NCBI RefSeq assembly: GCF_004795835.1
Contig: NZ_CP039249.1
Coordinates: forward strand, 1,794,501-1,858,500
Length of the DNA: 64,000 nucleotides
Reading direction: 5' to 3'
From: Sphingomonas sp. PAMC26645
GTDB taxonomy: Bacteria; Pseudomonadota; Alphaproteobacteria; Sphingomonadales; Sphingomonadaceae
Part shown: positions 1 through 64,000 of the stretch, piece by piece
How positions within the stretch are numbered: the stretch's first letter is position 1
Layout: each line of letters starts with the position of its first letter
Notes under the pieces: model-generated
Database searches by the model: none
Told to the model about the DNA's origin: nothing
What the model saw: the letters and a program-made list of their open reading frames with translations, nothing else
Program-made: the position numbers and the translations under genes

Positions 1-1
1 C

Positions 2-799
2 CAGGTCCGCGCATCGGCGCAGGAGCTGATCCGCTTCGCCAAGGAGCGCGGGACGGCGGTGGTGCTGGTCGGGCACGTGACGAAGGACGGCTCCATCGCG
101 GGCCCTCGCGTGCTGGAGCATATGGTCGACACGGTGCTGTCGTTCGAGGGAGAGCGTAGCCACCAGTACCGCATCCTCCGCGCTATCAAGAATCGCTTCG
201 GCGGGACCGACGAGATCGGCGTGTTCTCGATGCAGACCGAGGGGCTGGCGGAGGTCGGCAATCCGTCGTCGCTGTTCCTGACGCACCGCGACGATGCGAT
301 GACGGGGGCGACGGTGTTTCCGGCGCTGGAGGGGACCCGGCCGGTACTGGTCGAGATTCAGGCGCTGACCGTCCGCTTGGCGTCGGGGGCCACACCAAGG
401 CGCGCCGTGGTCGGCTGGGATTCGGGGCGTCTTGCGATGATCCTGGCGGTGCTGGAGGCGCGCTGCGGGCTGAGCTTCTCCAACGCCGAGGTCTATCTCA
501 ATATCGCCGGCGGCTACCGGGTGCAGGATCCGGCGGCTGATCTCGCGGTGGCGGCGGCGCTGATCTCGGCGATGTCGGAGCGGCCGGTGCCGGTCGATGC
601 GGTGGCGTTCGGCGAAGTCGCGCTGTCGGGTGAAATCCGCCCAGTCGCGCATGGTCCGTTGCGGTTGAAGGAAGCGAGCAAGCTCGGTTTCGAACGCGCC
701 TTGGTGCCGGCGTCGATGACGGGGGAGAAGAGCGGGATGAAGCTGTCGGGGTTCAAGACGCTGGCGTCGTTCGTGGATCACATGATGGGGCGGGGGTAG
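2..799 (+). CDS. radA: DNA repair protein RadA, 3' part (5' end outside window)
   Basis: The reading frame is open from base 2, so the gene starts before the window; 265 codons are visible. The visible part has the end of the RecA-like ATPase core and the RadA-specific KNRFG motif (codons near 190-204). The Lon-protease-like C-terminal domain follows, with a run around NAEVYLNIAGGYRVQDPAADL and the GEIRPV strand. RadA is a hexameric helicase that drives branch migration in recombinational repair. The N-terminal zinc finger and Walker A lie upstream and cannot be seen. The gene is followed directly by two palindromic repeats. Confidence 0.95.
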   Translation, partial: QVRASAQELIRFAKERGTAVVLVGHVTKDGSIAGPRVLEHMVDTVLSFEGERSHQYRILRAIKNRFGGTDEIGVFSMQTEGLAEVGNPSSLFLTHRDDAMTGATVFPALEGTRPVLVEIQALTVRLASGATPRRAVVGWDSGRLAMILAVLEARCGLSFSNAEVYLNIAGGYRVQDPAADLAVAAALISAMSERPVPVDAVAFGEVALSGEIRPVAHGPLRLKEASKLGFERALVPASMTGEKSGMKLSGFKTLASFVDHMMGRG

Positions 800-811
800 G
801 CGCTCCAAACC

Positions 812-869
812 TTGTTTTCCCGCGAAGGCGGGGACCCAGACTGGACTCCCGACTTCGCGGGAGAACAAG
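812..869. repeat. Palindromic repeat, family A
   Basis: Imperfect palindrome of about 58 bp with arms of the type TTCCCGCGAAGGCGGG and a centre reading CCCAGACTGG. It lies 13 bp after the radA stop, where it could also act as a hairpin terminator. Related copies occur at 5214, 33687, 37388, 46004, 51866, 54147 and 57311. Confidence 0.85.
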
Positions 870-898
870 CTCGCGGGTCGTTACCTATGCCAGAGAGG

Positions 899-1006
899 CA
901 CCTCCCCGGCGGAGGCCGGGGCCCAGTTGGGGGACGTGGCTGGCATCCGTTGCGCGTAGTTATTGCGACCTTTCCAACTGGACCCCGGCCTCCGCCGGGG
1001 TGGTGC
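899..1006. repeat. Palindromic repeat, family B
   Basis: Long inverted repeat of about 105 bp. The arms read CCCCGGCGGAGGCCGGGGCC and its complement. The central part contains GTTATT followed by CTTTCCAA, which recurs in the copies at 46123, 57170 and (less exactly) 59019. A spurious ORF starts inside it and reads into the next gene. Confidence 0.85.
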
Positions 1007-1121
1007 GCAAGCTGCGATCGTCAGGCACCGATTGATCGAACCATGCAAAAGCACCGCGCGCGCCAAATCCGCCACCCCCGAACGCATGGCCTCTCGCGAC
1101 AGCCATGCTATGGCCACCGGC

Positions 1122-1442
1122 ATGGCGAACACGAAAAGCAATACCGGTACCGTCGAGGTCGATGGCACCCGATACGACTGGCACCTCCAGCGCGAACCGC
1201 AACACACGGATGCCGAAGGCTGGAAGGGCATGACGATCTCGCTGTTGCAGGACGATGCCAAACGCGAAGCCCTGCTCGAGTTCCCTGCGCCGAAACGCCT
1301 GTTGAAGGGCTTGCCGCGCGGACGGCTCCAGATCGACGACGCGACGATCTCTCGCGGCGTACGGGCGGCGTTGGCCGCGGGTTGGGAGCCGATGTCGCGC
1401 GGCAAGCCGATGGTCTTCACGGTGGATCCCGAAGGGAATTGA
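1122..1442 (+). CDS. Conserved-looking hypothetical protein
   Basis: 106 aa from the ATG at 1122 (MANTKSNTGTVEVDG). In-frame ATGs at 1086 and 1110 are alternatives, and none has a convincing ribosome-binding site. The open frame extends upstream into the family B repeat, but that part reads as repeat translation and was excluded. The protein is hydrophilic, with a WHLQREPQ segment near the start and a C-terminal GWEPMSRGKPMVF segment. It has no signal peptide or membrane segment. I do not recognise a family. It sits 3 bp before the cysteine-cluster gene, so the two are probably co-transcribed. Confidence 0.6.
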   Translation: MANTKSNTGTVEVDGTRYDWHLQREPQHTDAEGWKGMTISLLQDDAKREALLEFPAPKRLLKGLPRGRLQIDDATISRGVRAALAAGWEPMSRGKPMVFTVDPEGN

Positions 1443-1445
1443 ACC

Positions 1446-2051
1446 GTGGATCGGCGTGACACCCCGACCCCGCCGGACGCGCGCACGCAGATGCAACCCC
1501 ATACCGACGTGGAAACCGCGCTGCTGGGGCCGATCCTGCCCGATCGAGAGTGCGGAGATTGCACCGCGTGCTGCACCGAACTGACCGTGGACACCCCCGA
1601 GTTCGGCAAACCCGCGGGAACGCCGTGCATCCACCTCTCCAATAAGGGGTGCGGCATCCACGCCGTCCGCCCACGCATCTGCCGGACGTGGTTCTGCGCT
1701 TGGCGACGGGTCGCGAGCCTGCCCGACGAGGCGCGGCCCGACAGGTCCGGGCTTCTCGTCTCGCTCAATTTCGTCAAGGAACCGCAGAACTGCCTCGAAG
1801 GCGTCTCGATCAACGTCCGCGTCCTCGCCGGCAGCGACGCGATCGCGAACGGCATGGCCGCCACCGTGCTCGACAGCGTCTGCGACCAGCTGGTCCCCGT
1901 CTGGTTCAGCGACGGGTCGAAGAAAATGCTGATGCACCCCGACACCGACGTCGCCCGCTGCGTGCTCTCGGGCGAGGCTGCACCCGCGCATTTGCAGGAC
2001 GAAGTCGCCGCGTGGCGCGAGCGCTACGGTGTGTTCGGTTTGAACCACTAG
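1446..2051 (+). CDS. YkgJ-type cysteine-cluster (CxxCxxCC) protein
   Basis: 201 aa from a GTG at 1446; an ATG at 1491 is an alternative start. The key feature is the cluster CGDCTACC at about residues 38-45, followed by a CIHL segment, a CGIH segment and CRTWFC. This matches the UPF0153/YkgJ family of small proteins thought to bind zinc or an iron-sulfur centre. The exact biochemical role is unknown. The following gene cvpA starts 60 bp downstream. Confidence 0.75.
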   Translation: MDRRDTPTPPDARTQMQPHTDVETALLGPILPDRECGDCTACCTELTVDTPEFGKPAGTPCIHLSNKGCGIHAVRPRICRTWFCAWRRVASLPDEARPDRSGLLVSLNFVKEPQNCLEGVSINVRVLAGSDAIANGMAATVLDSVCDQLVPVWFSDGSKKMLMHPDTDVARCVLSGEAAPAHLQDEVAAWRERYGVFGLNH

Positions 2052-2110
2052 AGCGCGTCGGTCGCCGCGCGCACTAGCGGTTCGCGCCTAGCGTCCCTAT
2101 TCCAGAGAGC

Positions 2111-2692
2111 ATGAACCTGACCGCCCTAGACATCGTCGTCCTGATCGCCGTCGCCGGGTCGGCGGTGCTCGGGCTGATCCGCGGGTTCGTCACCGAAGTG
2201 CTGTCGATGTTCGCCTGGGTGGCGATGGTGGCGATGTTGAAGCTGTTCCACATCCCGCTCGCCGCCGCGCTGTCGCCGATGGTTGGGACCGTCGGTGGTG
2301 CGGCGGTGCTCGCGTTCGCGATCATCACGGGCGTGACGTATATTGGCGGGCGGCTGGTCGCCAACGCAATCGGCGCGCGGACCCGGACGTCGATTTTGGG
2401 GCCGGTCGACCGCGCGCTCGGCTTCGGGTTCGGCGCGTTGAAAGGGCTTATCCTTGCCAGCCTCGTCTTCCTGCTCGCGACGCTCGTCATCGACACGATG
2501 AGTGGCGGACCGTCGCGGCGGCCCGGCTGGATGACGACGTCACGCACCTATCCGCTGCTCAACGCGACCAGCGCGGGGATCGCCGATTTCGTCGACCGCC
2601 GCCGCCGCGGCAAACCCGTTTTCGGCGCGACCACGCCGCCTTCCCGATCCGACCCCTCCCGATCCGATAGTGCAAGCGAGCCGAAACCATGA
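2111..2692 (+). CDS. cvpA: CvpA family inner-membrane protein
   Basis: 193 aa. Four hydrophobic segments at about residues 5-20, 30-50, 62-82 and 104-126 give the usual CvpA layout. The N-terminal LDIVVLIAVAGSAVLGLIRGF motif region is typical. The C-terminal tail of about 50 residues is cytoplasmic, Ser/Pro/Arg-rich and low complexity. CvpA homologues are linked to colicin V export, biofilm formation and bile tolerance; the molecular activity is unclear. An AGAGAG ribosome-binding site precedes the ATG. The stop overlaps the next start by 4 bp, suggesting translational coupling. Confidence 0.85.
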   Translation: MNLTALDIVVLIAVAGSAVLGLIRGFVTEVLSMFAWVAMVAMLKLFHIPLAAALSPMVGTVGGAAVLAFAIITGVTYIGGRLVANAIGARTRTSILGPVDRALGFGFGALKGLILASLVFLLATLVIDTMSGGPSRRPGWMTTSRTYPLLNATSAGIADFVDRRRRGKPVFGATTPPSRSDPSRSDSASEPKP

Positions 2693-3120
2693 GCGCGCCC
2701 CTCTATAATGCCGAGATCCTGCGCCTCGCCGCGACGATCCCGCACCATGAACGCCTGCCCGAGCCGATGGCGACCGCGGAAAGACGCTCGCCGATCTGCG
2801 GCAGCCGCGTGACGATCGACGTCGCGGTCGACGATGAGGGCAAGGTCAGCGAGGTCGGCCTGCTGGTCCGTGCTTGTGCGCTCGGCCAGGCATCGTCGTC
2901 GCTGCTCGCCGCCAATATCCTCGGCCGCACCCCCGCCGAACTCGCTGCGACGCGCGACGCGCTGACGGCGTGGCTTGCGCGCGAGGGCGATGCGCCCGAT
3001 TGGCCGGGGATGGATATCTTCACCCCCGCACTCGACTACACCGCGCGCCACCCGTCGATCCGGCTGGCGTTCGAAGCCGCCGCCGAGGCTGCCGATACCG
3101 CTGCAAAGGCGAAGGTCTGA
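2689..3120 (+). CDS. Iron-sulfur cluster scaffold, SufU/NifU-N-like
   Basis: 143 aa. It contains a Cys in SPICGSR (residue 37) and another in RACALGQASSSLLAA (residue 63), the positions of the first two cluster ligands in IscU/SufU scaffolds. The third ligand Cys near the C terminus is not seen; the protein ends in an Ala-rich helix. Such short scaffold-like proteins are common beside cvpA in sphingomonads (recollection). It overlaps cvpA by 4 bp and shares one base with the next start. A role in Fe-S assembly or trafficking is inferred, and the missing third Cys leaves the chemistry open. Confidence 0.75.
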   Translation: MSAPLYNAEILRLAATIPHHERLPEPMATAERRSPICGSRVTIDVAVDDEGKVSEVGLLVRACALGQASSSLLAANILGRTPAELAATRDALTAWLAREGDAPDWPGMDIFTPALDYTARHPSIRLAFEAAAEAADTAAKAKV

Positions 3121-4883
3121 TGGCGGAGGGCACGTCGCCGTCGCTGCTGCGCGACGGCGTCGTACTGCTCGGGTTCGGGCTGATGTTCGTGCTGCTGTTC
3201 CGCCGGCTCGGGCTCGGCGCGACGCTGGGGTATCTGGTCGCGGGCGCGGTCGTTGGGCCGCATGTGCTCGGCCTGGTCGGCGATGCTGAGTCGAAGCTCG
3301 GATTCGCCGAACTCGGCATCACGCTGCTGCTGTTCATCGTCGGGCTCGAACTGAACCCGTCACGCCTGTGGAAGATGAAGGAGGAGATCTTCGGATTGGG
3401 GCTCCTTCAGGTCGCGATCTGTGGCTTGGCGATCACCGCGATTGTCTGGGTCGGGGCGAAGTTCTCGCTCCCCGCCGCGCTCGCGCTCGGCCTGCCGCTC
3501 GCGCTGTCGTCGACCGCGCAGGTGCTGCCGATGCTGCGCTCGTCGGGGCGGATGAAGACCCCGTTCGGGGAGCGCGCGTTTTCGATCCTGCTGTTCCAGG
3601 ACCTCTCGATCGTCCCGCTCATCACGATCGTCGCGGCGATGAGCCGCAACCCGGCGGACGCCAACGCGCCTCCCGGGTGGCTGCTCGCGATCTATACCGT
3701 GCTCGCGGTCGTCGGACTTGTCGTCGCAGGGCGCTTCCTTCTACGCCCGTTCTTCCGGCTGATCGGCAATCTGGGCGAGCGCGAGATGTTCGTGTTCGCT
3801 GGCCTCTTCACCGTGATCGCCAGCGCCGCGATCATGGAATGGCTCGGGCTATCGACCGCGCTTGGGGCGTTCATCGCCGGCGTGATGCTCGCGGACAGCC
3901 CGTATCGCCACGAACTCGAAGCCGATGTCGAGCCGTTCCGCTCGATCCTGCTCGGCCTGTTCTTCCTCGCGGTCGGCATGGTGCTCGATTTGGGCGCGAT
4001 CGCCGAGCGCCCGTTCTTCGTGATGGCGATGGCGGCCGCGCTCATCGCGACGAAGACCGGCGTCATCATGCTCATCGGCATGGCGTTCAAGATGACGTGG
4101 CGGCAGGCGTTCGCGCTCGGCCTGTTGCTGAGCCAGGGCGGCGAATTCGGCTTCGTGCTGTTCGCGCAGGCGCAGGCCGGGCTGCTGATCGAACCGCAGG
4201 CGGCGAGCCTGTTCGGCGCGATCATCACGCTGTCGATGGCGACCACGCCGTTCCTCATGGGCATCACCCGCCGCTTCCGGACCGAACCGATCGCCGAGGG
4301 GCAGGAGCGCGACGGGCCCAAGGTCGACGGCGCGAATGCGATCATCGTCGGCTATGGGCGGTTCGGCCAGACGGTCGGCCAGATGCTGCTCGCGCAGGAT
4401 ATCCCGGTGACGCTGATCGACACCGATATCGAGATGATAGACATCGCGGGCGAGTTCGGCGCTAAGGTCTATTACGGCGACGGCACGCGGCTCGACCTGT
4501 TGCGGCAGGCAGGCGCGGCGGAGGCGGAGATCATCTGCTTCTGCATGGACGGCGATCAGCTCGATCCTGACACGATCGAGGGTGTGCACGAGGCTTTCCC
4601 CGACGCCGCGATCTACGTCCGAGCGTTCGATCGCCGCGCGCTGGTGAAGTTGAAGAACACGTCGGCGACGGCGGTGGTGCGCGAAGTGATGGAGTCCGCG
4701 GTGAAGATGGCGCGCCTGGCGTTGCGCGGGCTGGATGTGTCGCCGGCCGATATCGATCGCGCGGAGGAGCAATACCGGTCGCGCGACAAGGAGCGGTTGC
4801 AGTTGCAGATCGACTCCGGCGACATGCGCGCGGCACGTGCCGAGACCGCGAAACGCTTTCCCTGGGGGAATGATACGCAATGA
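3120..4883 (+). CDS. CPA2 monovalent cation:proton antiporter (KefB/KefC-like) with RCK domain
   Basis: 587 aa from the ATG at 3120, which shares its A with the preceding TGA. The N-terminal 390 residues hold about 12 hydrophobic helices of the Na+/H+ exchanger fold, including FGERAFSILLFQDLSIVPL and LSQGGEFGFVLF. A TrkA-N/RCK nucleotide-binding domain follows, beginning AIIVGYGRFGQTVGQ (GxGxxG) and continuing with the acidic LIDTD strand. Potassium or sodium export in exchange for protons, gated by a nucleotide or glutathione-type ligand, is the family role. The open frame runs further upstream, but that part overlaps the scaffold gene. The next gene overlaps by 4 bp. Confidence 0.9.
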   Translation: MAEGTSPSLLRDGVVLLGFGLMFVLLFRRLGLGATLGYLVAGAVVGPHVLGLVGDAESKLGFAELGITLLLFIVGLELNPSRLWKMKEEIFGLGLLQVAICGLAITAIVWVGAKFSLPAALALGLPLALSSTAQVLPMLRSSGRMKTPFGERAFSILLFQDLSIVPLITIVAAMSRNPADANAPPGWLLAIYTVLAVVGLVVAGRFLLRPFFRLIGNLGEREMFVFAGLFTVIASAAIMEWLGLSTALGAFIAGVMLADSPYRHELEADVEPFRSILLGLFFLAVGMVLDLGAIAERPFFVMAMAAALIATKTGVIMLIGMAFKMTWRQAFALGLLLSQGGEFGFVLFAQAQAGLLIEPQAASLFGAIITLSMATTPFLMGITRRFRTEPIAEGQERDGPKVDGANAIIVGYGRFGQTVGQMLLAQDIPVTLIDTDIEMIDIAGEFGAKVYYGDGTRLDLLRQAGAAEAEIICFCMDGDQLDPDTIEGVHEAFPDAAIYVRAFDRRALVKLKNTSATAVVREVMESAVKMARLALRGLDVSPADIDRAEEQYRSRDKERLQLQIDSGDMRAARAETAKRFPWGNDTQ

Positions 4884-5209
4884 TCATCGCCATTCTTGCG
4901 GCCTTGTCGGGCGCGATCGCGGTTGCGGCGGGAGCTTTCGGTGCGCATGGCGCGAGCGGGTCGGCGGCGGAGTGGCTGAAAACCGGCGCGCAGTATCAAC
5001 TGGTCCACGTCGTCGCGGCGCTGGTCGCGATCCGGATGGAAGCGCGCGGGCCGGCATGGCTGTTCGTGGTCGGCGCGGCGATCTTCGCGCTGACGTTGTA
5101 CGCGATGGCGCTGGGCACCCCGCGCTGGTTTGGTGCAATTACACCGATCGGCGGGGCGTTGCTGATCGGCGGTTGGTTGTGGCTGGCGTGGAGTGCGGCT
5201 CGCTCTTAG
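4880..5209 (+). CDS. DUF423 small membrane protein (YgdD/TMEM256 type)
   Basis: 109 aa with four hydrophobic stretches. It has the family opening AALSGAIAVAAGAFGAHG and a TPRWFGAITPIGGALLIGGW segment near the C terminus. The function is unknown. It overlaps the antiporter by 4 bp and ends the plus-strand operon that begins near radA. A perfect palindrome 5 bp downstream separates it from the convergent aroK-aroB-DUF2256 operon. Confidence 0.88.
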   Translation: MIIAILAALSGAIAVAAGAFGAHGASGSAAEWLKTGAQYQLVHVVAALVAIRMEARGPAWLFVVGAAIFALTLYAMALGTPRWFGAITPIGGALLIGGWLWLAWSAARS

Positions 5210-5213
5210 CAGA

Positions 5214-5272
5214 ATTGTTCACCCGCGAAGGGGGGTGCCCAGACTGGGCACCCCCCTTCGCGGGTGAACAAT
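5214..5272. repeat. Perfect palindrome, family A, between convergent operons
   Basis: Near-perfect 59-bp palindrome with centre CCCAGACTGGG and ends ATTGTTCACCC / GGGTGAACAAT. Its place between the DUF423 stop and the stop of the DUF2256 gene means its hairpin could terminate transcription from both sides. Confidence 0.9.
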
Positions 5273-5293
5273 CTTCCTGCTGGTACTCTGGCG

Positions 5294-5434
5294 CTACCGC
5301 TTCTTCCGGCAGGCGTCGGAACAGTAGATCACGCTGTCCCAGTCGCGCGCCCACTTCTTTCGCCACGTGAACGGCCGTTCGCAAGCCGGACACACCTTGG
5401 TCGGCAGGTTTTGCTTGGCGACACCGTTGGGCAT
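5294..5434 (-). CDS. DUF2256 small zinc-ribbon-like protein
   Basis: 46 aa, missed by length-filtered gene finding. It starts [13 protein letters not shown] and ends in ACRKKR. It has two CxxC-type pairs, CPAC at about residues 15-18 and C-S-D-A-C at 38-42, plus a [10 protein letters not shown] segment. That is the DUF2256 signature, often found beside photolyase or shikimate genes. The start ATG shares one base with the aroB stop (TGATG), so translation is very likely coupled to aroB. The activity is unknown; metal binding is inferred from the cysteines. Confidence 0.9.
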
Positions 5435-6534
5435 CAGCGGGGCTGCGCGTCGAGGAAGGTCTCGACGTCAGCGAGGTCGACCGTCTTGTCGAGATACGTC
5501 TGGCCTATCCCGCGCGCGAGCAGGAAGGGTAAAGTGCCCGCCGCCATCTTCTTGTCGTGTCGCATGTGATCGACGAGCCGAGCACCGTTCGCGCCGATCT
5601 TCGCCGCTGCGAGACCGTCGGGCAGCCCGACGTCGCGCCAGTGCGCCGCTACTCGCTGAGCGTCCTGACCCGAGCAAATCCCCTGCGCCGCGGAAAACCC
5701 GAACGCCAGCGAACAGCCCGCCGCAACGCCCTCGCCGTGGATCAGCGCCTGCGAGAACCCGGTCTCCGCCTCCAGCGCATGGCCGAAGGTGTGGCCGAGA
5801 TTGAGTAGCGCACGCGTCCCGTTGGTCTCGTGCTCGTCCGCAGCGACGATCCGCGCCTTCGCCGAAACGCTGTGCGCGATCGCGTATTCGCGCAGGCCGA
5901 TGTCGCCCGCCAGCAATGCGGCGCCATTCGCCTCGCACCATTCGAAGAACGCGAAGTCGTCGATCAAGCCGTATTTCACGACCTCGGCATAGCCCGCGCG
6001 CAACTCGCGGATCGGCAGCGTGTCGAGCACCTGCGGATCGATCAGCACCATCACGGGCTGGTGGAACGCGCCGATCAAATTCTTGCCGGCCTTCGTGTTG
6101 ATCGCGGTCTTGCCGCCGACCGAGCTGTCGACCTGCGCCAGCAGGCTCGTCGGAATCTGGACGAAGTTGCACCCGCGCTTCAGGATCGAGCAGGCGAACC
6201 CGACCAGGTCCCCCATCACACCGCCACCCAGCGCAACGACGTGATCGCCGCGCTCGACACCGAGTTCGAGCAGCCGGTCGCACAGCATCTCCAGCGTCGC
6301 CCAGCTCTTGCTGCCCTCGCCCGGCGCAAGGACAATCGCCTCCGACGCGATCCCCGCCGCAGTCAGCGAAGCCTGCAGCGTCGCCAGATGCACCGACAAA
6401 TTCTCGTCGGTGACGATTGTCACGCGCCGGCCCTTCGCAAGCGGCGCAAGGAACTCGCCGGCCCGCGCGATCAACCCCGCTTCGATATGAATGGGGTAGG
6501 TCCGCGCACCCAGTTCAACGGTAACGGTCTTCAT
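5434..6534 (-). CDS. aroB: 3-dehydroquinate synthase
   Basis: 366 aa, the usual length. AroB converts DAHP to 3-dehydroquinate in the shikimate pathway, using NAD and a divalent metal. It has the NAD-binding [12 protein letters not shown] motif, the [19 protein letters not shown] block, the EVVKYG segment and the metal-ligand [11 protein letters not shown] motif. It is preceded by aroK with a 4-bp overlap (ATGA) and followed by DUF2256 with a 1-bp overlap, giving a tight three-gene operon. Confidence 0.97.
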
Positions 6535-7094
6535 CGGCCAAGCGCTCTCAGGATAGCGGCGACGGTCGCTTCGTGCGGCGTCTTGTTGCTGACAATATGG
6601 ATATGCGCCTGCGCGTAGATCGGGTTGCGCACGCGCGCCAGTTCGGCAAGCACTTTCCCCGCGTCGCGGTTACGCAGCAGCGGGCGGGTGTCGCGCCGCC
6701 CCACGCGTTCGACGAGAATGTCGGGATGTGCACTCAGCCACACCGACACCGCGTCGCGCAGGATCAGCGCCCGCGTGTCGTCGTTGATGAACGCGCCGCC
6801 GCCGGTCGCGATGATCTTGGGCGTACCGTCGATCAGCCGCGCGATCACGCGGCGCTCGCCGTCGCGGAAATAGTCCTCGCCGTATTTAGCGAAGATCTCG
6901 GCGACGGTCATCCCCGACGCGGCCTCGATCTCGTGGTCGGCATCGACGAACGGCAGGTTCATGCGCAGCGCGAGGCGGCGGCCGACGGTGGTCTTGCCGA
7001 CGCCCATCAGCCCGACGAGGACGATCGGGCGATCGATCGGGGCAGGGCGGCGACCGCCCGAAGGTCCGCCGGAAGGGTTGTGGCTTTGCAACAT
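6531..7094 (-). CDS. aroK: Shikimate kinase
   Basis: 187 aa from the ATG at 7094 (MLQSHNPSGG); an upstream in-frame ATG adds 24 Arg/Ala-rich residues unlike the family and was rejected. The Walker A loop is GLMGVGKTT (about residues 28-36), followed by VDADHEIE, the FRDGE substrate-binding segment, ATGGGAF and RPLLRNRDAG of the lid. The enzyme phosphorylates shikimate at the 3-hydroxyl. It heads the aroK-aroB-DUF2256 operon. The 100 bp between its start and the plus-strand small gene at 7196 is a divergent promoter region. Confidence 0.95.
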   Translation of the reverse strand: MLQSHNPSGGPSGGRRPAPIDRPIVLVGLMGVGKTTVGRRLALRMNLPFVDADHEIEAASGMTVAEIFAKYGEDYFRDGERRVIARLIDGTPKIIATGGGAFINDDTRALILRDAVSVWLSAHPDILVERVGRRDTRPLLRNRDAGKVLAELARVRNPIYAQAHIHIVSNKTPHEATVAAILRALGR

Positions 7095-7195
7095 CGTAGC
7101 CCGCGCTATACAGCGGCACCGCGCGAGGGCAAAAGCTCTTGGCGCGCGATTTTCTGCCCCGTTCACTACCCCCGTCCACTACAAGGTTACGTCGT

Positions 7196-7330
7196 ATGTC
7201 CCGTTTCATCGTCTCGGTCGTCGTCGTTCTTGTGGTCGTGGTCGGCGGCCTGTTCCTGCTGGCAGGGCGCGCGACCGAGCGTCCGCAGAGCCACGTCGAA
7301 AAGGCCGTGACGCTTGCGAACCTCTCTTAA
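7196..7330 (+). CDS. Small single-pass membrane protein (44 aa)
   Basis: From the ATG at 7196: MSRFIVSVVVVLVVVVGGLF, then a short polar tail ending in TLANLS. One strong transmembrane helix fills residues 4-22. The 3' end overlaps the TTG start of the next gene by 17 bp, which supports it being real and co-translated. I do not recognise a family. It may be an anchor or assembly partner for the exported protein downstream (inference). Confidence 0.6.
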   Translation: MSRFIVSVVVVLVVVVGGLFLLAGRATERPQSHVEKAVTLANLS

Positions 7331-9149
7331 GGCATCCTTAGCGGCGGCGGTTGCCGTCGGAGCCTTGGTCGCGCTGGCACCCGCAACCGGCCAGGATCGC
7401 CCCGAATCGATCCTGCCGCCGGGGTTCGGCGAACCGACGCCCGCTCCTGCACCACGACCAGCGCCGCCTGCCGGTACGCAGCCGACCCGTCCGACCGATC
7501 CCGCGCAACCGACCGCTCCGGTTCCGGCACCCGTACAGCCAGGCGCGATGATCCAGCCTTTGCCGCCGACGACGCCGGGCGACGCGCCGCTGGTGCCCCC
7601 TGTCGCGACGCCTGCTCCGGTCGATCCGGCGGTGCTCGCGCAGTACGAGATGCCGGCGTCCGCGCGGCGCTCGCTTGCGACGGTCGGCCCGGTCACGGCG
7701 AGCGAAGGCGGGCTTGATACCGATGCGTTCGGTGAGGCGGACGGCCAATATGTCGAGACGCTGATGCGCCGCCTGAGTGCGCCGTTGCCGTCGCGCTGGA
7801 TGTCGATCCTGTTGCGGCGCGCGCTGGTGTCGCATGTCGATACGCCAAGCCGTACCAACGGCGCCGACTTCGCCGCCGAGCGCGCGTGGCTGTTGCTGCG
7901 GATGGGCGAATCGGTCGCCGCGCGTGCGGTTGCGCAGAACGTCGACACCGACAACTACACGCCGAAACTCTATCAGGTCGCGATGAACACCGCGCTGGCG
8001 ACCGGCGATCCGGCGGGCCTGTGTCCGCTGGTGACGGGTGCGATGCGCTTTGCCCCAGCGCGGGGCTGGACGATGGCGCAGGCGATGTGTGCCGGGCTGT
8101 CGGGCAATCCCGCTCAGGCCAGCCCGCTGATCGCGACCGCCAAGCGCCGCAATGTCGCCAGCGGTGTCGACCTGCTGCTCGCCCAGAAGGTAGTCGGCGC
8201 CGGTGCGCAGGGGCGTCAGGCCGTGACGATCGAATGGGACGGCGTCGACCGGCTGACCGCGTGGCGGTTCGGGCTCGCGATGGCGACCGGCGTCACCGTG
8301 CCGGACGAGCTGTACGGTACGGCGGGGCCGCAGGTGAAATATTGGCAGGCGCTGTCGCCCTCCGTCGCGCTCGGCGATCGACTGGCCCCGGCTGAGGCTG
8401 CCGCGGGGCAGGGGGTGCTGTCCAGCGCCGCGCTCGTCGATCTCTACGCTGCGGCTGCGACCGACGACGATACGCAGAGTGGCGCGACCGCGACCGCCAA
8501 CGATCTCCAGACGGCCTATGCCGACCGCAACCCTGATTCGCGGCTAACCGCGCTGCGTCAGCTGTGGGGCGGGGCGAACGCGCGTCCGAGCTATGCGCGG
8601 CTCGTGCTGACCGCGCGGGCGGCGTCCCGGTTGAACCCCAATCTCGCCAAAGCCGACGCCGATCGTCTGGTTGCATCGATGCTGTCCGCCGGACTCGATC
8701 GCACCGCGGCGCGCTGGCTAAGCTCGGTGCCCGCCGGCAGCGACGCCTGGGCGATGATAATGCTCAGCGATCCCGACGCGTATCGCCGCCTCAGCTATTC
8801 CGACCTTGCGTCCTATACCGGTGGCGAAGGCGACTCGGCGTTGAAGCAGCGCATGTTGTTCGCAGGGTTGGCAGGCCTCGGTCGCCTCAACCAGGGCGAT
8901 ATCGAACGTGCGGCACAGTCGCTCGGCGTTCGGATCGGCGCGGACAATGCCTGGACCCGCGCGCTAGATCGCGCGGCGCGGGACGGCCAGGCCGGGACCG
9001 TCGTCCTGCTCGCGGCGGTCGGCATGCAGGCGGGGAGTTGGAAGGACATCCCCCCGGAAGCACTGTACCGTATCGTCGGCGCGTTGCGCGGCGTCGGTCT
9101 CGACGGCGAAGCGCGGATGATCGCGGCCGAGGCGATCGCGCGCGCGTGA
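7314..9149 (+). CDS. Exported helical-repeat-like protein of unknown function
   Basis: 611 aa from a TTG start that overlaps the preceding small gene. A signal peptide (MRTSLKASLAAAVAVGALVALAPATGQ) is followed by a Pro-rich linker of about 80 residues (repeated AP, PT and RP). The rest is Ala-rich and alpha-helical, reminiscent of TPR/SEL1-type solenoids but with no clear repeat that I can define. A periplasmic location is inferred. It overlaps xerD by 4 bp. No catalytic motif is visible. Confidence 0.75.
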   Translation: MRTSLKASLAAAVAVGALVALAPATGQDRPESILPPGFGEPTPAPAPRPAPPAGTQPTRPTDPAQPTAPVPAPVQPGAMIQPLPPTTPGDAPLVPPVATPAPVDPAVLAQYEMPASARRSLATVGPVTASEGGLDTDAFGEADGQYVETLMRRLSAPLPSRWMSILLRRALVSHVDTPSRTNGADFAAERAWLLLRMGESVAARAVAQNVDTDNYTPKLYQVAMNTALATGDPAGLCPLVTGAMRFAPARGWTMAQAMCAGLSGNPAQASPLIATAKRRNVASGVDLLLAQKVVGAGAQGRQAVTIEWDGVDRLTAWRFGLAMATGVTVPDELYGTAGPQVKYWQALSPSVALGDRLAPAEAAAGQGVLSSAALVDLYAAAATDDDTQSGATATANDLQTAYADRNPDSRLTALRQLWGGANARPSYARLVLTARAASRLNPNLAKADADRLVASMLSAGLDRTAARWLSSVPAGSDAWAMIMLSDPDAYRRLSYSDLASYTGGEGDSALKQRMLFAGLAGLGRLNQGDIERAAQSLGVRIGADNAWTRALDRAARDGQAGTVVLLAAVGMQAGSWKDIPPEALYRIVGALRGVGLDGEARMIAAEAIARA

Positions 9150-10045
9150 GCCACGCCAGCGATCGCGCGCTGATCGATCGGTTCCTGGAAATGATGACCG
9201 CGGAGGTGGGTGCTGCGGCGAACACGGTGGCGGCCTATCGCAGCGACCTGACGCTTGCCTCGCAGGCGCTGGAAGGCGGATTGGCCGACGCGGATGCCGA
9301 CGCGTTGGCCAAGCTGGCGAGCGGGTGGTCTGCCTTGTCCCGCTCGACTGTGGGCCGGAAGTCCGCCTCGCTCCGCCGCTTCTTCGCGTTCCTCGCCGAC
9401 GAAGGCCATCGTGCCGACGATCCCGGCAAGGCGCTCCCGCGGCCGGGAACAGTACGCACCTTGCCCAAAATCCTCAGCCACGCCGACGTCGACCGGCTCT
9501 TCGCCGCGATCGCCGAGCGCGCCGCACGCGATCCGCTCGACCCCAACGACCTGCGCCTTTCCGCCTTGTTCGAGCTTCTCTACGGCTCCGGCCTGCGCGC
9601 GACCGAACTCGTCAGCCTGCCGCGCAACGCGGTCCATCCCGACCGCCCGTTCCTGATCCTGCGCGGCAAGGGCGGACGCGAGCGGCTCGTCCCCATCTCC
9701 GACCGAGCGCGCGCCGCCGTCGCCATCTGGCGCACCCACGTCGCGGCGGATCGCTTGTGGCTGTTCCCCTCGGGCAAAGGCCATCTCTCGCGCATCCGCC
9801 TGTATCAACTTGTGAAGGCGATCGCCGCCGAGGCAGGCATCCCCCCCGACCGCGTCAGCCCGCACGTCCTGCGCCACGCCTTCGCCACGCATCTGCTCGC
9901 CGGTGGTGCGGACCTGCGCGCGCTGCAATCGATGCTCGGCCATGCCGACATCGCCACCACGGAAATCTACACGCACGTCGATTCGAGCCGCCTCGTCGAA
10001 CTCGTCAACACGCGTCACCCGCTCGCGGATATGCCGCCGCGTTGA
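9146..10045 (+). CDS. xerD: Site-specific tyrosine recombinase XerD
   Basis: 299 aa from a GTG at 9146 that overlaps the previous stop. The N-terminal SAM-like domain (about residues 8-90) is followed by the catalytic domain. The tetrad and helpers are visible: R in GSGLRATELVSL, K in LRGKGGRERLVP, HVLRHAFATHLL (H-xx-R), H in LGHADIATTEIY and the nucleophile Y in IYTHV. With XerC it resolves chromosome dimers at dif. Length and the GLRATEL motif support XerD over a phage integrase. accA begins 31 bp downstream. Confidence 0.92.
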   Translation: MSHASDRALIDRFLEMMTAEVGAAANTVAAYRSDLTLASQALEGGLADADADALAKLASGWSALSRSTVGRKSASLRRFFAFLADEGHRADDPGKALPRPGTVRTLPKILSHADVDRLFAAIAERAARDPLDPNDLRLSALFELLYGSGLRATELVSLPRNAVHPDRPFLILRGKGGRERLVPISDRARAAVAIWRTHVAADRLWLFPSGKGHLSRIRLYQLVKAIAAEAGIPPDRVSPHVLRHAFATHLLAGGADLRALQSMLGHADIATTEIYTHVDSSRLVELVNTRHPLADMPPR

Positions 10046-10076
10046 CGCGAGCGATCCCGCGCCGTAACCGCCGCTG

Positions 10077-11024
10077 ATGCCAAGCTTCCTCGACTTCGAG
10101 AAACCGATCGCCGAACTCCAGGGCCGGATCGACGAACTCCGCGACACCGCCGCCGAAGGCAGCGTCGACCTTGCCACCGACATCGCCCGCTTGCAGGCGA
10201 AGTCCGACAAGCTGTTGAAGGACACGTTCGCACGCCTGACCCCGTGGCAGAAGACGCAGGTCGCGCGCCATCCCGAGCGTCCGCACTTCAAGGATTACGT
10301 CGCCGCGCTGTTCGACGAGTTCGTCCCGCTCGCGGGCGACCGAGCCTTCGGCGACGACCAGGCGATCATCGGCGGCTTCGCAACGTTCCGTGGGCGTAAG
10401 ATCATGGTGCTCGGCCACGAGAAGGGTGACGACACCGCGAGCCGCCTCCGCCACAATTTCGGCATGGGCAAGCCCGAGGGGTACCGCAAGGCGATCCGTC
10501 TGGTCGAACTCGCCGACCGATTCGGCCTGCCGATCGTCACGTTGGTCGACACTTCCGGCGCGTTCCCCGGCATCCAGGCCGAAGAGCGTGGCCAGGCCGA
10601 GGCGATCGCGCGCTCGACCGAAGCCTGCCTCAACGCCGGCGTCCCGATCGTCTCGGCGATCGTCGGTGAAGGCGGCTCGGGCGGCGCGGTCGCGCTCGCC
10701 GCGGGCAACCGCGTGCTGATGTTCGAACACGCGGTCTATTCGGTGATCAGCCCGGAAGGCTGCGCGTCGATCCTGTGGCGCACCGCCGACAAGGCCCCCG
10801 AGGCCGCCGAAGCGATGCGTATCACTGCGCAAGACCTGAAGTCGTTCGGCGTGATCGACGACATCGTCCCCGAGCCGCTGGGTGGCGCGCACCGCGACCG
10901 TGCAGCCGCGATCGAGTCGCTCGCCGACGCTCTGTCGTCTGCGCTCAGGGACCTCGCGCCGCTCACGCCGAGCGAACTTCGCAAGGACCGCCAAGCCAAG
11001 TTCCTCAAGATGGGCCGTCTCTGA
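10077..11024 (+). CDS. accA: Acetyl-CoA carboxylase carboxyltransferase subunit alpha
   Basis: 315 aa, full length. It opens with [18 protein letters not shown] and has the crotonase-type core blocks [42 protein letters not shown] and [12 protein letters not shown]. With AccD it transfers the carboxyl group from carboxybiotin to acetyl-CoA, the first committed step of fatty acid synthesis. It is followed by two strong hairpins before the convergent flp genes. Confidence 0.97.
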
Positions 11025-11033
11025 GCCACGCAG

Positions 11034-11067
11034 AAAGGGCGGCGGAACCGAGGTTCCGCCGCCCTTT
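11034..11067. terminator. Bidirectional hairpin terminator after accA
   Basis: Perfect 16-bp stem AAAGGGCGGCGGAACC with a 2-base loop and TTT end, 10 bp after the accA stop. It is symmetrical, so it can serve accA and the convergent flp gene. Confidence 0.8.
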
Positions 11068-11082
11068 GAACTCGCAAGTCGT

Positions 11083-11117
11083 GCTGGAGAGCGGTCGCGC
11101 ATGCGCCGCTCTCCAGC
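11083..11117. terminator. Second hairpin between accA and flp
   Basis: 12-bp perfect stem GCTGGAGAGCGG with an 11-base loop, 8 bp beyond the stop of the minus-strand flp gene. There is no clear T tract on that side. Confidence 0.55.
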
Positions 11118-11124
11118 GCGATGA

Positions 11125-11298
11125 TTACGTGGTCGAGGTGTTCAGCTTGGTCGAGACGTTGTTGAACGTCTTGGTCAGGCTGGTGCCCAGGCCCTGCATC
11201 GCGGCGATCGCGGCAACGGCGATCAGCGCGGCGATCAGGCCGTATTCGATTGCGGTCGCACCCTTGGAATTCTTGAAAAACTTGCGGATCGTCTTCAT
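11125..11298 (-). CDS. Flp family type IVb pilin
   Basis: 57 aa from the ATG at 11298, chosen because GGAG lies 8 bases upstream; the frame is open for 15 more codons. MKTIRKFFKNSKG is the basic leader and ATAIEYGLIAALIAVAAIA the mature N terminus, with the Glu+5-Tyr pair typical of Flp pilins after the prepilin peptidase Gly. It would form the Tad/Flp pilus shaft in the inner membrane and outside the cell. No tad/cpa assembly genes lie in this window. Confidence 0.9.
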   Translation of the reverse strand: MKTIRKFFKNSKGATAIEYGLIAALIAVAAIAAMQGLGTSLTKTFNNVSTKLNTSTT

Positions 11299-11424
11299 TC
11301 CGGTCTCCATCGTTTCGATTGCGTCTGTGTCACCCGGCTGCACCGGACGGACCGGATCAGCGATTTGAGAGATACAAGTGGTTTGTTGAGAAAGGTTTAA
11401 GGCGGCCGCCGTTTCTTGTTCGGC

Positions 11425-11628
11425 TCAGTGCGCGTTGGCGACCTTGCTATTGACGTTGCCCCACATGCCCGTCGTCGTATCGGCGAGCGCGGTGAGGCCG
11501 GCGATCATTGCGATCACGACCAGCGCAATGATGAGCCCGTATTCGATCGCAGTCGCACCCCGGTTTTCACGCAGCACGCGCGCGATCGTTCGGATGACGG
11601 CATGCGTCGCGACGGATATAGGGCTCAT
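11425..11628 (-). CDS. Second Flp family type IVb pilin
   Basis: 67 aa. The leader ends at RENRG, followed by ATAIEYGLIIALVVIAMIAG, the same cleavage-site pattern as the neighbour 127 bp downstream. The longer leader (about 24 residues) differs from the first copy. It is a paralogue or minor pilin, in the same direction as the first flp. The start at 11628 could be several codons too early. Confidence 0.85.
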   Translation of the reverse strand: MSPISVATHAVIRTIARVLRENRGATAIEYGLIIALVVIAMIAGLTALADTTTGMWGNVNSKVANAH

Positions 11629-11659
11629 GGATGCGGTCTAATCGCGGGGAAATTAAGGA

Positions 11660-12097
11660 ATGACCAACGATCCGTCCGTATCGGGACCGATCCCGGCCGC
11701 GCCGTTGCTGCTTGTCGTAGCGGCCGCGCTCGTCGATCTCGAAGGCCGCGTGCTCTTGCAGCAACGTCCGGAAGGCAAGTCGCTCGCGGGTCTGTGGGAG
11801 TTCCCCGGCGGCAAGGTCGAGCCTGGCGAGACCCCCGAGGCGGCGTTGATCCGCGAGCTCGAGGAGGAGTTGGCGATCACCGTGCCGCACGCCTGCCTCG
11901 CGCCCGCCACGTTCGCCAGCGCGCCGCTCGGCGATCGCCATTTGCTGTTGTTGCTCTACATCACGCGCAAATGGACCGGCGTGCCGCGGGCGCTCGAAGC
12001 CACCGCACTACGCTGGGTGAGGCCGAACGAGATGCACGCGCTGCCGATGCCGCCCGCCGATCGTCCATTGATCGGCCTCTTGGATGCACTGATCTGA
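11660..12097 (+). CDS. mutT: MutT-type Nudix hydrolase
   Basis: 145 aa. The Nudix box starts GGKVEPGETPEAALIREL and continues with EEELAI; the usual Gly near its end is Ala here. The flanking LLQQRPEGKSLAGLWEFPGGK and RDHLLLLLY-like (GDRHLLLLLY) segments match 8-oxo-dGTP diphosphatases. The family removes oxidised dGTP from the nucleotide pool. It is transcribed divergently from the second flp gene, 31 bp away. The exact substrate is inferred. Confidence 0.85.
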   Translation: MTNDPSVSGPIPAAPLLLVVAAALVDLEGRVLLQQRPEGKSLAGLWEFPGGKVEPGETPEAALIRELEEELAITVPHACLAPATFASAPLGDRHLLLLLYITRKWTGVPRALEATALRWVRPNEMHALPMPPADRPLIGLLDALI

Positions 12098-12474
12098 TTG
12101 TGTCGTGCCTTCGATAAGGGGATCCGCCGCAACGCGTTCAGATGTCTCGAACAATGCGCCCGACATGCCCGTCCGTTGGTTGATGCGCGGGTATGTCGGC
12201 TCGTCCTAATCTTTGGCTCGTCACCAAGGCGGGTCGGCATACTCCGAGTTCAAAAAAGCGCTTGATCCCGGACGCTTGCAGGCGCATGAAATCCGAGCCG
12301 GCTACGTCCCAAGACCGTATCCGGCCATCCGGACTGCGGCTCGCGCGCGTTATTCCCTTTTCTCGAGCGAGCCGTTTCCGTCGATGACGGAACACCGATC
12401 TCGAACGATCCGGCTCCATGCATCTACTTCGGTCCAACCACCACGGTGCACCGTCGGATTCGACACCCGCGTTC
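12098..12474. other. Intergenic stretch without a supported gene
   Basis: 377 bp. ORFs on either strand are short, Arg/Ser-rich and lack family features or ribosome-binding sites. No repeat or RNA gene was seen. Confidence 0.5.
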
Positions 12475-12798
12475 TTACCGAACGGTCTGATCTCGTCGGA
12501 CCATGGGGCGCAATCTCACGCCCAGGCTGATGACCAGGGGCCAGAATATGGTGTTGCCGATATCCGAAAGCGTGTCGGCCCAGCGCATGCCGTAGTTGAG
12601 GTAGTCGAGCGTCTCGTTGCCAAGTTCCGCCAGGACGACGACCAGCAAGGGGATGAGCGTCCCCAACGACCGGCCGCTGACGAGCCGCATCAGCATGAGG
12701 ATGATAAGCCCGGCATGGATATGGAGGATCGCATCGGGCAGGCCAGTGCCGTCTCCGATCCAGAGAATAACCGAATGATACAGCGCGGGAATATTCAT
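12475..12798 (-). CDS. Small hypothetical membrane protein
   Basis: 107 aa with three hydrophobic segments at about residues 3-14, 22-40 and 46-58, plus a C-terminal segment near residues 82-92. Conserved-looking features are DAILHIHAGL, AELGNETLDYLNYGMRWADTLSDIGNT and FWPLVISL. The pattern resembles small VanZ-like or integral-membrane hypothetical proteins of sphingomonads, but I cannot name a family. It stands alone between two gene-poor stretches. Confidence 0.7.
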   Translation of the reverse strand: MNIPALYHSVILWIGDGTGLPDAILHIHAGLIILMLMRLVSGRSLGTLIPLLVVVLAELGNETLDYLNYGMRWADTLSDIGNTIFWPLVISLGVRLRPMVRRDQTVR

Positions 12799-13071
12799 CG
12801 CCGGGCAACAGCCGAGATCGGCATCAAAAGCAAGGATGAGGCCGTGCGACGTATTACCTCAAGACTGGCGTGATACCGAAAAACAGCCATTCGCGCCGTG
12901 GTCGATACTCGATTTCTGTCGGCAGCGACCATGTCCGGTGGGTCGGATGACGGTGCGGGGGGCGGTGCTTCTACGGGCAAATGCGCTGACCTGTCCCGAT
13001 CACACGGCTGCAATTCCTGTTTAATTTGACGTTTAGATTCGGCGGTTACGTCGGACTCGAAGGAGTTCGCG

Positions 13072-13476
13072 TTGATACGTCTCATCTACATCAGTACCGC
13101 CCGCTCCGTGCTGTCGAAGGCCGAGCTCGAGGGTGTGCTGCGCGCGTCGCGGCGTAACAATGCGGCTGTCGGCGTGACGGGCTTGTTGGTTGTCGGCGGA
13201 CGTCGGTTCCTGCAGGCGCTCGAAGGACCGGCGGATGCTGTTGTGCAGACATACGACCGCATCAAGGCCGACGGACGCCACTTCGCCGCCGTGACACTCG
13301 ACAACCGCCCGATTGCCGAGCGCAGCTTTCCTGACTGGGCAATGGGTCATCAGCCTAGCAGACCCTTGCGCGGCGACGGTGCGGTTGCAGACGACGTGGC
13401 TAGGCTGATCGCGCCGATCGCCGATCCCACCATGCACGCATATTTTGCGGAGTTCGCCAAGAAGCACGCCGCCTGA
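13072..13476 (+). CDS. BLUF-domain blue-light photoreceptor
   Basis: 134 aa from a TTG at 13072, fixed by AAGGAG six bases upstream. The BLUF domain fills residues 1-95, with flavin-site residues Y6 (LIYIS), N29/N30, Q48 (RFLQALEG) and W89/M91 (FPDWAM). BLUF proteins bind FAD and change hydrogen bonding at the Gln on blue light. The C-terminal 40 residues hold two short helices and no effector domain. It is a stand-alone short BLUF, so it probably signals through a partner protein. Its neighbours are small stress-type genes. Confidence 0.92.
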   Translation: MIRLIYISTARSVLSKAELEGVLRASRRNNAAVGVTGLLVVGGRRFLQALEGPADAVVQTYDRIKADGRHFAAVTLDNRPIAERSFPDWAMGHQPSRPLRGDGAVADDVARLIAPIADPTMHAYFAEFAKKHAA

Positions 13477-13615
13477 CGCGCCCGATGCCGGCGGTTCAGG
13501 GCTGCACCGGCGGCGCCAAGCCATCGATCTCTCAACCTGCGTTATCTACGATCCTTGGTCATGACGTGGCTCCGTACCGTCTGTTGTGCGTTTGAGCGCA
13601 ACGAAGGAGACTGAC

Positions 13616-13807
13616 ATGGTAGCGAGAGAGAAGATCACGGACGGTGCGAACGAGCGCGCCATCGACGAACCGATTGCCGGCACGGCTCCGGGCATTCCCG
13701 ATGAGGCGCTCTTGCCGGGCGAAGAACTGCCGGAGGAGCCGAAAGACGAAGAGGTAGCGCGAGTCGCGCAGAAATTAGGCGCGCCAACGCCGACGGAGGC
13801 GTCGTGA
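13616..13807 (+). CDS. Small acidic hypothetical protein
   Basis: 63 aa from the ATG at 13616 with AAGGAG seven bases upstream (MVAREKITDG). It is rich in Glu, Ala and Pro, with no hydrophobic segment; the EEPKDEEVARVAQKLGAP region is probably helical. The stop overlaps the next start by one base (TGATG), indicating a two-gene unit. No family is recognised. Confidence 0.6.
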   Translation: MVAREKITDGANERAIDEPIAGTAPGIPDEALLPGEELPEEPKDEEVARVAQKLGAPTPTEAS

Positions 13808-14034
13808 TGTCCGACGACGCGACACAGACCCGGCAGCGCGAGATCGCCACGGAGCATCTGCTGTTCAAGGTCATGGAATATGTCGAAGCGCGGCACGCCG
13901 GGCTCCTCGATTTCATGGAACAGAGCCTCGACCACCTCGGTGATCCGGCGACTGACGGTACCAAGGACGACGAAGCCGTTCGCAAGATCGCAAAGGGCAT
14001 GATTGTCGGCGCGCGCAAACAGGGCGTGAACTAG
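13807..14034 (+). CDS. Small helical hypothetical protein
   Basis: 75 aa (MSDDATQTRQREI). It is predicted mostly alpha-helical, with a RHAGLLDFMEQSLDHLGD segment and a C-terminal AVRKIAKGMIVGARKQG. A GTG one codon upstream is an alternative start. It is translationally coupled to the acidic gene before it. No family is recognised; pairing of an acidic and a mixed-charge small protein may mean a complex (inference). Confidence 0.6.
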   Translation: MSDDATQTRQREIATEHLLFKVMEYVEARHAGLLDFMEQSLDHLGDPATDGTKDDEAVRKIAKGMIVGARKQGVN

Positions 14035-14230
14035 GCGCACATTTTGAGGGTTTGGAGATGTCGGTCGTCCATTCCGAGGACCGCATCTCCGATCGCCGCT
14101 TCCCTCCGGGCTTATCGGGTTGCCGGTTGTGGCGTGTCCCTATCTAAATCTGATCCAGTTTGATCCGTAAGAACATTGCGGGAACATCAATCCAATGCGA
14201 TGAGTGTTCCAACGATTCGAGGACACGATC

Positions 14231-14467
14231 ATGGCCGATTACGACGACGACCAGCAGGAGCCTAAGCCCGCGTTTGGCAAGTGGCTGCTGACGCAGCGCG
14301 ACCGCGGCGATTGGGTCGACGGTATCGCCGAGGCGGCGCGTGCGGATCGGACTTTTCCCAAGAACGGCGATCCGGAGGCGGTGCGCGCACATTTGCGCAA
14401 GCAACAGGCCGATGGTGACGCCTTCGCCGCGATCGACGATGCCGAGAGCGATTGGATGGCCGTCTAG
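14231..14467 (+). CDS. YozE SAM-like domain protein
   Basis: 78 aa from the ATG at 14231 with GAGGA upstream. After an acidic N terminus it contains FGKWLLTQRDRGDWVDGIAEAA, then FPKNGDPEAVRAHLRKQQAD and ESDWMAV. This is the YozE/DUF1250 pattern of a small four-helix SAM-like fold. Function in the family is unknown. It is monocistronic. Confidence 0.75.
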   Translation: MADYDDDQQEPKPAFGKWLLTQRDRGDWVDGIAEAARADRTFPKNGDPEAVRAHLRKQQADGDAFAAIDDAESDWMAV

Positions 14468-14611
14468 ACGGCAATGGTCGTCATTCGGCGGTTCGGTGGG
14501 GCCGTATCAGCGGCAGTATCGGATGAGATTGTCGACACGTCAGCAGTTGCCCCGAGGGCGCAAGAATGCGTCTGGGGCAGGGTAGGATGACCGATCTATC
14601 AAGCGAAAACA

Positions 14612-14643
14612 GAAGGGGCGTCCCGCTATCGGAACGCCCCTTC
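14612..14643 (-). terminator. Terminator of the minus-strand stress gene
   Basis: 14-bp stem starting GAAGGGGCGT with a 4-base loop and one mismatch, followed on the minus strand by TGTTTTCG. It lies 29 bp after the stop of the gene at 14673-15191. Confidence 0.8.
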
Positions 14644-14672
14644 GGCTAGATCGGTGTTGGAGACGTCGGTGA

Positions 14673-15191
14673 TTACGCCATCGAAACCTTCGTCCGCGTG
14701 GATGTGTGCCCACCCGAGCGATAGAGGACGTCGGCGGCATCTTCAGCATTGATCCCGGCAGCGCTGGTATCGACGGAGACGAACACGCCGCCTTCATTGA
14801 TGCGGCCTTCATAGTAGCTGGCATCGACGCGGCTGACACCGTGATCGGTCATAACCTTCTCCAGCCCGCCAACGGCGCCACCGAGCGCCGCGCCCGTGAT
14901 CGCAGCGCCTGGGATGGCCGCGGACGCAATCGCGCCGGCGGCAACGAGGGGGCCGACTCCCGGAATGGCGAGGGCTGCGATGCCGAGCAGCGTGCCGATC
15001 CCGGCGCCGGCCGCGACCTTGCCGACGAACTCCTGCGTGTCGCCGTTACCGTCCGTGGTGGTGTTCTTGCCGTCATGCTGGGCAACGATGGAGATGGCGC
15101 TGTCGTTGATGCCGGCCGCGCGAAGCTCGGACACGGCGCGCTCGGCGTCTGCATGATTATCGAAAACCGCGGATACCAGGTTCGTGCTCAT
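14673..15191 (-). CDS. YflT-like general stress protein with glycine-zipper centre
   Basis: 172 aa from the ATG at 15191 (MSTNLVSAVFDNHADAERAV); the longer open frame upstream has no matching features. The N-terminal part resembles the YflT/general-stress 17M fold (alternating strand and helix, about residues 4-40). The centre (about 58-110) is a Gly/Ala-rich hydrophobic segment of glycine-zipper type, able to insert in membranes. The C-terminal part has a DHGVSRVDASYYEGRINEGG segment. A stress-induced envelope role is inferred. Confidence 0.72.
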   Translation of the reverse strand: MSTNLVSAVFDNHADAERAVSELRAAGINDSAISIVAQHDGKNTTTDGNGDTQEFVGKVAAGAGIGTLLGIAALAIPGVGPLVAAGAIASAAIPGAAITGAALGGAVGGLEKVMTDHGVSRVDASYYEGRINEGGVFVSVDTSAAGINAEDAADVLYRSGGHTSTRTKVSMA

Positions 15192-15399
15192 TATCAGTTC
15201 CAGTCGGGGACAGGTTGTAGATGAGCGTAGAAGCCGCATCGAAGAACTAACGTTCCGGAAATTGAGAGTTAGCGGCACGTTAACTTCGAATGAAGCGGGA
15301 AAGGTGGCCGACAAGGATCGCGTCTGTGAGTCGCACGGATAGGGCAGAGGCAATCGCCGCCCATGGGGGGTAAGGCGATTGCCGGCAGTGTGTCGAAGC

Positions 15400-15513
15400 C
15401 TATTGGTACCCGCCGTTTTCCTCACGCTCCTTGGCGGCGTCCTCCTGTACCTTTTCCAACTCCTCTGCCTCTTCGGCGGGGGTTGAGTCGTCGGTTTTCG
15501 GATCGTCGATCAT
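15400..15513 (-). CDS. Very small acidic protein (37 aa)
   Basis: MIDDPKTDDSTPAEEAEELEKV followed by QEDAAKEREENGGYQ. Start at 15513, with an AAGGAG seven bases upstream on the minus strand. The protein is strongly acidic, coil-forming and below the usual ORF cutoff. The ribosome-binding site and the orientation behind the stress-gene region are the only support. No family is recognised. Confidence 0.5.
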   Translation of the reverse strand: MIDDPKTDDSTPAEEAEELEKVQEDAAKEREENGGYQ

Positions 15514-15733
15514 GGTCATCTCCTTGCCAGTTCAACGCGCGGCCAAGCTTTTGGGCTCAGCCATATTGTCTGAAAGTCGCTCAGGCTGCGGCACGAACAA
15601 CAAGACAGACTTTGCGGTTCATTCAGGTCGAGACGCCGCTGCGGACGACGCTCCGCTGGTGCCGCCGGTCCTGGGTGCCGAAGTCCGGGTGTCCCAAAAC
15701 GACAAGGGTCGTGACGTCGCTGTCTGGACGATC

Positions 15734-15757
15734 GCCCCCGCCACCAGGGTGGGGGCC
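15734..15757 (-). terminator. Hairpin downstream of tRNA-Cys
   Basis: Strong GC stem GCCCCC / GGGGGC with an inner ACC / GGT extension, about 54 bp beyond the tRNA 3' end on the minus strand. There is no T tract, so termination is only likely. Confidence 0.35.
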
Positions 15758-15810
15758 GGCATTTCTCGTTATGAAATCTTCGGCAGCCCAAGATCAAAAC
15801 CGGCATTCAC

Positions 15811-15884
15811 TGGAGGCCCGACCGGGAATCGAACCCGGGTGCGAGGATTTGCAGTCCTCTACGTCACCACTCCGCCATCGGGCC
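15811..15884 (-). tRNA. tRNA-Cys (GCA)
   Basis: 74 nt with encoded CCA. The acceptor stem pairs GGCCCGA with TCGGGCC. The anticodon loop reads CTGCAAA with GCA at 15851-15853, and the T arm reads GGGTTCGATTCCC. The 5' 44 nt and 27 bp of upstream DNA form the 71-bp direct repeat that bounds the phage-like element, so the present upstream promoter region belongs partly to the element. Confidence 0.97.
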
Positions 15885-15911
15885 CCGATTGCGTGAAGGC
15901 GGCGCAAATGC
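15841..15911. repeat. Attachment site repeat, left (tRNA side)
   Basis: 71 bp identical to 25943-26013. It covers the tRNA-Cys 5' half (anticodon loop to base 1) and 27 bp upstream. Weaker similarity continues for about 25 bp past the identical block. Confidence 0.93.
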
Positions 15912-15978
15912 GTGGTTTCTGCATCCGCGTCAACGCCCGTGTGAAGATAGTTCGCACTTTTTTGGAGAGGGTTCGCAA

Positions 15979-16986
15979 TCACGCCCGCGCCTCCAGCTTT
16001 TCACCGGCTCGTTTCGAGGCCTTGCGTTGCTCGATATACTTCATCGCCATCTGGTAGGTCCGATGGCCCAGGACGGCCGCGATCTCCGCGATCGTGCATC
16101 CGGCCTCTTCCAGTTGCGCGGCCGCAGCATATCGGAGGCCGTGCATGGTTCGATGCGGCATTTCCTCGATCGCGAGGATCGATCGTGCGAGCGCTTGGGA
16201 CAGGCTCCCAGCAGTGTAGGACTTGCCGACGATGCTCAGAGCCATCACGACGGCCTTCTTCCCCCCAGAGGCCTTCAGGCGGTCTAGGTGGTCGCGTAAG
16301 CGCGGGTGACAGTAGATATCTAGAAACTCGTCTGTCTTATCCTGCCGGACGCGGATGGTGTTACCCTTGTAGTCGTTCCACGTCATGGAGACGACATCCG
16401 ACGCGCGTTGCCCGGTGTAGAGCGCCAGCAATACCGGCGTAGTGACATGCAAAGGCGCGCGAGCGAGGTACAGTTCGATTTCCTCGTCCGACCACGCCAC
16501 GTAAGGATTGACCTTGTGCTTGAGCTTCTTGAGCCCCTTCACCGGGTTGAAGCCCTCCGGAACTAGCTCTGCCTCGTCGGCCCAACTGTAGAGCCGGCTA
16601 GTCATCTGCCGGATCTTGTCGGCCTTGCGCGGCGTTGCCCGATACGAATCACGGACGGCCTTGATCATCTTCCTAGTCGTCAGCGCGAAGGGCTCTTCGC
16701 CAAGCTCTTCGATAATCAGCTCGCACGTTCCGGAATAGTCATCGCGGGTAGGTTCGGCGAGCGCGCCGTACTCGGCACTGGCGAGGTATTGCCGAACCAA
16801 CCACGTCCACGACGATCGCGAAGGCGCGGCCTTTGGGGTGCTTTGAGCCATCGCCAGCAGGACGGCGTACCGCGCATGAAACTCGGCATCACCGGGCGAA
16901 CCGGGCAAAGGCACGTCCAGTTCTGCGCGGCGGAAACGCCAATACCGGCCCTTTGCCAAATAAGTGTATTTTAGGTTCTTACCCAC
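15979..16986 (-). CDS. Phage-type tyrosine recombinase (integrase)
   Basis: 335 aa. The N-terminal DNA-binding region (about 1-150) includes a core-binding SAM-like segment (WTWLVRQYLAS onward). In the catalytic domain R is in LYTGQRASDVV, followed by HGLRYAAAAQLEEAG (H-xx-R), LGHRTYQMAMKY (H and the nucleophile Y). It would catalyse integration and excision at the tRNA-Cys site. It overlaps the HTH gene upstream by 8 bp. The start at 16986 gives MGKNLKYTYLAKGRYWRFRR, typical of phage integrases. Confidence 0.95.
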   Translation of the reverse strand: MGKNLKYTYLAKGRYWRFRRAELDVPLPGSPGDAEFHARYAVLLAMAQSTPKAAPSRSSWTWLVRQYLASAEYGALAEPTRDDYSGTCELIIEELGEEPFALTTRKMIKAVRDSYRATPRKADKIRQMTSRLYSWADEAELVPEGFNPVKGLKKLKHKVNPYVAWSDEEIELYLARAPLHVTTPVLLALYTGQRASDVVSMTWNDYKGNTIRVRQDKTDEFLDIYCHPRLRDHLDRLKASGGKKAVVMALSIVGKSYTAGSLSQALARSILAIEEMPHRTMHGLRYAAAAQLEEAGCTIAEIAAVLGHRTYQMAMKYIEQRKASKRAGEKLEARA

Positions 16987-17242
16987 GGTTTCGGCGGCGT
17001 TCCAAGAATGCGCTCTCTACGTCCTTCGCGGCGCGCCTGCCTTCGGCCGGCGTCATCGGCTGGCCTGCAACGCGATCGGCGTACAGATCGAGCGAGCGAC
17101 GATCGTAGCGAACGCAGCGGCCTTGTTCGATCGGCACGATGCCGAACGAACGAAACGTGTTCTCGCTGACGCTGAGATAGGCCGCTGCGAGTTTGATGGG
17201 CATCCAGCGAGGCCAGTCGGGAAGGTCTAGTCGATCAGTCAT
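16979..17242 (-). CDS. Small HTH protein, probable excisionase/AlpA type
   Basis: 87 aa from the ATG at 17242 (MTDRLDLPDWPRWMPIKLAA). A helix-turn-helix of MerR/AlpA type is visible at AAAYLSVSENTFRSFGIVPIE followed by a wing (RCVRYDRRSLDLYADR). The C-terminal part is charged and helical. Position immediately before int, with an 8-bp overlap, fits a recombination directionality factor. A transcription-regulator role is the alternative. Confidence 0.8.
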   Translation of the reverse strand: MTDRLDLPDWPRWMPIKLAAAYLSVSENTFRSFGIVPIEQGRCVRYDRRSLDLYADRVAGQPMTPAEGRRAAKDVESAFLERRRNRG

Positions 17243-17840
17243 GATTCTTCCCCCCGGACCCCGTCTCAGGGGCCAAGCTTGCCGGGGTTCCATTTGGAAG
17301 GACTTCCGCGCCGTCTTCTGCTACGTGTTCAAGAACAAAGTGTAGTTGAGACCTAATCGCGTCAGTAATCGAAACGTGCACTGCGGTTGCGGTAATTGCC
17401 AAATCGTAGAAGGGGGGAAGGTCGTTGGCATCCTTACTCGGATCAGGGGACCACATCTTACCATTCAACCGGTAGAAAAGTCCTGCGCCACCCTCCATTG
17501 GCGATATGATCAAGCGGAAGTCTAACGGATCGCCCAAATCATCAAGCGTTGGCGTCAAGCTACTACGAACGATATCTAGAAAATGCTCTAGATGCGGCTC
17601 GGCTTGCTTCGCGAATATCGCCGCAGTGCCTACAGGCATCCAAAGGCGGGTGAGGGTTTCGACAAGAGAGACGGTGAAGCGCTCTCGAAAGCTGAAGGTG
17701 AGGTGGCCTAGGCGATGCTTCTCACCAATTTTCAGGGTTCCGCGATCGATGGCATTCCGCAACTGGCGATCGTCTACGCCAGTACGGATCATGTCCCGCC
17801 AGCCCAGAACCCTCGTGTCAATCCATGCAAGTTCGCTCAT
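17235..17840 (-). CDS. Element protein of unknown function, possible MerR-like N terminus
   Basis: 201 aa from the ATG at 17840 with GGAG eight bases upstream (MSELAWIDTRVLGWRDMIRT). The first 70 residues look like a short DNA-binding helix pair followed by a wing. The rest includes FAKQAEPHLEHFLDIVRSSL and a strand-rich C terminus. Residues 1-60 could bind DNA as a repressor-like regulator (inference). It overlaps the HTH gene by 8 bp. No firm family. Confidence 0.6.
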   Translation of the reverse strand: MSELAWIDTRVLGWRDMIRTGVDDRQLRNAIDRGTLKIGEKHRLGHLTFSFRERFTVSLVETLTRLWMPVGTAAIFAKQAEPHLEHFLDIVRSSLTPTLDDLGDPLDFRLIISPMEGGAGLFYRLNGKMWSPDPSKDANDLPPFYDLAITATAVHVSITDAIRSQLHFVLEHVAEDGAEVLPNGTPASLAPETGSGGKNHD

Positions 17841-18013
17841 CGACCAATCTCCACTCGCAACCGCCTTACTCGCGTGAGTATGGATGTCAATCGCAAGGAT
17901 GGTGTCACAGAGGGGGAGGGGTGGCCCCCTTGTTACAAGGCTGCTCTCAAACTGCCGACAGTCGCGATGGCGCCGAGCGGGGAGAGAACCCCCCGGCATT
18001 GACGGAATAGGGC

Positions 18014-18298
18014 TCACGACGCGTTCACCGTGCGATATTCGCACGCGTTAAACGCATCGATTACAATCTCGATCGCAAAGGCCTGTTCGTTGGCAAGCCC
18101 GAGCAAATCATCGAACTCTTCCCAGTCGCCGTACTCAGCGACCGGGTTTCCGGAGCGTGTCAGGCTCTCGCGAAAGCGTTTGATGTTAGAAGCTGCGATG
18201 GAAAGTAATGTATCGACCCGCCGGCATCTTACCTTCAGCGCATCAATTTCATTTGCGACTTCGTCTGATACCAGACGGCAGAGGTTATCCTCGGACAT
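18014..18298 (-). CDS. Element protein of unknown function (94 aa)
   Basis: MSEDNLCRLVSDEVANEIDA from the ATG at 18298. It is mostly helical, possibly coiled coil over residues 10-45, with an acidic C-terminal half (YGDWEEFDDLLGLANEQ). A perfect hairpin (CGTCTG / CAGACG) at 18262-18277 lies inside its 5' coding end, next to the hairpin-rich segment. No family is recognised. Confidence 0.55.
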   Translation of the reverse strand: MSEDNLCRLVSDEVANEIDALKVRCRRVDTLLSIAASNIKRFRESLTRSGNPVAEYGDWEEFDDLLGLANEQAFAIEIVIDAFNACEYRTVNAS

Positions 18299-18299
18299 A

Positions 18300-18632
18300 G
18301 TGGCTCTCACTGGTTCCGGCCTTTCACAGCCATGCCCAAGTTGCGGACTTGGTGCCGGGATGGTGAAAGCCTGCCAGTGAGACAGGTGCAGCGTTTTCCC
18401 CCCGAAAGGGTCTTGTATATCCGCCGCCATCCCGACATAAGTCGGCAATGAGCGGTGGACGCCAATCCACGCTCTTCAGCAACCTGCCCGCCAAGGCGTG
18501 TTGCTAAGGCAAGCTCCCTCGCCAAAGGGATACATTGCCTCACTGGTCCGGACTTTCACATCCACGGACCGAGATGCACAAATTAACCGTGCAGCGCAAG
18601 CCATCCTCCGCCAAGGGGATGGATTTCGCGCG
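18300..18632 (-). ncRNA. Candidate structured RNA: array of at least eight hairpins
   Basis: This gene-free segment is almost filled by inverted repeats. They are a two-part stem at 18305-18382 enclosing CCAAGT/ACTTGG; CCGAC/GTCGG at 18432-18445; and further stems at 18451-18473, 18478-18505, 18515-18530, 18545-18570, 18575-18593 and 18601-18622. Four of them (18451, 18478, 18515, 18601) close a six-base loop that is CGCCAA on plus, TTGGCG on minus, while their stems differ in sequence. The left arm at 18305 recurs at 18538-18558. The minus strand is assumed because both flanking genes run that way. No known RNA family is assigned. Confidence 0.6.
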
Positions 18633-19103
18633 TCATGAGCTTCCAGCAGCTTCTGCCTTAGCTTTCCGCTTTGCAGCCCGAGCGGCCGTTTTCGCTATGT
18701 CCGCCGCCAGTTCGGTCTGAAACGTCACTAGCACTTGCTGGCGGGATATGACCCAAGCCGGTCGGGCATGGGGCTGCGCGACCTGAAAGCGCGTTCCATA
18801 CTCTTGCAGCTTACCGGCCGGGTTGGACGTGCCAGCGAACACTTCAACTTCGCTACTGCGCTCCCGGCGCGCTCTGCCCTTCTCGCGCGCGGTAAGCTTC
18901 GCAGCCGTCCCGATGACGTAGCTGTCACGCAGTGCGCCGCCCTCCGTATCGGATACCGGCGCAAGCCGCTTCACCTCGCTTAGGAACGGTCCCAGGGCTT
19001 TCACGGCAGCACGACGCATAACCGGCTTAGCCAACGATGCCTTTAGCTCCCCGAGGGCCTTGCCTAGCTCGTCCAGCCCCTCGACCTTCATCGTGAAATT
19101 CAT
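18633..19103 (-). CDS. HK97 gp10-like tail-completion protein
   Basis: 156 aa from the ATG at 19103 (MNFTMKVEGLDELGKALGEL), which overlaps the tape measure stop by 4 bp. It has the family layout: an N-terminal GLDEL helix, a VMRRAAVKALGPFLSEVKRLAPV segment, a YVIGT strand and EYGTRFQVAQPHARPAW near the C terminus. gp10-like proteins act in head-tail joining or tail completion. Normally this gene lies before the chaperone and tape measure; here it follows the tape measure, an unusual order. Confidence 0.85.
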   Translation of the reverse strand: MNFTMKVEGLDELGKALGELKASLAKPVMRRAAVKALGPFLSEVKRLAPVSDTEGGALRDSYVIGTAAKLTAREKGRARRERSSEVEVFAGTSNPAGKLQEYGTRFQVAQPHARPAWVISRQQVLVTFQTELAADIAKTAARAAKRKAKAEAAGSS

Positions 19104-21598
19104 TCGAGCGACTGCCGCGCGCGCCAAGCGTTCGCGCGCCCCGCCTCCGCCATGCCGGTTGCCATCGTAGCCTGCGCGATCGGCATGGCACCGTTCACGA
19201 CGCGGCCGTCGACGATAGCGTTAAAGTAGGGCGACGGCACGATCTGCACGCGTCCGCCGCCACCGCCGCCCCGATCGCCGCGCCCGCCGTTCGGAATCAC
19301 GGTTCCCGATACGCCAGGTGCGAATAGCTCCGGTCCTCGCTCGCCGACGACATACCAACTGGACGGGTCGATAGGTCCGCCCGTCGCCTTGCCACCGCCG
19401 AACGTCTGCGAGAGCAGCTTGCCGATACCGGCGAATGATCCGCCAGAACGGTTTCCAGCCGCGTCCGCAACGCCGAACAGGCTATTGGCAAGCGGCTTGA
19501 TGACCGCTTGTTGAATTGCGATATCGAGCAGCGCCGCACCGATTTGCCGCCCCATGTTGGTAAATGCGTCGGACAACGAGTTTGCGCCTAAGATCGCGTC
19601 GGATAGCTCCGAATTAAGATCCTTCATCGCAGAAACGCCAATGTCCTCTACTCGCTCCGACAACGCTGAGGCGGATTGGTTCAAAGAGGATAGGTAGTTT
19701 TCAGCCGGTGTTGCATGCTGGCGTCGGGCCATATCCTCTTTATGGTCATACGTTGCATCTAAGTTTGCAAGCTTGTCCCGCGCCTTCTGCCAATCCGGAT
19801 CAGTCGTTCGCGTGGTAGCGATCAAGCGTTCGAGTTCCGCTGCCTCTTGCTTCTTCTGTAGCGACAACAGTCGCAATTCACCATCCCGGCGAGACTGCGC
19901 GCTATCGGCCAAGTCTATTTGCGCACGCGTAATGTCTTGCTGAGCTTCATTTGCAGCGGAGAATAACTGATAAGTTTCGTCAGCCTTTGCGAACGAACGC
20001 GTTTGCTCGACGCTAGCGCGCCGGATTGCGAGTTCTTCATCCTTTGCAGCCATGAGGACAGCGCGTTTCGCGTCGGTCAACCGGGCATCGGTCGCAAGTT
20101 GCTTGGCGTAGGCGGCGCGATCGGCGTCGAGGCTGTCCATATCGGCGCGGTATTGAGCCTCGTAGCTGCCGGTTAGATCGGCCTGCGCCCGAAGGCCCGC
20201 CGCCCGGATCGCGGCCAGCTTCGCGGCGTAGCTTTCATCGTCTGCCGAGGTGTCGCGGCCCTTTGGCGTTTTCGCTTCCTTGGTTTTCTTCGCGACCGGC
20301 GTTGGCGATCGTACCAGCGCCGGGCGTGGCACTCGCTTGATTCCCGCCTCATTGATCGAGCCATCGGCATTCCGAGGAACGACGTAGCCCATGCCTTCCA
20401 GCCGTCGTGCCGACGCGTCGCGCCGCAGCTGCGCGGCCGATAGCTTCATGCCCGACTGGAAGCGGCCGGCGAGGTTCGATCCGTAAACCGTCGTCGTCGG
20501 CTTGCCCGCCAGCGATCGCGCCGCGTTCCCAGGTGCGTTGATGAAATTCGCGACCCCGGCCGCTGCCGCGCCAACCCGATCGAAGCTTTGCAGCATCGAG
20601 TGGATTTGGTCGGACACGCTGCGAATACGGATGCCGAGGGCGTCGAACACGGCAAAGCCACCCGTCTGTAGGGGATCAAAGACGTTGCCCAAACCGGCCA
20701 TAACGGACCGGGTATCCTGCCCGAACTGTTCAGCCGATGTTGATAGGCTGGCGAATCCATCGGCACCGCGACCGATGAAATCGGCAACCATAGTCGAGAA
20801 TTGCCCGCCTTGATCGAACGCGCCGAACGTCGTGACCGCCGCATTGTGAACGAGGGTCATGGCTTGGTCGAACGTCACGGGAAGCTTGCCGAACTCGGCA
20901 TCGATGCCAGCCGTGAATTTCTTGTCTGTGAGCGCCCTGAACAGGACATCGCTAGTAAGCTTGCCCTCAGCCGCCAGCGCGCGCACCGCGCCCTGCGTGA
21001 CGCCCATAGCGTCCGCAATGAGGCGCACGATTCGCGGCGATGCTTCGGCGATCGAATTGAACTCGTCCCCGCGAAGCGCGCCCGAGGCCAACGCCTGCCC
21101 GAACTGCAAGGTGGCGGACGCCGCAGCGTTGGCATCGGCGCCGCCAATCTTGAGAGCCTTGCCGAACGTCTCGGTAGCGCGAGCCGCGTCCGATTGCTTC
21201 GCACCAAGGGCCTCTGTAGCCCGCATGAAATTGCCGTAGAGGGCGGCTGTAGCGGTAAGACCCTCCCGAGTGACCCCGGCGATCCTTGCCACGTCCTCTT
21301 GCGCCTTGGCGAACGATCCACTGCGCGCCGTGGCTAGCTGAAGCTGCGCGTTGAGGTTCTTGGACTCATCCGCGAGGCTCAGGAACGATCGCGCGGCGAC
21401 GGTGACGGACGCGGCCCCAACAGCAGCAAAGGCGGCTTTGAGCGCGTTACCGCTCGCTGCCGCCTGCCGTTGCAGACCTGAAAACCCCTTGCTGGTGTCG
21501 GCAACGGTCCGCCGGCTTCGATCCATGGCACGATCGAACTCGGCGGTATTTGCGCCGAGCGTGACGCGTAGCGAGCCGATCAGGCCGTTGCCCGCCAC
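19100..21598 (-). CDS. Phage tail tape measure protein
   Basis: 832 aa from a GTG start (MAGNGLIGSLRVTLGANTAEFDRAMD). The tape-measure N-terminal domain covers about residues 60-250 (FNSIAEASPRIVRLIADAMGVTQGAVR). The centre (about 470-620) is long coiled coil, the Gly/Pro-rich stretch near 370-460 is a linker, and a hydrophobic helix lies at 690-740. The C-terminal GRVVNGAMPIAQATMATGMA segment is typical. The protein sets tail length, and 832 residues would suit a siphovirus-type tail. Confidence 0.93.
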   Translation of the reverse strand: MAGNGLIGSLRVTLGANTAEFDRAMDRSRRTVADTSKGFSGLQRQAAASGNALKAAFAAVGAASVTVAARSFLSLADESKNLNAQLQLATARSGSFAKAQEDVARIAGVTREGLTATAALYGNFMRATEALGAKQSDAARATETFGKALKIGGADANAAASATLQFGQALASGALRGDEFNSIAEASPRIVRLIADAMGVTQGAVRALAAEGKLTSDVLFRALTDKKFTAGIDAEFGKLPVTFDQAMTLVHNAAVTTFGAFDQGGQFSTMVADFIGRGADGFASLSTSAEQFGQDTRSVMAGLGNVFDPLQTGGFAVFDALGIRIRSVSDQIHSMLQSFDRVGAAAAGVANFINAPGNAARSLAGKPTTTVYGSNLAGRFQSGMKLSAAQLRRDASARRLEGMGYVVPRNADGSINEAGIKRVPRPALVRSPTPVAKKTKEAKTPKGRDTSADDESYAAKLAAIRAAGLRAQADLTGSYEAQYRADMDSLDADRAAYAKQLATDARLTDAKRAVLMAAKDEELAIRRASVEQTRSFAKADETYQLFSAANEAQQDITRAQIDLADSAQSRRDGELRLLSLQKKQEAAELERLIATTRTTDPDWQKARDKLANLDATYDHKEDMARRQHATPAENYLSSLNQSASALSERVEDIGVSAMKDLNSELSDAILGANSLSDAFTNMGRQIGAALLDIAIQQAVIKPLANSLFGVADAAGNRSGGSFAGIGKLLSQTFGGGKATGGPIDPSSWYVVGERGPELFAPGVSGTVIPNGGRGDRGGGGGGRVQIVPSPYFNAIVDGRVVNGAMPIAQATMATGMAEAGRANAWRARQSLE

Positions 21599-21601
21599 CG
21601 C

Positions 21602-21943
21602 TTAGGCCGCCTTCGCGCGAGCCGCGGCGCCGCCCATCGAGAAATTGAACTCCGCCACGATCGCCGCAGCGACGGCAGCAACCCCCACTTGATCGATGAT
21701 CGCGTCGACATGCTCGGTCGTCGCCTCGTCGGCGTGATGCTTGCGGAGACCGTGCGCGAGACACGTGCGAATTGTCCGCACGTCGACGTTGTTGGCGACC
21801 TGTTCGAGGACGTGGCGGAACGGCAAATCGAATTCCGTTTCGAGATCGCAAATCCGAGCGTTACCGAGGAAGATCGTCTTGCCGGTGCCACGGATCGCGG
21901 TCCCGATCAGCTTTTCGATCTTAGTTGCAGTTGGCTTTTTCAT
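21602..21943 (-). CDS. Probable tail assembly chaperone (GTA gp10-like)
   Basis: 113 aa from the ATG at 21943 with AGAGG upstream (MKKPTATKIEKLIGTAIRG). The body, GNARICDLETEFDLPFRHVL then a run of helices ending IVAEFNFSMGGAAAR, matches the size and layout of tail-tube chaperones that precede tape measure genes. Its position immediately before the tape measure (3-bp gap) is the main support. No frameshift site was looked for beyond the gene end. Confidence 0.65.
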   Translation of the reverse strand: MKKPTATKIEKLIGTAIRGTGKTIFLGNARICDLETEFDLPFRHVLEQVANNVDVRTIRTCLAHGLRKHHADEATTEHVDAIIDQVGVAAVAAAIVAEFNFSMGGAAARAKAA

Positions 21944-22105
21944 GTCATGCCTCTCAGTGAATTGGGGAGGCTGCTGGCGGCAACGCACGGAAGTAGCGTG
22001 CCGCCAGCTTATGGCCTGCCGGAGGCCACCGCGCCGGGATGATGCCGCCTCTGGCCTAGGCGAGCGCGGTCCCGGTTGTTCGCGGATATCCGCGCTTCGC
22101 TTTCG

Positions 22106-24337
22106 TTATTCGATGGCCTCGCCGGGGTTCTTGTAAGCCCCACGATGGTCGACGGCGCCGGCCCCGAAATCCATGTAAACTCGAAATTTGGTTCCCAGCA
22201 CGTCCCAGCCGTCCTGCATCTCGACCTTCGGGCCGGTCTGCTCGTTCAGATAGGCGTATTCGAGCGTCGGCGCCGTAAGGGGATCGCCGAACAGGAACCA
22301 CGCGCGCGGATCGAGGCGCGGATCGACTGCGGGCGTGAGCTTACCAGCGAACGGATTGGCATCAGCGGAGGTGCCGGTCTGAAGTGCCGTCATCATCTGC
22401 TCAATGGTCGTCTCGTTATCGATCCCCGAAACGATGTATTTTGGAGCGGGTGCGATCGGCGTCCGCCCGTCGAGATCCTTTTGGCTCCGCATCGCCATGC
22501 GACCGGCATCGAGCGTTGCTACCGTTGGCTTACCGCCTACCGCCGCCAAATTACCGTGTGCCGCGCTGAACAACGGCAAGTTGTCGCTCAGCCTCGGATT
22601 GCTGTTGATAAGATCGGCAAGAAGGGTCGCTTCGGTTTCAGCGGCCGCGCGAGCCATGATGATCATGGGATCGCTAAAAACGCCCAAGTCGTCATTGATG
22701 ATCGCCTGACGCGAGAGGGCAAAGCCCTTCGTAAACGTCTTGAGGCGGTAAGTTTCTTTACGTTCCTTGAAAGTGCCGTACTTAATCTCGCCGTCTTCGA
22801 GCGTTTCGTCCAGAGTCCCGTACCCGGAAAGCTGAATTCCGGTAAGCGCGCGGAAGTCACGTGCCGTCCGCTGACGGCTGATCTGCTTAAGTGGCGATGC
22901 CGCAGCCTGAAAGACCGTCAGTAGGAAGCGTTCGCCCGCGCCCAACAACAATTCGGGGAAATCCGACGTGGTATGCATGCCAGCCATGTCGCGCCCGAAG
23001 CTGCTGTCATGCATAAAGCTACGCTTACCACCGCCACTATTCCACGCGGCTGCATTGAGAACATCAGTGGGGTTCATGCGATGGACATCGCGAAGGCCGC
23101 GCCGCTGCGCCAGGTCGCCCGCGATCTGCACCATGCTCATATTCATGAACTCGCGAGCCGCTTCGGTCGGCGCCGTGCCACTCATCCGGGCAAACAGCGC
23201 TTCCTCGATCGCGCGTGCATGAAAGTGCGGGTTGTCGAAATTGCGTAGACCGTCGGATGCGAGCGCACGCGCCGCCTCCCCAGCGAAGCCTGAGACCCCA
23301 GTATTACCCACGCCACCGGGGATGTGGCGAACGTTGCTCGTTGCCTGTCGCTGCCGTTCGGCAACGATCGCCATCACGGCATCACGCGCTTGCCCCTCCG
23401 TCAGCGACCGCTCAGCGATCTCGAGCGCCAGATCTGCGCAAAGCTCCGATGGCAAATCCATCAGCTCACTCGCCGTCTGGGTGTACTCGCGGAGCCACGG
23501 AATCGTTGCTTGCCGGGAATAGGAGATTTCCGTCGCCGCGCCGCCCGCAGGATCGACCGACAGGGCAGGTGGTACGGGCGGCGCGGCCCGCGTGCCAGTG
23601 AAACGCGAAATCCAGTTGGTCATGGACATGAGCTTGGTTTCCTTTGTGGAAGTGGTGCGAATGAGACAGGTGTGGGAGCCGTGCGGCAGGTCGCGGACCT
23701 GAGCGCCGGCATCGAACGGGACCGGGACGAAGCTGATTTCGGTCGGCTCCCAGTCCACGGCCCGGTAAAGCGGACGTGGTTGGGCTTTCGGATCAACCTC
23801 GAATACGTGGACGGCATAGCCAACGGACAGATTGCGAATGATACCGGCCGCAATATCGGCGACGATCGGGGCGAGGTCGTCGCGGGCCGATAGCTGGATT
23901 GTGGCGATGCCTTCGCCGTTCGTCATTCTTGCCGTGCCGGGAACGACGATCCCAATCTGACCGCCTAAATCGCCCGATTGATGAGTGTTCAGGACCGGCG
24001 CACCCCGGTTGAGGCGGTCGAGGCGGACGTTGCCAGGGGCGGTCGCCAGTTCCTCGTCAACCACATCGAAGGTGTCGAAACTGAACCGCGCCCCTCGTGC
24101 ACCGGTAGTCCAGACCACATCGAGCGTCCGCGCCTCGGCGTTCCAGCTTTTGGGTTGAAGCGACAGTTGCCGCGTCCCCTGCGGGGCGGTCACAAGCCGC
24201 TCAAGTTTAATAGGTGCGGGGCTTCCGGTGACCGGGAAAAGTCGCTCGACGACAGCAGCGACGGTTGCGCGGCCGGGGTTGGCGACGGTGGCATGCCCTG
24301 AAAAGGTGCGTACTCGATTGCGGGGAGCGTCTGTCAT
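22106..24337 (-). CDS. Fused prohead protease / major capsid protein
   Basis: 743 aa from the ATG at 24337 (MTDAPRNRVRTFSGHATVAN). The first 210 residues have the HK97-type prohead protease His (H119 in LNTHQSGDLGGQIG) and Ser (S171 in IRNLSVGYAVHVFEV). After a Pro/Ala linker the remaining roughly 450 residues look like a phage capsid protein, with DFRALTGIQLSGYGTLDETL, KTFTKGFALSRQAIINDDLG and a C-terminal GAVDHRGAYKNPGEAIE. The fusion lets maturation cleave the capsid precursor in one chain. It overlaps neither neighbour. Confidence 0.85.
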   Translation of the reverse strand: MTDAPRNRVRTFSGHATVANPGRATVAAVVERLFPVTGSPAPIKLERLVTAPQGTRQLSLQPKSWNAEARTLDVVWTTGARGARFSFDTFDVVDEELATAPGNVRLDRLNRGAPVLNTHQSGDLGGQIGIVVPGTARMTNGEGIATIQLSARDDLAPIVADIAAGIIRNLSVGYAVHVFEVDPKAQPRPLYRAVDWEPTEISFVPVPFDAGAQVRDLPHGSHTCLIRTTSTKETKLMSMTNWISRFTGTRAAPPVPPALSVDPAGGAATEISYSRQATIPWLREYTQTASELMDLPSELCADLALEIAERSLTEGQARDAVMAIVAERQRQATSNVRHIPGGVGNTGVSGFAGEAARALASDGLRNFDNPHFHARAIEEALFARMSGTAPTEAAREFMNMSMVQIAGDLAQRRGLRDVHRMNPTDVLNAAAWNSGGGKRSFMHDSSFGRDMAGMHTTSDFPELLLGAGERFLLTVFQAAASPLKQISRQRTARDFRALTGIQLSGYGTLDETLEDGEIKYGTFKERKETYRLKTFTKGFALSRQAIINDDLGVFSDPMIIMARAAAETEATLLADLINSNPRLSDNLPLFSAAHGNLAAVGGKPTVATLDAGRMAMRSQKDLDGRTPIAPAPKYIVSGIDNETTIEQMMTALQTGTSADANPFAGKLTPAVDPRLDPRAWFLFGDPLTAPTLEYAYLNEQTGPKVEMQDGWDVLGTKFRVYMDFGAGAVDHRGAYKNPGEAIE

Positions 24338-24426
24338 GCCGACCAATCGCCCGCGATCGGTCGAGCGTCGATTACCGTTGTGCGGCAGAATGCGGCAACA
24401 AGCGGCTGAATGTGTCATCGCGCCGA

Positions 24427-24651
24427 TTAAGCGGCGCGCCCCGAACCCTCCATGCCTAGCTTGGCAGCCACCCTCCCGGACCGTTCCACTGCGAGGAGTT
24501 GATCCGTGCTGTAGCGGACGCGTCCGGTAGGCGTCCGAGTGTGGCCGATCCTGCCGGCGACCCGCCAAGCTCGAAGAGTGCGCGGAGCGATCCCAAGTAT
24601 TCGCGCCGCTTGCTTTTCGTCAAAGTCAAAGACTCTTTCTATGATTGTCAT
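24427..24651 (-). CDS. Small HTH DNA-binding protein (MerR/excisionase type)
   Basis: 74 aa (MTIIERVFDFDEKQAARILG). A winged HTH is clear: [42 protein letters not shown]. It is a second MerR-like protein besides the one beside int, and it lies 89 bp upstream of the protease/capsid gene. It may regulate the structural operon (inference). A short basic tail follows the HTH. Confidence 0.7.
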   Translation of the reverse strand: MTIIERVFDFDEKQAARILGIAPRTLRAWRVAGRIGHTRTPTGRVRYSTDQLLAVERSGRVAAKLGMEGSGRAA

Positions 24652-24793
24652 GAGTTCACCAGTTTGCAGAGTTCAAGTTCATGAAGTTCATAATTCGGAA
24701 CAGGGGTTGAACAGCGTTTACACGCGCTCAATCCACCCGCGACTGCCGTACGCCCCCGGAAGGGACCCGTTGGGGGTGGGGTCGGCTGGCCAA

Positions 24794-25003
24794 TCAATGG
24801 CGAACCACGTCGGAGCCCGTTCGCAACTTAGTCCAGTCGCGTTCAACCTCGGCCATGATCCGCACCGCCTCGTCAGCCCCGAAGGTGCGCTGGAGGATGA
24901 TGCCGCCCGCCTTCATGAGCGCTGTTACTGCGTCGGCTGGATGGTCGGTCGCGTCGACTGCGACCCGCGCAAGTTGCTCTGCCAAGGTAGCTGGCGCGGT
25001 CAT
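24794..25003 (-). CDS. Small element protein of unknown function
   Basis: 69 aa (MTAPATLAEQLARVAVDATD). It is helical, with a hydrophobic face; the end is RDWTKLRTGSDVVRH. It overlaps the stop of the upstream primase-tail-like gene by 4 bp (ATGA), which supports it as real. No family. Confidence 0.55.
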   Translation of the reverse strand: MTAPATLAEQLARVAVDATDHPADAVTALMKAGGIILQRTFGADEAVRIMAEVERDWTKLRTGSDVVRH

Positions 25004-25470
25004 CGCTCGAACAATCCCAGGACACGCTGCGCCGCCTCCGCAGGGTTCGCCCGGTCGCCATTGGCAATGATCGCGTGGCGAAGGTCGAGCAACGCCGCGA
25101 GTGCTGCGTCAAGCTTGCTCAACAGCGGGCTCGCATCCGTCGTCGTCGTTGACTGTGGTGATCCGCGAAACGGGTTCGGCAGATTATCAGCAATGTCCGG
25201 GTAAGATGCGGCGAACCCGGCATCGACATAACGAACGCCGTTGCTCTGGATACGCCGATGGCCCGCCAATTCCATCTGCTGACGAAGAGCGCTGAAGGTC
25301 ATCGTCGGTTCGTCGTTCAACCTTGCCCACGCATGGTAGCTGTCCCAGAGTTCACGAGCGCGGATACGCGAGCCGCCCACGTGGCGGACAGATGACCGGT
25401 AGAAACGCTCAAACGGTGACGCGAGCGTGATCGGAAGGGGGCGTCCTTCCATGCGGAGGTCGTAAGACAT
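25000..25470 (-). CDS. Protein resembling the C-terminal wHTH of phage/plasmid primases
   Basis: 156 aa from the ATG at 25470 with GGAAGG upstream (MSYDLRMEGRPLPITLASPF). The segment FERFYRSSVRHVGGSRIRARELWDSYHAWARLNDEPTMTF resembles the helical tail found after D5/VirE-type helicase-primase domains, which binds DNA. Helicase Walker motifs are absent, so this is either a stand-alone DNA-binding protein or the remnant of a replication gene. It heads the minus-strand gene set, 470 bp from the right attachment repeat. Confidence 0.5.
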   Translation of the reverse strand: MSYDLRMEGRPLPITLASPFERFYRSSVRHVGGSRIRARELWDSYHAWARLNDEPTMTFSALRQQMELAGHRRIQSNGVRYVDAGFAASYPDIADNLPNPFRGSPQSTTTTDASPLLSKLDAALAALLDLRHAIIANGDRANPAEAAQRVLGLFER

Positions 25471-25942
25471 GTGTGCACCTTCCATTTTAGCAAGCCAAAG
25501 CATGGCAAATAACGGCGGAATTCAGCCGTTTTTTTGATTGAGTAGTTATGAAGAAGTAGAGTTTTGGAAGTAGTGGAAAGACAAATAGGGGTAGTCTCGT
25601 GCGCACATGCGCAGGCGCGCATGCGTACGAGGGCACCCCGCAAACCTATTCCACCCATTCCAAAGCCCCGGAAATCAGCCGTTTTCGTGGTTCCAAACGT
25701 GCTTCCAACCGGAAGCCGATGTACTTCCATTCTATCGCCGGGTCCGGGTCCGAACTCAGCCTTGAGTCCGGAAGTAAACTGCGAGCCGCTCGCCAACCGG
25801 GGTGCGGGGCGGGCGGTCCCAACGGCTCGCTCGCAAGCAAACCGACGGCGAAATAGTTCGCAGTCGGTCCGTAAGTCATTGAATTTCGGTGAGCCGTAAA
25901 TAGGCTGAAAAGTGCGAACTACCGCAGTTCTGTGGGACTTTG
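25471..25942. other. Right end of element without a supported gene
   Basis: 472 bp with lower GC than the flanks, including TTTTTTGATTGAG near 25530 and an alternating purine-pyrimidine patch of GCACATGCGCAGGCGCGCAT type near 25600. Short ORFs on both strands lack ribosome-binding sites. It probably holds the promoter of the minus-strand genes and perhaps a replication or repressor-binding region (inference). Confidence 0.5.
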
Positions 25943-26013
25943 GCGAGGATTTGCAGTCCTCTACGTCACCACTCCGCCATCGGGCCCCGATTGCGTGAAG
26001 GCGGCGCAAATGC
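25943..26013. repeat. Attachment site repeat, right (tRNA fragment)
   Basis: 71 bp identical to 15841-15911. It carries the first 44 nt of tRNA-Cys only, so it is a non-functional tRNA fragment, plus the original upstream flank. Beyond 26013 the sequence departs from the left copy. Confidence 0.93.
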
Positions 26014-26197
26014 TTCGTTTTTCCGCCGCGGTCAACCGGCAGTTGCGGTCCGCAGCGGAATAATCTGGTTATCCTCGACTCGCACGTCGCCGCAGGCGGT
26101 AAGCGTCGCGCGCTACCGCCCCCCGCCTCGTCCCTGGCCTCGTATCGTGACTCGCACACGTCAGCGTCTTTGCTTAGGGTTAAGTGCAACGACGCTA

Positions 26198-27241
26198 ATG
26201 AGTTTTGGGGGCGGGCGCTTGAAGACGGACAGGATTGCGGGCGGCACGAATACGACGGGTGTAGATGACGAGGTGTTCGCGATGCCGTCCGGCATGGCAA
26301 TCCGGTATGACCGGCCCGCTGCCGCGCTCGCCGACTATATCACCGGCTATCACGTCTATCGAACCGACACGGGGAGCGAAGCGGGGCAGGTCGACTGGTT
26401 CCTGCCGGCGACCGCCAACGTGCGGATCGCGATCGATGCGGGGCCGATCGCGGTCTCGATCGGTCGGCGAACCTATGATCCGCTGCCCGTGGCGAGCCTG
26501 TTCGGGCCGACCAACCAGGCGTTGAAGGCGGTCACGCATGGCGGCGTGATGATCGGCTTCGGGATCAGCGCGCTGGGATGGGCACGATTGTTCCGGCGAT
26601 CGGCCGGCGATTTCCGCAATCGCATCGTGCTGCTGGAAGACGTGCTCGGCAAGGCCTTCACACGCGATCTGGTAGCGGGCTTGCAGGGCGCGCCGGATGA
26701 TGCCGCCGTCGCGCCCATCCTAGATTCGATGTTGCTCGCGCGGCTGGGGCCGCCGCATGCCGATGCGCCGCAGATCCGGCAGTTGATGGAGATACTCGCG
26801 ACCGATGGCCCGACCGACATCGCGTCCGCCGCTGCACAACTCGACATACCGACGCACGCGCTGCGGCGATTGTCGGTGCGCCATTTCGGGTTTCCGCCCA
26901 AGATGCTCCTCTTGCGCGCACGGTTCCTGCGATCGTTCGTCCGGTTGATGATGGCCGGCGGCGAGGCGGATTATACGACGATCGACCGCTCCTATTTCGA
27001 TGCGTCGCATTTCCTGCGCGATTCGGCGACGTTCCTGGGAATGACCCCGCGGCGTTTCATGGCGCTGACCAAGCCGTTCCTGAAGGCAAGCCTGCGAGCG
27101 CGGAACGCAGTGCTGGGATCGCCGACGCAGGTGCTGCACGACATCGAAAAGGCGCCGGCCCGCGATGCGCAGCCGCGCGACTCGACCCGCGCGACGCAAC
27201 AGCGGGTCATTTCGCGGGACGGTTCCGCGATCGGGTGCTAA
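26198..27241 (+). CDS. AraC-like transcriptional regulator
   Basis: 347 aa from the ATG at 26198; TTG at 26219 or ATG at 26282 are possible later starts. The N-terminal region resembles the AraC ligand-binding domain (WFLPATANVRIAIDAGPIAVS). The C-terminal half has two helix-turn-helix units: DIASAAAQLDIPTHALRRLS and YFDASHFLRDSATFLGMTPR, the latter the conserved AraC second HTH. A C-terminal tail of about 50 residues is low complexity. The ligand is unknown. It lies next to the right end of the element and is presumably host DNA. Confidence 0.8.
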   Translation: MSFGGGRLKTDRIAGGTNTTGVDDEVFAMPSGMAIRYDRPAAALADYITGYHVYRTDTGSEAGQVDWFLPATANVRIAIDAGPIAVSIGRRTYDPLPVASLFGPTNQALKAVTHGGVMIGFGISALGWARLFRRSAGDFRNRIVLLEDVLGKAFTRDLVAGLQGAPDDAAVAPILDSMLLARLGPPHADAPQIRQLMEILATDGPTDIASAAAQLDIPTHALRRLSVRHFGFPPKMLLLRARFLRSFVRLMMAGGEADYTTIDRSYFDASHFLRDSATFLGMTPRRFMALTKPFLKASLRARNAVLGSPTQVLHDIEKAPARDAQPRDSTRATQQRVISRDGSAIGC

Positions 27242-27509
27242 GGACAGGCGCAGAGGTGTTGCCGGGATTTCTCGTGCGCCCTCGACGCCCCGTTCGCGGC
27301 ATCTCGGTGTCACACGGGCGGGCGGGGCGTCTCCCGGTCCCCCGCGGGCCCGCCGACGCCCCTGTGAATCGTGGCGAAATCCGACCAACCGATGCTTGGC
27401 GTTGCCGCGCCCACGCGATAACAGACGGACCATATCCGGCCGCGCGATATCGGAGCGATCCGAAACAAGTGTATTGCGTGGCTAAAACAGTTGTGCGACA
27501 GGATGCGCC

Positions 27510-28235
27510 ATGACGACGACGACTCTCGATACACCCTCGCTCGCTGCCGATACCCATGAGATCGGCGGGACTACCGTGTCCATGGCTCCTGCAACGTTCG
27601 ACACGATGCGTCACGCGATGGTGGCGAGCCAGTTGCGCACCAACGCGGTGAACGACCAGCGCGTCGTCGCGGCGATGGCACGCGTGCCACGCGAGGCATT
27701 CATGCCCGCCGACGTCCGCGCACTCGCATACCGCGACGCGACGATCCCGCTGGGACGTGGACGCTACGCCAACCTGCCGATGGCGACCGGCCGTCTGCTC
27801 ACCGAAGCCTATCTGACCGCGACCGACCGCGTCCTGCTGATCGGTGCCGCGACCGGCTATACCGCGGCGGTGCTGGCCGAGATCGTCGGCTCGGTCGTCG
27901 CGGTCGAAAGCGATCCTGCCTTGCTGGCGATTGCTCGGGAGGCACTTGCCGGAACCGGTAACGTCGAACTCGTCGAGGCACCGATGCAGGACGGCCACGC
28001 TGCCGGCGCGCCTTATGACGTGCTGATCGTCGACGGGGCGATCGAGACCGTGCCCGACGCGTTGATCGCGCAGGTCAAGTCGGGTGGTCGCGTCACCGCA
28101 GGGATCGCCGAGCGCGGGCTGACCCGGCTCGCATCGGGGCGCAAGACCGATGGCGGGTTTGCGCTCTCGGCGTTCGTCGATGTCGAATGCGTGAGCCTGC
28201 CTGGCTTCGACGCCCCCAAACCCTTCCGGTTCTGA
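27510..28235 (+). CDS. Protein-L-isoaspartate O-methyltransferase homologue
   Basis: 241 aa; AGGA lies six bases before the ATG at 27510, though ATG 27582 would fit other family members. The opening FDTMRHAMVASQLRTNAVND and the SAM-binding motif VLLIGAATGYTAAVLAEIVG match the family. The usual catalytic region appears as PLGRGRYANLPMATGRLL, differing from the classical IGYGQTIS. This divergent type is common next to tolC in alphaproteobacteria, and isoaspartyl repair by it is unproven. tolC follows after 10 bp. Confidence 0.88.
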   Translation: MTTTTLDTPSLAADTHEIGGTTVSMAPATFDTMRHAMVASQLRTNAVNDQRVVAAMARVPREAFMPADVRALAYRDATIPLGRGRYANLPMATGRLLTEAYLTATDRVLLIGAATGYTAAVLAEIVGSVVAVESDPALLAIAREALAGTGNVELVEAPMQDGHAAGAPYDVLIVDGAIETVPDALIAQVKSGGRVTAGIAERGLTRLASGRKTDGGFALSAFVDVECVSLPGFDAPKPFRF

Positions 28236-28245
28236 GCAGAAAACC

Positions 28246-29775
28246 ATGGCCCGCGCCGCACTTCTCCGCAGTCTGCTCCTGAGTGTTGCGCTGACGTATA
28301 GCGCTGCACCACTCCACGCGGAGACGCTGCGAGAGGCGCTGGTCAAGGCGTACAATACCAACCCGACGATCACGGCGCAGCGCGCTACCCTGCGCGCGAC
28401 CGACGAGAACGTGCCGATCGCCCGCGCGGCGGGGCTGCCGTCGGCTAACGCGACCGGCGATCTCACCGAATTCCTCGTCACCGGCCAAAACAACTTCCTC
28501 GCGCCGCCGCGTCAGGGCGTTGCGCGGGCGAACGTGTCGGTGCCGCTGTACCAGGGCGGGCAGGTCCGCAATTCGGTTGCCGCAGCGAAAACCCGTGTCG
28601 AGGGTGGCCGCGCGACGTTGCGGAGTACCGAAGCCGATTTGTTCACCAACGTCGTCGCGGCATACATGGACGTGATCCGCGACGAGGCGATCGTCGGCTT
28701 GAACACGCAGAACGTCCGCGTCCTCGACGTCAACCTCCAGGCCAGCCGCGACCGTTTCCAGGTCGGCGACCTGACCCGCACCGACGTGGCCCAGTCCGAA
28801 GCACGCCTCGCGCTTGCCCGCGCGCAGCTTCAGTCCGCACAAGCCAATCTGATATCCAGCCGCGAAAGCTATATCCAGTTGGTCGGGACGCCGCCGGGCA
28901 CGCTCGACACGCCGCCGACGCTGCCGCATCTGCCGGACAGTCCGGCCTCGGCCGTGACCGTCGCGATCGACAACAACCCGGCGCTGATCGCCGCCGCCAA
29001 GGAGCGGGACGCAAGCCGCTACGATGTCGGCGTCGCCCGTGCGAGCCGGCTTCCGCAGATCAGTGCGGTCGGTGGCGCGAGCTACACCAACTATCTCGGC
29101 TCGATCGCGTCGGTGCCCAACGACGTCAACCGCATCCCCAACGCCAACAAGGCGGTGCAGGCCGGGCTGTCGTTGACGTTGCCGCTGTTCCAGGGCGGGC
29201 GCCCCGCCGCGCAGGTTCGCCAGGCCGAGGCGTACCAGTCGCGCGCGATCGAGAACGTCACCGCAGCCGAGCGCAACGTGATCGCCCAGGCGCGTTCCGC
29301 CTATGCTTTCTGGCGCTCGTCGGAACAGGTGATCCAGTCGTCCGAAACCGCGGTCAACGCCAACAAGCTCAGCCTCGAAGGCGTCCGCGCCGAAAACAGC
29401 GTCGGGACGCGCACGATCCTCGACATCCTCAACGCCGAGCAGGAATTGCTCAACAGCCAGGTCACGCTCGTGACCGCGCGGCGCGATGCGTATGTCGCGG
29501 GCTTCGCACTGCTAGCCGCGATGGGCCAGGCCGAGGCGCGCGACCTCGGGTTGGACGGCGGCGTGCTCTACGATCCGGTCGCGAACTACAACCGCGTCCG
29601 CCACAAGATCTGGGATTTCGGTGGCGACGGCGAGCCGGTGCCGGTCGCCACCCGCACTGCGCAGTCGCCCGCGCAGAACGCCACGGTCCAGGCGCAGTAC
29701 GACCCGTTGCTCGATACGCCGGTTGACAGGAACCCCGCCTTGACGACAGGTAAGGACGCGCCGAGCCGCCAATAG
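28246..29775 (+). CDS. tolC: TolC family outer membrane efflux protein
   Basis: 509 aa. A signal peptide ends near AAPLHA (residues 1-25). Two OEP repeats follow, with VSVPLYQGGQVRN and LSLTLPLFQGGRPAAQVRQAEAY marking the beta-barrel strands. The long helices contain LQASRDRFQVGDLTRTDVAQSEARL and NSVGTRTILDILNAEQELLNSQVTLV. It forms the outer-membrane channel of tripartite efflux or type I secretion. A C-terminal tail of about 65 residues is Gln/Asn/Pro-rich and probably unfolded. It sits 10 bp after the methyltransferase gene. Confidence 0.95.
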   Translation: MARAALLRSLLLSVALTYSAAPLHAETLREALVKAYNTNPTITAQRATLRATDENVPIARAAGLPSANATGDLTEFLVTGQNNFLAPPRQGVARANVSVPLYQGGQVRNSVAAAKTRVEGGRATLRSTEADLFTNVVAAYMDVIRDEAIVGLNTQNVRVLDVNLQASRDRFQVGDLTRTDVAQSEARLALARAQLQSAQANLISSRESYIQLVGTPPGTLDTPPTLPHLPDSPASAVTVAIDNNPALIAAAKERDASRYDVGVARASRLPQISAVGGASYTNYLGSIASVPNDVNRIPNANKAVQAGLSLTLPLFQGGRPAAQVRQAEAYQSRAIENVTAAERNVIAQARSAYAFWRSSEQVIQSSETAVNANKLSLEGVRAENSVGTRTILDILNAEQELLNSQVTLVTARRDAYVAGFALLAAMGQAEARDLGLDGGVLYDPVANYNRVRHKIWDFGGDGEPVPVATRTAQSPAQNATVQAQYDPLLDTPVDRNPALTTGKDAPSRQ

Positions 29776-29801
29776 GGGCGCGCGGGGCTACGGGGTTTGG
29801 G

Positions 29802-30386
29802 ATGGTCCGGATGGGGGATGTCAACGGCGAGCCGTCGATGGAGGAAATCCTCTCGTCGATCAAACGCATCATCGCGGAAGAGGGCGATACGCCCGGCCGG
29901 TCGCGACGGCCTTCGCGCGCGACGTCCGCGCCGGTCGATCTGGATCCCGCCTATTTCGACGGCGACCATGACGACGACGAGATTCTCGAACTGAGCGACC
30001 CCATGCCCGATCGTACGCCGCGCCCGCCCAAGTCCCCGGTGCTCAATGCTGCCGATACCCCGCCCGAGCCACGCCACGCTGCGCCGCAAATGGCCCCCCA
30101 GATGACATCGCCAAAGCCCGCGCCGAGTGCCAAGCCGCAGCCGGCCACCGATGCCGCGGCCGAGCCGATCGTCTCGCGCCACACTGCCGCTGCAACACGC
30201 GCGCCGCTCGAGGCGTTGACGCGGATGATGGTAAAACCCGAGACAGGCAATGACGGCACGCTGGAAGGCCTGGTGCGCGAAATGCTCCGCCCGATGCTGC
30301 GCGAATGGATCGACGCCAACCTTCCCAACATGGTCGAGGACATGGTTTCGCGTGAGATCGCCAAGATCATGAACCAGCAGACCTAG
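29802..30386 (+). CDS. popZ: Polar organising protein PopZ (DUF2497)
   Basis: 194 aa; the ATG at 29811 (MGDVNGEPSMEEI) is an alternative start. The N-terminal MEEILSSIKRIIAEE helix binds client proteins, the middle is a Pro/Ala/Asp-rich disordered linker, and the C-terminal helices (TLEGLVREMLRPMLREWIDA, then DMVSREIAKIM) form the oligomerising region. PopZ condenses at cell poles and anchors ParB and kinases. It stands between tolC and valS. The presence of cckA in the same window fits the polar signalling system. Confidence 0.9.
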   Translation: MVRMGDVNGEPSMEEILSSIKRIIAEEGDTPGRSRRPSRATSAPVDLDPAYFDGDHDDDEILELSDPMPDRTPRPPKSPVLNAADTPPEPRHAAPQMAPQMTSPKPAPSAKPQPATDAAAEPIVSRHTAAATRAPLEALTRMMVKPETGNDGTLEGLVREMLRPMLREWIDANLPNMVEDMVSREIAKIMNQQT

Positions 30387-30452
30387 GCTCTCCAGTCACG
30401 GGCGCGGACGCGAGGCTGGTTTCCTCGCGTCGCGCTCGCTAAGGCTCGGCGC

Positions 30453-33401
30453 ATGAGCGAGCTTCCCAAAACCTTCGACCCTGCCTCCATCGAATCGCGC
30501 TGGTATGCGCATTGGGAGGCGAGCGGCCAGTTCCGCCCCGACCGGCCGAACGCCGAGCCCTGGACGATCGTCAACCCGCCGCCCAACGTCACGGGCAGCC
30601 TGCACATCGGCCACGCGCTCGATAACACGCTGCAGGACATCCTGACGCGCCACGCGCGGCTGAAGGGCAAGGACGCGTTGTGGGTGGTCGGCACCGATCA
30701 CGCGGGCATCGCGACGCAGATGGTGGTTGAGCGCCAGATGGGCGCGCTCAATCCCCCGCAGAAGCGCACGGACATGACGCGCGAAGAATTCGTCGCGAAG
30801 GTCTGGGCGTGGAAGGAAGAGAGCGGCGGCGAGATCACGCAGCAGCTCCGCCGGCTCGGCTGCTCGATGGACTGGGCGAACGAGCGCTTCACGATGGATG
30901 AGGGCTTCTCGAAGGCCGTCCTGAAAGTGTTCGTCGACCTCCACAAGGAGGGGCTGCTTTACCGCGACAAGCGTCTCGTGAACTGGGATCCGGGCCTCGG
31001 CACCGCGATCAGCGACCTCGAGGTCGAGACGCGCGAGATCAAGGGCAGCTTCTGGCATTTGCGCTATCCGCTCGAAGACGGATCGGGCTTCATCGAGGTC
31101 GCGACCACGCGGCCCGAGACGATGCTCGCCGACATGGCGGTGGCGGTGAACGCCTCCGACGAACGCTACATCGCGCTGATCGGCAAGCAGGTGAAGCTGC
31201 CGATCACCGGACGCCTGATCCCGATCATCGCCGACGACCATGCCGATCCGGAGCTGGGTTCGGGCGCGGTGAAGATCACGCCGGGCCACGACTTCAACGA
31301 TTTCGAGGTCGGCAAGCGGGCAGGGATGGCCGCCGGATCGATGCTCAACATGCTCGATGCGAAGGCGCGGGTGGTGCAGGTTTCGGACGGGCTGATCCCG
31401 GCCGAGCTGCTCGGGCTGACGACCGCGGAGGCGCGGAAAGCCGTGGTCGCGCGGCTGAAGGACGAAGGCTTCCTGATCGCACATGTCGACAAGGACGGCG
31501 AAGAGCATGACGCCGAGCCGCGCACGATCCAGACGCCGTATGGCGACCGCTCGGGCGTGGTGATCGAGCCGTGGCTGACCGACCAATGGTATGTCGACGC
31601 AAAGACGCTCGCGCAGCCGGCGATCGAGGCGGTGCGCACCGGCGCGATCGATATCGTGCCCAAGACCTGGGAGAAGACGTTCTTCAACTGGATGGAGAAC
31701 ATCCAGCCTTGGTGTGTGTCACGGCAGCTGTGGTGGGGGCATCGTATTCCGGCGTGGTTCGGGCCGACGCTTGCAACCAACGACCCAGACAATTCCGACT
31801 TGACGGCGGCTATTTCGGATAGAGCGTTCGTCGCACTGGACGAAGAAGAACTGAAACAGCAGCTGGCGGAATACTATGGGCCAGATCGAGAATTCGTTTT
31901 TCTCGAGACGGAGGACGATTATCTCGATTGGGATACTGCACTTTCCAGCAACTTTGCCCTTGCCGAGCAAAACCGGGGGAAGGTGCCAATTTACCGCGAC
32001 CCCGATGTGCTCGACACCTGGTTCTCGTCCGCCCTCTGGCCCTTCGCCACACTCGGTTGGCCCGAGGAGGGTGCCGTTCCCTCTCCCCTGCGGGGAGAGG
32101 GCCAGGGTAAGGGGCAGCCAAGCAGCGCAGCGCCCGGTACGACCCCTCACCCCGACCCTCTCCCCGCAGGGGAGAGGGAGCAGAAGCAGTTGGGCGGGCG
32201 CTACCCGAACGACGTGCTCATTTCCGGCTTCGACATCCTGTTCTTCTGGAACGCGCGGATGATGATGCAGGGGCTGCACTTCATGAAGGACGTGCCGTTC
32301 CGCACGCTCTACCTCCACGGCCTCGTCCGCGCGGCGGACGGCGCGAAGATGTCGAAGTCGAAGGGCAACGTCGTCAACCCGCTCGGGCTGATCGACACCT
32401 ACGGCGCCGACGCGCTGCGCTTCTTCATGGCCGCGATGGAGAGCCAGGGCCGCGACATCAAGATGGATGAGAAGCGAGTCGAGGGCTATCGCAACTTCGC
32501 CACCAAGCTGTGGAACGCAGCCCGGTTCGCACAGGCCAACGGCATCGTCGCCAGCACGACGCTGGAGGCACCGCGCGCCGAACTGGCGGTCAACAAGTGG
32601 ATCATCGCCGAGACGATCGCGACCGTCCAGACGGTCGACCTCGCGCTCGCCGACTACCGCTTCGACGGCGCCGCCAACGCGATCTACCAGTTCGCGTGGA
32701 GCCGGTTCTGCGACTGGTATCTGGAACTCATCAAGCCACAGATGGTCGGCGACGAGCGCGGCGTCATCGATGACGAATCGAAGGCGGTCGCAGGCTGGGT
32801 GCTCGACCAGATCCTGGTGCTGCTCCACCCGTTCATGCCGTTCATCACCGAGGAACTCTGGCACGCGATGGGCCCGCGCGATCACGACCTGATCGTCGCG
32901 AAATGGCCAATGGCGGACGCGCGCGCGCTCGATCCCGAGGCGAGCAAGGAAGTCGACTGGCTGATCCGCCTGGTTCAGGAAATCCGCACCGCACGGAATG
33001 AGTTGAACGTCCCGCCGGGCGCGCGCCTGCCGCTTCACGTCCGCGATGCGAACGCAGCGACCTTGGGGCGACTGGAGCGCCAGGCACCAGCGCTCGCGCG
33101 TCTCGCCCGCGTCACGCACGCCGACGGCGAAGCCACCGGCGGCGCGGCGCAGGTCGTGGTCGACGAAGCGACGTTCGTCCTGCCGCTCGAAGGCGTCATC
33201 GACCTCGACTCCGAACGCGCCCGCCTGACCAAGGCGATCGCAGCGGCAGAGAAGGAGCGCGACGCGCTGTCCGGTCGCCTAGGCAACGCCAGCTTCGTCG
33301 AACGCGCCAAGCCCGAAGCGGTGGAGAAGGCGAAGGCGGATCATGCCGACAAGGCTGCCGAAGCTGCGCGGTTGCAGGCGGCGCTCGGTCGCTTGGGCTG
33401 A
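30453..33401 (+). CDS. valS: Valyl-tRNA synthetase with two unusual insertions
   Basis: 982 aa, longer than the 870-950 usual for the family. The class I signatures are [15 protein letters not shown] (HIGH, near residue 50) and [10 protein letters not shown] (KMSKS). The editing domain and the C-terminal anticodon-binding domain are intact, and the tail ends in the coiled-coil arm. Between WWGHRIPAW and DTWFSS the protein carries an AT-richer extra segment of about 40 residues (31771-31985). After TLGWPE a 100-bp palindromic repeat (32079-32178) is read in frame. Both lie between conserved blocks and are probably surface loops. Confidence 0.96.
32079..32178. repeat. Palindromic repeat, family D, inside valS
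   Basis: 100-bp inverted repeat with ends CCCTCTCCCCTGCGGGGAGA and its complement. It is translated in frame in ValRS as a Pro/Gly-rich peptide ([15 protein letters not shown] onward) without a stop. Relatives occur between genes at 33407, 35401 and 36765. Confidence 0.9.
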
Positions 33402-33406
33402 CCTGC

Positions 33407-33513
33407 TCCCCTCCCGCCTGCGGGAGGGGTTGGGGGAGGGGCGTGCCCCAAGAAGCCGGACGCCAGTACGTACGTCGCACCCTCCCCTGACCCCTCCCGC
33501 AAGCGGGAGGGGA
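33407..33513. repeat. Palindromic repeat, family D, after valS
   Basis: Long inverted repeat of about 107 bp, arms TCCCCTCCCGCCTGCGGGAG type, starting 5 bp after the valS stop. It may also terminate valS transcription. Confidence 0.85.
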
Positions 33514-33550
33514 ATGCGTAGTGTAATTCGGTCTTACTCAAACCAAACAC

Positions 33551-33641
33551 CCGTCACCCTAACGAAAGCTGGGGTATCCCAGTGCTTAACCACACCCGCC
33601 ACCCGATAACCTGGACACCCCAGCTTTCGCTGGGGTGACGG
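33551..33641. repeat. Palindromic repeat, family E
   Basis: About 91 bp; ends ACGAAAGCTGGGG / CCCCAGCTTTCGCTGGGG within CGTCACC and GGTGACG borders. A single copy in this window. It differs from family C but shares the CGTCAnCC/GGnTGACG borders. Confidence 0.8.
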
Positions 33642-33686
33642 TTTGAGGCGGGGTGGCTCTGCCGTGCAGAGTATCCGACCACCTTC

Positions 33687-33743
33687 TTGTTCTCCCGCGA
33701 AGGCGGGAGCCCAGACTGGGTCCCCGCCTTCGCGGGGAAACAC
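33687..33743. repeat. Palindromic repeat, family A
   Basis: About 57 bp, TTCTCCCGCGAAGGCGGGAG arm and a CCCAGACTGGG centre, upstream of the MATE gene. Confidence 0.85.
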
Positions 33744-33877
33744 GGCCCGCTGGCATCGCGCGCGGGACCTACCGGCTTGTTCCGGAGTTCACTCCGCGGC
33801 TAGGCACTCGACATGACAGGGCGCCTGCCCGTTCGCCGGTATATGCCGGACCGAGTTCGGCCTGACGGAGAGACTGT

Positions 33878-35389
33878 GTGAGCGACCTTCCATCCGACAT
33901 CGAGACCGGCTCCATTCACCGCGACGCCTCTAGCCCGAATGCCGACCGCCCCCGAGGCAAACCCGGCCAGCGCGACCTGACCACCGGTCACATCGGCCGC
34001 ACGCTGCTCGCCTTCGCGCTCCCAACGCTCGGCTCGAACATCCTCCAGTCGCTCAACGGCTCGATCAACGCGATCTGGGTCGGGCGCTATCTCGGCGAGG
34101 GCGCGCTCGCCGCGACCTCGAACGCGAACATCATCATGTTCCTTACCTTCGGCGCGGTGTTCGGGTTCGGCATGGCAGCGACTATTCTCGTCGGCCAGAG
34201 CTTCGGCCGCCACGACCTGGAGGGCGCACGCCGCGCGTTCGGGTCCGCGGTCGGCCTCGTCCTCGGTAACGCGATCGTGATCGCCGCGCTCGGCTGGGTG
34301 TTCGCGCCCGAGATCCTGCACCTGCTCGCCACCCCAGGCGACGCGATGCCGCTCGCGCTCGCGTATCTGCGCGTGATCTTCCTCGGGTTGCCCGCCTCGA
34401 TGATGATGGTGCTGCTGATGATGGGGCTGCGCGGGACCGGCGATTCGATGACGCCGCTCTGGTTCATGCTGCTCAGCGCGATCCTCGACAGCGGGCTCAA
34501 CCCGCTGCTGATCGCCGGCATCGGGCCGTTCCCGCAGATGGGGATCGCCGGTTCGGCGATGGCGACGTTGGTCGCCAGCCACGTCTCGCTGCTCGGGCTG
34601 GTCGTCTATATCTACAGGCGCGACCTGCCGCTGCGGCTTCGCGGCAACGAACTTCGCTACCTCATTCCTGAGCGCGCGCTGACCGGCACGATCGTCAGGA
34701 AGGGCCTGCCGATGGGCGCGCAGATGCTCGTCATGTCGACCGCCGGCCTCGCGATGGTCGGGCTGGTCAACCGGCTCGGTGTCGATACCGCGGCGGCCTA
34801 TGCCGTGTCGCAGCAGCTGTGGACGTATATCCAGATGCCCGCGCTCGCGATCGGCGCGGCGGTCAGTTCGATGGCGGCGCAGAATATCGGTGCGGGGCGC
34901 TGGGACCGGGTTGGCGACATCACGAAGTACGGCCTGCTCTTCAACATCGCGCTGACCGGAGCGATGGTCGGCGTGGTCATCCTTTTCGATCGTCCGTTCA
35001 TGACGCTGTTCATCGGCGGCGCGAGCCCCGCGCTGCCGATCGCGCGGCATATCCAGTTGATCGCGAGTTGGAACTTCATCCTGTTTGGCGCGACGATGGT
35101 GCTGTTCTCGACCGTCCGCGCGAACGGCGCGGTGATCGCGCCGCTGATCGCGCTGATCGTCGCGCTGTATCCAGTGCGGATCGGCTTCGCCCTGCTCGCA
35201 AAACCGTGGCTCGGCGCGGACGCGTTGTGGTGGAGCTTTCCGCTGGGGTCGCTCGCGACGCTGGCGATCGCGGCGTGGTATTATCGCTATGGGAACTGGC
35301 GCAAGGGCGCGCTGGTGTTGCCCGACGACAGCGAGGAACAAGCGCACGGCATGAGCGAGCCAGGCGGGCGGTTGCAGCCGACGGGGTGA
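33878..35389 (+). CDS. MATE family efflux transporter
   Basis: 503 aa from a GTG at 33878 (VSDLPSDIETGSIHRDAS). Twelve hydrophobic helices in two six-helix halves fill residues 40-480. Typical MATE features are an N-terminal LPTLGSNILQSLNGSINAIWVGR segment and the mirrored KGLPMGAQMLVMSTAGLAMVGLVN. It exports cationic drugs or metabolites in exchange for H+ or Na+. The polar N-terminal 35 residues and the C-terminal tail are cytoplasmic. It is monocistronic, flanked by palindromic repeats. Confidence 0.93.
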   Translation: MSDLPSDIETGSIHRDASSPNADRPRGKPGQRDLTTGHIGRTLLAFALPTLGSNILQSLNGSINAIWVGRYLGEGALAATSNANIIMFLTFGAVFGFGMAATILVGQSFGRHDLEGARRAFGSAVGLVLGNAIVIAALGWVFAPEILHLLATPGDAMPLALAYLRVIFLGLPASMMMVLLMMGLRGTGDSMTPLWFMLLSAILDSGLNPLLIAGIGPFPQMGIAGSAMATLVASHVSLLGLVVYIYRRDLPLRLRGNELRYLIPERALTGTIVRKGLPMGAQMLVMSTAGLAMVGLVNRLGVDTAAAYAVSQQLWTYIQMPALAIGAAVSSMAAQNIGAGRWDRVGDITKYGLLFNIALTGAMVGVVILFDRPFMTLFIGGASPALPIARHIQLIASWNFILFGATMVLFSTVRANGAVIAPLIALIVALYPVRIGFALLAKPWLGADALWWSFPLGSLATLAIAAWYYRYGNWRKGALVLPDDSEEQAHGMSEPGGRLQPTG

Positions 35390-35400
35390 GTCCAACCGCG

Positions 35401-35508
35401 CTCCCCTCCCTGAAAGGGAGGGGCTGGGGGTGGGTAGGTCGGCTCGTGTCCCCACGTTCGGATGTGCGGAAGCCGACCCACCCCCGACCCCTCCCTTCCA
35501 GGGGGGAA
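35401..35508. repeat. Palindromic repeat, family D
   Basis: About 108 bp between the convergent MATE and NYN genes. Arms are CCCTCCCTGAAAGGGAGGGG type outside and GGTGGGTnGGTCGGC type inside. Confidence 0.85.
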
Positions 35509-35510
35509 GC

Positions 35511-36275
35511 CTACCGCAGCCGTTTCACGAACGAACGTCCACCTTCCCGGCGCTCATGCTGGAAGTTCGGGATCGTCTCGATCAGGTCCGATAGCCGGTT
35601 GAACCCGTAATTGCGCGCATCGAAGCTCGACCGGTTCCCCGCGAGCTGGCCGAGTTCGGCGACGCTGGCATACCCCTTCTCGTCGCGCTTCACCGCATTG
35701 TACGCATCGATCAGCAGCTTGATCACCTGCTCGTCGATCGGCTGCGCGGTCTTTGGCCGAGCGACCGGCGCTGGCGTAGCGGGCTTCTCGCCAGCCACCG
35801 GAGCAGGCACTGGCGCGGGCATAGCCTGCGACGTCTCGTTCAGCGCGCCGACGTCGATGAACCGCGTGCAGGCCTGGCGGAATCCCTCGGGCGTGCGGCT
35901 GGTGCCGAAGCCATACACCGGTATTCCGTCCTGGCGGATGCGCGTCGCGAGCGGCATGAAATCGCTGTCCGACGACATGATCCCGAAGCCGTCGATGCGC
36001 CCGCGGAACAGCAGGTCCATCGCGTCGATCGTCATCTTCATGTCGGTCGCGTTCTTGCCCTTGGTCAGGTCGAACTGCTGCTGCGGCTCGATGCCGTGCT
36101 TGATCGACATGTCGCTCCACGCCTTCAGCGCGGGCTTCGACCAGTTGCCATAGACCCGCCGGACGTTGACCGTGCCGAGTTCGGCAAGGACGGTCAGCAC
36201 CGGGTCGAGGGTCGCCGCGGACGCATTGTCCGCGTCGATCAGAAGGGCAATGTTGCGCGTTGTGGTATCGATCAT
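35511..36275 (-). CDS. NYN/PIN-like ribonuclease domain protein with LOTUS (OST-HTH) domain
   Basis: 254 aa from the ATG at 36275 (MIDTTTRNIALLIDADNASA). The NYN domain (about 5-150) carries acidic residues in LLIDADN, TIDAMDLL and IMSSDSDF that would bind Mg2+. A Pro/Ala linker follows, then a LOTUS/OST-HTH-like domain (about 180-250, LLIDAYNAVKRDEKGYASVAELGQLAG). The LabA/DUF88 family, to which this belongs, is thought to cleave RNA. The target is unknown. It is the first gene after the MATE repeat and convergent with it. Confidence 0.9.
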   Translation of the reverse strand: MIDTTTRNIALLIDADNASAATLDPVLTVLAELGTVNVRRVYGNWSKPALKAWSDMSIKHGIEPQQQFDLTKGKNATDMKMTIDAMDLLFRGRIDGFGIMSSDSDFMPLATRIRQDGIPVYGFGTSRTPEGFRQACTRFIDVGALNETSQAMPAPVPAPVAGEKPATPAPVARPKTAQPIDEQVIKLLIDAYNAVKRDEKGYASVAELGQLAGNRSSFDARNYGFNRLSDLIETIPNFQHERREGGRSFVKRLR

Positions 36276-36285
36276 GCGCGCAAGG

Positions 36286-36666
36286 TTAGCCCCGCGCGCG
36301 CGCCGCGTCCACGCTCCACGCGCCGCCACCGGCCGCAGCGAGGTACAGGAAGACGAAGCAGTAGAGCACCGCCGCCTCGCCGCCATTGGCGATCGGGAAG
36401 GGGCCCTTCGGCATGTGCGCCATGAAATACGCGACCGCGGACATGCCCGACAGCACGAACGCGACCGGCCGTGTGAACAGGCCGATGATCAACAGCCCGC
36501 CGCCGACGACTTCGAGCGCGCCGGCGACCGTCAGCAACGGATTCATCGGCATCGGGAAGGGGGGCAGGCCGAAGAATTTTGAGATGCCGTGGCTGAAGAA
36601 CACCAGCGCGACGACGATGCGCATGACGCTGAGCAGGCGGCTGGACCAGGTGGCGGGTATCGGCAT
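36286..36666 (-). CDS. DoxX family membrane protein
   Basis: 126 aa from the ATG at 36666 (MPIPATWSSRLLSVMRIVVA). Four hydrophobic helices are visible, with the DoxX opening VMRIVVALVFFSHGISKFFG and FMAHMPKGPFPIANGGEAAV near the C terminus. DoxX proteins are small redox-linked membrane subunits of uncertain role. It is 10 bp upstream of the NYN gene on the same strand, so the two are likely co-transcribed. Confidence 0.9.
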   Translation of the reverse strand: MPIPATWSSRLLSVMRIVVALVFFSHGISKFFGLPPFPMPMNPLLTVAGALEVVGGGLLIIGLFTRPVAFVLSGMSAVAYFMAHMPKGPFPIANGGEAAVLYCFVFLYLAAAGGGAWSVDAARARG

Positions 36667-36764
36667 GGGGTATCCTCGGAGTCGTTGCGTGGGCGAAACG
36701 TCACACGGAGGCGGGCCGAGGTCAATTCGCGTAGATCGAAACGCATCGTTGACGGGCAACTCAC

Positions 36765-36890
36765 GATCCTCCCCCGCTAGGGGGAGGTGGCACCGCAGGT
36801 GACGGAGGGGGAGGTAGGCGCAACGACCGTTGCCCTTTCCTCCCCCTCCGTCTGGCAAAGGCCAGCCACCTCCCCCTTGCGGGGGAGGAT
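36765..36890. repeat. Palindromic repeat, family D
   Basis: About 126 bp with outer arms ATCCTCCCCC / GGGGGAGGAT and inner GTGGCTGGCC-like arms. It lies between doxX and greB, both on the minus strand, and could end greB transcription. Confidence 0.8.
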
Positions 36891-36897
36891 CAGGAGG

Positions 36898-37374
36898 TCA
36901 GGGATACTCGATCGCCATCACCTCATATTCGCGCTCGCCAGCGGGCAAATCCACCCGGCGCACGTCGCCGATCGCAGCGCCGCGCAAGGCGCGTGCGAAT
37001 GGCGAGTTCCAGCCGATCCGCCCGTTGCTCGCGTCGGTCTCGTCGTCGCCAACCAAGCTCAGGACCCGCTCGACGTCATCCTCGTCGGCGACCGTCACGC
37101 ACGCGCCGAACCAGACGCGCGTGCGGTCTTCCTGCGCCGCCGGGTCAACGACCTTGGCCGCCTTCATCCGCTTCGACAGCCAGCCGAGCCGGCGGTCGAT
37201 CTCGCGCAGGCGCTTGCGGCCGTAGATATAGTCGCCGTTCTCGGACCGGTCGCCGTTACCCGCCGCCCACGAGATGACTTCGACCAAGGCAGGGCGCTCG
37301 GTCGACAGGAGTTGCTCGTATTCGGTGCGAAGTACGGCGTAGCCGGAGGGGGTTATGTAGTTGGGGCGATCCAT
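36898..37374 (-). CDS. greB: Transcription elongation factor GreB
   Basis: 158 aa from the ATG at 37374 (MDRPNYITPSGYAVLRTEYE); ATG 37389 would add five residues. The N-terminal coiled-coil finger contains ISWAAGNGDRSENGDYIYGRKRLREIDRRL, the GreB type with acidic tip residues D and E. The C-terminal domain binds RNA polymerase (GWNSPFARALRGAAIGDVRR). It rescues backtracked polymerase by transcript cleavage. A family A palindrome precedes the gene. Confidence 0.93.
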   Translation of the reverse strand: MDRPNYITPSGYAVLRTEYEQLLSTERPALVEVISWAAGNGDRSENGDYIYGRKRLREIDRRLGWLSKRMKAAKVVDPAAQEDRTRVWFGACVTVADEDDVERVLSLVGDDETDASNGRIGWNSPFARALRGAAIGDVRRVDLPAGEREYEVMAIEYP

Positions 37375-37387
37375 GCGCTTGCCTACC

Positions 37388-37444
37388 ATGTTCTCCCGCG
37401 AAGGCGGGAGCCCAGTCTGGGCTCCCGCCTTCGCGGGAGAACAA
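37388..37444. repeat. Palindromic repeat, family A
   Basis: About 57 bp, near-perfect, with centre CCCAGTCTGGG. It lies between the greB start and the stop of the transglycosylase gene, both on the minus strand. Confidence 0.88.
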
Positions 37445-37464
37445 TCTTATGCGGTAGCGAGACC

Positions 37465-39450
37465 TCAACCCGGCCGGTTCTTCCCCAGATACCACGACAA
37501 CCGCGCTGCTCCCCGGCTCTTCGCCCGCGCGGGGTTCATCAGGTCGTACACCACCGCATTTTCCAGTACGCGCTGCACATAGTTGCGCGTCTCCTGGTAC
37601 GGGATCGCCTCGACCCAATCGACCATGTCCACGGCCCCGGTCCGCGGATCGCCGTTCGCGCGGAGCCATTTGTTCACGTTGCCGCCGCCCGCATTATACG
37701 CCGCCACCGCCAGCGGATAACTGCCGTAATTGGCGTAGACCCGCTGGAAATAGCTCGACCCCAGCATGATCGACATGTTCGGATCGGTCGTCAGCGCCGC
37801 CTGGTTGTACGCCAGCCCGATCTTCCCCGACTGCTCACGCGCGGTCGCCGGCATCAGCTGCATCAGCCCGCGCGCACCCGCATGCGACACCGCGGCGCGA
37901 TCGAACTGGCTCTCCTGCCGCGAGATCGCGTGGATGATCGTCCAGTTGTCCTCATACCCCGCCGGCACCGCCACCATCGGAAAGCCGACCGCGGAATAAT
38001 CGCTCAGGCCGTTCGCCAGCGCACTCCGCCCGATCATCACGCCAAGATCCGGCCGGTTGATGCTCTTCGACAGTTCGGCGGCGAGCAAGTGATCGGTGTC
38101 GGTCGTCGCATCCGCTGCGATCTGGCGGACGAACGCGGTCTGGTCCTGCCAGTCGCCAATCTGCCCGAGGAACTTGACCGCGCGCACCGTCTCGCGCCGA
38201 TCGAACGCCGCGCGCGTCGCCGGATCGATCGCCACCGAAGCAACCGACGGCGGCGCGACCAGCGCACGCCCGGTGCGCTCGTTCGCCAGCTGCCCGTAAT
38301 ATTGATCGCGGTACCCCGCCGCCTGGCCGTAGAACGCCGCCGCCTGAGGTGCCAACCCGGCCGCCTCCGCCGCACGCCCCGCCCAATAATACCCCTTCGA
38401 CCGGACCTGAGGCGAGCGCGATCCCTTCGCGTACCGGTCGAACAGCGTCATCGCATCCGCCGGTCGCCCGAGCTGCTTCATCGCCACGCGTCCGCCGAGC
38501 CAGGCGAGATTGGTATATTCGTCGCGCTCGGCATAGGATTTCGCCGCGATGTCCGCGCCATACGGATACGCATCGTCGATCTGCCGCGCGATGTCGTAGG
38601 CGACCTGGTACTGGCCGTCGTTCGCCGCACCGTTCGCGTTGGTGACGAGCACCTCATACCACTCGGCGGCATTCCCCGGCCGCGTCACCAATGACCGGGG
38701 CCGCGCCAGCCACGCCCGCGCCGACGGGCTCGCCCCCGAATTACGCAACCACTGCGCCCGGTCCGCGACATACCCCGCGTCGTTCGCATAGAGGGTCTGC
38801 GTCGAAGCCGAGATATCCGACGCGTTCGGCGCATTCGTCCGGAACGCGAGCCGCGCCTCGAAGATCGGTCGCCGCGCCGCGCTCGTCCACACTAGTTGCT
38901 GCTGCGCCGCGCCGGTCTGGCCAGCCCACAACAGCGCATCCATCCGCGCATCCTGATCGTCCGGCGTCAGCGCACCCGGAAAGCCCGACACGACCATCGC
39001 CTCGTCGGTCGGCGTCAGGCCGGCGCTCCGCCACGCCGTCCGCACCGCCGCATAGGCCTGATCGCGCGCGCCCGTCGCCTGCAAGGCCCGCGCATAGGCA
39101 ACGCCGCCCGACGCGGACTGCGGCGGATAGCGACGGAAAAACGCGACGACGCTGGTCGGCGATCCGGTCGCCGCCTTGCGCTCCGCGGCACGCCGGTTCG
39201 CCGTTTCGTTAGGCCAGCCCGGATGCGCCATCAGGAAGCCCGCATAGCTGTCGAACGGCAGTGCGTCGGTCTGCTGCAACGCCCGCCACTGCGCGATGGT
39301 CGAGGCAATCGCGCCATCCGTTGCCATCGGCTGAGCATTGGGCCCCATATTGGCCAACTGCGTGCTGTAGCGATCCAGCGTCTGCTGCCCACCTCCCGAC
39401 GCGGCGACCGTCCCCGCCACGACTGCAAGGAGAAGGCTCGTTTTAAACAT
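37465..39450 (-). CDS. Soluble lytic murein transglycosylase (Slt-like)
   Basis: 661 aa from the ATG at 39450 (MFKTSLLLAVVAGTVAAS); ATG 39462 adds four residues. A signal peptide covers about 20 residues. Residues about 25-450 are an Ala-rich helical solenoid like the U-shaped superhelix of Slt70, and the SLT catalytic domain follows with E in IHAISRQESQFDRAA, then GARGLMQLMPATA. It cleaves peptidoglycan between MurNAc and GlcNAc in the periplasm. It is divergent from dapA, with 100 bp between starts. Confidence 0.92.
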   Translation of the reverse strand: MFKTSLLLAVVAGTVAASGGGQQTLDRYSTQLANMGPNAQPMATDGAIASTIAQWRALQQTDALPFDSYAGFLMAHPGWPNETANRRAAERKAATGSPTSVVAFFRRYPPQSASGGVAYARALQATGARDQAYAAVRTAWRSAGLTPTDEAMVVSGFPGALTPDDQDARMDALLWAGQTGAAQQQLVWTSAARRPIFEARLAFRTNAPNASDISASTQTLYANDAGYVADRAQWLRNSGASPSARAWLARPRSLVTRPGNAAEWYEVLVTNANGAANDGQYQVAYDIARQIDDAYPYGADIAAKSYAERDEYTNLAWLGGRVAMKQLGRPADAMTLFDRYAKGSRSPQVRSKGYYWAGRAAEAAGLAPQAAAFYGQAAGYRDQYYGQLANERTGRALVAPPSVASVAIDPATRAAFDRRETVRAVKFLGQIGDWQDQTAFVRQIAADATTDTDHLLAAELSKSINRPDLGVMIGRSALANGLSDYSAVGFPMVAVPAGYEDNWTIIHAISRQESQFDRAAVSHAGARGLMQLMPATAREQSGKIGLAYNQAALTTDPNMSIMLGSSYFQRVYANYGSYPLAVAAYNAGGGNVNKWLRANGDPRTGAVDMVDWVEAIPYQETRNYVQRVLENAVVYDLMNPARAKSRGAARLSWYLGKNRPG

Positions 39451-39552
39451 CGATGCTACCATGTGGACAGCATACGCCCCGAACCCGTATCTGTCCTGAA
39501 CGAAATCCGGATTTTGCAAGACATCCGGCGCAACAGGACCGCAGGCCACCGC

Positions 39553-40437
39553 ATGTTTTCAGGATCTATTCCGGCGCTCGTCACGCCGTTCGCCGCCGAC
39601 GGCAGCTTCGACGAACCCGCCTATCGCGACTTCATCGAGTGGCAGATCGTCGAGGGCTCGTCGGGGCTGGTCGCGTGCGGGACGACTGGCGAGGCGGCGA
39701 CCCTGTCGTACGACGAGCATTTCCACGTCGTCCGCGTGTGCGTCGACCAGGCGAAGGGCCGCGTCCCCGTCATCGCCGGCGCGGGCTCGAACGACACGCG
39801 TGTCGCCTCGGCCAATTTGCGCGCTGCGAAAGAGGCCGGTGCAGATGCCGCGCTGATGGTCCCGCCCTATTACAACCGGCCAGGGCAGGAGGGCATCTTC
39901 CGCCATTTCGAAGCGCTCGCGCAGGCGACTCCGCTGCCGATCATCCTCTACAACGTGCCCGCGCGGACGGTGACGGATATCCAGCCAGCGACCTTAGCGC
40001 GGATCGTCGCGGCGTCCCCGGACGTGTTCGTCGGCGTTAAGGATGCCAGCGGCGTCCTCGCCCGCGTCTCTCAGCATCGTGCGTCGTGCGGACCGGATTT
40101 CTGCCAGCTGTCGGGCAATGACGACCTCGCGCTGGCGTTCAACGTGATGGGCGGCACCGGGTGCATTTCGGTAAGCGCGAACGTCGCGCCGAAGCTGTGC
40201 GCGGAGTTCCAGGCGGCGTGCCAGGCCAGCGATTTCGTCAAGGCGCTGGCGTATCAGGATCGGCTCTATCCGTTGCACGAAGCGCTGTTCACCGACGCCT
40301 CGCCGGGTCCGGTGAAGTACGCGATGACGAAGGTGCGGGCTGGCTTCCCGGAGACGCTCCGCCTGCCGATGACCCCCGCCGGTGAGGCCTCGCGCGCTGC
40401 GGTCGATGCCGCCTTGGCGCACGCCGGTCTGGCCTGA
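39553..40437 (+). CDS. dapA: 4-hydroxy-tetrahydrodipicolinate synthase
   Basis: 294 aa from the ATG at 39553 (MFSGSIPALVTPFAADGSFD). It has the (beta/alpha)8 aldolase pattern with Y133 in LYNVPART and the Schiff-base K163 in GVKDASG, plus CGTTGEAATLS near residue 40. It condenses pyruvate with aspartate semialdehyde in lysine and diaminopimelate synthesis. The longer open frame upstream overlaps the opposite-strand transglycosylase and was rejected. A family C palindrome follows. Confidence 0.96.
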   Translation: MFSGSIPALVTPFAADGSFDEPAYRDFIEWQIVEGSSGLVACGTTGEAATLSYDEHFHVVRVCVDQAKGRVPVIAGAGSNDTRVASANLRAAKEAGADAALMVPPYYNRPGQEGIFRHFEALAQATPLPIILYNVPARTVTDIQPATLARIVAASPDVFVGVKDASGVLARVSQHRASCGPDFCQLSGNDDLALAFNVMGGTGCISVSANVAPKLCAEFQAACQASDFVKALAYQDRLYPLHEALFTDASPGPVKYAMTKVRAGFPETLRLPMTPAGEASRAAVDAALAHAGLA

Positions 40438-40445
40438 ACCCTACT

Positions 40446-40529
40446 CCGTCATCCTGACGAAAGTCAGGACCCAGAGCCAAGCAGGGCACCGTTCCGTATC
40501 CTGGGTCCTGACTTTCGTCAGGATGACGG
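40446..40529. repeat. Palindromic repeat, family C
   Basis: 84 bp, outer arms CCGTCATCCTGACGAAAGTC and its complement, inner part ACCCAGAGCCAAGCA type. It lies between dapA and smpB, 9 bp after the dapA stop. Confidence 0.88.
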
Positions 40530-40607
40530 CGCGCAGGGGAATAAACGGAAGCGCAAACACCACCACCGCTTCCCCTAAGCCCTCCGACCCCCTACATCGT
40601 GCGTCCC

Positions 40608-41090
40608 ATGGCACGTCCCAAACCCCCGACCTTCGAGAAGACCAAGATCGTCGCCGAGAACCGGCGCGCGCGGTATGATTATTACATCGAGCAGGTGTTC
40701 GAGGCGGGCATCGCGCTCACCGGCACCGAGGTGAAGGCGCTGCGTGGCGGCGAAGGGTCGATCGCCGAGGCCTATGCCGAGGTGAAGGGCAAGAACGTCG
40801 TCCTGGTGAATTCGAACATCCCCGAATTCAGCCACGGCAACCGCTTCAACCACGAGCCCAAGCGCCCGCGCAAATTGCTGCTCCACGAGCGCGAGATCAA
40901 CAAGATGTTCGGTGCGGTCGCGCGCCAGGGCATGACCCTCGTGCCGCTGATGATCTACTTCAATTCGAAGGGCCGCGCGAAGATCGAACTGGCGCTCGCC
41001 AAGGGCAAGCAGAACCACGACAAGCGCGACTCGGTGAAGGAACAGGACTGGAAGCGCGAGCAGGGCCGGATCATGCGGGATCGCGGATAA
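40608..41090 (+). CDS. smpB: SsrA-binding protein SmpB
   Basis: 160 aa from the ATG at 40608 ([20 protein letters not shown]); a GTG three codons earlier is an alternative. It has the OB-fold core [39 protein letters not shown] and the basic C-terminal tail [20 protein letters not shown]. It delivers tmRNA to stalled ribosomes in trans-translation. The DUF2062 gene starts 34 bp later. Confidence 0.96.
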
Positions 41091-41124
41091 CCGACGTGGC
41101 GCCGGTGTCGATGATCCTATCGTC

Positions 41125-41679
41125 TTGAGCATATTCGGGCGTCTCGCGGCGTGGTCGCATCGTAATCTGCCGACCCGCGAATCGATGGAGAAAAATCGTC
41201 TCCTTCGCCCGGTCGCGCACCGCGTGCTCGCGCCCGAACTGTGGCGTTTCACGCGCCGCTCGGTGCCGCGCGGCGTCGCGCTGGGCATGGTCGCGGGCAT
41301 CCTGATCCCGGTCGCTCAGACGCCCGTCGCCGCGATCTTCGCGCTCCCGTTCCGCGCCAACGTGCCGACGGCGGCGCTGACCACCTTCATCACCAACCCG
41401 CTGACGACGCCTCCGCTCTGGATCGCGGCCTACTGGATTGGCTCGTCGATGCTGCGGCTCGACGATCATGTCCCCGGCCAGCCCGTCGCGGATGCCGCGG
41501 CGCGCACCGAGTGGATCCCGTGGCTGATGCAGGCTGGCCCCGCCACCGCGCTCGGTCTGCTGGTCATCACGGTCGTCTGTTCGGTTGGTGGCTATGCGCT
41601 CAGTGCGCTCGGCTGGCGGCTGTGGATCGCGCGCAAGTGGCGGCACCGCCACGACAATCGTGCCAGCAATGTTTCGTAA
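41125..41679 (+). CDS. DUF2062 membrane protein
   Basis: 184 aa from a TTG at 41125 (MSIFGRLAAWSHRNLPTRES). The DUF2062 core is SVPRGVALGMVAGILIPVAQTPVAAIFALPFRANV then TTFITNPLTTPPLWIAAYWIG, with a C-terminal membrane helix. About three or four hydrophobic helices. Function unknown; common next to smpB in alphaproteobacteria (recollection). Confidence 0.85.
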   Translation: MSIFGRLAAWSHRNLPTRESMEKNRLLRPVAHRVLAPELWRFTRRSVPRGVALGMVAGILIPVAQTPVAAIFALPFRANVPTAALTTFITNPLTTPPLWIAAYWIGSSMLRLDDHVPGQPVADAAARTEWIPWLMQAGPATALGLLVITVVCSVGGYALSALGWRLWIARKWRHRHDNRASNVS

Positions 41680-41762
41680 CATTTGACACCGGTTGGAATT
41701 GACGGACCGTCCTATCGGCGTAGAACACACCGCATCCTGAAGATCTTTCTCCGAGGTTCTTG

Positions 41763-43829
41763 ATGCGTAAGTCGATTGTTACCGTGATCCTGCTCGCGTC
41801 CGCCGCATCGGCCTTCGCCCAAACGAACACCCCGTCGCCGACCCTCGCCAAGGCTGCCAAAGGCCCTATCGCCGCCAAGGACGCCAACAAGCCGCAGATC
41901 GGCGATTTCGGCTTCGACATGGCCGGCCGCGATACCAGCGTGACGCCGGGTACTGACTTCTTCGATTACGCGAACGGCGGCTGGGTGAAGACGACGCCGA
42001 TCCCCGCAGATCGCTCGTCCTACGGCATGTTCCACGTCCTTCAGGACCTGTCGCTCGAACGCACTCGCACGATCCTCGACGTCTCCGCGAAGACGCCCGG
42101 CGACAAGGTCGGCGATTTCTATTCCAGCTTCATGGACGAGGCCGCGGTCAACGCCAAGGGCGCAACGCCGGTCAACCCGATGCTCGCCGCGCTGAAGGCG
42201 ACCAAGGACAAGACCGCGCTCGTCACCGAGATCGCCAAGCTCCAGCGCCAGGGCGTCGGCGGTCTCGTCGGCGTCGGCGTGCAGCAGGACGACAAGGATC
42301 CGACCACCTATGTCGTCAGCCTCGGCCAGAGCGGCATCGGCCTCCCCGACCGCGATTACTACCTCAAGGACGACGCCAAGCTCGCCACCATCCGCACCGC
42401 GTACCAGGCGTATCTGACGCGGATGCTCACGCTCGCCGGCGAGCCCAACGCCGCCACCCGCGCCGCCGCCGTCTTCAACATGGAGAAGGGCCTCGCGACC
42501 GCGCATTGGACGCGGATCGAGAGCCGCGACGCCGACAAGACCTACAACAAGTGGACCGCCGCCGACTTCGCCGCGAAAGCGCCGGGCTTCCCCTGGGCGC
42601 AGTACATGACCGCGATGGGCGTCACCGGTCGTCCGTTCTACCTCGTCGCGCAGCCGAGCGCGGTGACCGGCGAGGCGAAGGTCTTCGCTGACACGCCCAT
42701 CAACGTCCTGCAGGACTATGCGATGCTCAAGGTGCTGCGCTCGTACGCGCCGTATCTGTCGAGCGATTTCGACAAGACCAACTTCGCGTTCTATGGCACC
42801 ACCCTGTCGGGCACGCCCGAGCAGCAGGTCCGCTGGAAGCGCGGCGTCTCGACCGTGTCGGGCGCGATGGGCGAGGCGATCGGCCAGCAGTACGTCGCCA
42901 AGTATTTCCCGCCCGCGTCGAAGGCGGCGGCGGACGATCTCGTCAAGAACGTCATCGCCGCGATGGGCGAGCGCCTCCGGAACCTCGAATGGATGGCGCC
43001 CGAGACCAAGACCAAGGCGCTCGCCAAGCTCGCTGCCTTCACGCCCAAGATTGGCTATCCCGACAAGTGGCGCGATTATTCCGCACTCCAGATCCAGCGC
43101 GGCGATCTCGTCGGTAACGTCGCGCGCGCCAACGCGTTCGAATATGATCGCGACCTGAAGAAGCTCGGCCAGCCGATCGATCGGGCTGAGTGGTTCATGA
43201 CGCCGATGACGATCAACGCCTATGCCAACCCGACGATGAACGAGGTCGTCTTCCCGGCCGCGATCCTCCAGCCGCCGTTCTTCGATCCGAAGGCGGACCC
43301 GGCGGTCAATTACGGCGGCATCGGCGCGGTGATCGGTCACGAGATCAGCCATCACTTCGACGACCAGGGCCGCAAATACGACCTCAACGGCAAGCTCACC
43401 GACTGGTGGACGCCACAGGACGTGGCGCGCTTCAAGGTGTTCACCGACGCGCTCGTAAAGCAGTACGACGCGTACGAACCGCTCCCCGGCCAGCACATCC
43501 AGGGCGGCCTGACACTCGGCGAGAACATCGCCGACTTGGCGGGCCTGACGGTCGCCTACGACGCGTATCACAAGTCGCTCGGCGGCAAGCCCGCGCCTAT
43601 CATCGACGGCACCACCGGCGACCAGCGCTTCTATTATGGCTGGGCGGGGGTCTGGCGCACCAAGTTCCGCGACGCCGCGCTCCAGCAGACGCTGCTGTCC
43701 GACCCACACTCGCCGGGCCACCAGCGCGTCCTGACAGTCCGCAACCTCGACCCCTGGTATGCCGCATTCGGCGCCAAGCCGGGCGAGAAGAGCTACCTCG
43801 CCCCCGCCAACCGCGTCCGCATCTGGTAA
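41763..43829 (+). CDS. M13 (neprilysin-like) metallopeptidase, copy 1
   Basis: 688 aa from the ATG at 41763 (a TTG one codon earlier is also possible). A signal peptide (to about residue 20, ASAFAQ) leads into the M13 N-terminal domain. The zinc site is HEISHHFDDQG (H526), then ENIADLAGLTVAYDAYH supplies the Glu ligand. The C terminus is the typical RVRIW. It is a periplasmic zinc endopeptidase for oligopeptides. It lies 120 bp upstream of a paralogue in the same direction, with a family C palindrome between them. Confidence 0.95.
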   Translation: MRKSIVTVILLASAASAFAQTNTPSPTLAKAAKGPIAAKDANKPQIGDFGFDMAGRDTSVTPGTDFFDYANGGWVKTTPIPADRSSYGMFHVLQDLSLERTRTILDVSAKTPGDKVGDFYSSFMDEAAVNAKGATPVNPMLAALKATKDKTALVTEIAKLQRQGVGGLVGVGVQQDDKDPTTYVVSLGQSGIGLPDRDYYLKDDAKLATIRTAYQAYLTRMLTLAGEPNAATRAAAVFNMEKGLATAHWTRIESRDADKTYNKWTAADFAAKAPGFPWAQYMTAMGVTGRPFYLVAQPSAVTGEAKVFADTPINVLQDYAMLKVLRSYAPYLSSDFDKTNFAFYGTTLSGTPEQQVRWKRGVSTVSGAMGEAIGQQYVAKYFPPASKAAADDLVKNVIAAMGERLRNLEWMAPETKTKALAKLAAFTPKIGYPDKWRDYSALQIQRGDLVGNVARANAFEYDRDLKKLGQPIDRAEWFMTPMTINAYANPTMNEVVFPAAILQPPFFDPKADPAVNYGGIGAVIGHEISHHFDDQGRKYDLNGKLTDWWTPQDVARFKVFTDALVKQYDAYEPLPGQHIQGGLTLGENIADLAGLTVAYDAYHKSLGGKPAPIIDGTTGDQRFYYGWAGVWRTKFRDAALQQTLLSDPHSPGHQRVLTVRNLDPWYAAFGAKPGEKSYLAPANRVRIW

Positions 43830-43850
43830 CTGACCCCGTTCCATAGAGCC

Positions 43851-43933
43851 CCGTCATCCTGGGCTCGACCCAGGATCCAGAGCCACGCACGTCACGCGGT
43901 TGGCTCTGGATCCTGACTTTCGTCAGGATGACG
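43851..43933. repeat. Palindromic repeat, family C (hybrid arm)
   Basis: About 83 bp between the two M13 genes. The right arm reads ACTTTCGTCAGGATGACG as in other family C copies, but the left arm has CTGGGCTCGACCCAGG instead, so the hairpin is composed of two repeat types. Confidence 0.8.
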
Positions 43934-43949
43934 AAGTTTGGAGAGAAAC

Positions 43950-45983
43950 ATGAAGTCGTTCATCGTCGCCGGCCTGCTCGCCGCAACCGCCATCACCGGC
44001 GTCACCGCCGCCATCTCGCAAACCTCTGAACCCGCAGCCCCGACCGGCGCGCAATACGGAACGTTCGGCTTCGACGAGAAGGGCATGGACAAGTCCGTCC
44101 AGCCCGGCGACGACTTCTACACCTTCGCCAACGGCAGCTGGTCCAAGAACACCCCGATCCCCGCCGACAAGTCGAACTACGGCTCGTTCAATCTCCTGTC
44201 CGACCTGTCCGAGACGCGCACCCGCGGCATCCTCGACACCGCCGCGAAGGACCCCAACTCGAAGATTGGCCGCGCCTATGCGACGTTCCTCGACACCGGC
44301 ACGATCGAAGGCAAGGGCCTCGCCCCAATCAAGCCTTGGCTGGGCAAGATCGCAGCGCTGAACGACCGCGCTGGCTATCCCGCCCTCCTCGCCGAAGCAG
44401 ACCGCGCCGGCATCGGCGGCCCGTTCGGCGGTGGCGTCGGCCAGGACGACAAGCAGCCTGAGCAATACGCGCTCTCGCTCGGCCAGTCCGGCCTCGGCCT
44501 CCCCGACCGCGATTACTACCTTAGCACCGACGCCAAGCTGGTCGAGGCGCGCAACGCCTACCGCGCGCACATCGTCAAGATGCTCACCCTCGCCGGCGAA
44601 CCCAATGCCGAGGCGCGCGCCACCGCGTTGCTCGCGTTCGAGACCGAGATCGCCAAGGTCAGCTGGACCCGCGTCGACAGCCGCGACGCCACCAAGACCT
44701 ACAACAAGATGACCGTCGCCGATCTCGCCAAGCGCGCACCCGGCTTCGATTTCGCCGCGTATTTCAAGGGCATCGGCACGCCCGTCCCGACCGTCATCGT
44801 CGCGCAGCCCTCCGCGATCACCGGTATCGCCAAGCTCGTCTCGACCGCGCCGATCGGCGTGCTGAAAGACCAGCTGATCCTCCGCTCGCTCGACGGCTAT
44901 GCCGACGTCCTCCCCAAGGCGTTCGACGCCGAGCAGTTCGCGTTCTACGGCACCGTCCTCGGCGGCACGCCCGAGCAGGAGGCCCGCTGGAAGCGCGGCG
45001 TCCAGTTCACCTCCGGCGCGCTCGATGACGAGGTCAGCAAGCTCTACGTCGCGCAGTATTTCCCGCCCGAGACCAAGGCCGCGGCCGATAAGCTCGTTAA
45101 GAACGTGCTCGCCGCGATGGGCCGCCGGATCGACAAGCTCGAATGGATGGCGCCCGAGACCAAGGTCAAGGCGCACGCCAAGCTTGCCGCCTTCACGCCG
45201 AAGATCGGCTATCCAAGCCAGTGGAAGGATTTCTCCGGCCTGACGATCACCTCGGGCGATGCGTTCGGCAACGAATGGCGCGCGAACGAATGGCAGCACC
45301 AGGATAATATCTCCAAGCTCGGCAAGCCCTTGCAGCGTTGGGAATGGGGCATGACGCCGATGACGGTGAACGCCTATGCCAATTTCGGCATGGTCGAGAT
45401 CGTCTTCCCCGCCGCGATCCTGCAGCCGCCGTTCTTCGATCCGAAGGCCGACGACGCGGTCAATTACGGCGGCATCGGCGCGGTGATCGGCCACGAACTG
45501 AGCCATCATTTTGACGACCAGGGCTCGAAATACGATGCGAAGGGCCAGCTCACCGACTGGTGGACGGCCAAGGACATCGCCGGCTTCAAGGCGCTCACCG
45601 GCAAGCTCGGCGCGCAGTATGACGCGTACGAACCGCTGCCCGGCATGCACGTGAAGGGCCAGCTGACGATGGGCGAGAACATCGCCGATCTCGCCGGCCT
45701 CACTGTCGCGTACGACGCGTACCACACGGCATTGGGAGGCAAGACCGCGCCCGTCCTCGACGGGTTCACCGGCGACCAGCGCTTCTACCTCGGCTGGGCG
45801 CAGGTGTGGCGTCGCAACTACCGGGAAGCCAACCTTCGTAACCGCTTGCTGACCGATCCTCACTCGCCGTCGCAGCAGCGCGCGTGGGTCGTCCGCAACC
45901 TCGACCCCTGGTACGCGGCGTACAAGCCGACCGCCGGGCAGAAGCTGTACCTGACACCGGAGCAGCGCGTTCGGATCTGGTAA
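43950..45983 (+). CDS. M13 (neprilysin-like) metallopeptidase, copy 2
   Basis: 677 aa from the ATG at 43950 with GGAGAG upstream (MKSFIVAGLLAATAITGVTA). It has the same layout as the gene upstream: signal peptide, GHELSHHFDDQG (H515), ENIADLAGLTVAYDAYH and C-terminal RVRIW. Sequence is clearly paralogous but diverged over the N-terminal domain. Gene duplication with possible difference in substrate range is inferred. It is followed by two palindromic repeats. Confidence 0.95.
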   Translation: MKSFIVAGLLAATAITGVTAAISQTSEPAAPTGAQYGTFGFDEKGMDKSVQPGDDFYTFANGSWSKNTPIPADKSNYGSFNLLSDLSETRTRGILDTAAKDPNSKIGRAYATFLDTGTIEGKGLAPIKPWLGKIAALNDRAGYPALLAEADRAGIGGPFGGGVGQDDKQPEQYALSLGQSGLGLPDRDYYLSTDAKLVEARNAYRAHIVKMLTLAGEPNAEARATALLAFETEIAKVSWTRVDSRDATKTYNKMTVADLAKRAPGFDFAAYFKGIGTPVPTVIVAQPSAITGIAKLVSTAPIGVLKDQLILRSLDGYADVLPKAFDAEQFAFYGTVLGGTPEQEARWKRGVQFTSGALDDEVSKLYVAQYFPPETKAAADKLVKNVLAAMGRRIDKLEWMAPETKVKAHAKLAAFTPKIGYPSQWKDFSGLTITSGDAFGNEWRANEWQHQDNISKLGKPLQRWEWGMTPMTVNAYANFGMVEIVFPAAILQPPFFDPKADDAVNYGGIGAVIGHELSHHFDDQGSKYDAKGQLTDWWTAKDIAGFKALTGKLGAQYDAYEPLPGMHVKGQLTMGENIADLAGLTVAYDAYHTALGGKTAPVLDGFTGDQRFYLGWAQVWRRNYREANLRNRLLTDPHSPSQQRAWVVRNLDPWYAAYKPTAGQKLYLTPEQRVRIW

Positions 45984-46003
45984 GGGACGGATCGCACACT
46001 TCT

Positions 46004-46085
46004 GGTTCCCCCGCGGAGGCGGGGGCCTAGGAATCACAAACACCAACACCCGTAACCCTGGGCCCCCGCCTCCGCGGGGGAACGG
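46004..46085. repeat. Palindromic repeat, family A (long-loop form)
   Basis: About 82 bp: GGTTCCCCCGCGGAGGCGGG arm, a spacer of 30-odd bases, and the complementary arm. Same subtype as the copy inside nnr at 51866. Confidence 0.85.
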
Positions 46086-46122
46086 TAGGGGCGATGTGAT
46101 TGTGACCGAGCTATCATAGCCG

Positions 46123-46230
46123 CCACCCCGGCGAAGGCCGGGGCCCAACTGGGGGACGGTTTTGACGACGGACGGCGCTTCGTTATTACCACCTTTCCAA
46201 TTGGGCCCCGGCCTTCGCCGGGGTGGTGCC
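46123..46230. repeat. Palindromic repeat, family B
   Basis: About 108 bp between the second M13 gene and cckA; CCACCCCGGCGAAGGCCGGG arms with GTTATT and CTTTCCAA in the centre. Confidence 0.88.
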
Positions 46231-46308
46231 GTTTCTAGAAGCGGCGGGATCAGAGTTAGCGCCACCCCCATCACACGCATCGCTTGACGCCCAACCCCGC
46301 TTGAGCGG

Positions 46309-48696
46309 ATGACGTCGCCAATGGCATCGCTCGCTCTACCCACCCCCGCCCGCAACGCGGCGCTCGTCGCCATAGCCTCGGGCGCCGCCGCCGCCACGAT
46401 CGTGCTGTTGCTCGTCGGCAGCTGGATCGCCGCCGCCGGGTTCTTCGCCGCCGCTGTCATCGTCATCGGCGCGCTGATCGCCTGGCGCCTGCTCAACCCC
46501 GTCGCCAAAGACGCGCCGCGCCCGGTCGACTGGGACCTCACCCGCACCGTCGCCGAAGCCGGCACCGACGCACTCGCGATCACCGACCGCGCCGGGCGCC
46601 TCGTTTGCGCCAACGACGCCTACGAAGCGCTGTTCGAAGGCTTCCCGACGCCCCCCGGCCTGCCGCTCGACGAAGCCGGCAACGCAGCACTCGCCGACGC
46701 CGGCCGCTCCGCCTGGCGCGACGGCACCGCACAGGTCGAGCGGCTGAACGCCCGCAACGTCTGCCTGTCCGCGCAGATCGCGCGCGCCGGCGACGATGCC
46801 GACATGCTCGTCTGGCGCTTTGTCACCGCGCAGGAACACGACCTTGCCGAGACGCTCGCCGCGCTGCTGACGGGTCCGACCGGAGACCGGCTCGGCGGCA
46901 GCGGCATCATGGCCGCGTTGCTCTCCCCCGACGGCCGCATCCGCACCGCCAACCGTGTCCTCCGGGCGCGGGCGTGCGGCGACGAATACGATACGATCGA
47001 AGGCCGCGATTTCGCGCGTTTCCTCATCACCGACAGCCGCGGCCTCGTCCGCTTCGAACGCGAAGGCCTCGAAGGCACGCCGCTCCGCGTCCTCCAGATC
47101 CCGTTCCTCGACGGCGACGACGCGCCCGTGCTGGTCGCGCTGCTCGACGAGGAGGAGAACGCCCCCGCACTAGGCGCCAGCGCCTCCGCACACGTCCGCA
47201 GCCTCGTCAGCATGATGCCGTTCGGCATGGCGCTGGTCGACCGCGACGGGCGCTTCCTGCAGATGAACGACTCGTTCCTGCGCGCCGCCGGCGTCAATGC
47301 AGTCGCCCCTCCGCTCTATCCGGGCGACCTCGTCGTCCGCGAGGACAAGGCCGCGGTCGCCGACGCGATCCGCAAGTTCGCGAACGGCGCGACGCATTCC
47401 GCGGACATGGCCGTCCGCCTCAAGGATCACCCCGACGAGCCGGTCGCGCTCACCATCGCCGGCGCACGCGGGCTCGGCGACGCCGCCGTGCTGCTCAGCC
47501 TCAAGGACAATAGCGAGGAGAGCCGCCTCAAGCGTGAAGTGGCGCAGGCCACCAAGATGCAGGCGGTCGGCCAGCTCGCGGGCGGCGTCGCGCATGATTT
47601 CAACAACATTCTCACCGCGATCATCGGCCACTGCGACCTGATGCTGATGCGCCATTCGCCCGGCGACAGCGATTACGACGACATCCAGCAGGTCCGCACC
47701 AACTCGAACCGCGCCGCCAGCCTGACCCGCCAACTGCTCGCCTTCTCGCGCCAGCAGACGCTCCGCCCACAGATCCTCCAACTCCCCGACGTCGTGTCGG
47801 AGGTGTCCAACCTGCTCAAGCGGCTGATGGGCGAGAACGTCCGCCTCGACATGACGCACGGCCGCAATCTCGGCCCGGTCCGGGCCGATCCCGGCCAGCT
47901 GGAGCAGGTCGTCGTCAACCTCGCGGTCAACGCGCGCGACGCGATCGTCTCGGCGAACGCGCGCGGCGGCGGCGTGCTGACGATAACGACGCGCGCCGTC
48001 CCCGCGTCCGAAGTGCGCGAGATGGCGTCCGACATCCTGCCCGTCGCCGACTATACCGCGCTGATCGTCCAGGACACCGGCACCGGCATTCCGCCCGACG
48101 TACTGCCCAAGATCTTCGAGCCGTTTTTCACCACCAAGGAATTCGGCAAGGGCACCGGGCTCGGCCTCTCGACCGTCTATGGCATCGTCAAGCAGTCGGG
48201 CGGCTACATCTTCGCCGACAGCAAGCCGGGGCAGGGCGCGACCTTCTCGATGTACCTGCCGGTTCATTCGGCGCCCGCCGCGACTCGCCCCGTGGTCATC
48301 AAGCCCACACCGAAGCCAGTCGACCTGTGGGGCACGGGCACGATCTTGCTGGTCGAGGACGAGGACATGGTCCGCGCCGTCGCCGAGCGCGCGCTCACGC
48401 GGCAGGGATACACAGTGCTGACCGCGGAAAACGGCGAGATCGCGCTGGAAGTGCTGGAGAAACACGGCCGCCCCGACCTGCTCATAAGCGACGTCGTCAT
48501 GCCGCAGATGGATGGCCCGACGATGGTGCGCCACGCGCGCGAGAAATTCCCCGACCTGCCGATCCTCTTCATGTCGGGCTACGCCGAGGAGCAGTTGCGC
48601 AAGTCGATCGATCTGGACAACGTCGCGTTCCTGCCCAAGCCGTTCTCGGTGCACGAATTAGCCGAAGCGGCACGAGACGTGCTTGCCGCACGCTGA
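46309..48696 (+). CDS. cckA: Hybrid histidine kinase CckA
   Basis: 795 aa. Two membrane helices at about residues 18-60 are followed by PAS-like domains. The histidine-kinase dimerisation helix has H429 in GGVAHDFNNILTAIIGHCDL, then the ATPase motifs (VVNLAVNARDA N box, DTGTGIPPDVLPKIFEPFFTTK, GTGLGLSTVYGIVKQ). A C-terminal receiver has phospho-acceptor D728 in ISDVVMPQMDG and K in LPKPF. CckA feeds phosphate through ChpT to CtrA and CpdR, controlling the cell cycle. No chpT or ctrA is in this window. A small receiver gene follows after 49 bp. Confidence 0.93.
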   Translation: MTSPMASLALPTPARNAALVAIASGAAAATIVLLLVGSWIAAAGFFAAAVIVIGALIAWRLLNPVAKDAPRPVDWDLTRTVAEAGTDALAITDRAGRLVCANDAYEALFEGFPTPPGLPLDEAGNAALADAGRSAWRDGTAQVERLNARNVCLSAQIARAGDDADMLVWRFVTAQEHDLAETLAALLTGPTGDRLGGSGIMAALLSPDGRIRTANRVLRARACGDEYDTIEGRDFARFLITDSRGLVRFEREGLEGTPLRVLQIPFLDGDDAPVLVALLDEEENAPALGASASAHVRSLVSMMPFGMALVDRDGRFLQMNDSFLRAAGVNAVAPPLYPGDLVVREDKAAVADAIRKFANGATHSADMAVRLKDHPDEPVALTIAGARGLGDAAVLLSLKDNSEESRLKREVAQATKMQAVGQLAGGVAHDFNNILTAIIGHCDLMLMRHSPGDSDYDDIQQVRTNSNRAASLTRQLLAFSRQQTLRPQILQLPDVVSEVSNLLKRLMGENVRLDMTHGRNLGPVRADPGQLEQVVVNLAVNARDAIVSANARGGGVLTITTRAVPASEVREMASDILPVADYTALIVQDTGTGIPPDVLPKIFEPFFTTKEFGKGTGLGLSTVYGIVKQSGGYIFADSKPGQGATFSMYLPVHSAPAATRPVVIKPTPKPVDLWGTGTILLVEDEDMVRAVAERALTRQGYTVLTAENGEIALEVLEKHGRPDLLISDVVMPQMDGPTMVRHAREKFPDLPILFMSGYAEEQLRKSIDLDNVAFLPKPFSVHELAEAARDVLAAR

Positions 48697-48745
48697 CTCG
48701 AACAAGATGTTGGCAAGTCGTAACAATCCCGACTATGCGAGAAAT

Positions 48746-49096
48746 ATGACCGCTACCCAACAGATTCTCATCGTCGAGGACGAACCGTTGATCGCCATGA
48801 TGCTGGAGGATTTCCTCGAGGTATTGGACAAGGGAGTCGCAGGCTCGGTCGACACCGTCGCCGATGCCTTGAAGCGGATCGAAGAAGGTGGCGTAGATGG
48901 CGCGATCCTCGACGTGAACCTGCGTGGCGGCGAGAAGAGCACCGCGGTCGCCGAGGCGCTGGCGGCAAAGGGCGTCCCGTTCGTCTTCGCCACCGGCGGC
49001 GGCGATGATGGCGTCGCTCCCGAATTCCGCGACCGCCCCCGGTTGCAGAAGCCCTTCACGATGGACGGCGTCGCGAAGGCCCTCGAAGGCCTCTAA
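48746..49096 (+). CDS. Stand-alone response regulator receiver
   Basis: 116 aa from the ATG at 48746 (MTATQQILIVEDEPLIAMML). It is a single receiver domain with acidic pocket E11/D12, phospho-acceptor D56 in ILDVNL, T83 in FATGG and K102 in LQKPF, with no output domain. The upstream open frame overlaps the cckA end and was rejected. Being directly after cckA it may share phosphoryl transfer or act as a phosphate sink (inference). The GGGDDG loop near residue 85 is unusual. Confidence 0.85.
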   Translation: MTATQQILIVEDEPLIAMMLEDFLEVLDKGVAGSVDTVADALKRIEEGGVDGAILDVNLRGGEKSTAVAEALAAKGVPFVFATGGGDDGVAPEFRDRPRLQKPFTMDGVAKALEGL

Positions 49097-49145
49097 CGCC
49101 CCTTCCCATTAGGGATGGGATGAGAGTTTGGTCGACCTCGCCCTT

Positions 49146-49265
49146 CCGTCATCCTGACGAAAGTCAGGACCCAGAGCCAAGCACCCCATCGTTCGTGGTA
49201 TTGGATTCTGGTGTGAAAATTGCCGACCGTTGCCGATCTGAATCCCCGCCTGCGCGGGGATGACG
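49146..49265. repeat. Palindromic repeat, family C, hybrid
   Basis: Starts with the CGTCATCCTGACGAAAGTCA arm, followed by the family C inner segment. The far arm has been replaced by CCCCGCCTGCGCGGGGATGA type, so the outer borders still pair (CGTCAT/ATGACG) but the arms do not. Probably a product of recombination. Confidence 0.75.
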
Positions 49266-49344
49266 CAGAAGGGAGCAAGCCGCACGCAAAAATCGACGCA
49301 ACTCTCTTGCGCAAATACCCTCTCCCGCGACATAGGCGTTCGCC

Positions 49345-51066
49345 ATGACCCGCACATTCGATAAATCGCGCCTGCCGAGCCGCCACGTCTCCGTTGGCCC
49401 CGAGCGCGCCCCGCACCGCAGCTATTACTACGCGATGGGCCTCGATGAGGAGCAGATCGCGCGCCCGTTCGTCGCGCTCGCGTCCGCCGGCAACAACTCC
49501 GCGCCCTGCAACACCACGCTCGACGCGCAGGCCGACGCTGCGCAGGCCGGCGTCATCCAGGGCGGCGGCATGCCGCGCCGGTTCAACACGATCACCGTCA
49601 CGGACGGCATCGCGATGGGCCATCAGGGCATGAAGGCCTCGCTGGTCAGCCGCGAAGTCATCGCCGACTCGGTCGAACTCTCGGTCCGCGGCCATTGCTA
49701 CGACGCGCTGGTTGGGTTCGCGGGCTGCGACAAGTCGCTGCCGGGGATGATGATGGCGATGCTCCGCCTCAACATCCCGTCGGTGTTCGTCTATGGCGGC
49801 TCGATCCTGCCGGGCCGCTATCAGGACCGCGACGTCACCGTCGTCGACGTGTTCGAGATCGTCGGCAAATACGCTGCTGGCGCGTGCCCGCTGTCGGAGG
49901 TCCACGCGATCGAGAAGGTCGCGTGCCCCGGCCATGGCGCGTGCGGTGGCCAGTACACCGCGAACACGATGGCCTGCGTCGCGGAAGCGATCGGTTTGTC
50001 GATCCCGAACAGCAACATGGTGCCCGCACCTTACACCACGCGCGAACAGATCGCCGTGGCGGCCGGCGCGCAGGTCATGGACTGTCTCGCCGATAATATC
50101 CGCCCGCGCGACATCTGCACGCGCGAGGCGTTCATCAACGCCGCCCGCGTCGTCGCCGCGACCGGCGGCTCGACCAACGCCGCGCTGCATCTCCCCGCGA
50201 TGGCGTCCGAAGCCGGTATCGAATTCGACCTGTTCGACGTCGCCGAGATCTTCAAGACAACGCCGTACATCGCGGACCTCAAACCCGGTGGTAAGTACGT
50301 CGCCAAGGACATGTACGAGGCCGGCGGCGTCTACATGCTGATGAAGACGATGCTCGCCGGTGGTTTCTTGAACGGCGATTGCCTGACGGTGACCGGCAAG
50401 TCGCTGGGCGAGAACATCGACCAGGTGACGTGGAACCCCGACCAGAAGGTCATCTACGACATCAAGACCCCGCTGACCCCCACCGGCGGCGTCGTCGGCC
50501 TGCGCGGCAGTCTCGCGCCCGACGGCGCGATCGTTAAGGTCGCCGGCATGCACCGCCTCCAGTTCTCGGGCCCGGCGCGCGTGTTCGATTGCGAGGAGGA
50601 CACCTTCGCCGCCGTCGAAAAGCGCGAGATCAATGAGGGCGAAGTCATCGTCATCCGCTACGAAGGCCCCAAGGGCGGCCCCGGCATGCGCGAGATGCTG
50701 TCGACCACCGCCGCGCTCTACGGCCTCGGCATGGGCGAGAGCGTCGCGCTGATCACCGACGGGCGGTTCTCGGGCGGCACACGCGGCTTCTGCATCGGCC
50801 ATGTCGGCCCCGAAGCGGCGGACGGCGGTCCGATCGCGCTGGTCGAGAATGGCGACGTCATCCACATCGACGCCGAAGCCGGCACGATCGACCTCGACGT
50901 GCCCGAGGACGTGATGGCCGCGCGCCGTGCCGCGTGGGTGCCGCGCACCAACGATTACGGCTCGGGCGCACTCTGGCGCTATGCGAAGACCGTCGGCCCC
51001 GCGTACAAGGGTGCCGTCACGCACCCTGGAGCCGCAGCCGAAACCCATGTCTACGCGGATATCTAA
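49345..51066 (+). CDS. ilvD: Dihydroxy-acid dehydratase
   Basis: 573 aa from the ATG at 49345 ([20 protein letters not shown]), within the family size. Iron-sulfur ligands are Cys in [22 protein letters not shown] and [31 protein letters not shown] is the C-terminal block. It makes 2-oxo acids for valine, isoleucine and leucine. The last 20 bp overlap the lipoprotein gene. Confidence 0.96.
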
Positions 51067-51454
51067 GCAAATACTGGCGGTTGCCACGCTTCTCTCGCTC
51101 CCGCTCTCAGCGTGCGGGCGGGGGCAGCCGAGCAGCGAACAGGTCGCGGCAAAGCAGCGCACCGAAACTGCTGGGGACAGCCGTATCGCCTGCGCGCAAG
51201 GTGACGCCGCGTTCGCGTCGACCTGCACGATCGAGCAGGCGCAGGGCAAGGATGGCCTGATCCTGACGATCCGCCATCCCGACGGCGCCTTCCGCCGGTT
51301 GCTGGTAACGCAAGACGGTCGTGGTGTGATCGCGGCGGACGGTGCTGAGGTCGCGAAGGTCACGATCTTGGGCGGGGACGGCATCGAGGTTGCGCTGGGC
51401 GGCAACCGCTATCGCCTCCCGGCCACCGTCAAGGGTACGACCAAGCCCTCATGA
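51047..51454 (+). CDS. Putative small lipoprotein
   Basis: 135 aa from the ATG at 51047 ([20 protein letters not shown]), overlapping the ilvD end by 20 bp. The lipobox is LPLSAC with Cys at about residue 23. The mature part is strand-rich ([40 protein letters not shown]). Outer-membrane or periplasmic attachment is inferred; no family is recognised. It overlaps the nnr start by 4 bp. Confidence 0.7.
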
Positions 51455-52935
51455 TCGGTATCGAAGGCCAGCCGGTCCTCACTGCCGCCGAAATGCGCGC
51501 AGCGGAAAACGCCGTAATCGCCACTGGCATCTCGGTAGAAACGCTGATGGAGCGCGCCGGCACCGCGATCGCTGAGGTAGTCCGCCGGCTCGCGGGTACG
51601 AACGACGTCCTGATCCTCTGCGGCCCCGGCAACAATGGTGGCGACGGCTACGTCGCGGCCCGCGTGCTGGCGGAAATGGGCGTGGCGGTCCGCGTCGCGG
51701 CGCTGTCGGAACCCAAGACGGATGCGGCCAAGTCGGCGAGGGCAGGGTGGCTAAGCTCGGTCGAAACGCTGACGGGGGCAAAGCCCGCTCCAATTCTCGT
51801 AGACGCGCTGTTCGGCACGGGCCTCACGCGCCCGCTCGACGCCGGTACGCCACCTGACCCCGATGGTTCCCCCGCGGTCGCGGGGGCCCAGCTAAATCCC
51901 AAGGGCTCACCTAACGGCCTATCCTGGGCCCCCGCGTCCGCGGGGGAACGGTCTGTGGTCGAGTGTCTTCATTCCCTCGCGAAGGCTGCTCAACTCAGCA
52001 TCGCCATCGACCTGCCCAGTGGCCTCGCCACAGACTCCGGGGAGGCGCTCAGCAGGCCGCCCGTCTTCGACCTCACCCTTGCGCTCGGCGCGGTAAAACC
52101 AGCGCACCTCCTCCAACCCGCCGCGCGCTATTGCGGCGAGCTTCGCCTGCTCGACATCGGCGTCCCTACGCTCAGCCAAGCCGAAGTCCTTAAAACCCCA
52201 ATCCTCCCGACCCCGGGCCCAGACTCCCACAAATATACCCGAGGCATGGTCGCGATCGTCGCCGGCACCATGTCCGGCGCGTCGGACCTCGCAGCCCTTG
52301 CAGCGATGCGTGCTGGCGCCGGCTACGTAACGCTGCTCGGCGACAGCCAAGGCCCGCCGCACGCCCTCGTCCGCACGCCGTTCTCCGACCACGCGCTCGC
52401 GAACGACCGGATCGGCGCACTCGTGATCGGCGCCGGCCTCGGCCGCGACGACACCGCCAAAATCCGTCTCGAAGCCGCGCTGAACGCAGGCCACCCGTTG
52501 ATCATTGACGGCGACGCGCTCCGCCTGGTCGACCCCAATCGCATCAAGGCGCTGACGGTTCCCATCATCCTCACCCCCCACGCCGGCGAGTTCGACGCGC
52601 TCTTCGGCAAATCCGATGCCGACAAGATCACCCGAGCCCGCGACGCCGCCACCCGCGCCAATGCCATCGTCGTTTTCAAAGGCGCCGACACCGTCATCGC
52701 CGCTCCCGACGGCCGCGTCCGCATCGCGCAGGGGGCCAGCGACTGGCTGTCCACCGCCGGCACCGGCGACGTCCTCGCCGGCGCGATCGGCGCGATGCTC
52801 GCCGCCAAGCTCGATCTCCTCGACGCAGCCTGCGCCGGAGTGTGGCTCCACGGTGACGCTGCCCGCCGATTGGGCGCGGCTTTCATCGCCGACGACTTGG
52901 CGGAAGCACTAAGGTCGGCCAGAGCGTCGCTATGA
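51451..52935 (+). CDS. nnr: Bifunctional NAD(P)H-hydrate epimerase/dehydratase
   Basis: 494 aa. The N-terminal YjeF epimerase domain (about 1-230) opens with AAEMRAAENAVIATG and has LCGPGNNGGDGYVAARVL. The C-terminal ribokinase-like dehydratase (about 250-490) has GTMSGASDLAALAAM, LTPHAGEFDALF and the ATP/ADP-site GTGDVLAGAIGAMLA. It repairs hydrated NADH and NADPH. A family A palindromic repeat inserts about 28 residues into the epimerase domain. It overlaps the RNA methyltransferase gene by 4 bp. Confidence 0.94.
   Translation: MIGIEGQPVLTAAEMRAAENAVIATGISVETLMERAGTAIAEVVRRLAGTNDVLILCGPGNNGGDGYVAARVLAEMGVAVRVAALSEPKTDAAKSARAGWLSSVETLTGAKPAPILVDALFGTGLTRPLDAGTPPDPDGSPAVAGAQLNPKGSPNGLSWAPASAGERSVVECLHSLAKAAQLSIAIDLPSGLATDSGEALSRPPVFDLTLALGAVKPAHLLQPAARYCGELRLLDIGVPTLSQAEVLKTPILPTPGPDSHKYTRGMVAIVAGTMSGASDLAALAAMRAGAGYVTLLGDSQGPPHALVRTPFSDHALANDRIGALVIGAGLGRDDTAKIRLEAALNAGHPLIIDGDALRLVDPNRIKALTVPIILTPHAGEFDALFGKSDADKITRARDAATRANAIVVFKGADTVIAAPDGRVRIAQGASDWLSTAGTGDVLAGAIGAMLAAKLDLLDAACAGVWLHGDAARRLGAAFIADDLAEALRSARASL
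51866..51949. repeat. Palindromic repeat, family A, inside nnr
   Basis: 84 bp, a multiple of three. Ends GTTCCCCCGCGG / CCGCGGGGGAAC. Translated as GSPAVAGAQLNPKGSPNGLS and on to ASAGERS within the epimerase domain, between GLTRPLDAG and the HSLAKAAQLSIAIDLPSG block, where ordinary family members have only a short loop. Confidence 0.9.
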
Positions 52936-54137
52936 CTTCTGAAATGACCTCCGACACAACCAACACCATCGTCCGCGTCGCGGCGCGCGGCGACGGCATG
53001 ACCGCCGACGGACGCCACGCCGCCTTCTCGGCACCCGGCGACACGCTCGCCGCCGACGGCACAGTGATCCCCGGCCCGCACCACCAGACTCCCCCCTGCG
53101 TCCATTTCCCGACCTGCGGCGGCTGCCAGCTCCAGCATCTCGACGACCAGGCCTATGCCGAGTTCGTCACCGACCGCATCGCCTCCGCGCTCGACGGCCA
53201 GGACCTGTCCGCGCCGATCCGCACCCCGCACATCTCCCCCGAACGCAGCCGCCGCCGCGCGACGCTCCACGCCGAGGCCAAGGGCGGCAAGATCACGCTC
53301 GGCTTCACCGCCGAGAAAGCGCACACGATCGTCGACATCAAGGAATGCTGGATCCTCGATCCGCGCCTGTTCGCGCTCGTCCAGCCGCTCCGCCAGCTGC
53401 TTAAGCGCCTCAATTTCCGCCGCCGCGCCGACATCCACCTGACGCTCGCCGACCAGGGCGCGGACATCCTGATCACCGGCTTCGCCCCCGAAGGCCTGCC
53501 CGCCGCCGAAGCGCTGACCAAATTCTGCGAGGACCATAAGATCGCCCGCGTAGCGTTCGACGACGGCCTCGGACCCGAGACGCGGTGGGAGCCCGACGCG
53601 GTCACGATCACGCTCGGCGGCGTCCCCGTGCCGCTCCCGCCCGCCTCGTTCCTGCAAGCGACCCCGGATGGCGAAGCCGCGCTCACCGCCGCCGTGCTCG
53701 AAGCGATCGGCAAGCCCGGCACGGTCGCCGACCTGTTCGCCGGCCTCGGCACCTTCACGCTAGCGATCCCCGCCAAGGTCTACGCGGCCGAAGGCGCGCG
53801 CGACGCGCTCGGTTCGCTGAAGGCCGCCGCGCACCGCACGCAACGTCCGGTCTACCCGGAGCACCGCGATCTCTATCGCCGGCCGCTGACGGTGGCCGAA
53901 CTCGATCGCTTCGATGCGGTGGTGATCGATCCGCCACGTTCCGGCGCGCGCGAACAGGCGACTGCGCTGGCGGAATGCAAGACGCCGGTGATCGCCTATG
54001 TGTCCTGCAATCCGGCGAGCTTCGCGCGCGATGCGAAGGAGTTGTGCGACGCGGGTTGGCGGATCGACTGGATCAAGCCGGTCGGCCAGTTCCGATGGTC
54101 GACGCATGTCGAACTCGCCGCGAAGTTCGTCCGATAG
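52932..54137 (+). CDS. RNA m5U methyltransferase (RlmD/TrmA family)
   Basis: 401 aa (MTSEMTSDTTNTIVRVAARG). An N-terminal iron-sulfur Cys cluster is visible as C56, C62, C65 (PPCVHFPTCGGCQLQHL), a fourth Cys being in IKECWIL. The methyltransferase domain has VADLFAGLGTFTLA, DPPRSGA and the nucleophile Cys in YVSCNPASFARDA. Both rRNA (RlmD-like) and tRNA targets are possible. It overlaps nnr by 4 bp and ends the ilvD-lipoprotein-nnr-methyltransferase operon. Confidence 0.92.
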   Translation: MTSEMTSDTTNTIVRVAARGDGMTADGRHAAFSAPGDTLAADGTVIPGPHHQTPPCVHFPTCGGCQLQHLDDQAYAEFVTDRIASALDGQDLSAPIRTPHISPERSRRRATLHAEAKGGKITLGFTAEKAHTIVDIKECWILDPRLFALVQPLRQLLKRLNFRRRADIHLTLADQGADILITGFAPEGLPAAEALTKFCEDHKIARVAFDDGLGPETRWEPDAVTITLGGVPVPLPPASFLQATPDGEAALTAAVLEAIGKPGTVADLFAGLGTFTLAIPAKVYAAEGARDALGSLKAAAHRTQRPVYPEHRDLYRRPLTVAELDRFDAVVIDPPRSGAREQATALAECKTPVIAYVSCNPASFARDAKELCDAGWRIDWIKPVGQFRWSTHVELAAKFVR

Positions 54138-54146
54138 TTTCAGAAG

Positions 54147-54204
54147 ATTGTTCCCCCGCGAAGGCGGAGGCCCAGACTGGGCCCCCGCCTTCGCGGGGGA
54201 ACAC
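54147..54204. repeat. Palindromic repeat, family A, between convergent genes
   Basis: About 58 bp, centre CCCAGACTGGG, 10 bp after the methyltransferase stop and 5 bp before the truA stop. It can act as a terminator for both. Confidence 0.88.
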
Positions 54205-54209
54205 GCTTT

Positions 54210-54950
54210 CTACGGGTAGACCGCACTCACGAAGAACAGACCGTCAGGCGGTGCATTCAGCCCCAGCATCGCCCGATCCTTCGCTTCGAGCGCAGCCGCA
54301 ACATCGCCAACCGCCCAACGCCCCATACCCACCAGCGCCAGGCATCCGACCATCGACCGCACCTGATGATGCAGGAACGACCGCGCCGCCGCGTAGACGA
54401 ACAGCCGCTCCCCCCCCCGCACCACCTCGAGCCGGTCCAAAGTCCTCACCGGACTATCCGCCTGGCAATGCGCGGACCGAAACGTCGTGAAGTCATGCCG
54501 CCCGACCAGCGCCCCCGCGGCCTCCGCCATCGCGTCCGCATCCAGCAACTGAGGCACCTGCCAAGCCAGCCCAGCCTCGAACGTCAACGGCGAGCGCCGG
54601 TTGACGATCCGGTACTCGTACGACCGCCCGACGCACGAAAATCGCGCATGCCAATCGTCATCGACTACCTCGCACGCCAGCACCGACACCGGTGCCGGCT
54701 TCACCAGAGCGTTCAGCCCCTCCATCAACCGAAATGCCGCGAGCGGCTTCGCGATATCGACATGCGCGCGCATCGCGATCCCGTGCACGCCCGCATCGGT
54801 CCGCCCCGCCGCCTGCACAGACGTGGTCTCGCCGGTCATCTTGAGCACGGCCGCCTCCAGCGCCGCCTGCACGCTCGGCCCATGCTTCTGCCGCTGCCAG
54901 CCCATGAACGGCCGCCCGTCGAACTCCACCGTCAACGCGAACCGCGTCAA
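54210..54950 (-). CDS. truA: tRNA pseudouridine synthase A
   Basis: 246 aa, full length. Catalytic Asp lies in [45 protein letters not shown] and the C-terminal PDGLFF are typical. It modifies U38-40 of tRNA anticodon stems. Its start overlaps the fmt stop by 4 bp (ATGA), so the two are cotranslated. Confidence 0.96.
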
Positions 54951-55873
54951 AGCTGCGTCCCCGAGCGAATCGGAAATCCGCGCAGCATTTCCTCCGCCGA
55001 GGTCACGCCGCGCCCGGCGCGCTGCACCAAGGTCGGCCGGATCGCCCCGTCACCGCACCCGATCGTCAGCTCCGAATTGACCGTCAGCCCTTCACACCCA
55101 AGAAACGAGAACGGCAACACGTCCGCCGCCAGCACCTTCACCCGCTCGCCAGCAACCTCGAACCAAGCCCCCGGCGCCGGGTTCATCGCCCGCACCAGCC
55201 GCTCGACCTCGACCGCCGACCGGTCGAAATCGATCCGCGCCTCCGCCTTGTCGATCTTCGCGGCATAGGTGACGCCCTCCTCGGGCTGCGGCCGGGCAGG
55301 GTAGGCGTCGAGATCGCTCAGCACCTCGACCATCAACCGAGCCCCCATCGCGGAGAGTTCGGACGTCAGATCCCCCGCGGTCTTGCCGACGATCGGCGTC
55401 CGTCCCTCGAGCCGAACCGGCCCGGTATCCAGCCCGGCCTCCATCTGCATGATCCCGACGCCCGTCTCGGCATCGCCCGCGAGGATAGACCGCTGCACCG
55501 GCGCCGCTCCCCGCCACCGCGGCAGCAGCGATCCATGCACGTTCAGGCACCCGAACCGAGGCGCCTCCAGCACCGCGCGAGGCAGAATAAGACCATAGGC
55601 CGCAACGACCGCCACATCCGCGTCCAAGGCGGAAAACGCCTCGCGAGCCTCCAGCCCCTCCGGCAAAGACGCCTTGAACGACACCGGCGTCCGCACCTCG
55701 ATGCCCAGGGCCTCCGCCCGAACCTGCACCGACGACGGCACCAGTTCGCGCCCACGCCGCCCCCCTGGCCGGGCAGGCTGGCAATACGCCGCCACCACGT
55801 CATGCCCCGCCGCGACGAGGGCCTCCAGCACCGGCACTGCGAAGTCCGGCGTTCCCATGAAGATGATCCGCAT
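54947..55873 (-). CDS. fmt: Methionyl-tRNA formyltransferase
   Basis: 308 aa from the ATG at 55873 ([20 protein letters not shown]); an ATG five codons earlier is possible. Formyl-transfer residues N and H are in [17 protein letters not shown] with a following Asp-containing [20 protein letters not shown]. The C-terminal OB-like domain (about 205-305) binds tRNA. It heads the fmt-truA operon and is divergent from recR, the starts being 52 bp apart. Confidence 0.97.
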
Positions 55874-55925
55874 GGTCCTCTCGAACACGCTGGCGGGGAG
55901 CCGCGCAACCCCCTATCTGTTCCCT

Positions 55926-56522
55926 ATGGCATCCCCCGAGATCGAGGCGCTGACGCAGGCGCTGGCCCGGCTCCCCGGCCTCGGCCCCCGGTCCGCACGT
56001 CGCGCCGTGCTGCATCTGCTCAAGAAGCGCGACGCGGCGCTGGGTCCCTTGCGCGAGGCGCTGACCGCGGTCGACGAGCGGCTGGAGAACTGCTCGACCT
56101 GCGGCAACGTCGACACCACCAATCCGTGCGCGATCTGCGCCGACCCGCGTCGCGACCAGCGTTCGCTCTGCGTCGTCGAGGAGGTCGCCGACCTTTGGGC
56201 GCTCGATCGCTCGCGGCTGTTCCCCGGCCGCTTCCACGTCCTCGGCGGCCGCCTGTCCGCACTCGAAGGTATCCGGCCCGAGGACCTCAGCATCGACAGC
56301 CTGGTCCGCCGCATCGAAGCCGGCGGCATCGACGAGGTCGTGCTCGCGATGAACGCCACGCTCGAAGGCCAGACCACCGCGCACTATATCGCCGAGCGTA
56401 TCGAACGCTTCCCCGTCCGCGTCACGCAGCTCGCACATGGCCTGCCGGTCGGCGGCGAACTCGACTATCTCGACGAAGGCACGTTGGCGCAGGCACTAAG
56501 GGCCAGAAGGCCAATGGCTTGA
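55926..56522 (+). CDS. recR: Recombination protein RecR
   Basis: 198 aa from the ATG at 55926 ([20 protein letters not shown]). HhH motif at about 11-32 ([18 protein letters not shown]), zinc finger C56, C59, C68, C71, Toprim domain with [16 protein letters not shown] and the C-terminal [20 protein letters not shown] block. It loads RecA in gap repair with RecO/RecF. The end of the gene overlaps nothing; def starts 48 bp later. Confidence 0.97.
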
Positions 56523-56570
56523 CGCCCATCGGCTTGACGTGATGCCCACGCGTACCTTAGCGGACGCGCT

Positions 56571-57095
56571 ATGACCGTCATGACCGTTCTCGAAGTCCCC
56601 GATCCCCGCCTGCGCCTCGTCGCCGAGCCGGTGGAGACGGTCGACGACTCCACCCGCACGCTCGTCGCCGACATGATCGAGACGATGTACGACTTCAACG
56701 GCATCGGCCTCGCCGCGACCCAGGTCGGCGTGCAGAAGCGCGTCCTCGTCATCGATCTCCAGGAGGAGAAGGACGAGGACGACAAGCCGATCAAGAACCC
56801 CAAGGCGTACATCAACGCCGAGATTCTGTCGGTCAGCGACGAGGTCTCCACCTACAACGAGGGGTGCCTCTCGATCCCGGAGCAGTATGCAGAGGTAGCG
56901 CGCCCGGCACGGTGCCGCGTGAAGTGGCTCGATGAGACCGGCGCGGCGCACGAGGAGGATTTCGACGGGCTGCTGTCAACCTGCATGCAGCACGAGATCG
57001 ACCATCTCGACGGGGTGCTGTTCATCGACCACATCAGCCGCCTCAAGCGTGACATGGTGCTGAAGAAGCTGGCGAAGCAGCGCAAGCTGGGGTGA
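56571..57095 (+). CDS. def: Peptide deformylase
   Basis: 174 aa (MTVMTVLEVPDPRLRLVAEP). The three family motifs are GIGLAATQ (44-51), EGCLSIP (about 97-103, Cys metal ligand C99) and QHEIDHLDG (140-148, H141/E142/H145). It removes the N-formyl group from new proteins, matching the fmt gene just upstream across the divergent recR. The start is an ATG at 56571; ATG 56580 is also possible. Confidence 0.97.
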   Translation: MTVMTVLEVPDPRLRLVAEPVETVDDSTRTLVADMIETMYDFNGIGLAATQVGVQKRVLVIDLQEEKDEDDKPIKNPKAYINAEILSVSDEVSTYNEGCLSIPEQYAEVARPARCRVKWLDETGAAHEEDFDGLLSTCMQHEIDHLDGVLFIDHISRLKRDMVLKKLAKQRKLG

Positions 57096-57169
57096 GAGGC
57101 TGGGGGCGTCGCTGCTCTCTGTGCTGAGAGTGCGTCCCTGAGAGCGCGGCTTATTTGCCCAACACGTAA

Positions 57170-57274
57170 CCACCCCGGCGAAGGCCGGGGCCCAATTGGG
57201 GAACGTCGCCAACTGAGCGCAGTCCCTCGTTATTGAAACCTTTCCAATTGGACCCCGGCCTCCGCCGGGGTGGT
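57170..57274. repeat. Palindromic repeat, family B
   Basis: About 105 bp; CCACCCCGGCGAAGGCCGGG arm and GTTATTGAAACCTTTCC in the centre. 74 bp after def. Confidence 0.88.
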
Positions 57275-57310
57275 ACTATTCGGCGAGGGTGTCGGAGCGC
57301 CCCCTTTCTA

Positions 57311-57389
57311 GTTCCCCCGCGACGGCGGGGGCTCAGGACCAAGCACGACACCGCCATAACCCTGGACTCCCGCCTCCGCGGGAGAACAA
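57311..57389. repeat. Palindromic repeat, family A (long-loop form)
   Basis: About 79 bp: GTTCCCCCGCGACGGCGGGG arm and complementary end, one-sided mismatches in the stem. It follows a family B copy by 37 bp. Confidence 0.8.
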
Positions 57390-57550
57390 AAGATTGAGAC
57401 TGTCCTACATCAACCGTTCGACGTATGTTCCACGCATGACGTCTCCATCTCCTTCCCAAACCCGCTCGCCGATGTGCACATTCTCCCCTGAGAAAATGCT
57501 GCGCCAGCGTCTGCACTTCGTGCACTTCCAGCTAAATTCGCCGGTGCAAA

Positions 57551-59002
57551 ATGGCTGAGTTCGCCATCATCGCCGTCCTCGCGCTAGCCGTCGGCATCCT
57601 CTTGGGCTGGCTGCTAGCCTCCCGCCGCGCCGCCACCCTAGCCAGCGAACTCGCCGTCGCGCAGACCAAGGTCGCCGACGCCGACCTCATCCGCACCGCG
57701 CGCGACGCCGTCGAACGCGAACGCAACGCCGCGATGCAGGACCTCGCCACGCTCCGCGCGCAGAACGCCGAGCGCGCCACCGACTCCGATCGCCTGCGCC
57801 TCGACCTCACGACGATCCGCACCGACCGCGACGCCGCCCGCACCGAAATCGCCACGCTGAAAGCGCAAGGCGAGGCGTTCGAAGCGCGCCTGCTCGAACT
57901 TCGCGAGGCGAAGGACGTCATGGCCGCGCAGTTCGGCGACGTCGCCAACAAGCTGCTCAGCTACGCGCAGAAGACCTTCCTCGAACGCGCCGACGCCCGC
58001 TTCCGCCAGTCGGAGGAAAGCGCCGGCCTGAACCTCAAGTCGATGCTCCAGCCCGTCAGCGACCGCCTGCAACGGTACGAAGAAGGCGTCGCCAAGGTCG
58101 AGGCCGAGCGCCGCGATGCGTTCGGCGATCTCAAGGGCCAGATCGAGCAGATGCGCCTGGGCCAGGAAAAGGTCTCGACCGAAGCCGCCAAACTCGTCAA
58201 TTCCTTACGCAACGCCCCCAAGTCCCGCGGCCGCTGGGGCGAACAACAACTAAAGAACGTCCTAGAAACCTGCGGCCTCAGCGAACACACCGACTTCCAG
58301 ACGGAGGTCTCGGTCGCAGTAGGCGACGACGGCGCCCGCCTGCGCCCCGACGCGATCATCCGCGTCCCCGGCGGTCGAGCACTGGTGATCGACGCAAAGG
58401 TCTCGCTCAATGCGTACCAGGACGCATTCGGCGCGGTCGACGACGCCGAGCGCCTGATCGGACTCGCCGCCCACGCAGCCTCGATGCGCGCGCACGTCAA
58501 CGGCCTCGGCAATAAGGCCTATTGGAGCCAGTTCGCCGACACGCCCGATTACGTCATCATGTTCGTCCCCGGCGAACACTTCCTCTCCGCCGCGCTCGAA
58601 CACGACCCGACGCTATGGGATTTCGCCTTCGAAAAGCGCGTGTTGCTGGCCACCCCCACGAACCTGATCGCGATCGCCCGCACGGTCGCGGCGGTCTGGC
58701 GCCAGGAAAAACTCGCCAACGAAGCGCGCAAGATCGGCGAACTCGGCAAGGAAATGCACGACCGCCTCGCGAAGGTAGCCGACGATCTGCGGAAGGTCGG
58801 CGTCGGTCTCAACAGCGCGGTAAAGAACTTCAACGGCTTCACCAACTCGTTCAACGGCCGCCTGATGGTAACCGGCCGCAAGTTCCGCGACCTAAACATC
58901 GAGACGGGCGCGCGGGATTTGGAGGACGTGTCCTCTGTTGACGCACTCGCGCTAGGCGAGGGCCCTGCACTGATCGAGAAGCCGGAGAGCGTCGAAAGCT
59001 GA
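57551..59002 (+). CDS. rmuC: DNA recombination protein RmuC
   Basis: 483 aa (MAEFAIIAVLALAVGILLGW). An N-terminal membrane helix (about 4-22) is followed by a long coiled coil (about 25-190) and the RmuC nuclease-like domain (about 195-450), with RGRWGEQQLKNVLETCGL, LRPDAIIRVPGGRALVIDAKVSLNAY and FVPGEHFLSAALEHDP. The restriction-enzyme-like core is of the PD-(D/E)xK class, D-x-K in VIDAKVS. It restrains DNA inversion events. A family B repeat follows 16 bp after the stop. Confidence 0.93.
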   Translation: MAEFAIIAVLALAVGILLGWLLASRRAATLASELAVAQTKVADADLIRTARDAVERERNAAMQDLATLRAQNAERATDSDRLRLDLTTIRTDRDAARTEIATLKAQGEAFEARLLELREAKDVMAAQFGDVANKLLSYAQKTFLERADARFRQSEESAGLNLKSMLQPVSDRLQRYEEGVAKVEAERRDAFGDLKGQIEQMRLGQEKVSTEAAKLVNSLRNAPKSRGRWGEQQLKNVLETCGLSEHTDFQTEVSVAVGDDGARLRPDAIIRVPGGRALVIDAKVSLNAYQDAFGAVDDAERLIGLAAHAASMRAHVNGLGNKAYWSQFADTPDYVIMFVPGEHFLSAALEHDPTLWDFAFEKRVLLATPTNLIAIARTVAAVWRQEKLANEARKIGELGKEMHDRLAKVADDLRKVGVGLNSAVKNFNGFTNSFNGRLMVTGRKFRDLNIETGARDLEDVSSVDALALGEGPALIEKPESVES

Positions 59003-59018
59003 GACTAGCAGTTGTGAA

Positions 59019-59122
59019 CCACCCCGGCGAAGGCCGGGGCCCAATTGGGGGACCCGAATGATGGACGCTGCGATCCGTTACTCTAGCTTTCCCAATTGGG
59101 CCCCGGCCTTCGCCGGGGTGGT
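59019..59122. repeat. Palindromic repeat, family B
   Basis: About 104 bp, CCACCCCGGCGAAGGCCGGG arms; the middle has GTTACTCTAGCTTTCCC, a variant of the other copies. Between rmuC and the small peptide gene. Confidence 0.85.
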
Positions 59123-59239
59123 GGTGGAGGGTGGCTTCTCTCGCACCGAAAACCGATCGGTACAAAATTCGTTCACCTCCGGGAAACCTTTCCCGACCCT
59201 GCGCATTAACCGGATAACGCCCCCAAGAGTCATCCGGTC

Positions 59240-59317
59240 ATGAAACACCTAGTCCCCATCCTCTGCGCCCTCATCCCCTTCGCAGCGATGATCGGCGCCT
59301 GCGTAACCTGCCCCTGA
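59240..59317 (+). CDS. Possible 25-residue secreted peptide or lipoprotein
   Basis: MKHLVPILCALIPFAAMIGA followed by CVTCP and a stop. It has a basic N terminus, a hydrophobic core and a late Cys resembling a lipobox. There is no clear ribosome-binding site. Its size fits an entericidin-like or leader-type peptide. Support is weak because no homologue can be checked here. It sits between the rmuC repeat and the rplI terminator. Confidence 0.35.
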   Translation: MKHLVPILCALIPFAAMIGACVTCP

Positions 59318-59340
59318 CACCCCCCGCAAAAGCACAAAAG

Positions 59341-59374
59341 AAAAGGCCCGCCGGATCACTCCGGGCGGGCCTTT
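59341..59374. terminator. Bidirectional terminator, rplI operon side
   Basis: Stem AAAGGCCCGCC with GGCGGGCCTTT, A run on one side and T run on the other, 30 bp beyond the rplI stop on the minus strand. Confidence 0.85.
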
Positions 59375-59403
59375 CTGTATCGGCTAGAAGGGAAGCGAAC
59401 GGA

Positions 59404-60000
59404 TCAACCCTGCGCCTCTTCCTCCTGGTCGCGCGGTGCTTCGGCAGTCGCGCCGGGCTCTGCGTTCGGATCGTAATCCTCGACGAAGCCAGCCTCGTCG
59501 CGCTCGAACATCGACGACATCACGTCGACGCCCGAAGCCTGCATCTCGGCCTCTTCAGGCGAGCGGGCGACGTTGACCTTGACGGCCACCGACACCTCGG
59601 GGTGCAGCGAGACCTTGACGGTGTAAACACCGATCGCCTTGATCGGCTTGTCGAGCACGATCGCCGACTTGCCGACCTTGTGACCGTCGGCCACCAGCGC
59701 GTCGACCAGATCGCGAACCGCGACCGAACCGTAGAGCTGACCGGTGTTCGACGCCTGACGGATCAGGGTCACGGTCGCGTCGTTGAAGGTCTTCGCTTCG
59801 GTCTCGGCATCGCTGCGACGCGATGCGTTGTCCGATTCGATCTTCGCACGGTTCGACTCGAACACCTTGCGGTTCGCTTCGTTCGAACGAAGCGCCTTCT
59901 TGTTGGGAAGCAGGAAGTTACGTGCGTAACCGTCCTTGACCTTCACCACGTCGCCGATAGCACCAAGCTTTTCGACGCGCTCAAGCAGAATGACGTCCAT
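59404..60000 (-). CDS. rplI: Ribosomal protein L9, long form
   Basis: 198 aa; MDVILLERVEKLGAIGDVVK and the central helix match L9. The N domain binds 23S rRNA and the C domain (LYGSVAVRDLVDALVADGHK) extends from the ribosome. A C-terminal extension of about 45 residues (EDYDPNAEPGATAEAPRDQE) is acidic and disordered, which makes it longer than the ~150 aa of E. coli. It is the last gene of the rpsF-rpsR-rplI operon. Confidence 0.97.
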   Translation of the reverse strand: MDVILLERVEKLGAIGDVVKVKDGYARNFLLPNKKALRSNEANRKVFESNRAKIESDNASRRSDAETEAKTFNDATVTLIRQASNTGQLYGSVAVRDLVDALVADGHKVGKSAIVLDKPIKAIGVYTVKVSLHPEVSVAVKVNVARSPEEAEMQASGVDVMSSMFERDEAGFVEDYDPNAEPGATAEAPRDQEEEAQG

Positions 60001-60011
60001 GTGGGCGCTCC

Positions 60012-60236
60012 TTACTTAACGATGTAGGGCAGCAAGCCCAGATGACGCGCACGCTTGATGGCCTGGGCCAGTTCGCGCTGCTTCTTTGCGGCCACCGAAG
60101 TGATACGCGACGGGACGATCTTGCCACGCTCGGACACGAAGCCCTGCAGCAACCGGACGTCCTTATAGTCGATCCGGGGAGCGTCTTTGGCGGAGAACGG
60201 GCAGCTCTTGCGGCGGCGGAAGAATGGACGTGCCAT
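60012..60236 (-). CDS. rpsR: Ribosomal protein S18
   Basis: 74 aa. It has [20 protein letters not shown] and [21 protein letters not shown], both typical. It lies 2 bp downstream of the rpsF stop, so the pair is cotranslated; S18 and S6 bind 16S rRNA as a heterodimer. rplI starts 11 bp downstream. Confidence 0.98.
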
Positions 60237-60238
60237 GA

Positions 60239-60673
60239 TTATTCAGCTCCCTCTTCGCGGTCACGACGGGGACCACGGTCCGGACGATCGCCACGATCGG
60301 GACGGCCCTCACGGCCACCTTCACGGTCGCCACGACGCTCGCGGTCACGATCCTGCTTGCGCATCATCACGGTCGGGCCCTCTTCGAGGGTGTCGACCTT
60401 GACCGTCATGTAACGGATGATGTCTTCGTTGATCTGGGTCTGGCGCTCCAGCTCTGCGATCACGCTGCCCGGGGCATCGATCTCGAGCATGACATAGTGC
60501 GCCTTGCGGTTCTTGGCGATCTTGTACGCCAGCGAACGCAGGCCCCAGTTCTCGGTCTTTACGACCCGACCTTCGTTGTCGTTCACGATCTTGGTGGCGA
60601 TTTCCGCCAGTGCGTCCACCTGCGCTTGTGCCAGATCCTGGCGCGCAAGGAACACGTGCTCGTAAAGAGCCAT
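60239..60673 (-). CDS. rpsF: Ribosomal protein S6 with charged C-terminal tail
   Basis: 144 aa from the ATG at 60673 ([20 protein letters not shown]); the upstream frame is rejected. It has [20 protein letters not shown] typical of S6, and beyond residue 105 a tail of Arg/Asp/Gly repeats ([20 protein letters not shown]) that is likely disordered and may bind RNA. First gene of the operon. The 170 bp leader before it has three hairpins (see separate entry). Confidence 0.97.
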
Positions 60674-60842
60674 GTCTTGTCCTTCGTCTTGGCCGATCGC
60701 TGATACACGCCCCATGCGTGCACCCCTCCGGCTGTCGTCTAGAATGCAAACAGGGGCGAGAGACGCGAATCTCTCACCCCGGTTGCAGAGGGCCTTACCC
60801 GTTTATCGGGGAAAGGCAAGGTGTTCAGGTTTACCGGCCCGT
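60674..60842 (-). promoter_or_regulatory. rpsF leader region with hairpins
   Basis: 169 bp between the RcnB-like stop and the rpsF start. Hairpins on the minus strand: GCCTT(TC)CCCG/CGGG(T)AAGGC at 60792-60817, GGGG(T)GAGAG/CTCTCGCCCC at 60752-60781, and CACGC/GCGTG close to the start. The first may terminate the upstream gene; the others could be an S6:S18 autoregulatory leader, which is known in several phyla but not proved here. Confidence 0.45.
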
Positions 60843-61202
60843 TTACCGGAACGCGCCGCCACGAACCTGGACCACGTTGCCGCGGCCGTTAATCAGCAGT
60901 GCGTCGTTGCCCGAGCGGACCCACTGGCTGCCACGCGGCGGGGCGGCGAGGCGATAGTTGCGGTACGTCGTGATGACCCGGTAGTTCTGCGCCTGGCGAC
61001 GATCGAAGCGCTGGCCGGCGCGCCAGTTGCGATACTGCGGCGTGCGGACGACGGTGCGCTTGGTGACGACGGTGCGGCCGTTGTTATCGTTGTGGCGCAC
61101 GGTGGTGACTTCGCGACGCTGCTGCGCTTCGGCAGGCGCTGCAGCGAGCAGCGGGCTGGCGACGAGGGTAGCGGCAAGCGCGCTGAGGATGAACTTTTTC
61201 AT
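60843..61202 (-). CDS. RcnB-like periplasmic protein
   Basis: 119 aa from the ATG at 61202 with GGGAG seven bases upstream (MKKFILSALAATLVASPLLA). After the signal peptide (about 1-27, ending AEA) come Arg/Gln-rich and Tyr-rich segments and a RcnB-like C terminus (YRNYRLAAPPRGSQWVRSGN, then DALLINGRGNVVQ). RcnB-type proteins act in nickel/cobalt homeostasis or envelope stress; the role here is inferred. It is upstream of rpsF on the same strand. Confidence 0.8.
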   Translation of the reverse strand: MKKFILSALAATLVASPLLAAAPAEAQQRREVTTVRHNDNNGRTVVTKRTVVRTPQYRNWRAGQRFDRRQAQNYRVITTYRNYRLAAPPRGSQWVRSGNDALLINGRGNVVQVRGGAFR

Positions 61203-61402
61203 GATAATCTCCCGTTTGAAACACGGCGCCGTTGCTGCGGCGTCCTCCATAATCTGGGAGCCGATTGTCGCAGGCGATTGTCGCAAGGTCGGCGAAATGG
61301 TCGCATATTGTCGCAAGGCCGCGAGGTTCGTTCAGGTTGCAACTCGACGCGCACCTTTATAGGCCCCGCGCTCAAACGAAGACCGAACACAGAGGAGAGG
61401 CC

Positions 61403-62362
61403 ATGCGCGCGTTCATCTTCCCCGGCCAGGGGAGCCAGTCTGTCGGCATGGGCAAGGGGCTCGCCGACGCCAGTGCCACCGCCCGCGAGGTCTTCGCCGA
61501 AGTCGACGAGGCGCTCGGCCAGCACCTGTTCCGGCTGATGAGCGAAGGTCCAGCGGACGACCTGCTCCTCACCGAGAACGCGCAGCCGGCGATCATGGCG
61601 AACGCGATCGCTACCCTGCGCGTCGCCGAGAAGGAAGGCGGTATCCGCCTCGCCGACAAGGCGGACTATGTCGCCGGCCACAGCCTCGGCGAATACACTG
61701 CCTTGTGCGCCGCTGGTGCGCTCGACCTGTCGACCACCGCGCGCCTCCTGAAACTCCGCGGTCGCGCGATGCAGGCGGCGGTACCGGTAGGCGAGGGCGC
61801 AATGGCAGCCCTCCTCGGCACCGACCTCGAAAAGGCGCAACTGATCGCCGGCGCTGCGGTCGACGCGATTCTGGCGGAAGGCGGCCCCGAACTGATCTGC
61901 ACCGTCGCCAACGACAATGATCCGTCGCAAGTCGTCATCTCCGGCCACCGCCTCGCCATCGAAAAGGCGATCGCGCTGGCCAAAGACCTCGGCGCCAAGC
62001 GCGCGGTATTGTTGCCCGTCTCCGCGCCTTTCCACTGCCCGTTGATGCAACCCGCCGCCGAAGCGATGGAAGCTGCCCTGCTGGACGCCGACCTCCGCGC
62101 GCCGCTCGTTCCCGTCTTCGCCAATGTCGATGCGGTCGCCGTCGCCGACCCCGGCGCGATCCGTCACCTACTCGTGCAACAGGTCACCGGGATGGTCCGC
62201 TGGCGCGAATCGGTGTTGGCGATGCATGCGGCGGGGGTCGGCCACTTCGTCGAGTTCGGCGGCAAGGTTCTTAGCCCGATGGTCAAACGCATTACCCCCG
62301 ACGTCGAGACGACGAGCGTCATCACGATGGACGACATCGAGGAACTCGTGAAGAAGATGTGA
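61403..62362 (+). CDS. fabD: Malonyl-CoA:ACP transacylase
   Basis: 319 aa from the ATG at 61403 with a GAGGAGAGG ribosome-binding site (MRAFIFPGQGSQSVGMGKGL). GHSLGE carries the nucleophile S94; SAPFHC has the catalytic His. The enzyme loads malonyl groups on ACP. The stop is followed at once by an inverted repeat and the GxxExxY gene, which separates fabD from fabG-acpP. Confidence 0.97.
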   Translation: MRAFIFPGQGSQSVGMGKGLADASATAREVFAEVDEALGQHLFRLMSEGPADDLLLTENAQPAIMANAIATLRVAEKEGGIRLADKADYVAGHSLGEYTALCAAGALDLSTTARLLKLRGRAMQAAVPVGEGAMAALLGTDLEKAQLIAGAAVDAILAEGGPELICTVANDNDPSQVVISGHRLAIEKAIALAKDLGAKRAVLLPVSAPFHCPLMQPAAEAMEAALLDADLRAPLVPVFANVDAVAVADPGAIRHLLVQQVTGMVRWRESVLAMHAAGVGHFVEFGGKVLSPMVKRITPDVETTSVITMDDIEELVKKM

Positions 62363-62388
62363 TCACGCGGAGACGCGGAGCCGCGGAG
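62363..62388. repeat. Left copy of 26-bp inverted repeat framing the GxxExxY gene
   Basis: Begins on the base after the fabD stop. It is the perfect reverse complement of 62779-62804 (TCACGCGGAGACGCGGAGCC and on to CGCGGAG). Confidence 0.95.
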
Positions 62389-62395
62389 AGAAGAT

Positions 62396-62824
62396 TTGAG
62401 AGATATCGATCAGATCAGTGGTGATGTGCTCGATCTCTCACTTCGCATCCACCGCGAGCTGGGTCCGGGTCTCCTCGAAAGCGTCTACGAGCTGGTCTTG
62501 GCGGGTAAGCTCGCCGGTCTGGGTTACCACGTAGCGCGGCAGCGACCGGTAGATATCGAGTTCGACGGCATGCGCTTCGAAGCGGCCTTCAGAATCGACC
62601 TACTCGTTGACGAACGCCTTCTGGTCGAAATCAAATCGGTAGAGCAACTGAACGCCGCGCACGGCAAACAATTGCTGACCTACCTACGCCTAACTCACCA
62701 GCCCGTAGGGCTGCTGATCAACTTCGGTGGCGCAACGCTGAAAGAAGGCGTGCGACGGATCGTAAACGACCATCGCCCCTCCGCGGCTCCGCGTCTCCGC
62801 GTGAACAACCTTCTTGGAGACTGA
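62396..62824 (+). CDS. GxxExxY family protein (PDDEXK_3-type)
   Basis: 142 aa from a TTG start. The namesake motif is GPGLLESVYE (G25, E28, Y31). A nuclease-like core follows: D68 in FRIDLLVDERLLVEIK, E78 and K80, then Q92. A PD-(D/E)xK fold is the family assignment; activity is unproven. The 3' end (about residues 128-137, SAAPRLRVNN) is encoded by the right inverted repeat, and the stop lies 18 bp past it. The fabG ribosome-binding site is in the gene end. It separates fabD and fabG and appears to be a later insertion (inference). Confidence 0.9.
   Translation: MRDIDQISGDVLDLSLRIHRELGPGLLESVYELVLAGKLAGLGYHVARQRPVDIEFDGMRFEAAFRIDLLVDERLLVEIKSVEQLNAAHGKQLLTYLRLTHQPVGLLINFGGATLKEGVRRIVNDHRPSAAPRLRVNNLLGD
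62779..62804. repeat. Right copy of 26-bp inverted repeat
   Basis: Reverse complement of 62363-62388, located in the 3' coding end of the GxxExxY gene. Confidence 0.95.
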
Positions 62825-62827
62825 CCA

Positions 62828-63568
62828 ATGTTCGACCTCACAGGCATGACCGCCCTCGTCACCGGGGCATCCGGCGGGATCGGGTCCGAGATCGCCAAGG
62901 CCCTCGCCGCCCAGGGCGCCCGCCTGGCCGTATCCGGCTCCAACGCCGACAAGCTCGAAGCCTTCCGCGCCAGCCTCGGCGGCGACCACGTCGCGCTCCC
63001 CTGCAACCTCTCCGACGCCGCCGCAGTCGATGCGCTCGTGCCGCAAGCCGTAGAAGCACTCGGCGGCAAGCTAGACATCCTCGTCAACAACGCCGGCGTC
63101 ACACGCGACAATCTCGCGATGCGGATGAAGGACGACGAGTGGGACAGCGTCATCCGCGTCAATCTCGAAGCCGCGTTCCGCCTCATGCGCGCCGCCGCCA
63201 AGCCGATGATGAAGGCACGCTTCGGCCGGATGATCTCGGTCACCTCGATCGTCGGCGTCACCGGCAATCCCGGCCAGGCCAACTACGCCGCATCGAAGGC
63301 CGGCTTGATCGGCATGTCGAAATCGATGGCGCAGGAGCTCGCCAGCCGGGGCATCACCGTCAACTGCGTCGCGCCCGGTTTCATCACCTCGCCGATGACC
63401 GACGCGCTGCCCGACGCGCAGAAGACTGCGCTCACCGCCAAGATTCCGGCCGGTCGCCTCGGCGAAGGCGCAGACATCGGCGCGGCGATCGTGTACCTCG
63501 CTAGCCGTGAAGCCGGCTACGTCACGGGACAAACCGTGCACGTGAACGGTGGGATGGCGATGATCTGA
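62828..63568 (+). CDS. fabG: 3-oxoacyl-ACP reductase
   Basis: 246 aa ([20 protein letters not shown]). SDR features: [13 protein letters not shown] site, LVNNAGVT, the Ser of SVTSIVG and YAASKAGL with the catalytic Tyr and Lys. It reduces 3-oxoacyl-ACP in fatty acid elongation. A GGAGA ribosome-binding site at about 62815 lies inside the tail of the preceding gene. acpP follows 77 bp later. Confidence 0.97.
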
Positions 63569-63645
63569 ACTTGCGCGCTGAACTGCCGCGTTCTAGGTGC
63601 GTTCAGGAAATACCCAAAACCCCCAGATTTGAAGAGGGAACTACC

Positions 63646-63882
63646 ATGAGCGAGACAGCTGACCGCGTGAAGAAGATCGTCGTCGAGCATCTCGGCGTCG
63701 AAGCCGACAAGGTGACCGAGGACGCGAGCTTCATCGACGACTTGGGCGCAGACAGCCTCGACATCGTCGAACTCGTCATGGCGTTCGAGGAAGAATTCGG
63801 TGTCGAGATCCCCGATGATGCCGCCGAGAAGATTGCGACCGTCAAGGATGCGATCACCTACATCGACGAGCACAAGGCCTGA
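63646..63882 (+). CDS. acpP: Acyl carrier protein
   Basis: 78 aa from the ATG at 63646 with GAAGAGGG upstream ([20 protein letters not shown]). The DSL motif at [11 protein letters not shown] has S37, the phosphopantetheine site. Acidic four-helix protein, carrier of growing acyl chains for FabD/FabG. A strong terminator follows. Confidence 0.98.
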
Positions 63883-63934
63883 TCAGGGTCTAGGGTTCAA
63901 ACCTTTGGACCTGCCCTGAAGGGTGTGATTTGAG

Positions 63935-63980
63935 CGGCTCCCCGTCCTTGGGCAAAGAGGGCGGGGAGCCGTTTCGTTTT
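63935..63980 (+). terminator. Terminator after acpP
   Basis: Stem CGGCTCCCCG with CGGGGAGCCG, loop of 17 bases, followed by TTTCGTTTT. It ends the fab operon. Confidence 0.88.
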
Positions 63981-64000
63981 GAGAGCAGACGGAGTTTGAA

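Follow-up and report, generated by a model that had tools for sequence, protein, structure and literature searches.

A probable C4-type antisense-RNA control module with a UUGGCG hairpin array, on the minus strand ahead of an integrase operon in a phage-derived Sphingomonas element

Minus-strand positions 18296-18634 of the window, by which we mean the whole 64,000-nt stretch of Sphingomonas sp. PAMC26645 DNA that was analyzed, lie between two minus-strand frames (18633-19127 and 18014-18298) and raise the question of what a run of stem-loops does ahead of a gene in a mobile element. A preliminary description had counted eight hairpins in this interval, which is fair as a by-eye count of stem-loops, except that some of them are mutually alternative, as is a hairpin at 18428-18447 that competes with the P1 stem of the core described below. 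From comparison with homologous sequences, we conclude that the locus is very probably a C4-type antisense-RNA control module, encoded on the minus strand and set on an operon that ends in an integrase, with a new array of UUGGCG hairpins. The frame at 18014-18298 was listed by the ORF tool from an upstream TTG, and its start at the ATG at 18298, which gives 94 aa, is our choice.

The element that hosts the locus is phage-derived. Family searches with ten of its proteins found integrase, tape measure, capsid-protease, and HK97-gp10-like proteins and a weak, HTH-type match to the terminase small subunit family phrog_57 (E 0.002), and no portal or large terminase was found among these ten. The element adjoins a tRNA-Cys and spans about 10.1 kb (15841-26036), with a 93% direct repeat of 94 bp at 15841-15934 and 25943-26036; it looks like a capsid-bearing phage satellite. 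At the cut-offs of Rfam itself, tRNA was the single match in the whole window. ARAGORN called an odd tRNA with a four-base anticodon at 61901-61998, which is absent from the Rfam matches and probably spurious. A known Rfam riboswitch was ruled out by the Rfam searches, and an integron attC site or DNA signal was rejected as a class.

The minus-strand leader is 339 nt long, core included, and runs in the order 5' UUGGCG hairpin, a1, b1, three UUGGCG hairpins, 91-nt core, short hairpin, a2, b2, and start codon. Its predicted parts are as follows.

18594-18634, minus strand: 5' hairpin P0, arms GCGCGAAA...CUUGCGC, with a UUGGCG loop at 18609-18614
18553-18559, minus strand: a1 (GUGAAAG), upstream target copy, from complementarity and covariation in homologues
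18538-18546, minus strand: b1 (CCAGUGAGG), upstream target copy, from complementarity to the core loop
18515-18531, minus strand: hairpin 2, UUGGCG loop at 18520-18525, from hairpin analysis
18478-18505, minus strand: hairpin 3, UUGGCG loop at 18489-18494, from hairpin analysis
18450-18474, minus strand: hairpin 4, UUGGCG loop at 18460-18465, from hairpin analysis
18346-18436, minus strand: putative antisense core, RF02221-like, with a P1 stem around P2 and P3 (52.3 bits; covariation in 46 cores)
18370-18386, minus strand: P3 hairpin CCUG..CAGG, with b' as its loop (UCUCACUGG, 18374-18382), from the core alignment
18363-18369, minus strand: a' (CUUUCAC), single strand between P3 and P1, from complementarity and covariation
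18350-18362, minus strand: 3' strand of P1, then ACCA (an RCCA-like, RNase P-type signal; processing presumed), from tail inspection
18321-18327, minus strand: a2 (GUGAAAG), downstream target copy, from complementarity and covariation
18305-18313, minus strand: b2 (CCAGUGAGA), downstream target copy just 5' of the start codon at 18298-18296, from complementarity

The upstream a1-b1, the b' (P3 loop) and a' (single strand) of the core, and the a2-b2 before the next gene form a three-way complementarity. The preliminary description had reported that a left arm at 18305 recurs at 18538 and that one right arm could pair with either copy. We found the same relations: 18305-18313 is complementary to 18374-18382, and 18536-18546 to 18374-18384. 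The repeat is longer than had been claimed, because direct repeat D2 (18315-18332 and 18547-18564, 89% identical) adds to it.

No known RNA class had been recognized at this locus, and that statement is not supported, since the core is of the RF02221 (sRNA-Xcc1) type and the arrangement is that of phage C4 antisense RNA. The core aligns over its full length (1-87) to RF02221 with E 1.4e-8, at a score 0.7 bits below the curated cut-off of 53 bits and hence seen at a looser threshold, and the full-length alignment includes the P1/P2/P3 fold of the model. Cores of relatives scored 47.6 bits (L022) and 36.8 bits (L002), and L003 gave no RF02221 match at E up to 5; L028 (64.3 bits) and L341 (72.6 bits) are above the cut-off and have the same arrangement by eye. 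With an E limit of 0.01, RF02221 matches were found in 43 of 299 relatives (two genomes over the cut-off), and with a limit of 1e-4 in 37 of 385 genomes of the window's class (seven over the cut-off). Genomes G356 and G553 (1.4 and 1.6 Mb) have ten matches each at E up to 1e-4. The genome of the window also contains a second RF02221-type RNA of another subtype (L177, 34.9 bits), about 14 kb before the window start, and no UUGGCG loop was seen in the stretch of L177 inspected.

The 46 cores comprise 43 distinct sequences, one of which recurs in two loci of the genus and in two viral contigs. From these cores, RNAalifold predicted P1, the tip of P2, and P3, and 9 of the 13 pairs show double changes. 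For the core structure, which we named after prediction from the same alignment, 90 cells showed double changes compared to 23.5 in shuffled alignments (0 of 500), and the covariation score was lower at every slide of the partner strand. The inner four pairs of P3 are unbroken throughout the alignment, and one named P1 pair is broken in 33 of 43 rows, probably by misalignment. Covariation in homologues, which the preliminary description had proposed as a check, is thus present in the core stems and also in the triple arms treated below.

The available sections of earlier papers report sRNA-Xcc1 in Xanthomonas as an 88-nt RNA seen by Northern blot, with ends mapped by RACE (PMC2996969), and upstream of symE in integron cassettes (PMC12444791). 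Likewise, seven sRNA-Xcc1 homologues, five of them clustered in a genomic island, are reported as transcripts in the accessible part of a Xylella paper (PMC12189769), where sRNA-Xcc1 and C4 antisense stand as separate table rows and a title in the reference list describes sRNA-Xcc1 as an integron-, transposon-, and plasmid-borne trans-acting sRNA. The accessible part of the Rfam 15 paper includes RF02221 and c4-2 among the models improved by R-scape.

The arrangement around the core is the one known from C4 of phages P1 and P7 (RF01695; c4-a1b1, RF03163). The phage P1 record has a1, b1, c4, a2, b2, and icd in that order, and in the window module a1 b1, the RNA, a2 b2, and the start codon follow one another in the same way. 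In both, the P1 stem encloses P2 and P3, the P3 loop contains b', and the single strand behind it is a'; both also have UUAU before the P1 stem, a CC-rich end, and a position in the leader of a phage control operon. As in C4, a'b' of the window module is complementary to a2b2 at the start of the next gene, and a second copy, a1b1, lies upstream. In contrast to C4, the window module has a longer P2 and UUGGCG hairpins around a1b1, and its operon ends in an integrase, whereas the C4 operon of phage P1 is icd/ant. The RF01695 model fails on the window core (no match at E up to 10) and passes phage P1 as control (68.8 bits), and the RF02221 cut-off is narrowly missed. For these reasons, the module is, as judged from alignment and order, C4-like in its predicted working, with an RF02221-like core, and not a member of the C4 family. 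Compared to sRNA-Xcc1, with which it aligns end to end, the window core differs in lying within a long leader, and no a1b1/a2b2 target copies are mentioned for sRNA-Xcc1 in the accessible parts of the papers on it. The family c4-2 (RF02944), which from its name we take to be a second C4-like Rfam family and which a 2017 paper reportedly described, matched 0 of the 12 module genomes at E up to 1; 14 control genomes were silent too, so this result is weak.

Homologous modules were collected by several searches. The close set comprises 15 modules including the window, to which 31 viral modules were added from the one-arm selection test described below. A DNA search of 199 relatives yielded two real relatives besides the window; L004 from this search was a chance match, inside a coding frame by eye. 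The first pattern scan of viral contigs gave one real locus (L022) among 23, the other 22 being chance by eye. A scan of genome contigs (at least 119 loci) passed four through its filter. Three of these were real, namely L108, which was new, and L059 (Sphingomonas sp. Leaf10) and L176, which are named contigs of loci that the set contained before. L141 from the same scan was a chance match. When 295 genomes of the genus were searched with a covariance model of the 5' domain (R1), built from six sequences, 12 of them gave clear hits at E up to 1.3e-6, with 14 loci in all. Five of these loci are in the model and match by construction, and nine are new; all 14 were read, and L022 makes 15. Another 13 weaker R1 hits were left out of the counts, and L237 and L238 from these were read and are not real modules. 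Among 36 loci of the second viral scan, 18 were read by eye as having the core and hexaloop hairpins, and L280 was chance. The third viral scan, made with the left arm alone, gave 46 loci. L294 and L295 have the triple together with UUGGCG. An extractor based on regular expressions overlooked many true modules and was abandoned, and a free 7-mer triple search (295 hits, many of them spurious) was not used as a count. By blastn, no match was found for the window RNA in phage and plasmid records, for L198 and L281 in phages, or for L331 in plasmids; L198 matched four plasmid records.

Whether both target copies change together with the antisense strand was examined in these sets. The 15 loci carry 11 different a' words. 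If G-U pairs are counted, 104 of the 105 a' positions can pair with a1, and the figure for a2 is also 104 of 105, where the a2 half of the count is circular because a' was selected as the best match to a2. A symmetric run test, with equal freedom for right and wrong partners, gave longest cognate runs of 7.2 for a1 and 7.1 for a2 compared to 4.8 and 4.7 for wrong-locus words, and runs of b' were 6.9 and 8.1 cognate compared to 4.9 and 5.1 non-cognate (0 of 20,000 permutations in each case). The cleanest test, which is not circular, used viral contigs for which the left arm was the sole selection criterion (46 loci with 47 sites), counting the 42 sites with at least 330 nt after the arm, which carry 17 different a1 words. 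An exact a1 complement lies 120-250 nt downstream in 37 of these 42 left arms and for 1 of 543 wrong-locus words. The full triple (a1, its complement, a1 recurring, and an ATG behind) is present in 31 of 42 and for 0 of 543 wrong-locus words. Thus, 5 of 42 sites have no exact core complement and 11 of 42 have no full triple, and the modules counted are not all independent of each other. The end of a2 is 21-25 nt from the ATG in all 15 loci, and the ATG after a2 opens a frame of at least 60 aa in 39 of 42 loci, a count from which three of 45 sites were left out as their frame ran off the stored DNA.

A family-wide test covered 69 of 79 loci, themselves a subset of all RF02221 hits, with four truncated hits and six loci of the UUGGCG group set aside. 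Upstream a1b1 pairing scored 16.3 compared to 13.9 (0 of 10,000), with 19 of 69 loci singly above their own 95th percentile. Downstream a2b2 pairing was weaker, at 13.1 compared to 12.2 (3 of 10,000), with 6 of 69 loci singly above theirs. A crude test of duplex energy, covering 52 loci, was replaced by later tests. Taken as predicted pairings, the three target and antisense copies change together across homologues.

The identity of order and topology with phage P1 C4 implies that the C4 mechanism is likely here as well. The accessible text of an Acinetobacter paper summarizes this mechanism, including processing by RNase P (PMC5320573), and partly available sources state that full repression of ant in phage P1 needs C4 (PMC8198154) and that RCCA is important for cleavage by RNase P RNA (PMC12710915). 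By analogy with phage P1 C4, the core would be cut from the leader transcript, probably by RNase P, as its UUAU|G flank and RCCA tail also suggest. UUAU|G precedes P1 in 8 of 15 loci. Of 69 RF02221 hits, 36 have RCCA among the six bases that open the tail, but a plain ACCA tail occurs in only 2 of 15 close homologues. The a'b' of the freed core would then pair with a2b2 at the start of the next gene, which would block ribosome access to the first gene and lower the whole operon through the integrase. As long as a1b1 holds a'b' in the precursor, the start would remain accessible. This choice might be steered by the UUGGCG hairpins, a conserved additional domain placed around a1b1 and ahead of the core, through binding of a protein or RNA, a step in which we have low confidence. 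The likely purpose would be to keep an integration/excision or antirepressor operon quiet in the integrated state.

The same arms could toggle within one molecule. The preliminary description had suggested a switch, and this idea gains from the finding that the third arm covaries with both partners and from the predicted fold: in the minimum-energy fold of the window leader, b' is paired to b1 at 9 of 9 bases and a' to a1 at 6 of 7, and when the 3' part of the leader is folded alone, the core strand pairs with a2b2 in 4 of 4 loci (by eye). A leader switch acting solely in cis, like a riboswitch or attenuator, in which a ligand, a loop-bound protein, or upstream translation would decide whether a'b' is paired with a1b1 or with a2b2 and no free antisense RNA is made, fits these two well-folding alternatives. 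It also fits, as the C4-type reading does, the finding that no terminator-like site was detected within 17900-19200 and hence none between core and gene. Even so, we consider this reading doubtful, because RNA of the RF02221 type accumulates free in Xanthomonas and is transcribed from seven homologues in Xylella, according to the partial accounts cited above, and because the C4 arrangement is matched point by point. A C4-type antisense module is therefore the reading that we prefer for the arms, and it leaves the hairpin array to be considered.

All four hexaloops that the preliminary description had mentioned (TTGGCG on the minus strand) were located as hairpin loops. From the first to the last in the order of the leader, their perfect stem runs are 1, 5, 3, and 5 pairs, the first having a C/A mismatch after its closing pair. 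Three of the four have a perfect stem of at least three pairs, which was reached in 0 of 2,000 dinucleotide shuffles. Across the 15 loci, there are 49 UUGGCG loops on 28 distinct five-base stem arms, and 34 of the loops have perfect stems of at least four pairs, compared to a shuffle mean of 0.055 and a maximum of 1 in 200. All four Watson-Crick kinds occur as closing pairs (CG 23, GC 12, TA 7, AT 6), with CA once. Each of the 15 loci has two or three UUGGCG hairpins between b1 and the core, and 13 of 15 have one more before a1, at P0; the flanks of P0 are alike in 6 of 6 aligned loci. When the 31 viral regions were searched for hairpins without naming the loop, UGGC was found in 57 of 88 hairpins; a UGGC tetraloop is UUGGCG with a U-G closing pair. 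These results bear out the claim that one loop sits on unrelated stems. Within the window, UUGGCG occurs in 2 of 689 minus-strand hexaloop hairpins with stems of at least five pairs, both in the module, and CGCCAA in 4 of 619 such plus-strand hairpins, three in the module and one at 43127. These counts rule out UUGGCG as a general habit of hairpins in the window DNA. Outside the modules, hairpins of the form CCCCCTGGCGGGGG, whose loop is UGGC, lie between genes at L237 and L238 in the genus, possibly a hint that this loop is favored in these genomes.

Thus, to the extent that aligned hairpins can tell, the loop is conserved while the stems drift, and from a loop kept on drifting stems we infer, as is natural, that the UUGGCG loops have a putative binding partner. 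Hairpins of CsrB and RsmZ titrate CsrA. RNAs of this type likewise repeat one loop sequence along a series of hairpins whose stems differ; in contrast to them, the loop here is UUGGCG rather than a GGA motif, and the array is tied to an antisense core. A literature search found no paper with both 'UUGGCG' and 'hexaloop'. We offer, tentatively and with little confidence, the proposal that the array constitutes a novel domain of regulatory RNA. Its loops would be docking sites for a dedicated factor from phage or host, and this factor would decide whether the core is held by a1b1 or released to a2b2. In sphingomonads and related hosts, prophages and satellites could thereby use RNA to sense a signal before the integrase operon is expressed. 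The array could also be a platform for protein titration or packaging to which the antisense core is merely adjacent, as the constancy of the loop over varying closing pairs and 28 stem arms would allow. We regard this as unlikely, since the regular placement of hairpins between b1 and the core and before a1 makes array and core look like one module.

The strand on which the module acts was judged from several kinds of evidence. Folding energy exceeds chance on the minus strand as RNA (z -4.66), on the plus strand as RNA (z -5.45), and on the minus strand as DNA (z -3.29), with 0 of 100 dinucleotide shuffles reaching the native value in each case. The comparison with shuffled sequence that had been suggested as a control thus favors real structure, and because both RNA strands fold beyond shuffles, fold energy does not decide the strand. 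Within the core, there are 71 G-U pairs compared to 15 A/C mismatches on the minus strand, as expected for a minus-strand RNA. P0 differs: beside its loop, there are 11 A/C mismatches compared to 1 G-U pair on the minus strand (13 loci), and in the window it has a plus-strand stem of 8. The later UUGGCG hairpins are neutral on strand (6 A/C mismatches and 4 G-U pairs). P0 thus pairs better on the plus strand as far as base pairing can be predicted, and P0 alone possibly has a plus-strand or DNA role. The minus strand is favored by the match to an RNA family, by the position ahead of a start codon in all 15 loci, and by the G-U excess of the core, and the leader RNA is best read there. A single-stranded DNA or recombination signal, or a plus-strand RNA, would suit the mobile-element setting, the folding of DNA and plus-strand RNA beyond shuffles, and the better plus-strand pairing of P0. 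We judge it very improbable in view of the G-U excess in the core, the one fixed strand before the start codon, and the match to an expressed RNA family on the minus strand. Finally, chance or compositional hairpin density, for which the many hexaloop hairpins on both strands of this GC-rich window might speak, has next to no probability, being already refuted by the counts of homologues in many loci with compensatory triple changes.

The minus-strand C4-type module would act on a run of four genes whose frames overlap.

18014-18298, minus strand: first gene of the putative operon, 94 aa when read from the ATG, without a family match at E up to 0.01
17235-18044, minus strand: second gene, overlapping the first, frame as listed by the ORF tool, start uncertain, without assigned function
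16979-17293, minus strand: third gene, small phage-type transcription regulator (phrog_25900, E 9e-6)
15979-16986, minus strand: integrase, last gene of the run (PF00589, E 3e-12)

Across the loci, 42 first genes were scanned at E up to 0.01, a set to which the window was added and from which the 28-aa frame of L314 was left out. Individual genes had hits to HTH_3, HTH_31, two DUFs, and two PHROGs, one PHROG being a transcriptional regulator, and the remaining first genes gave no family at this threshold. An alignment of the first genes (A4) is loose, with 10% mean column identity and an acidic consensus LDAxxxDxDLE; small acidic proteins recur among the apparent targets. Further downstream, the phage integrase family was matched by 20 of 101 frames, a set in which one frame was exchanged by hand for the integrase-like frame of L022. 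Seven integrases checked singly lie 0.8-1.9 kb after the RNA start. An ANT domain was found in 1 of the 101 downstream proteins scanned (L022), where the gene after the RNA encodes the antirepressor Ant, which has Bro-N and KilAC domains; no ant gene was found among ten window proteins scanned.

If the module works as proposed, the orphan sRNA family RF02221 would gain a concrete mechanism and a predicted target, namely the gene just downstream via a2b2, where that copy exists. C4-type control would no longer be confined to P1-like phages but would include prophages and a small satellite-like element that have integrase operons, and the chromosomal target predictions for relatives of sRNA-Xcc1 would need to be reconsidered. 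Moreover, naming the conserved UUGGCG loop would allow its putative binding partner to be fished for directly. The extension to RF02221 at large is supported by plasmid NZ_CP093017.1 (L341), where the RF02221 RNA over cut-off is directly followed by a gene for a BRO family protein, with a b2-like site just before the BRO start and an imperfect a2 match (by eye); this arrangement resembles c4-ant of phage P1. Another plasmid, from Azospirillum thermophilum (L339), has an RF02221-type RNA at 4111-4189 that scores 36.9 bits, under the cut-off. This RNA precedes a gene run that includes a Gam family gene, and HTH regulators lie on the other strand about 2 kb upstream.
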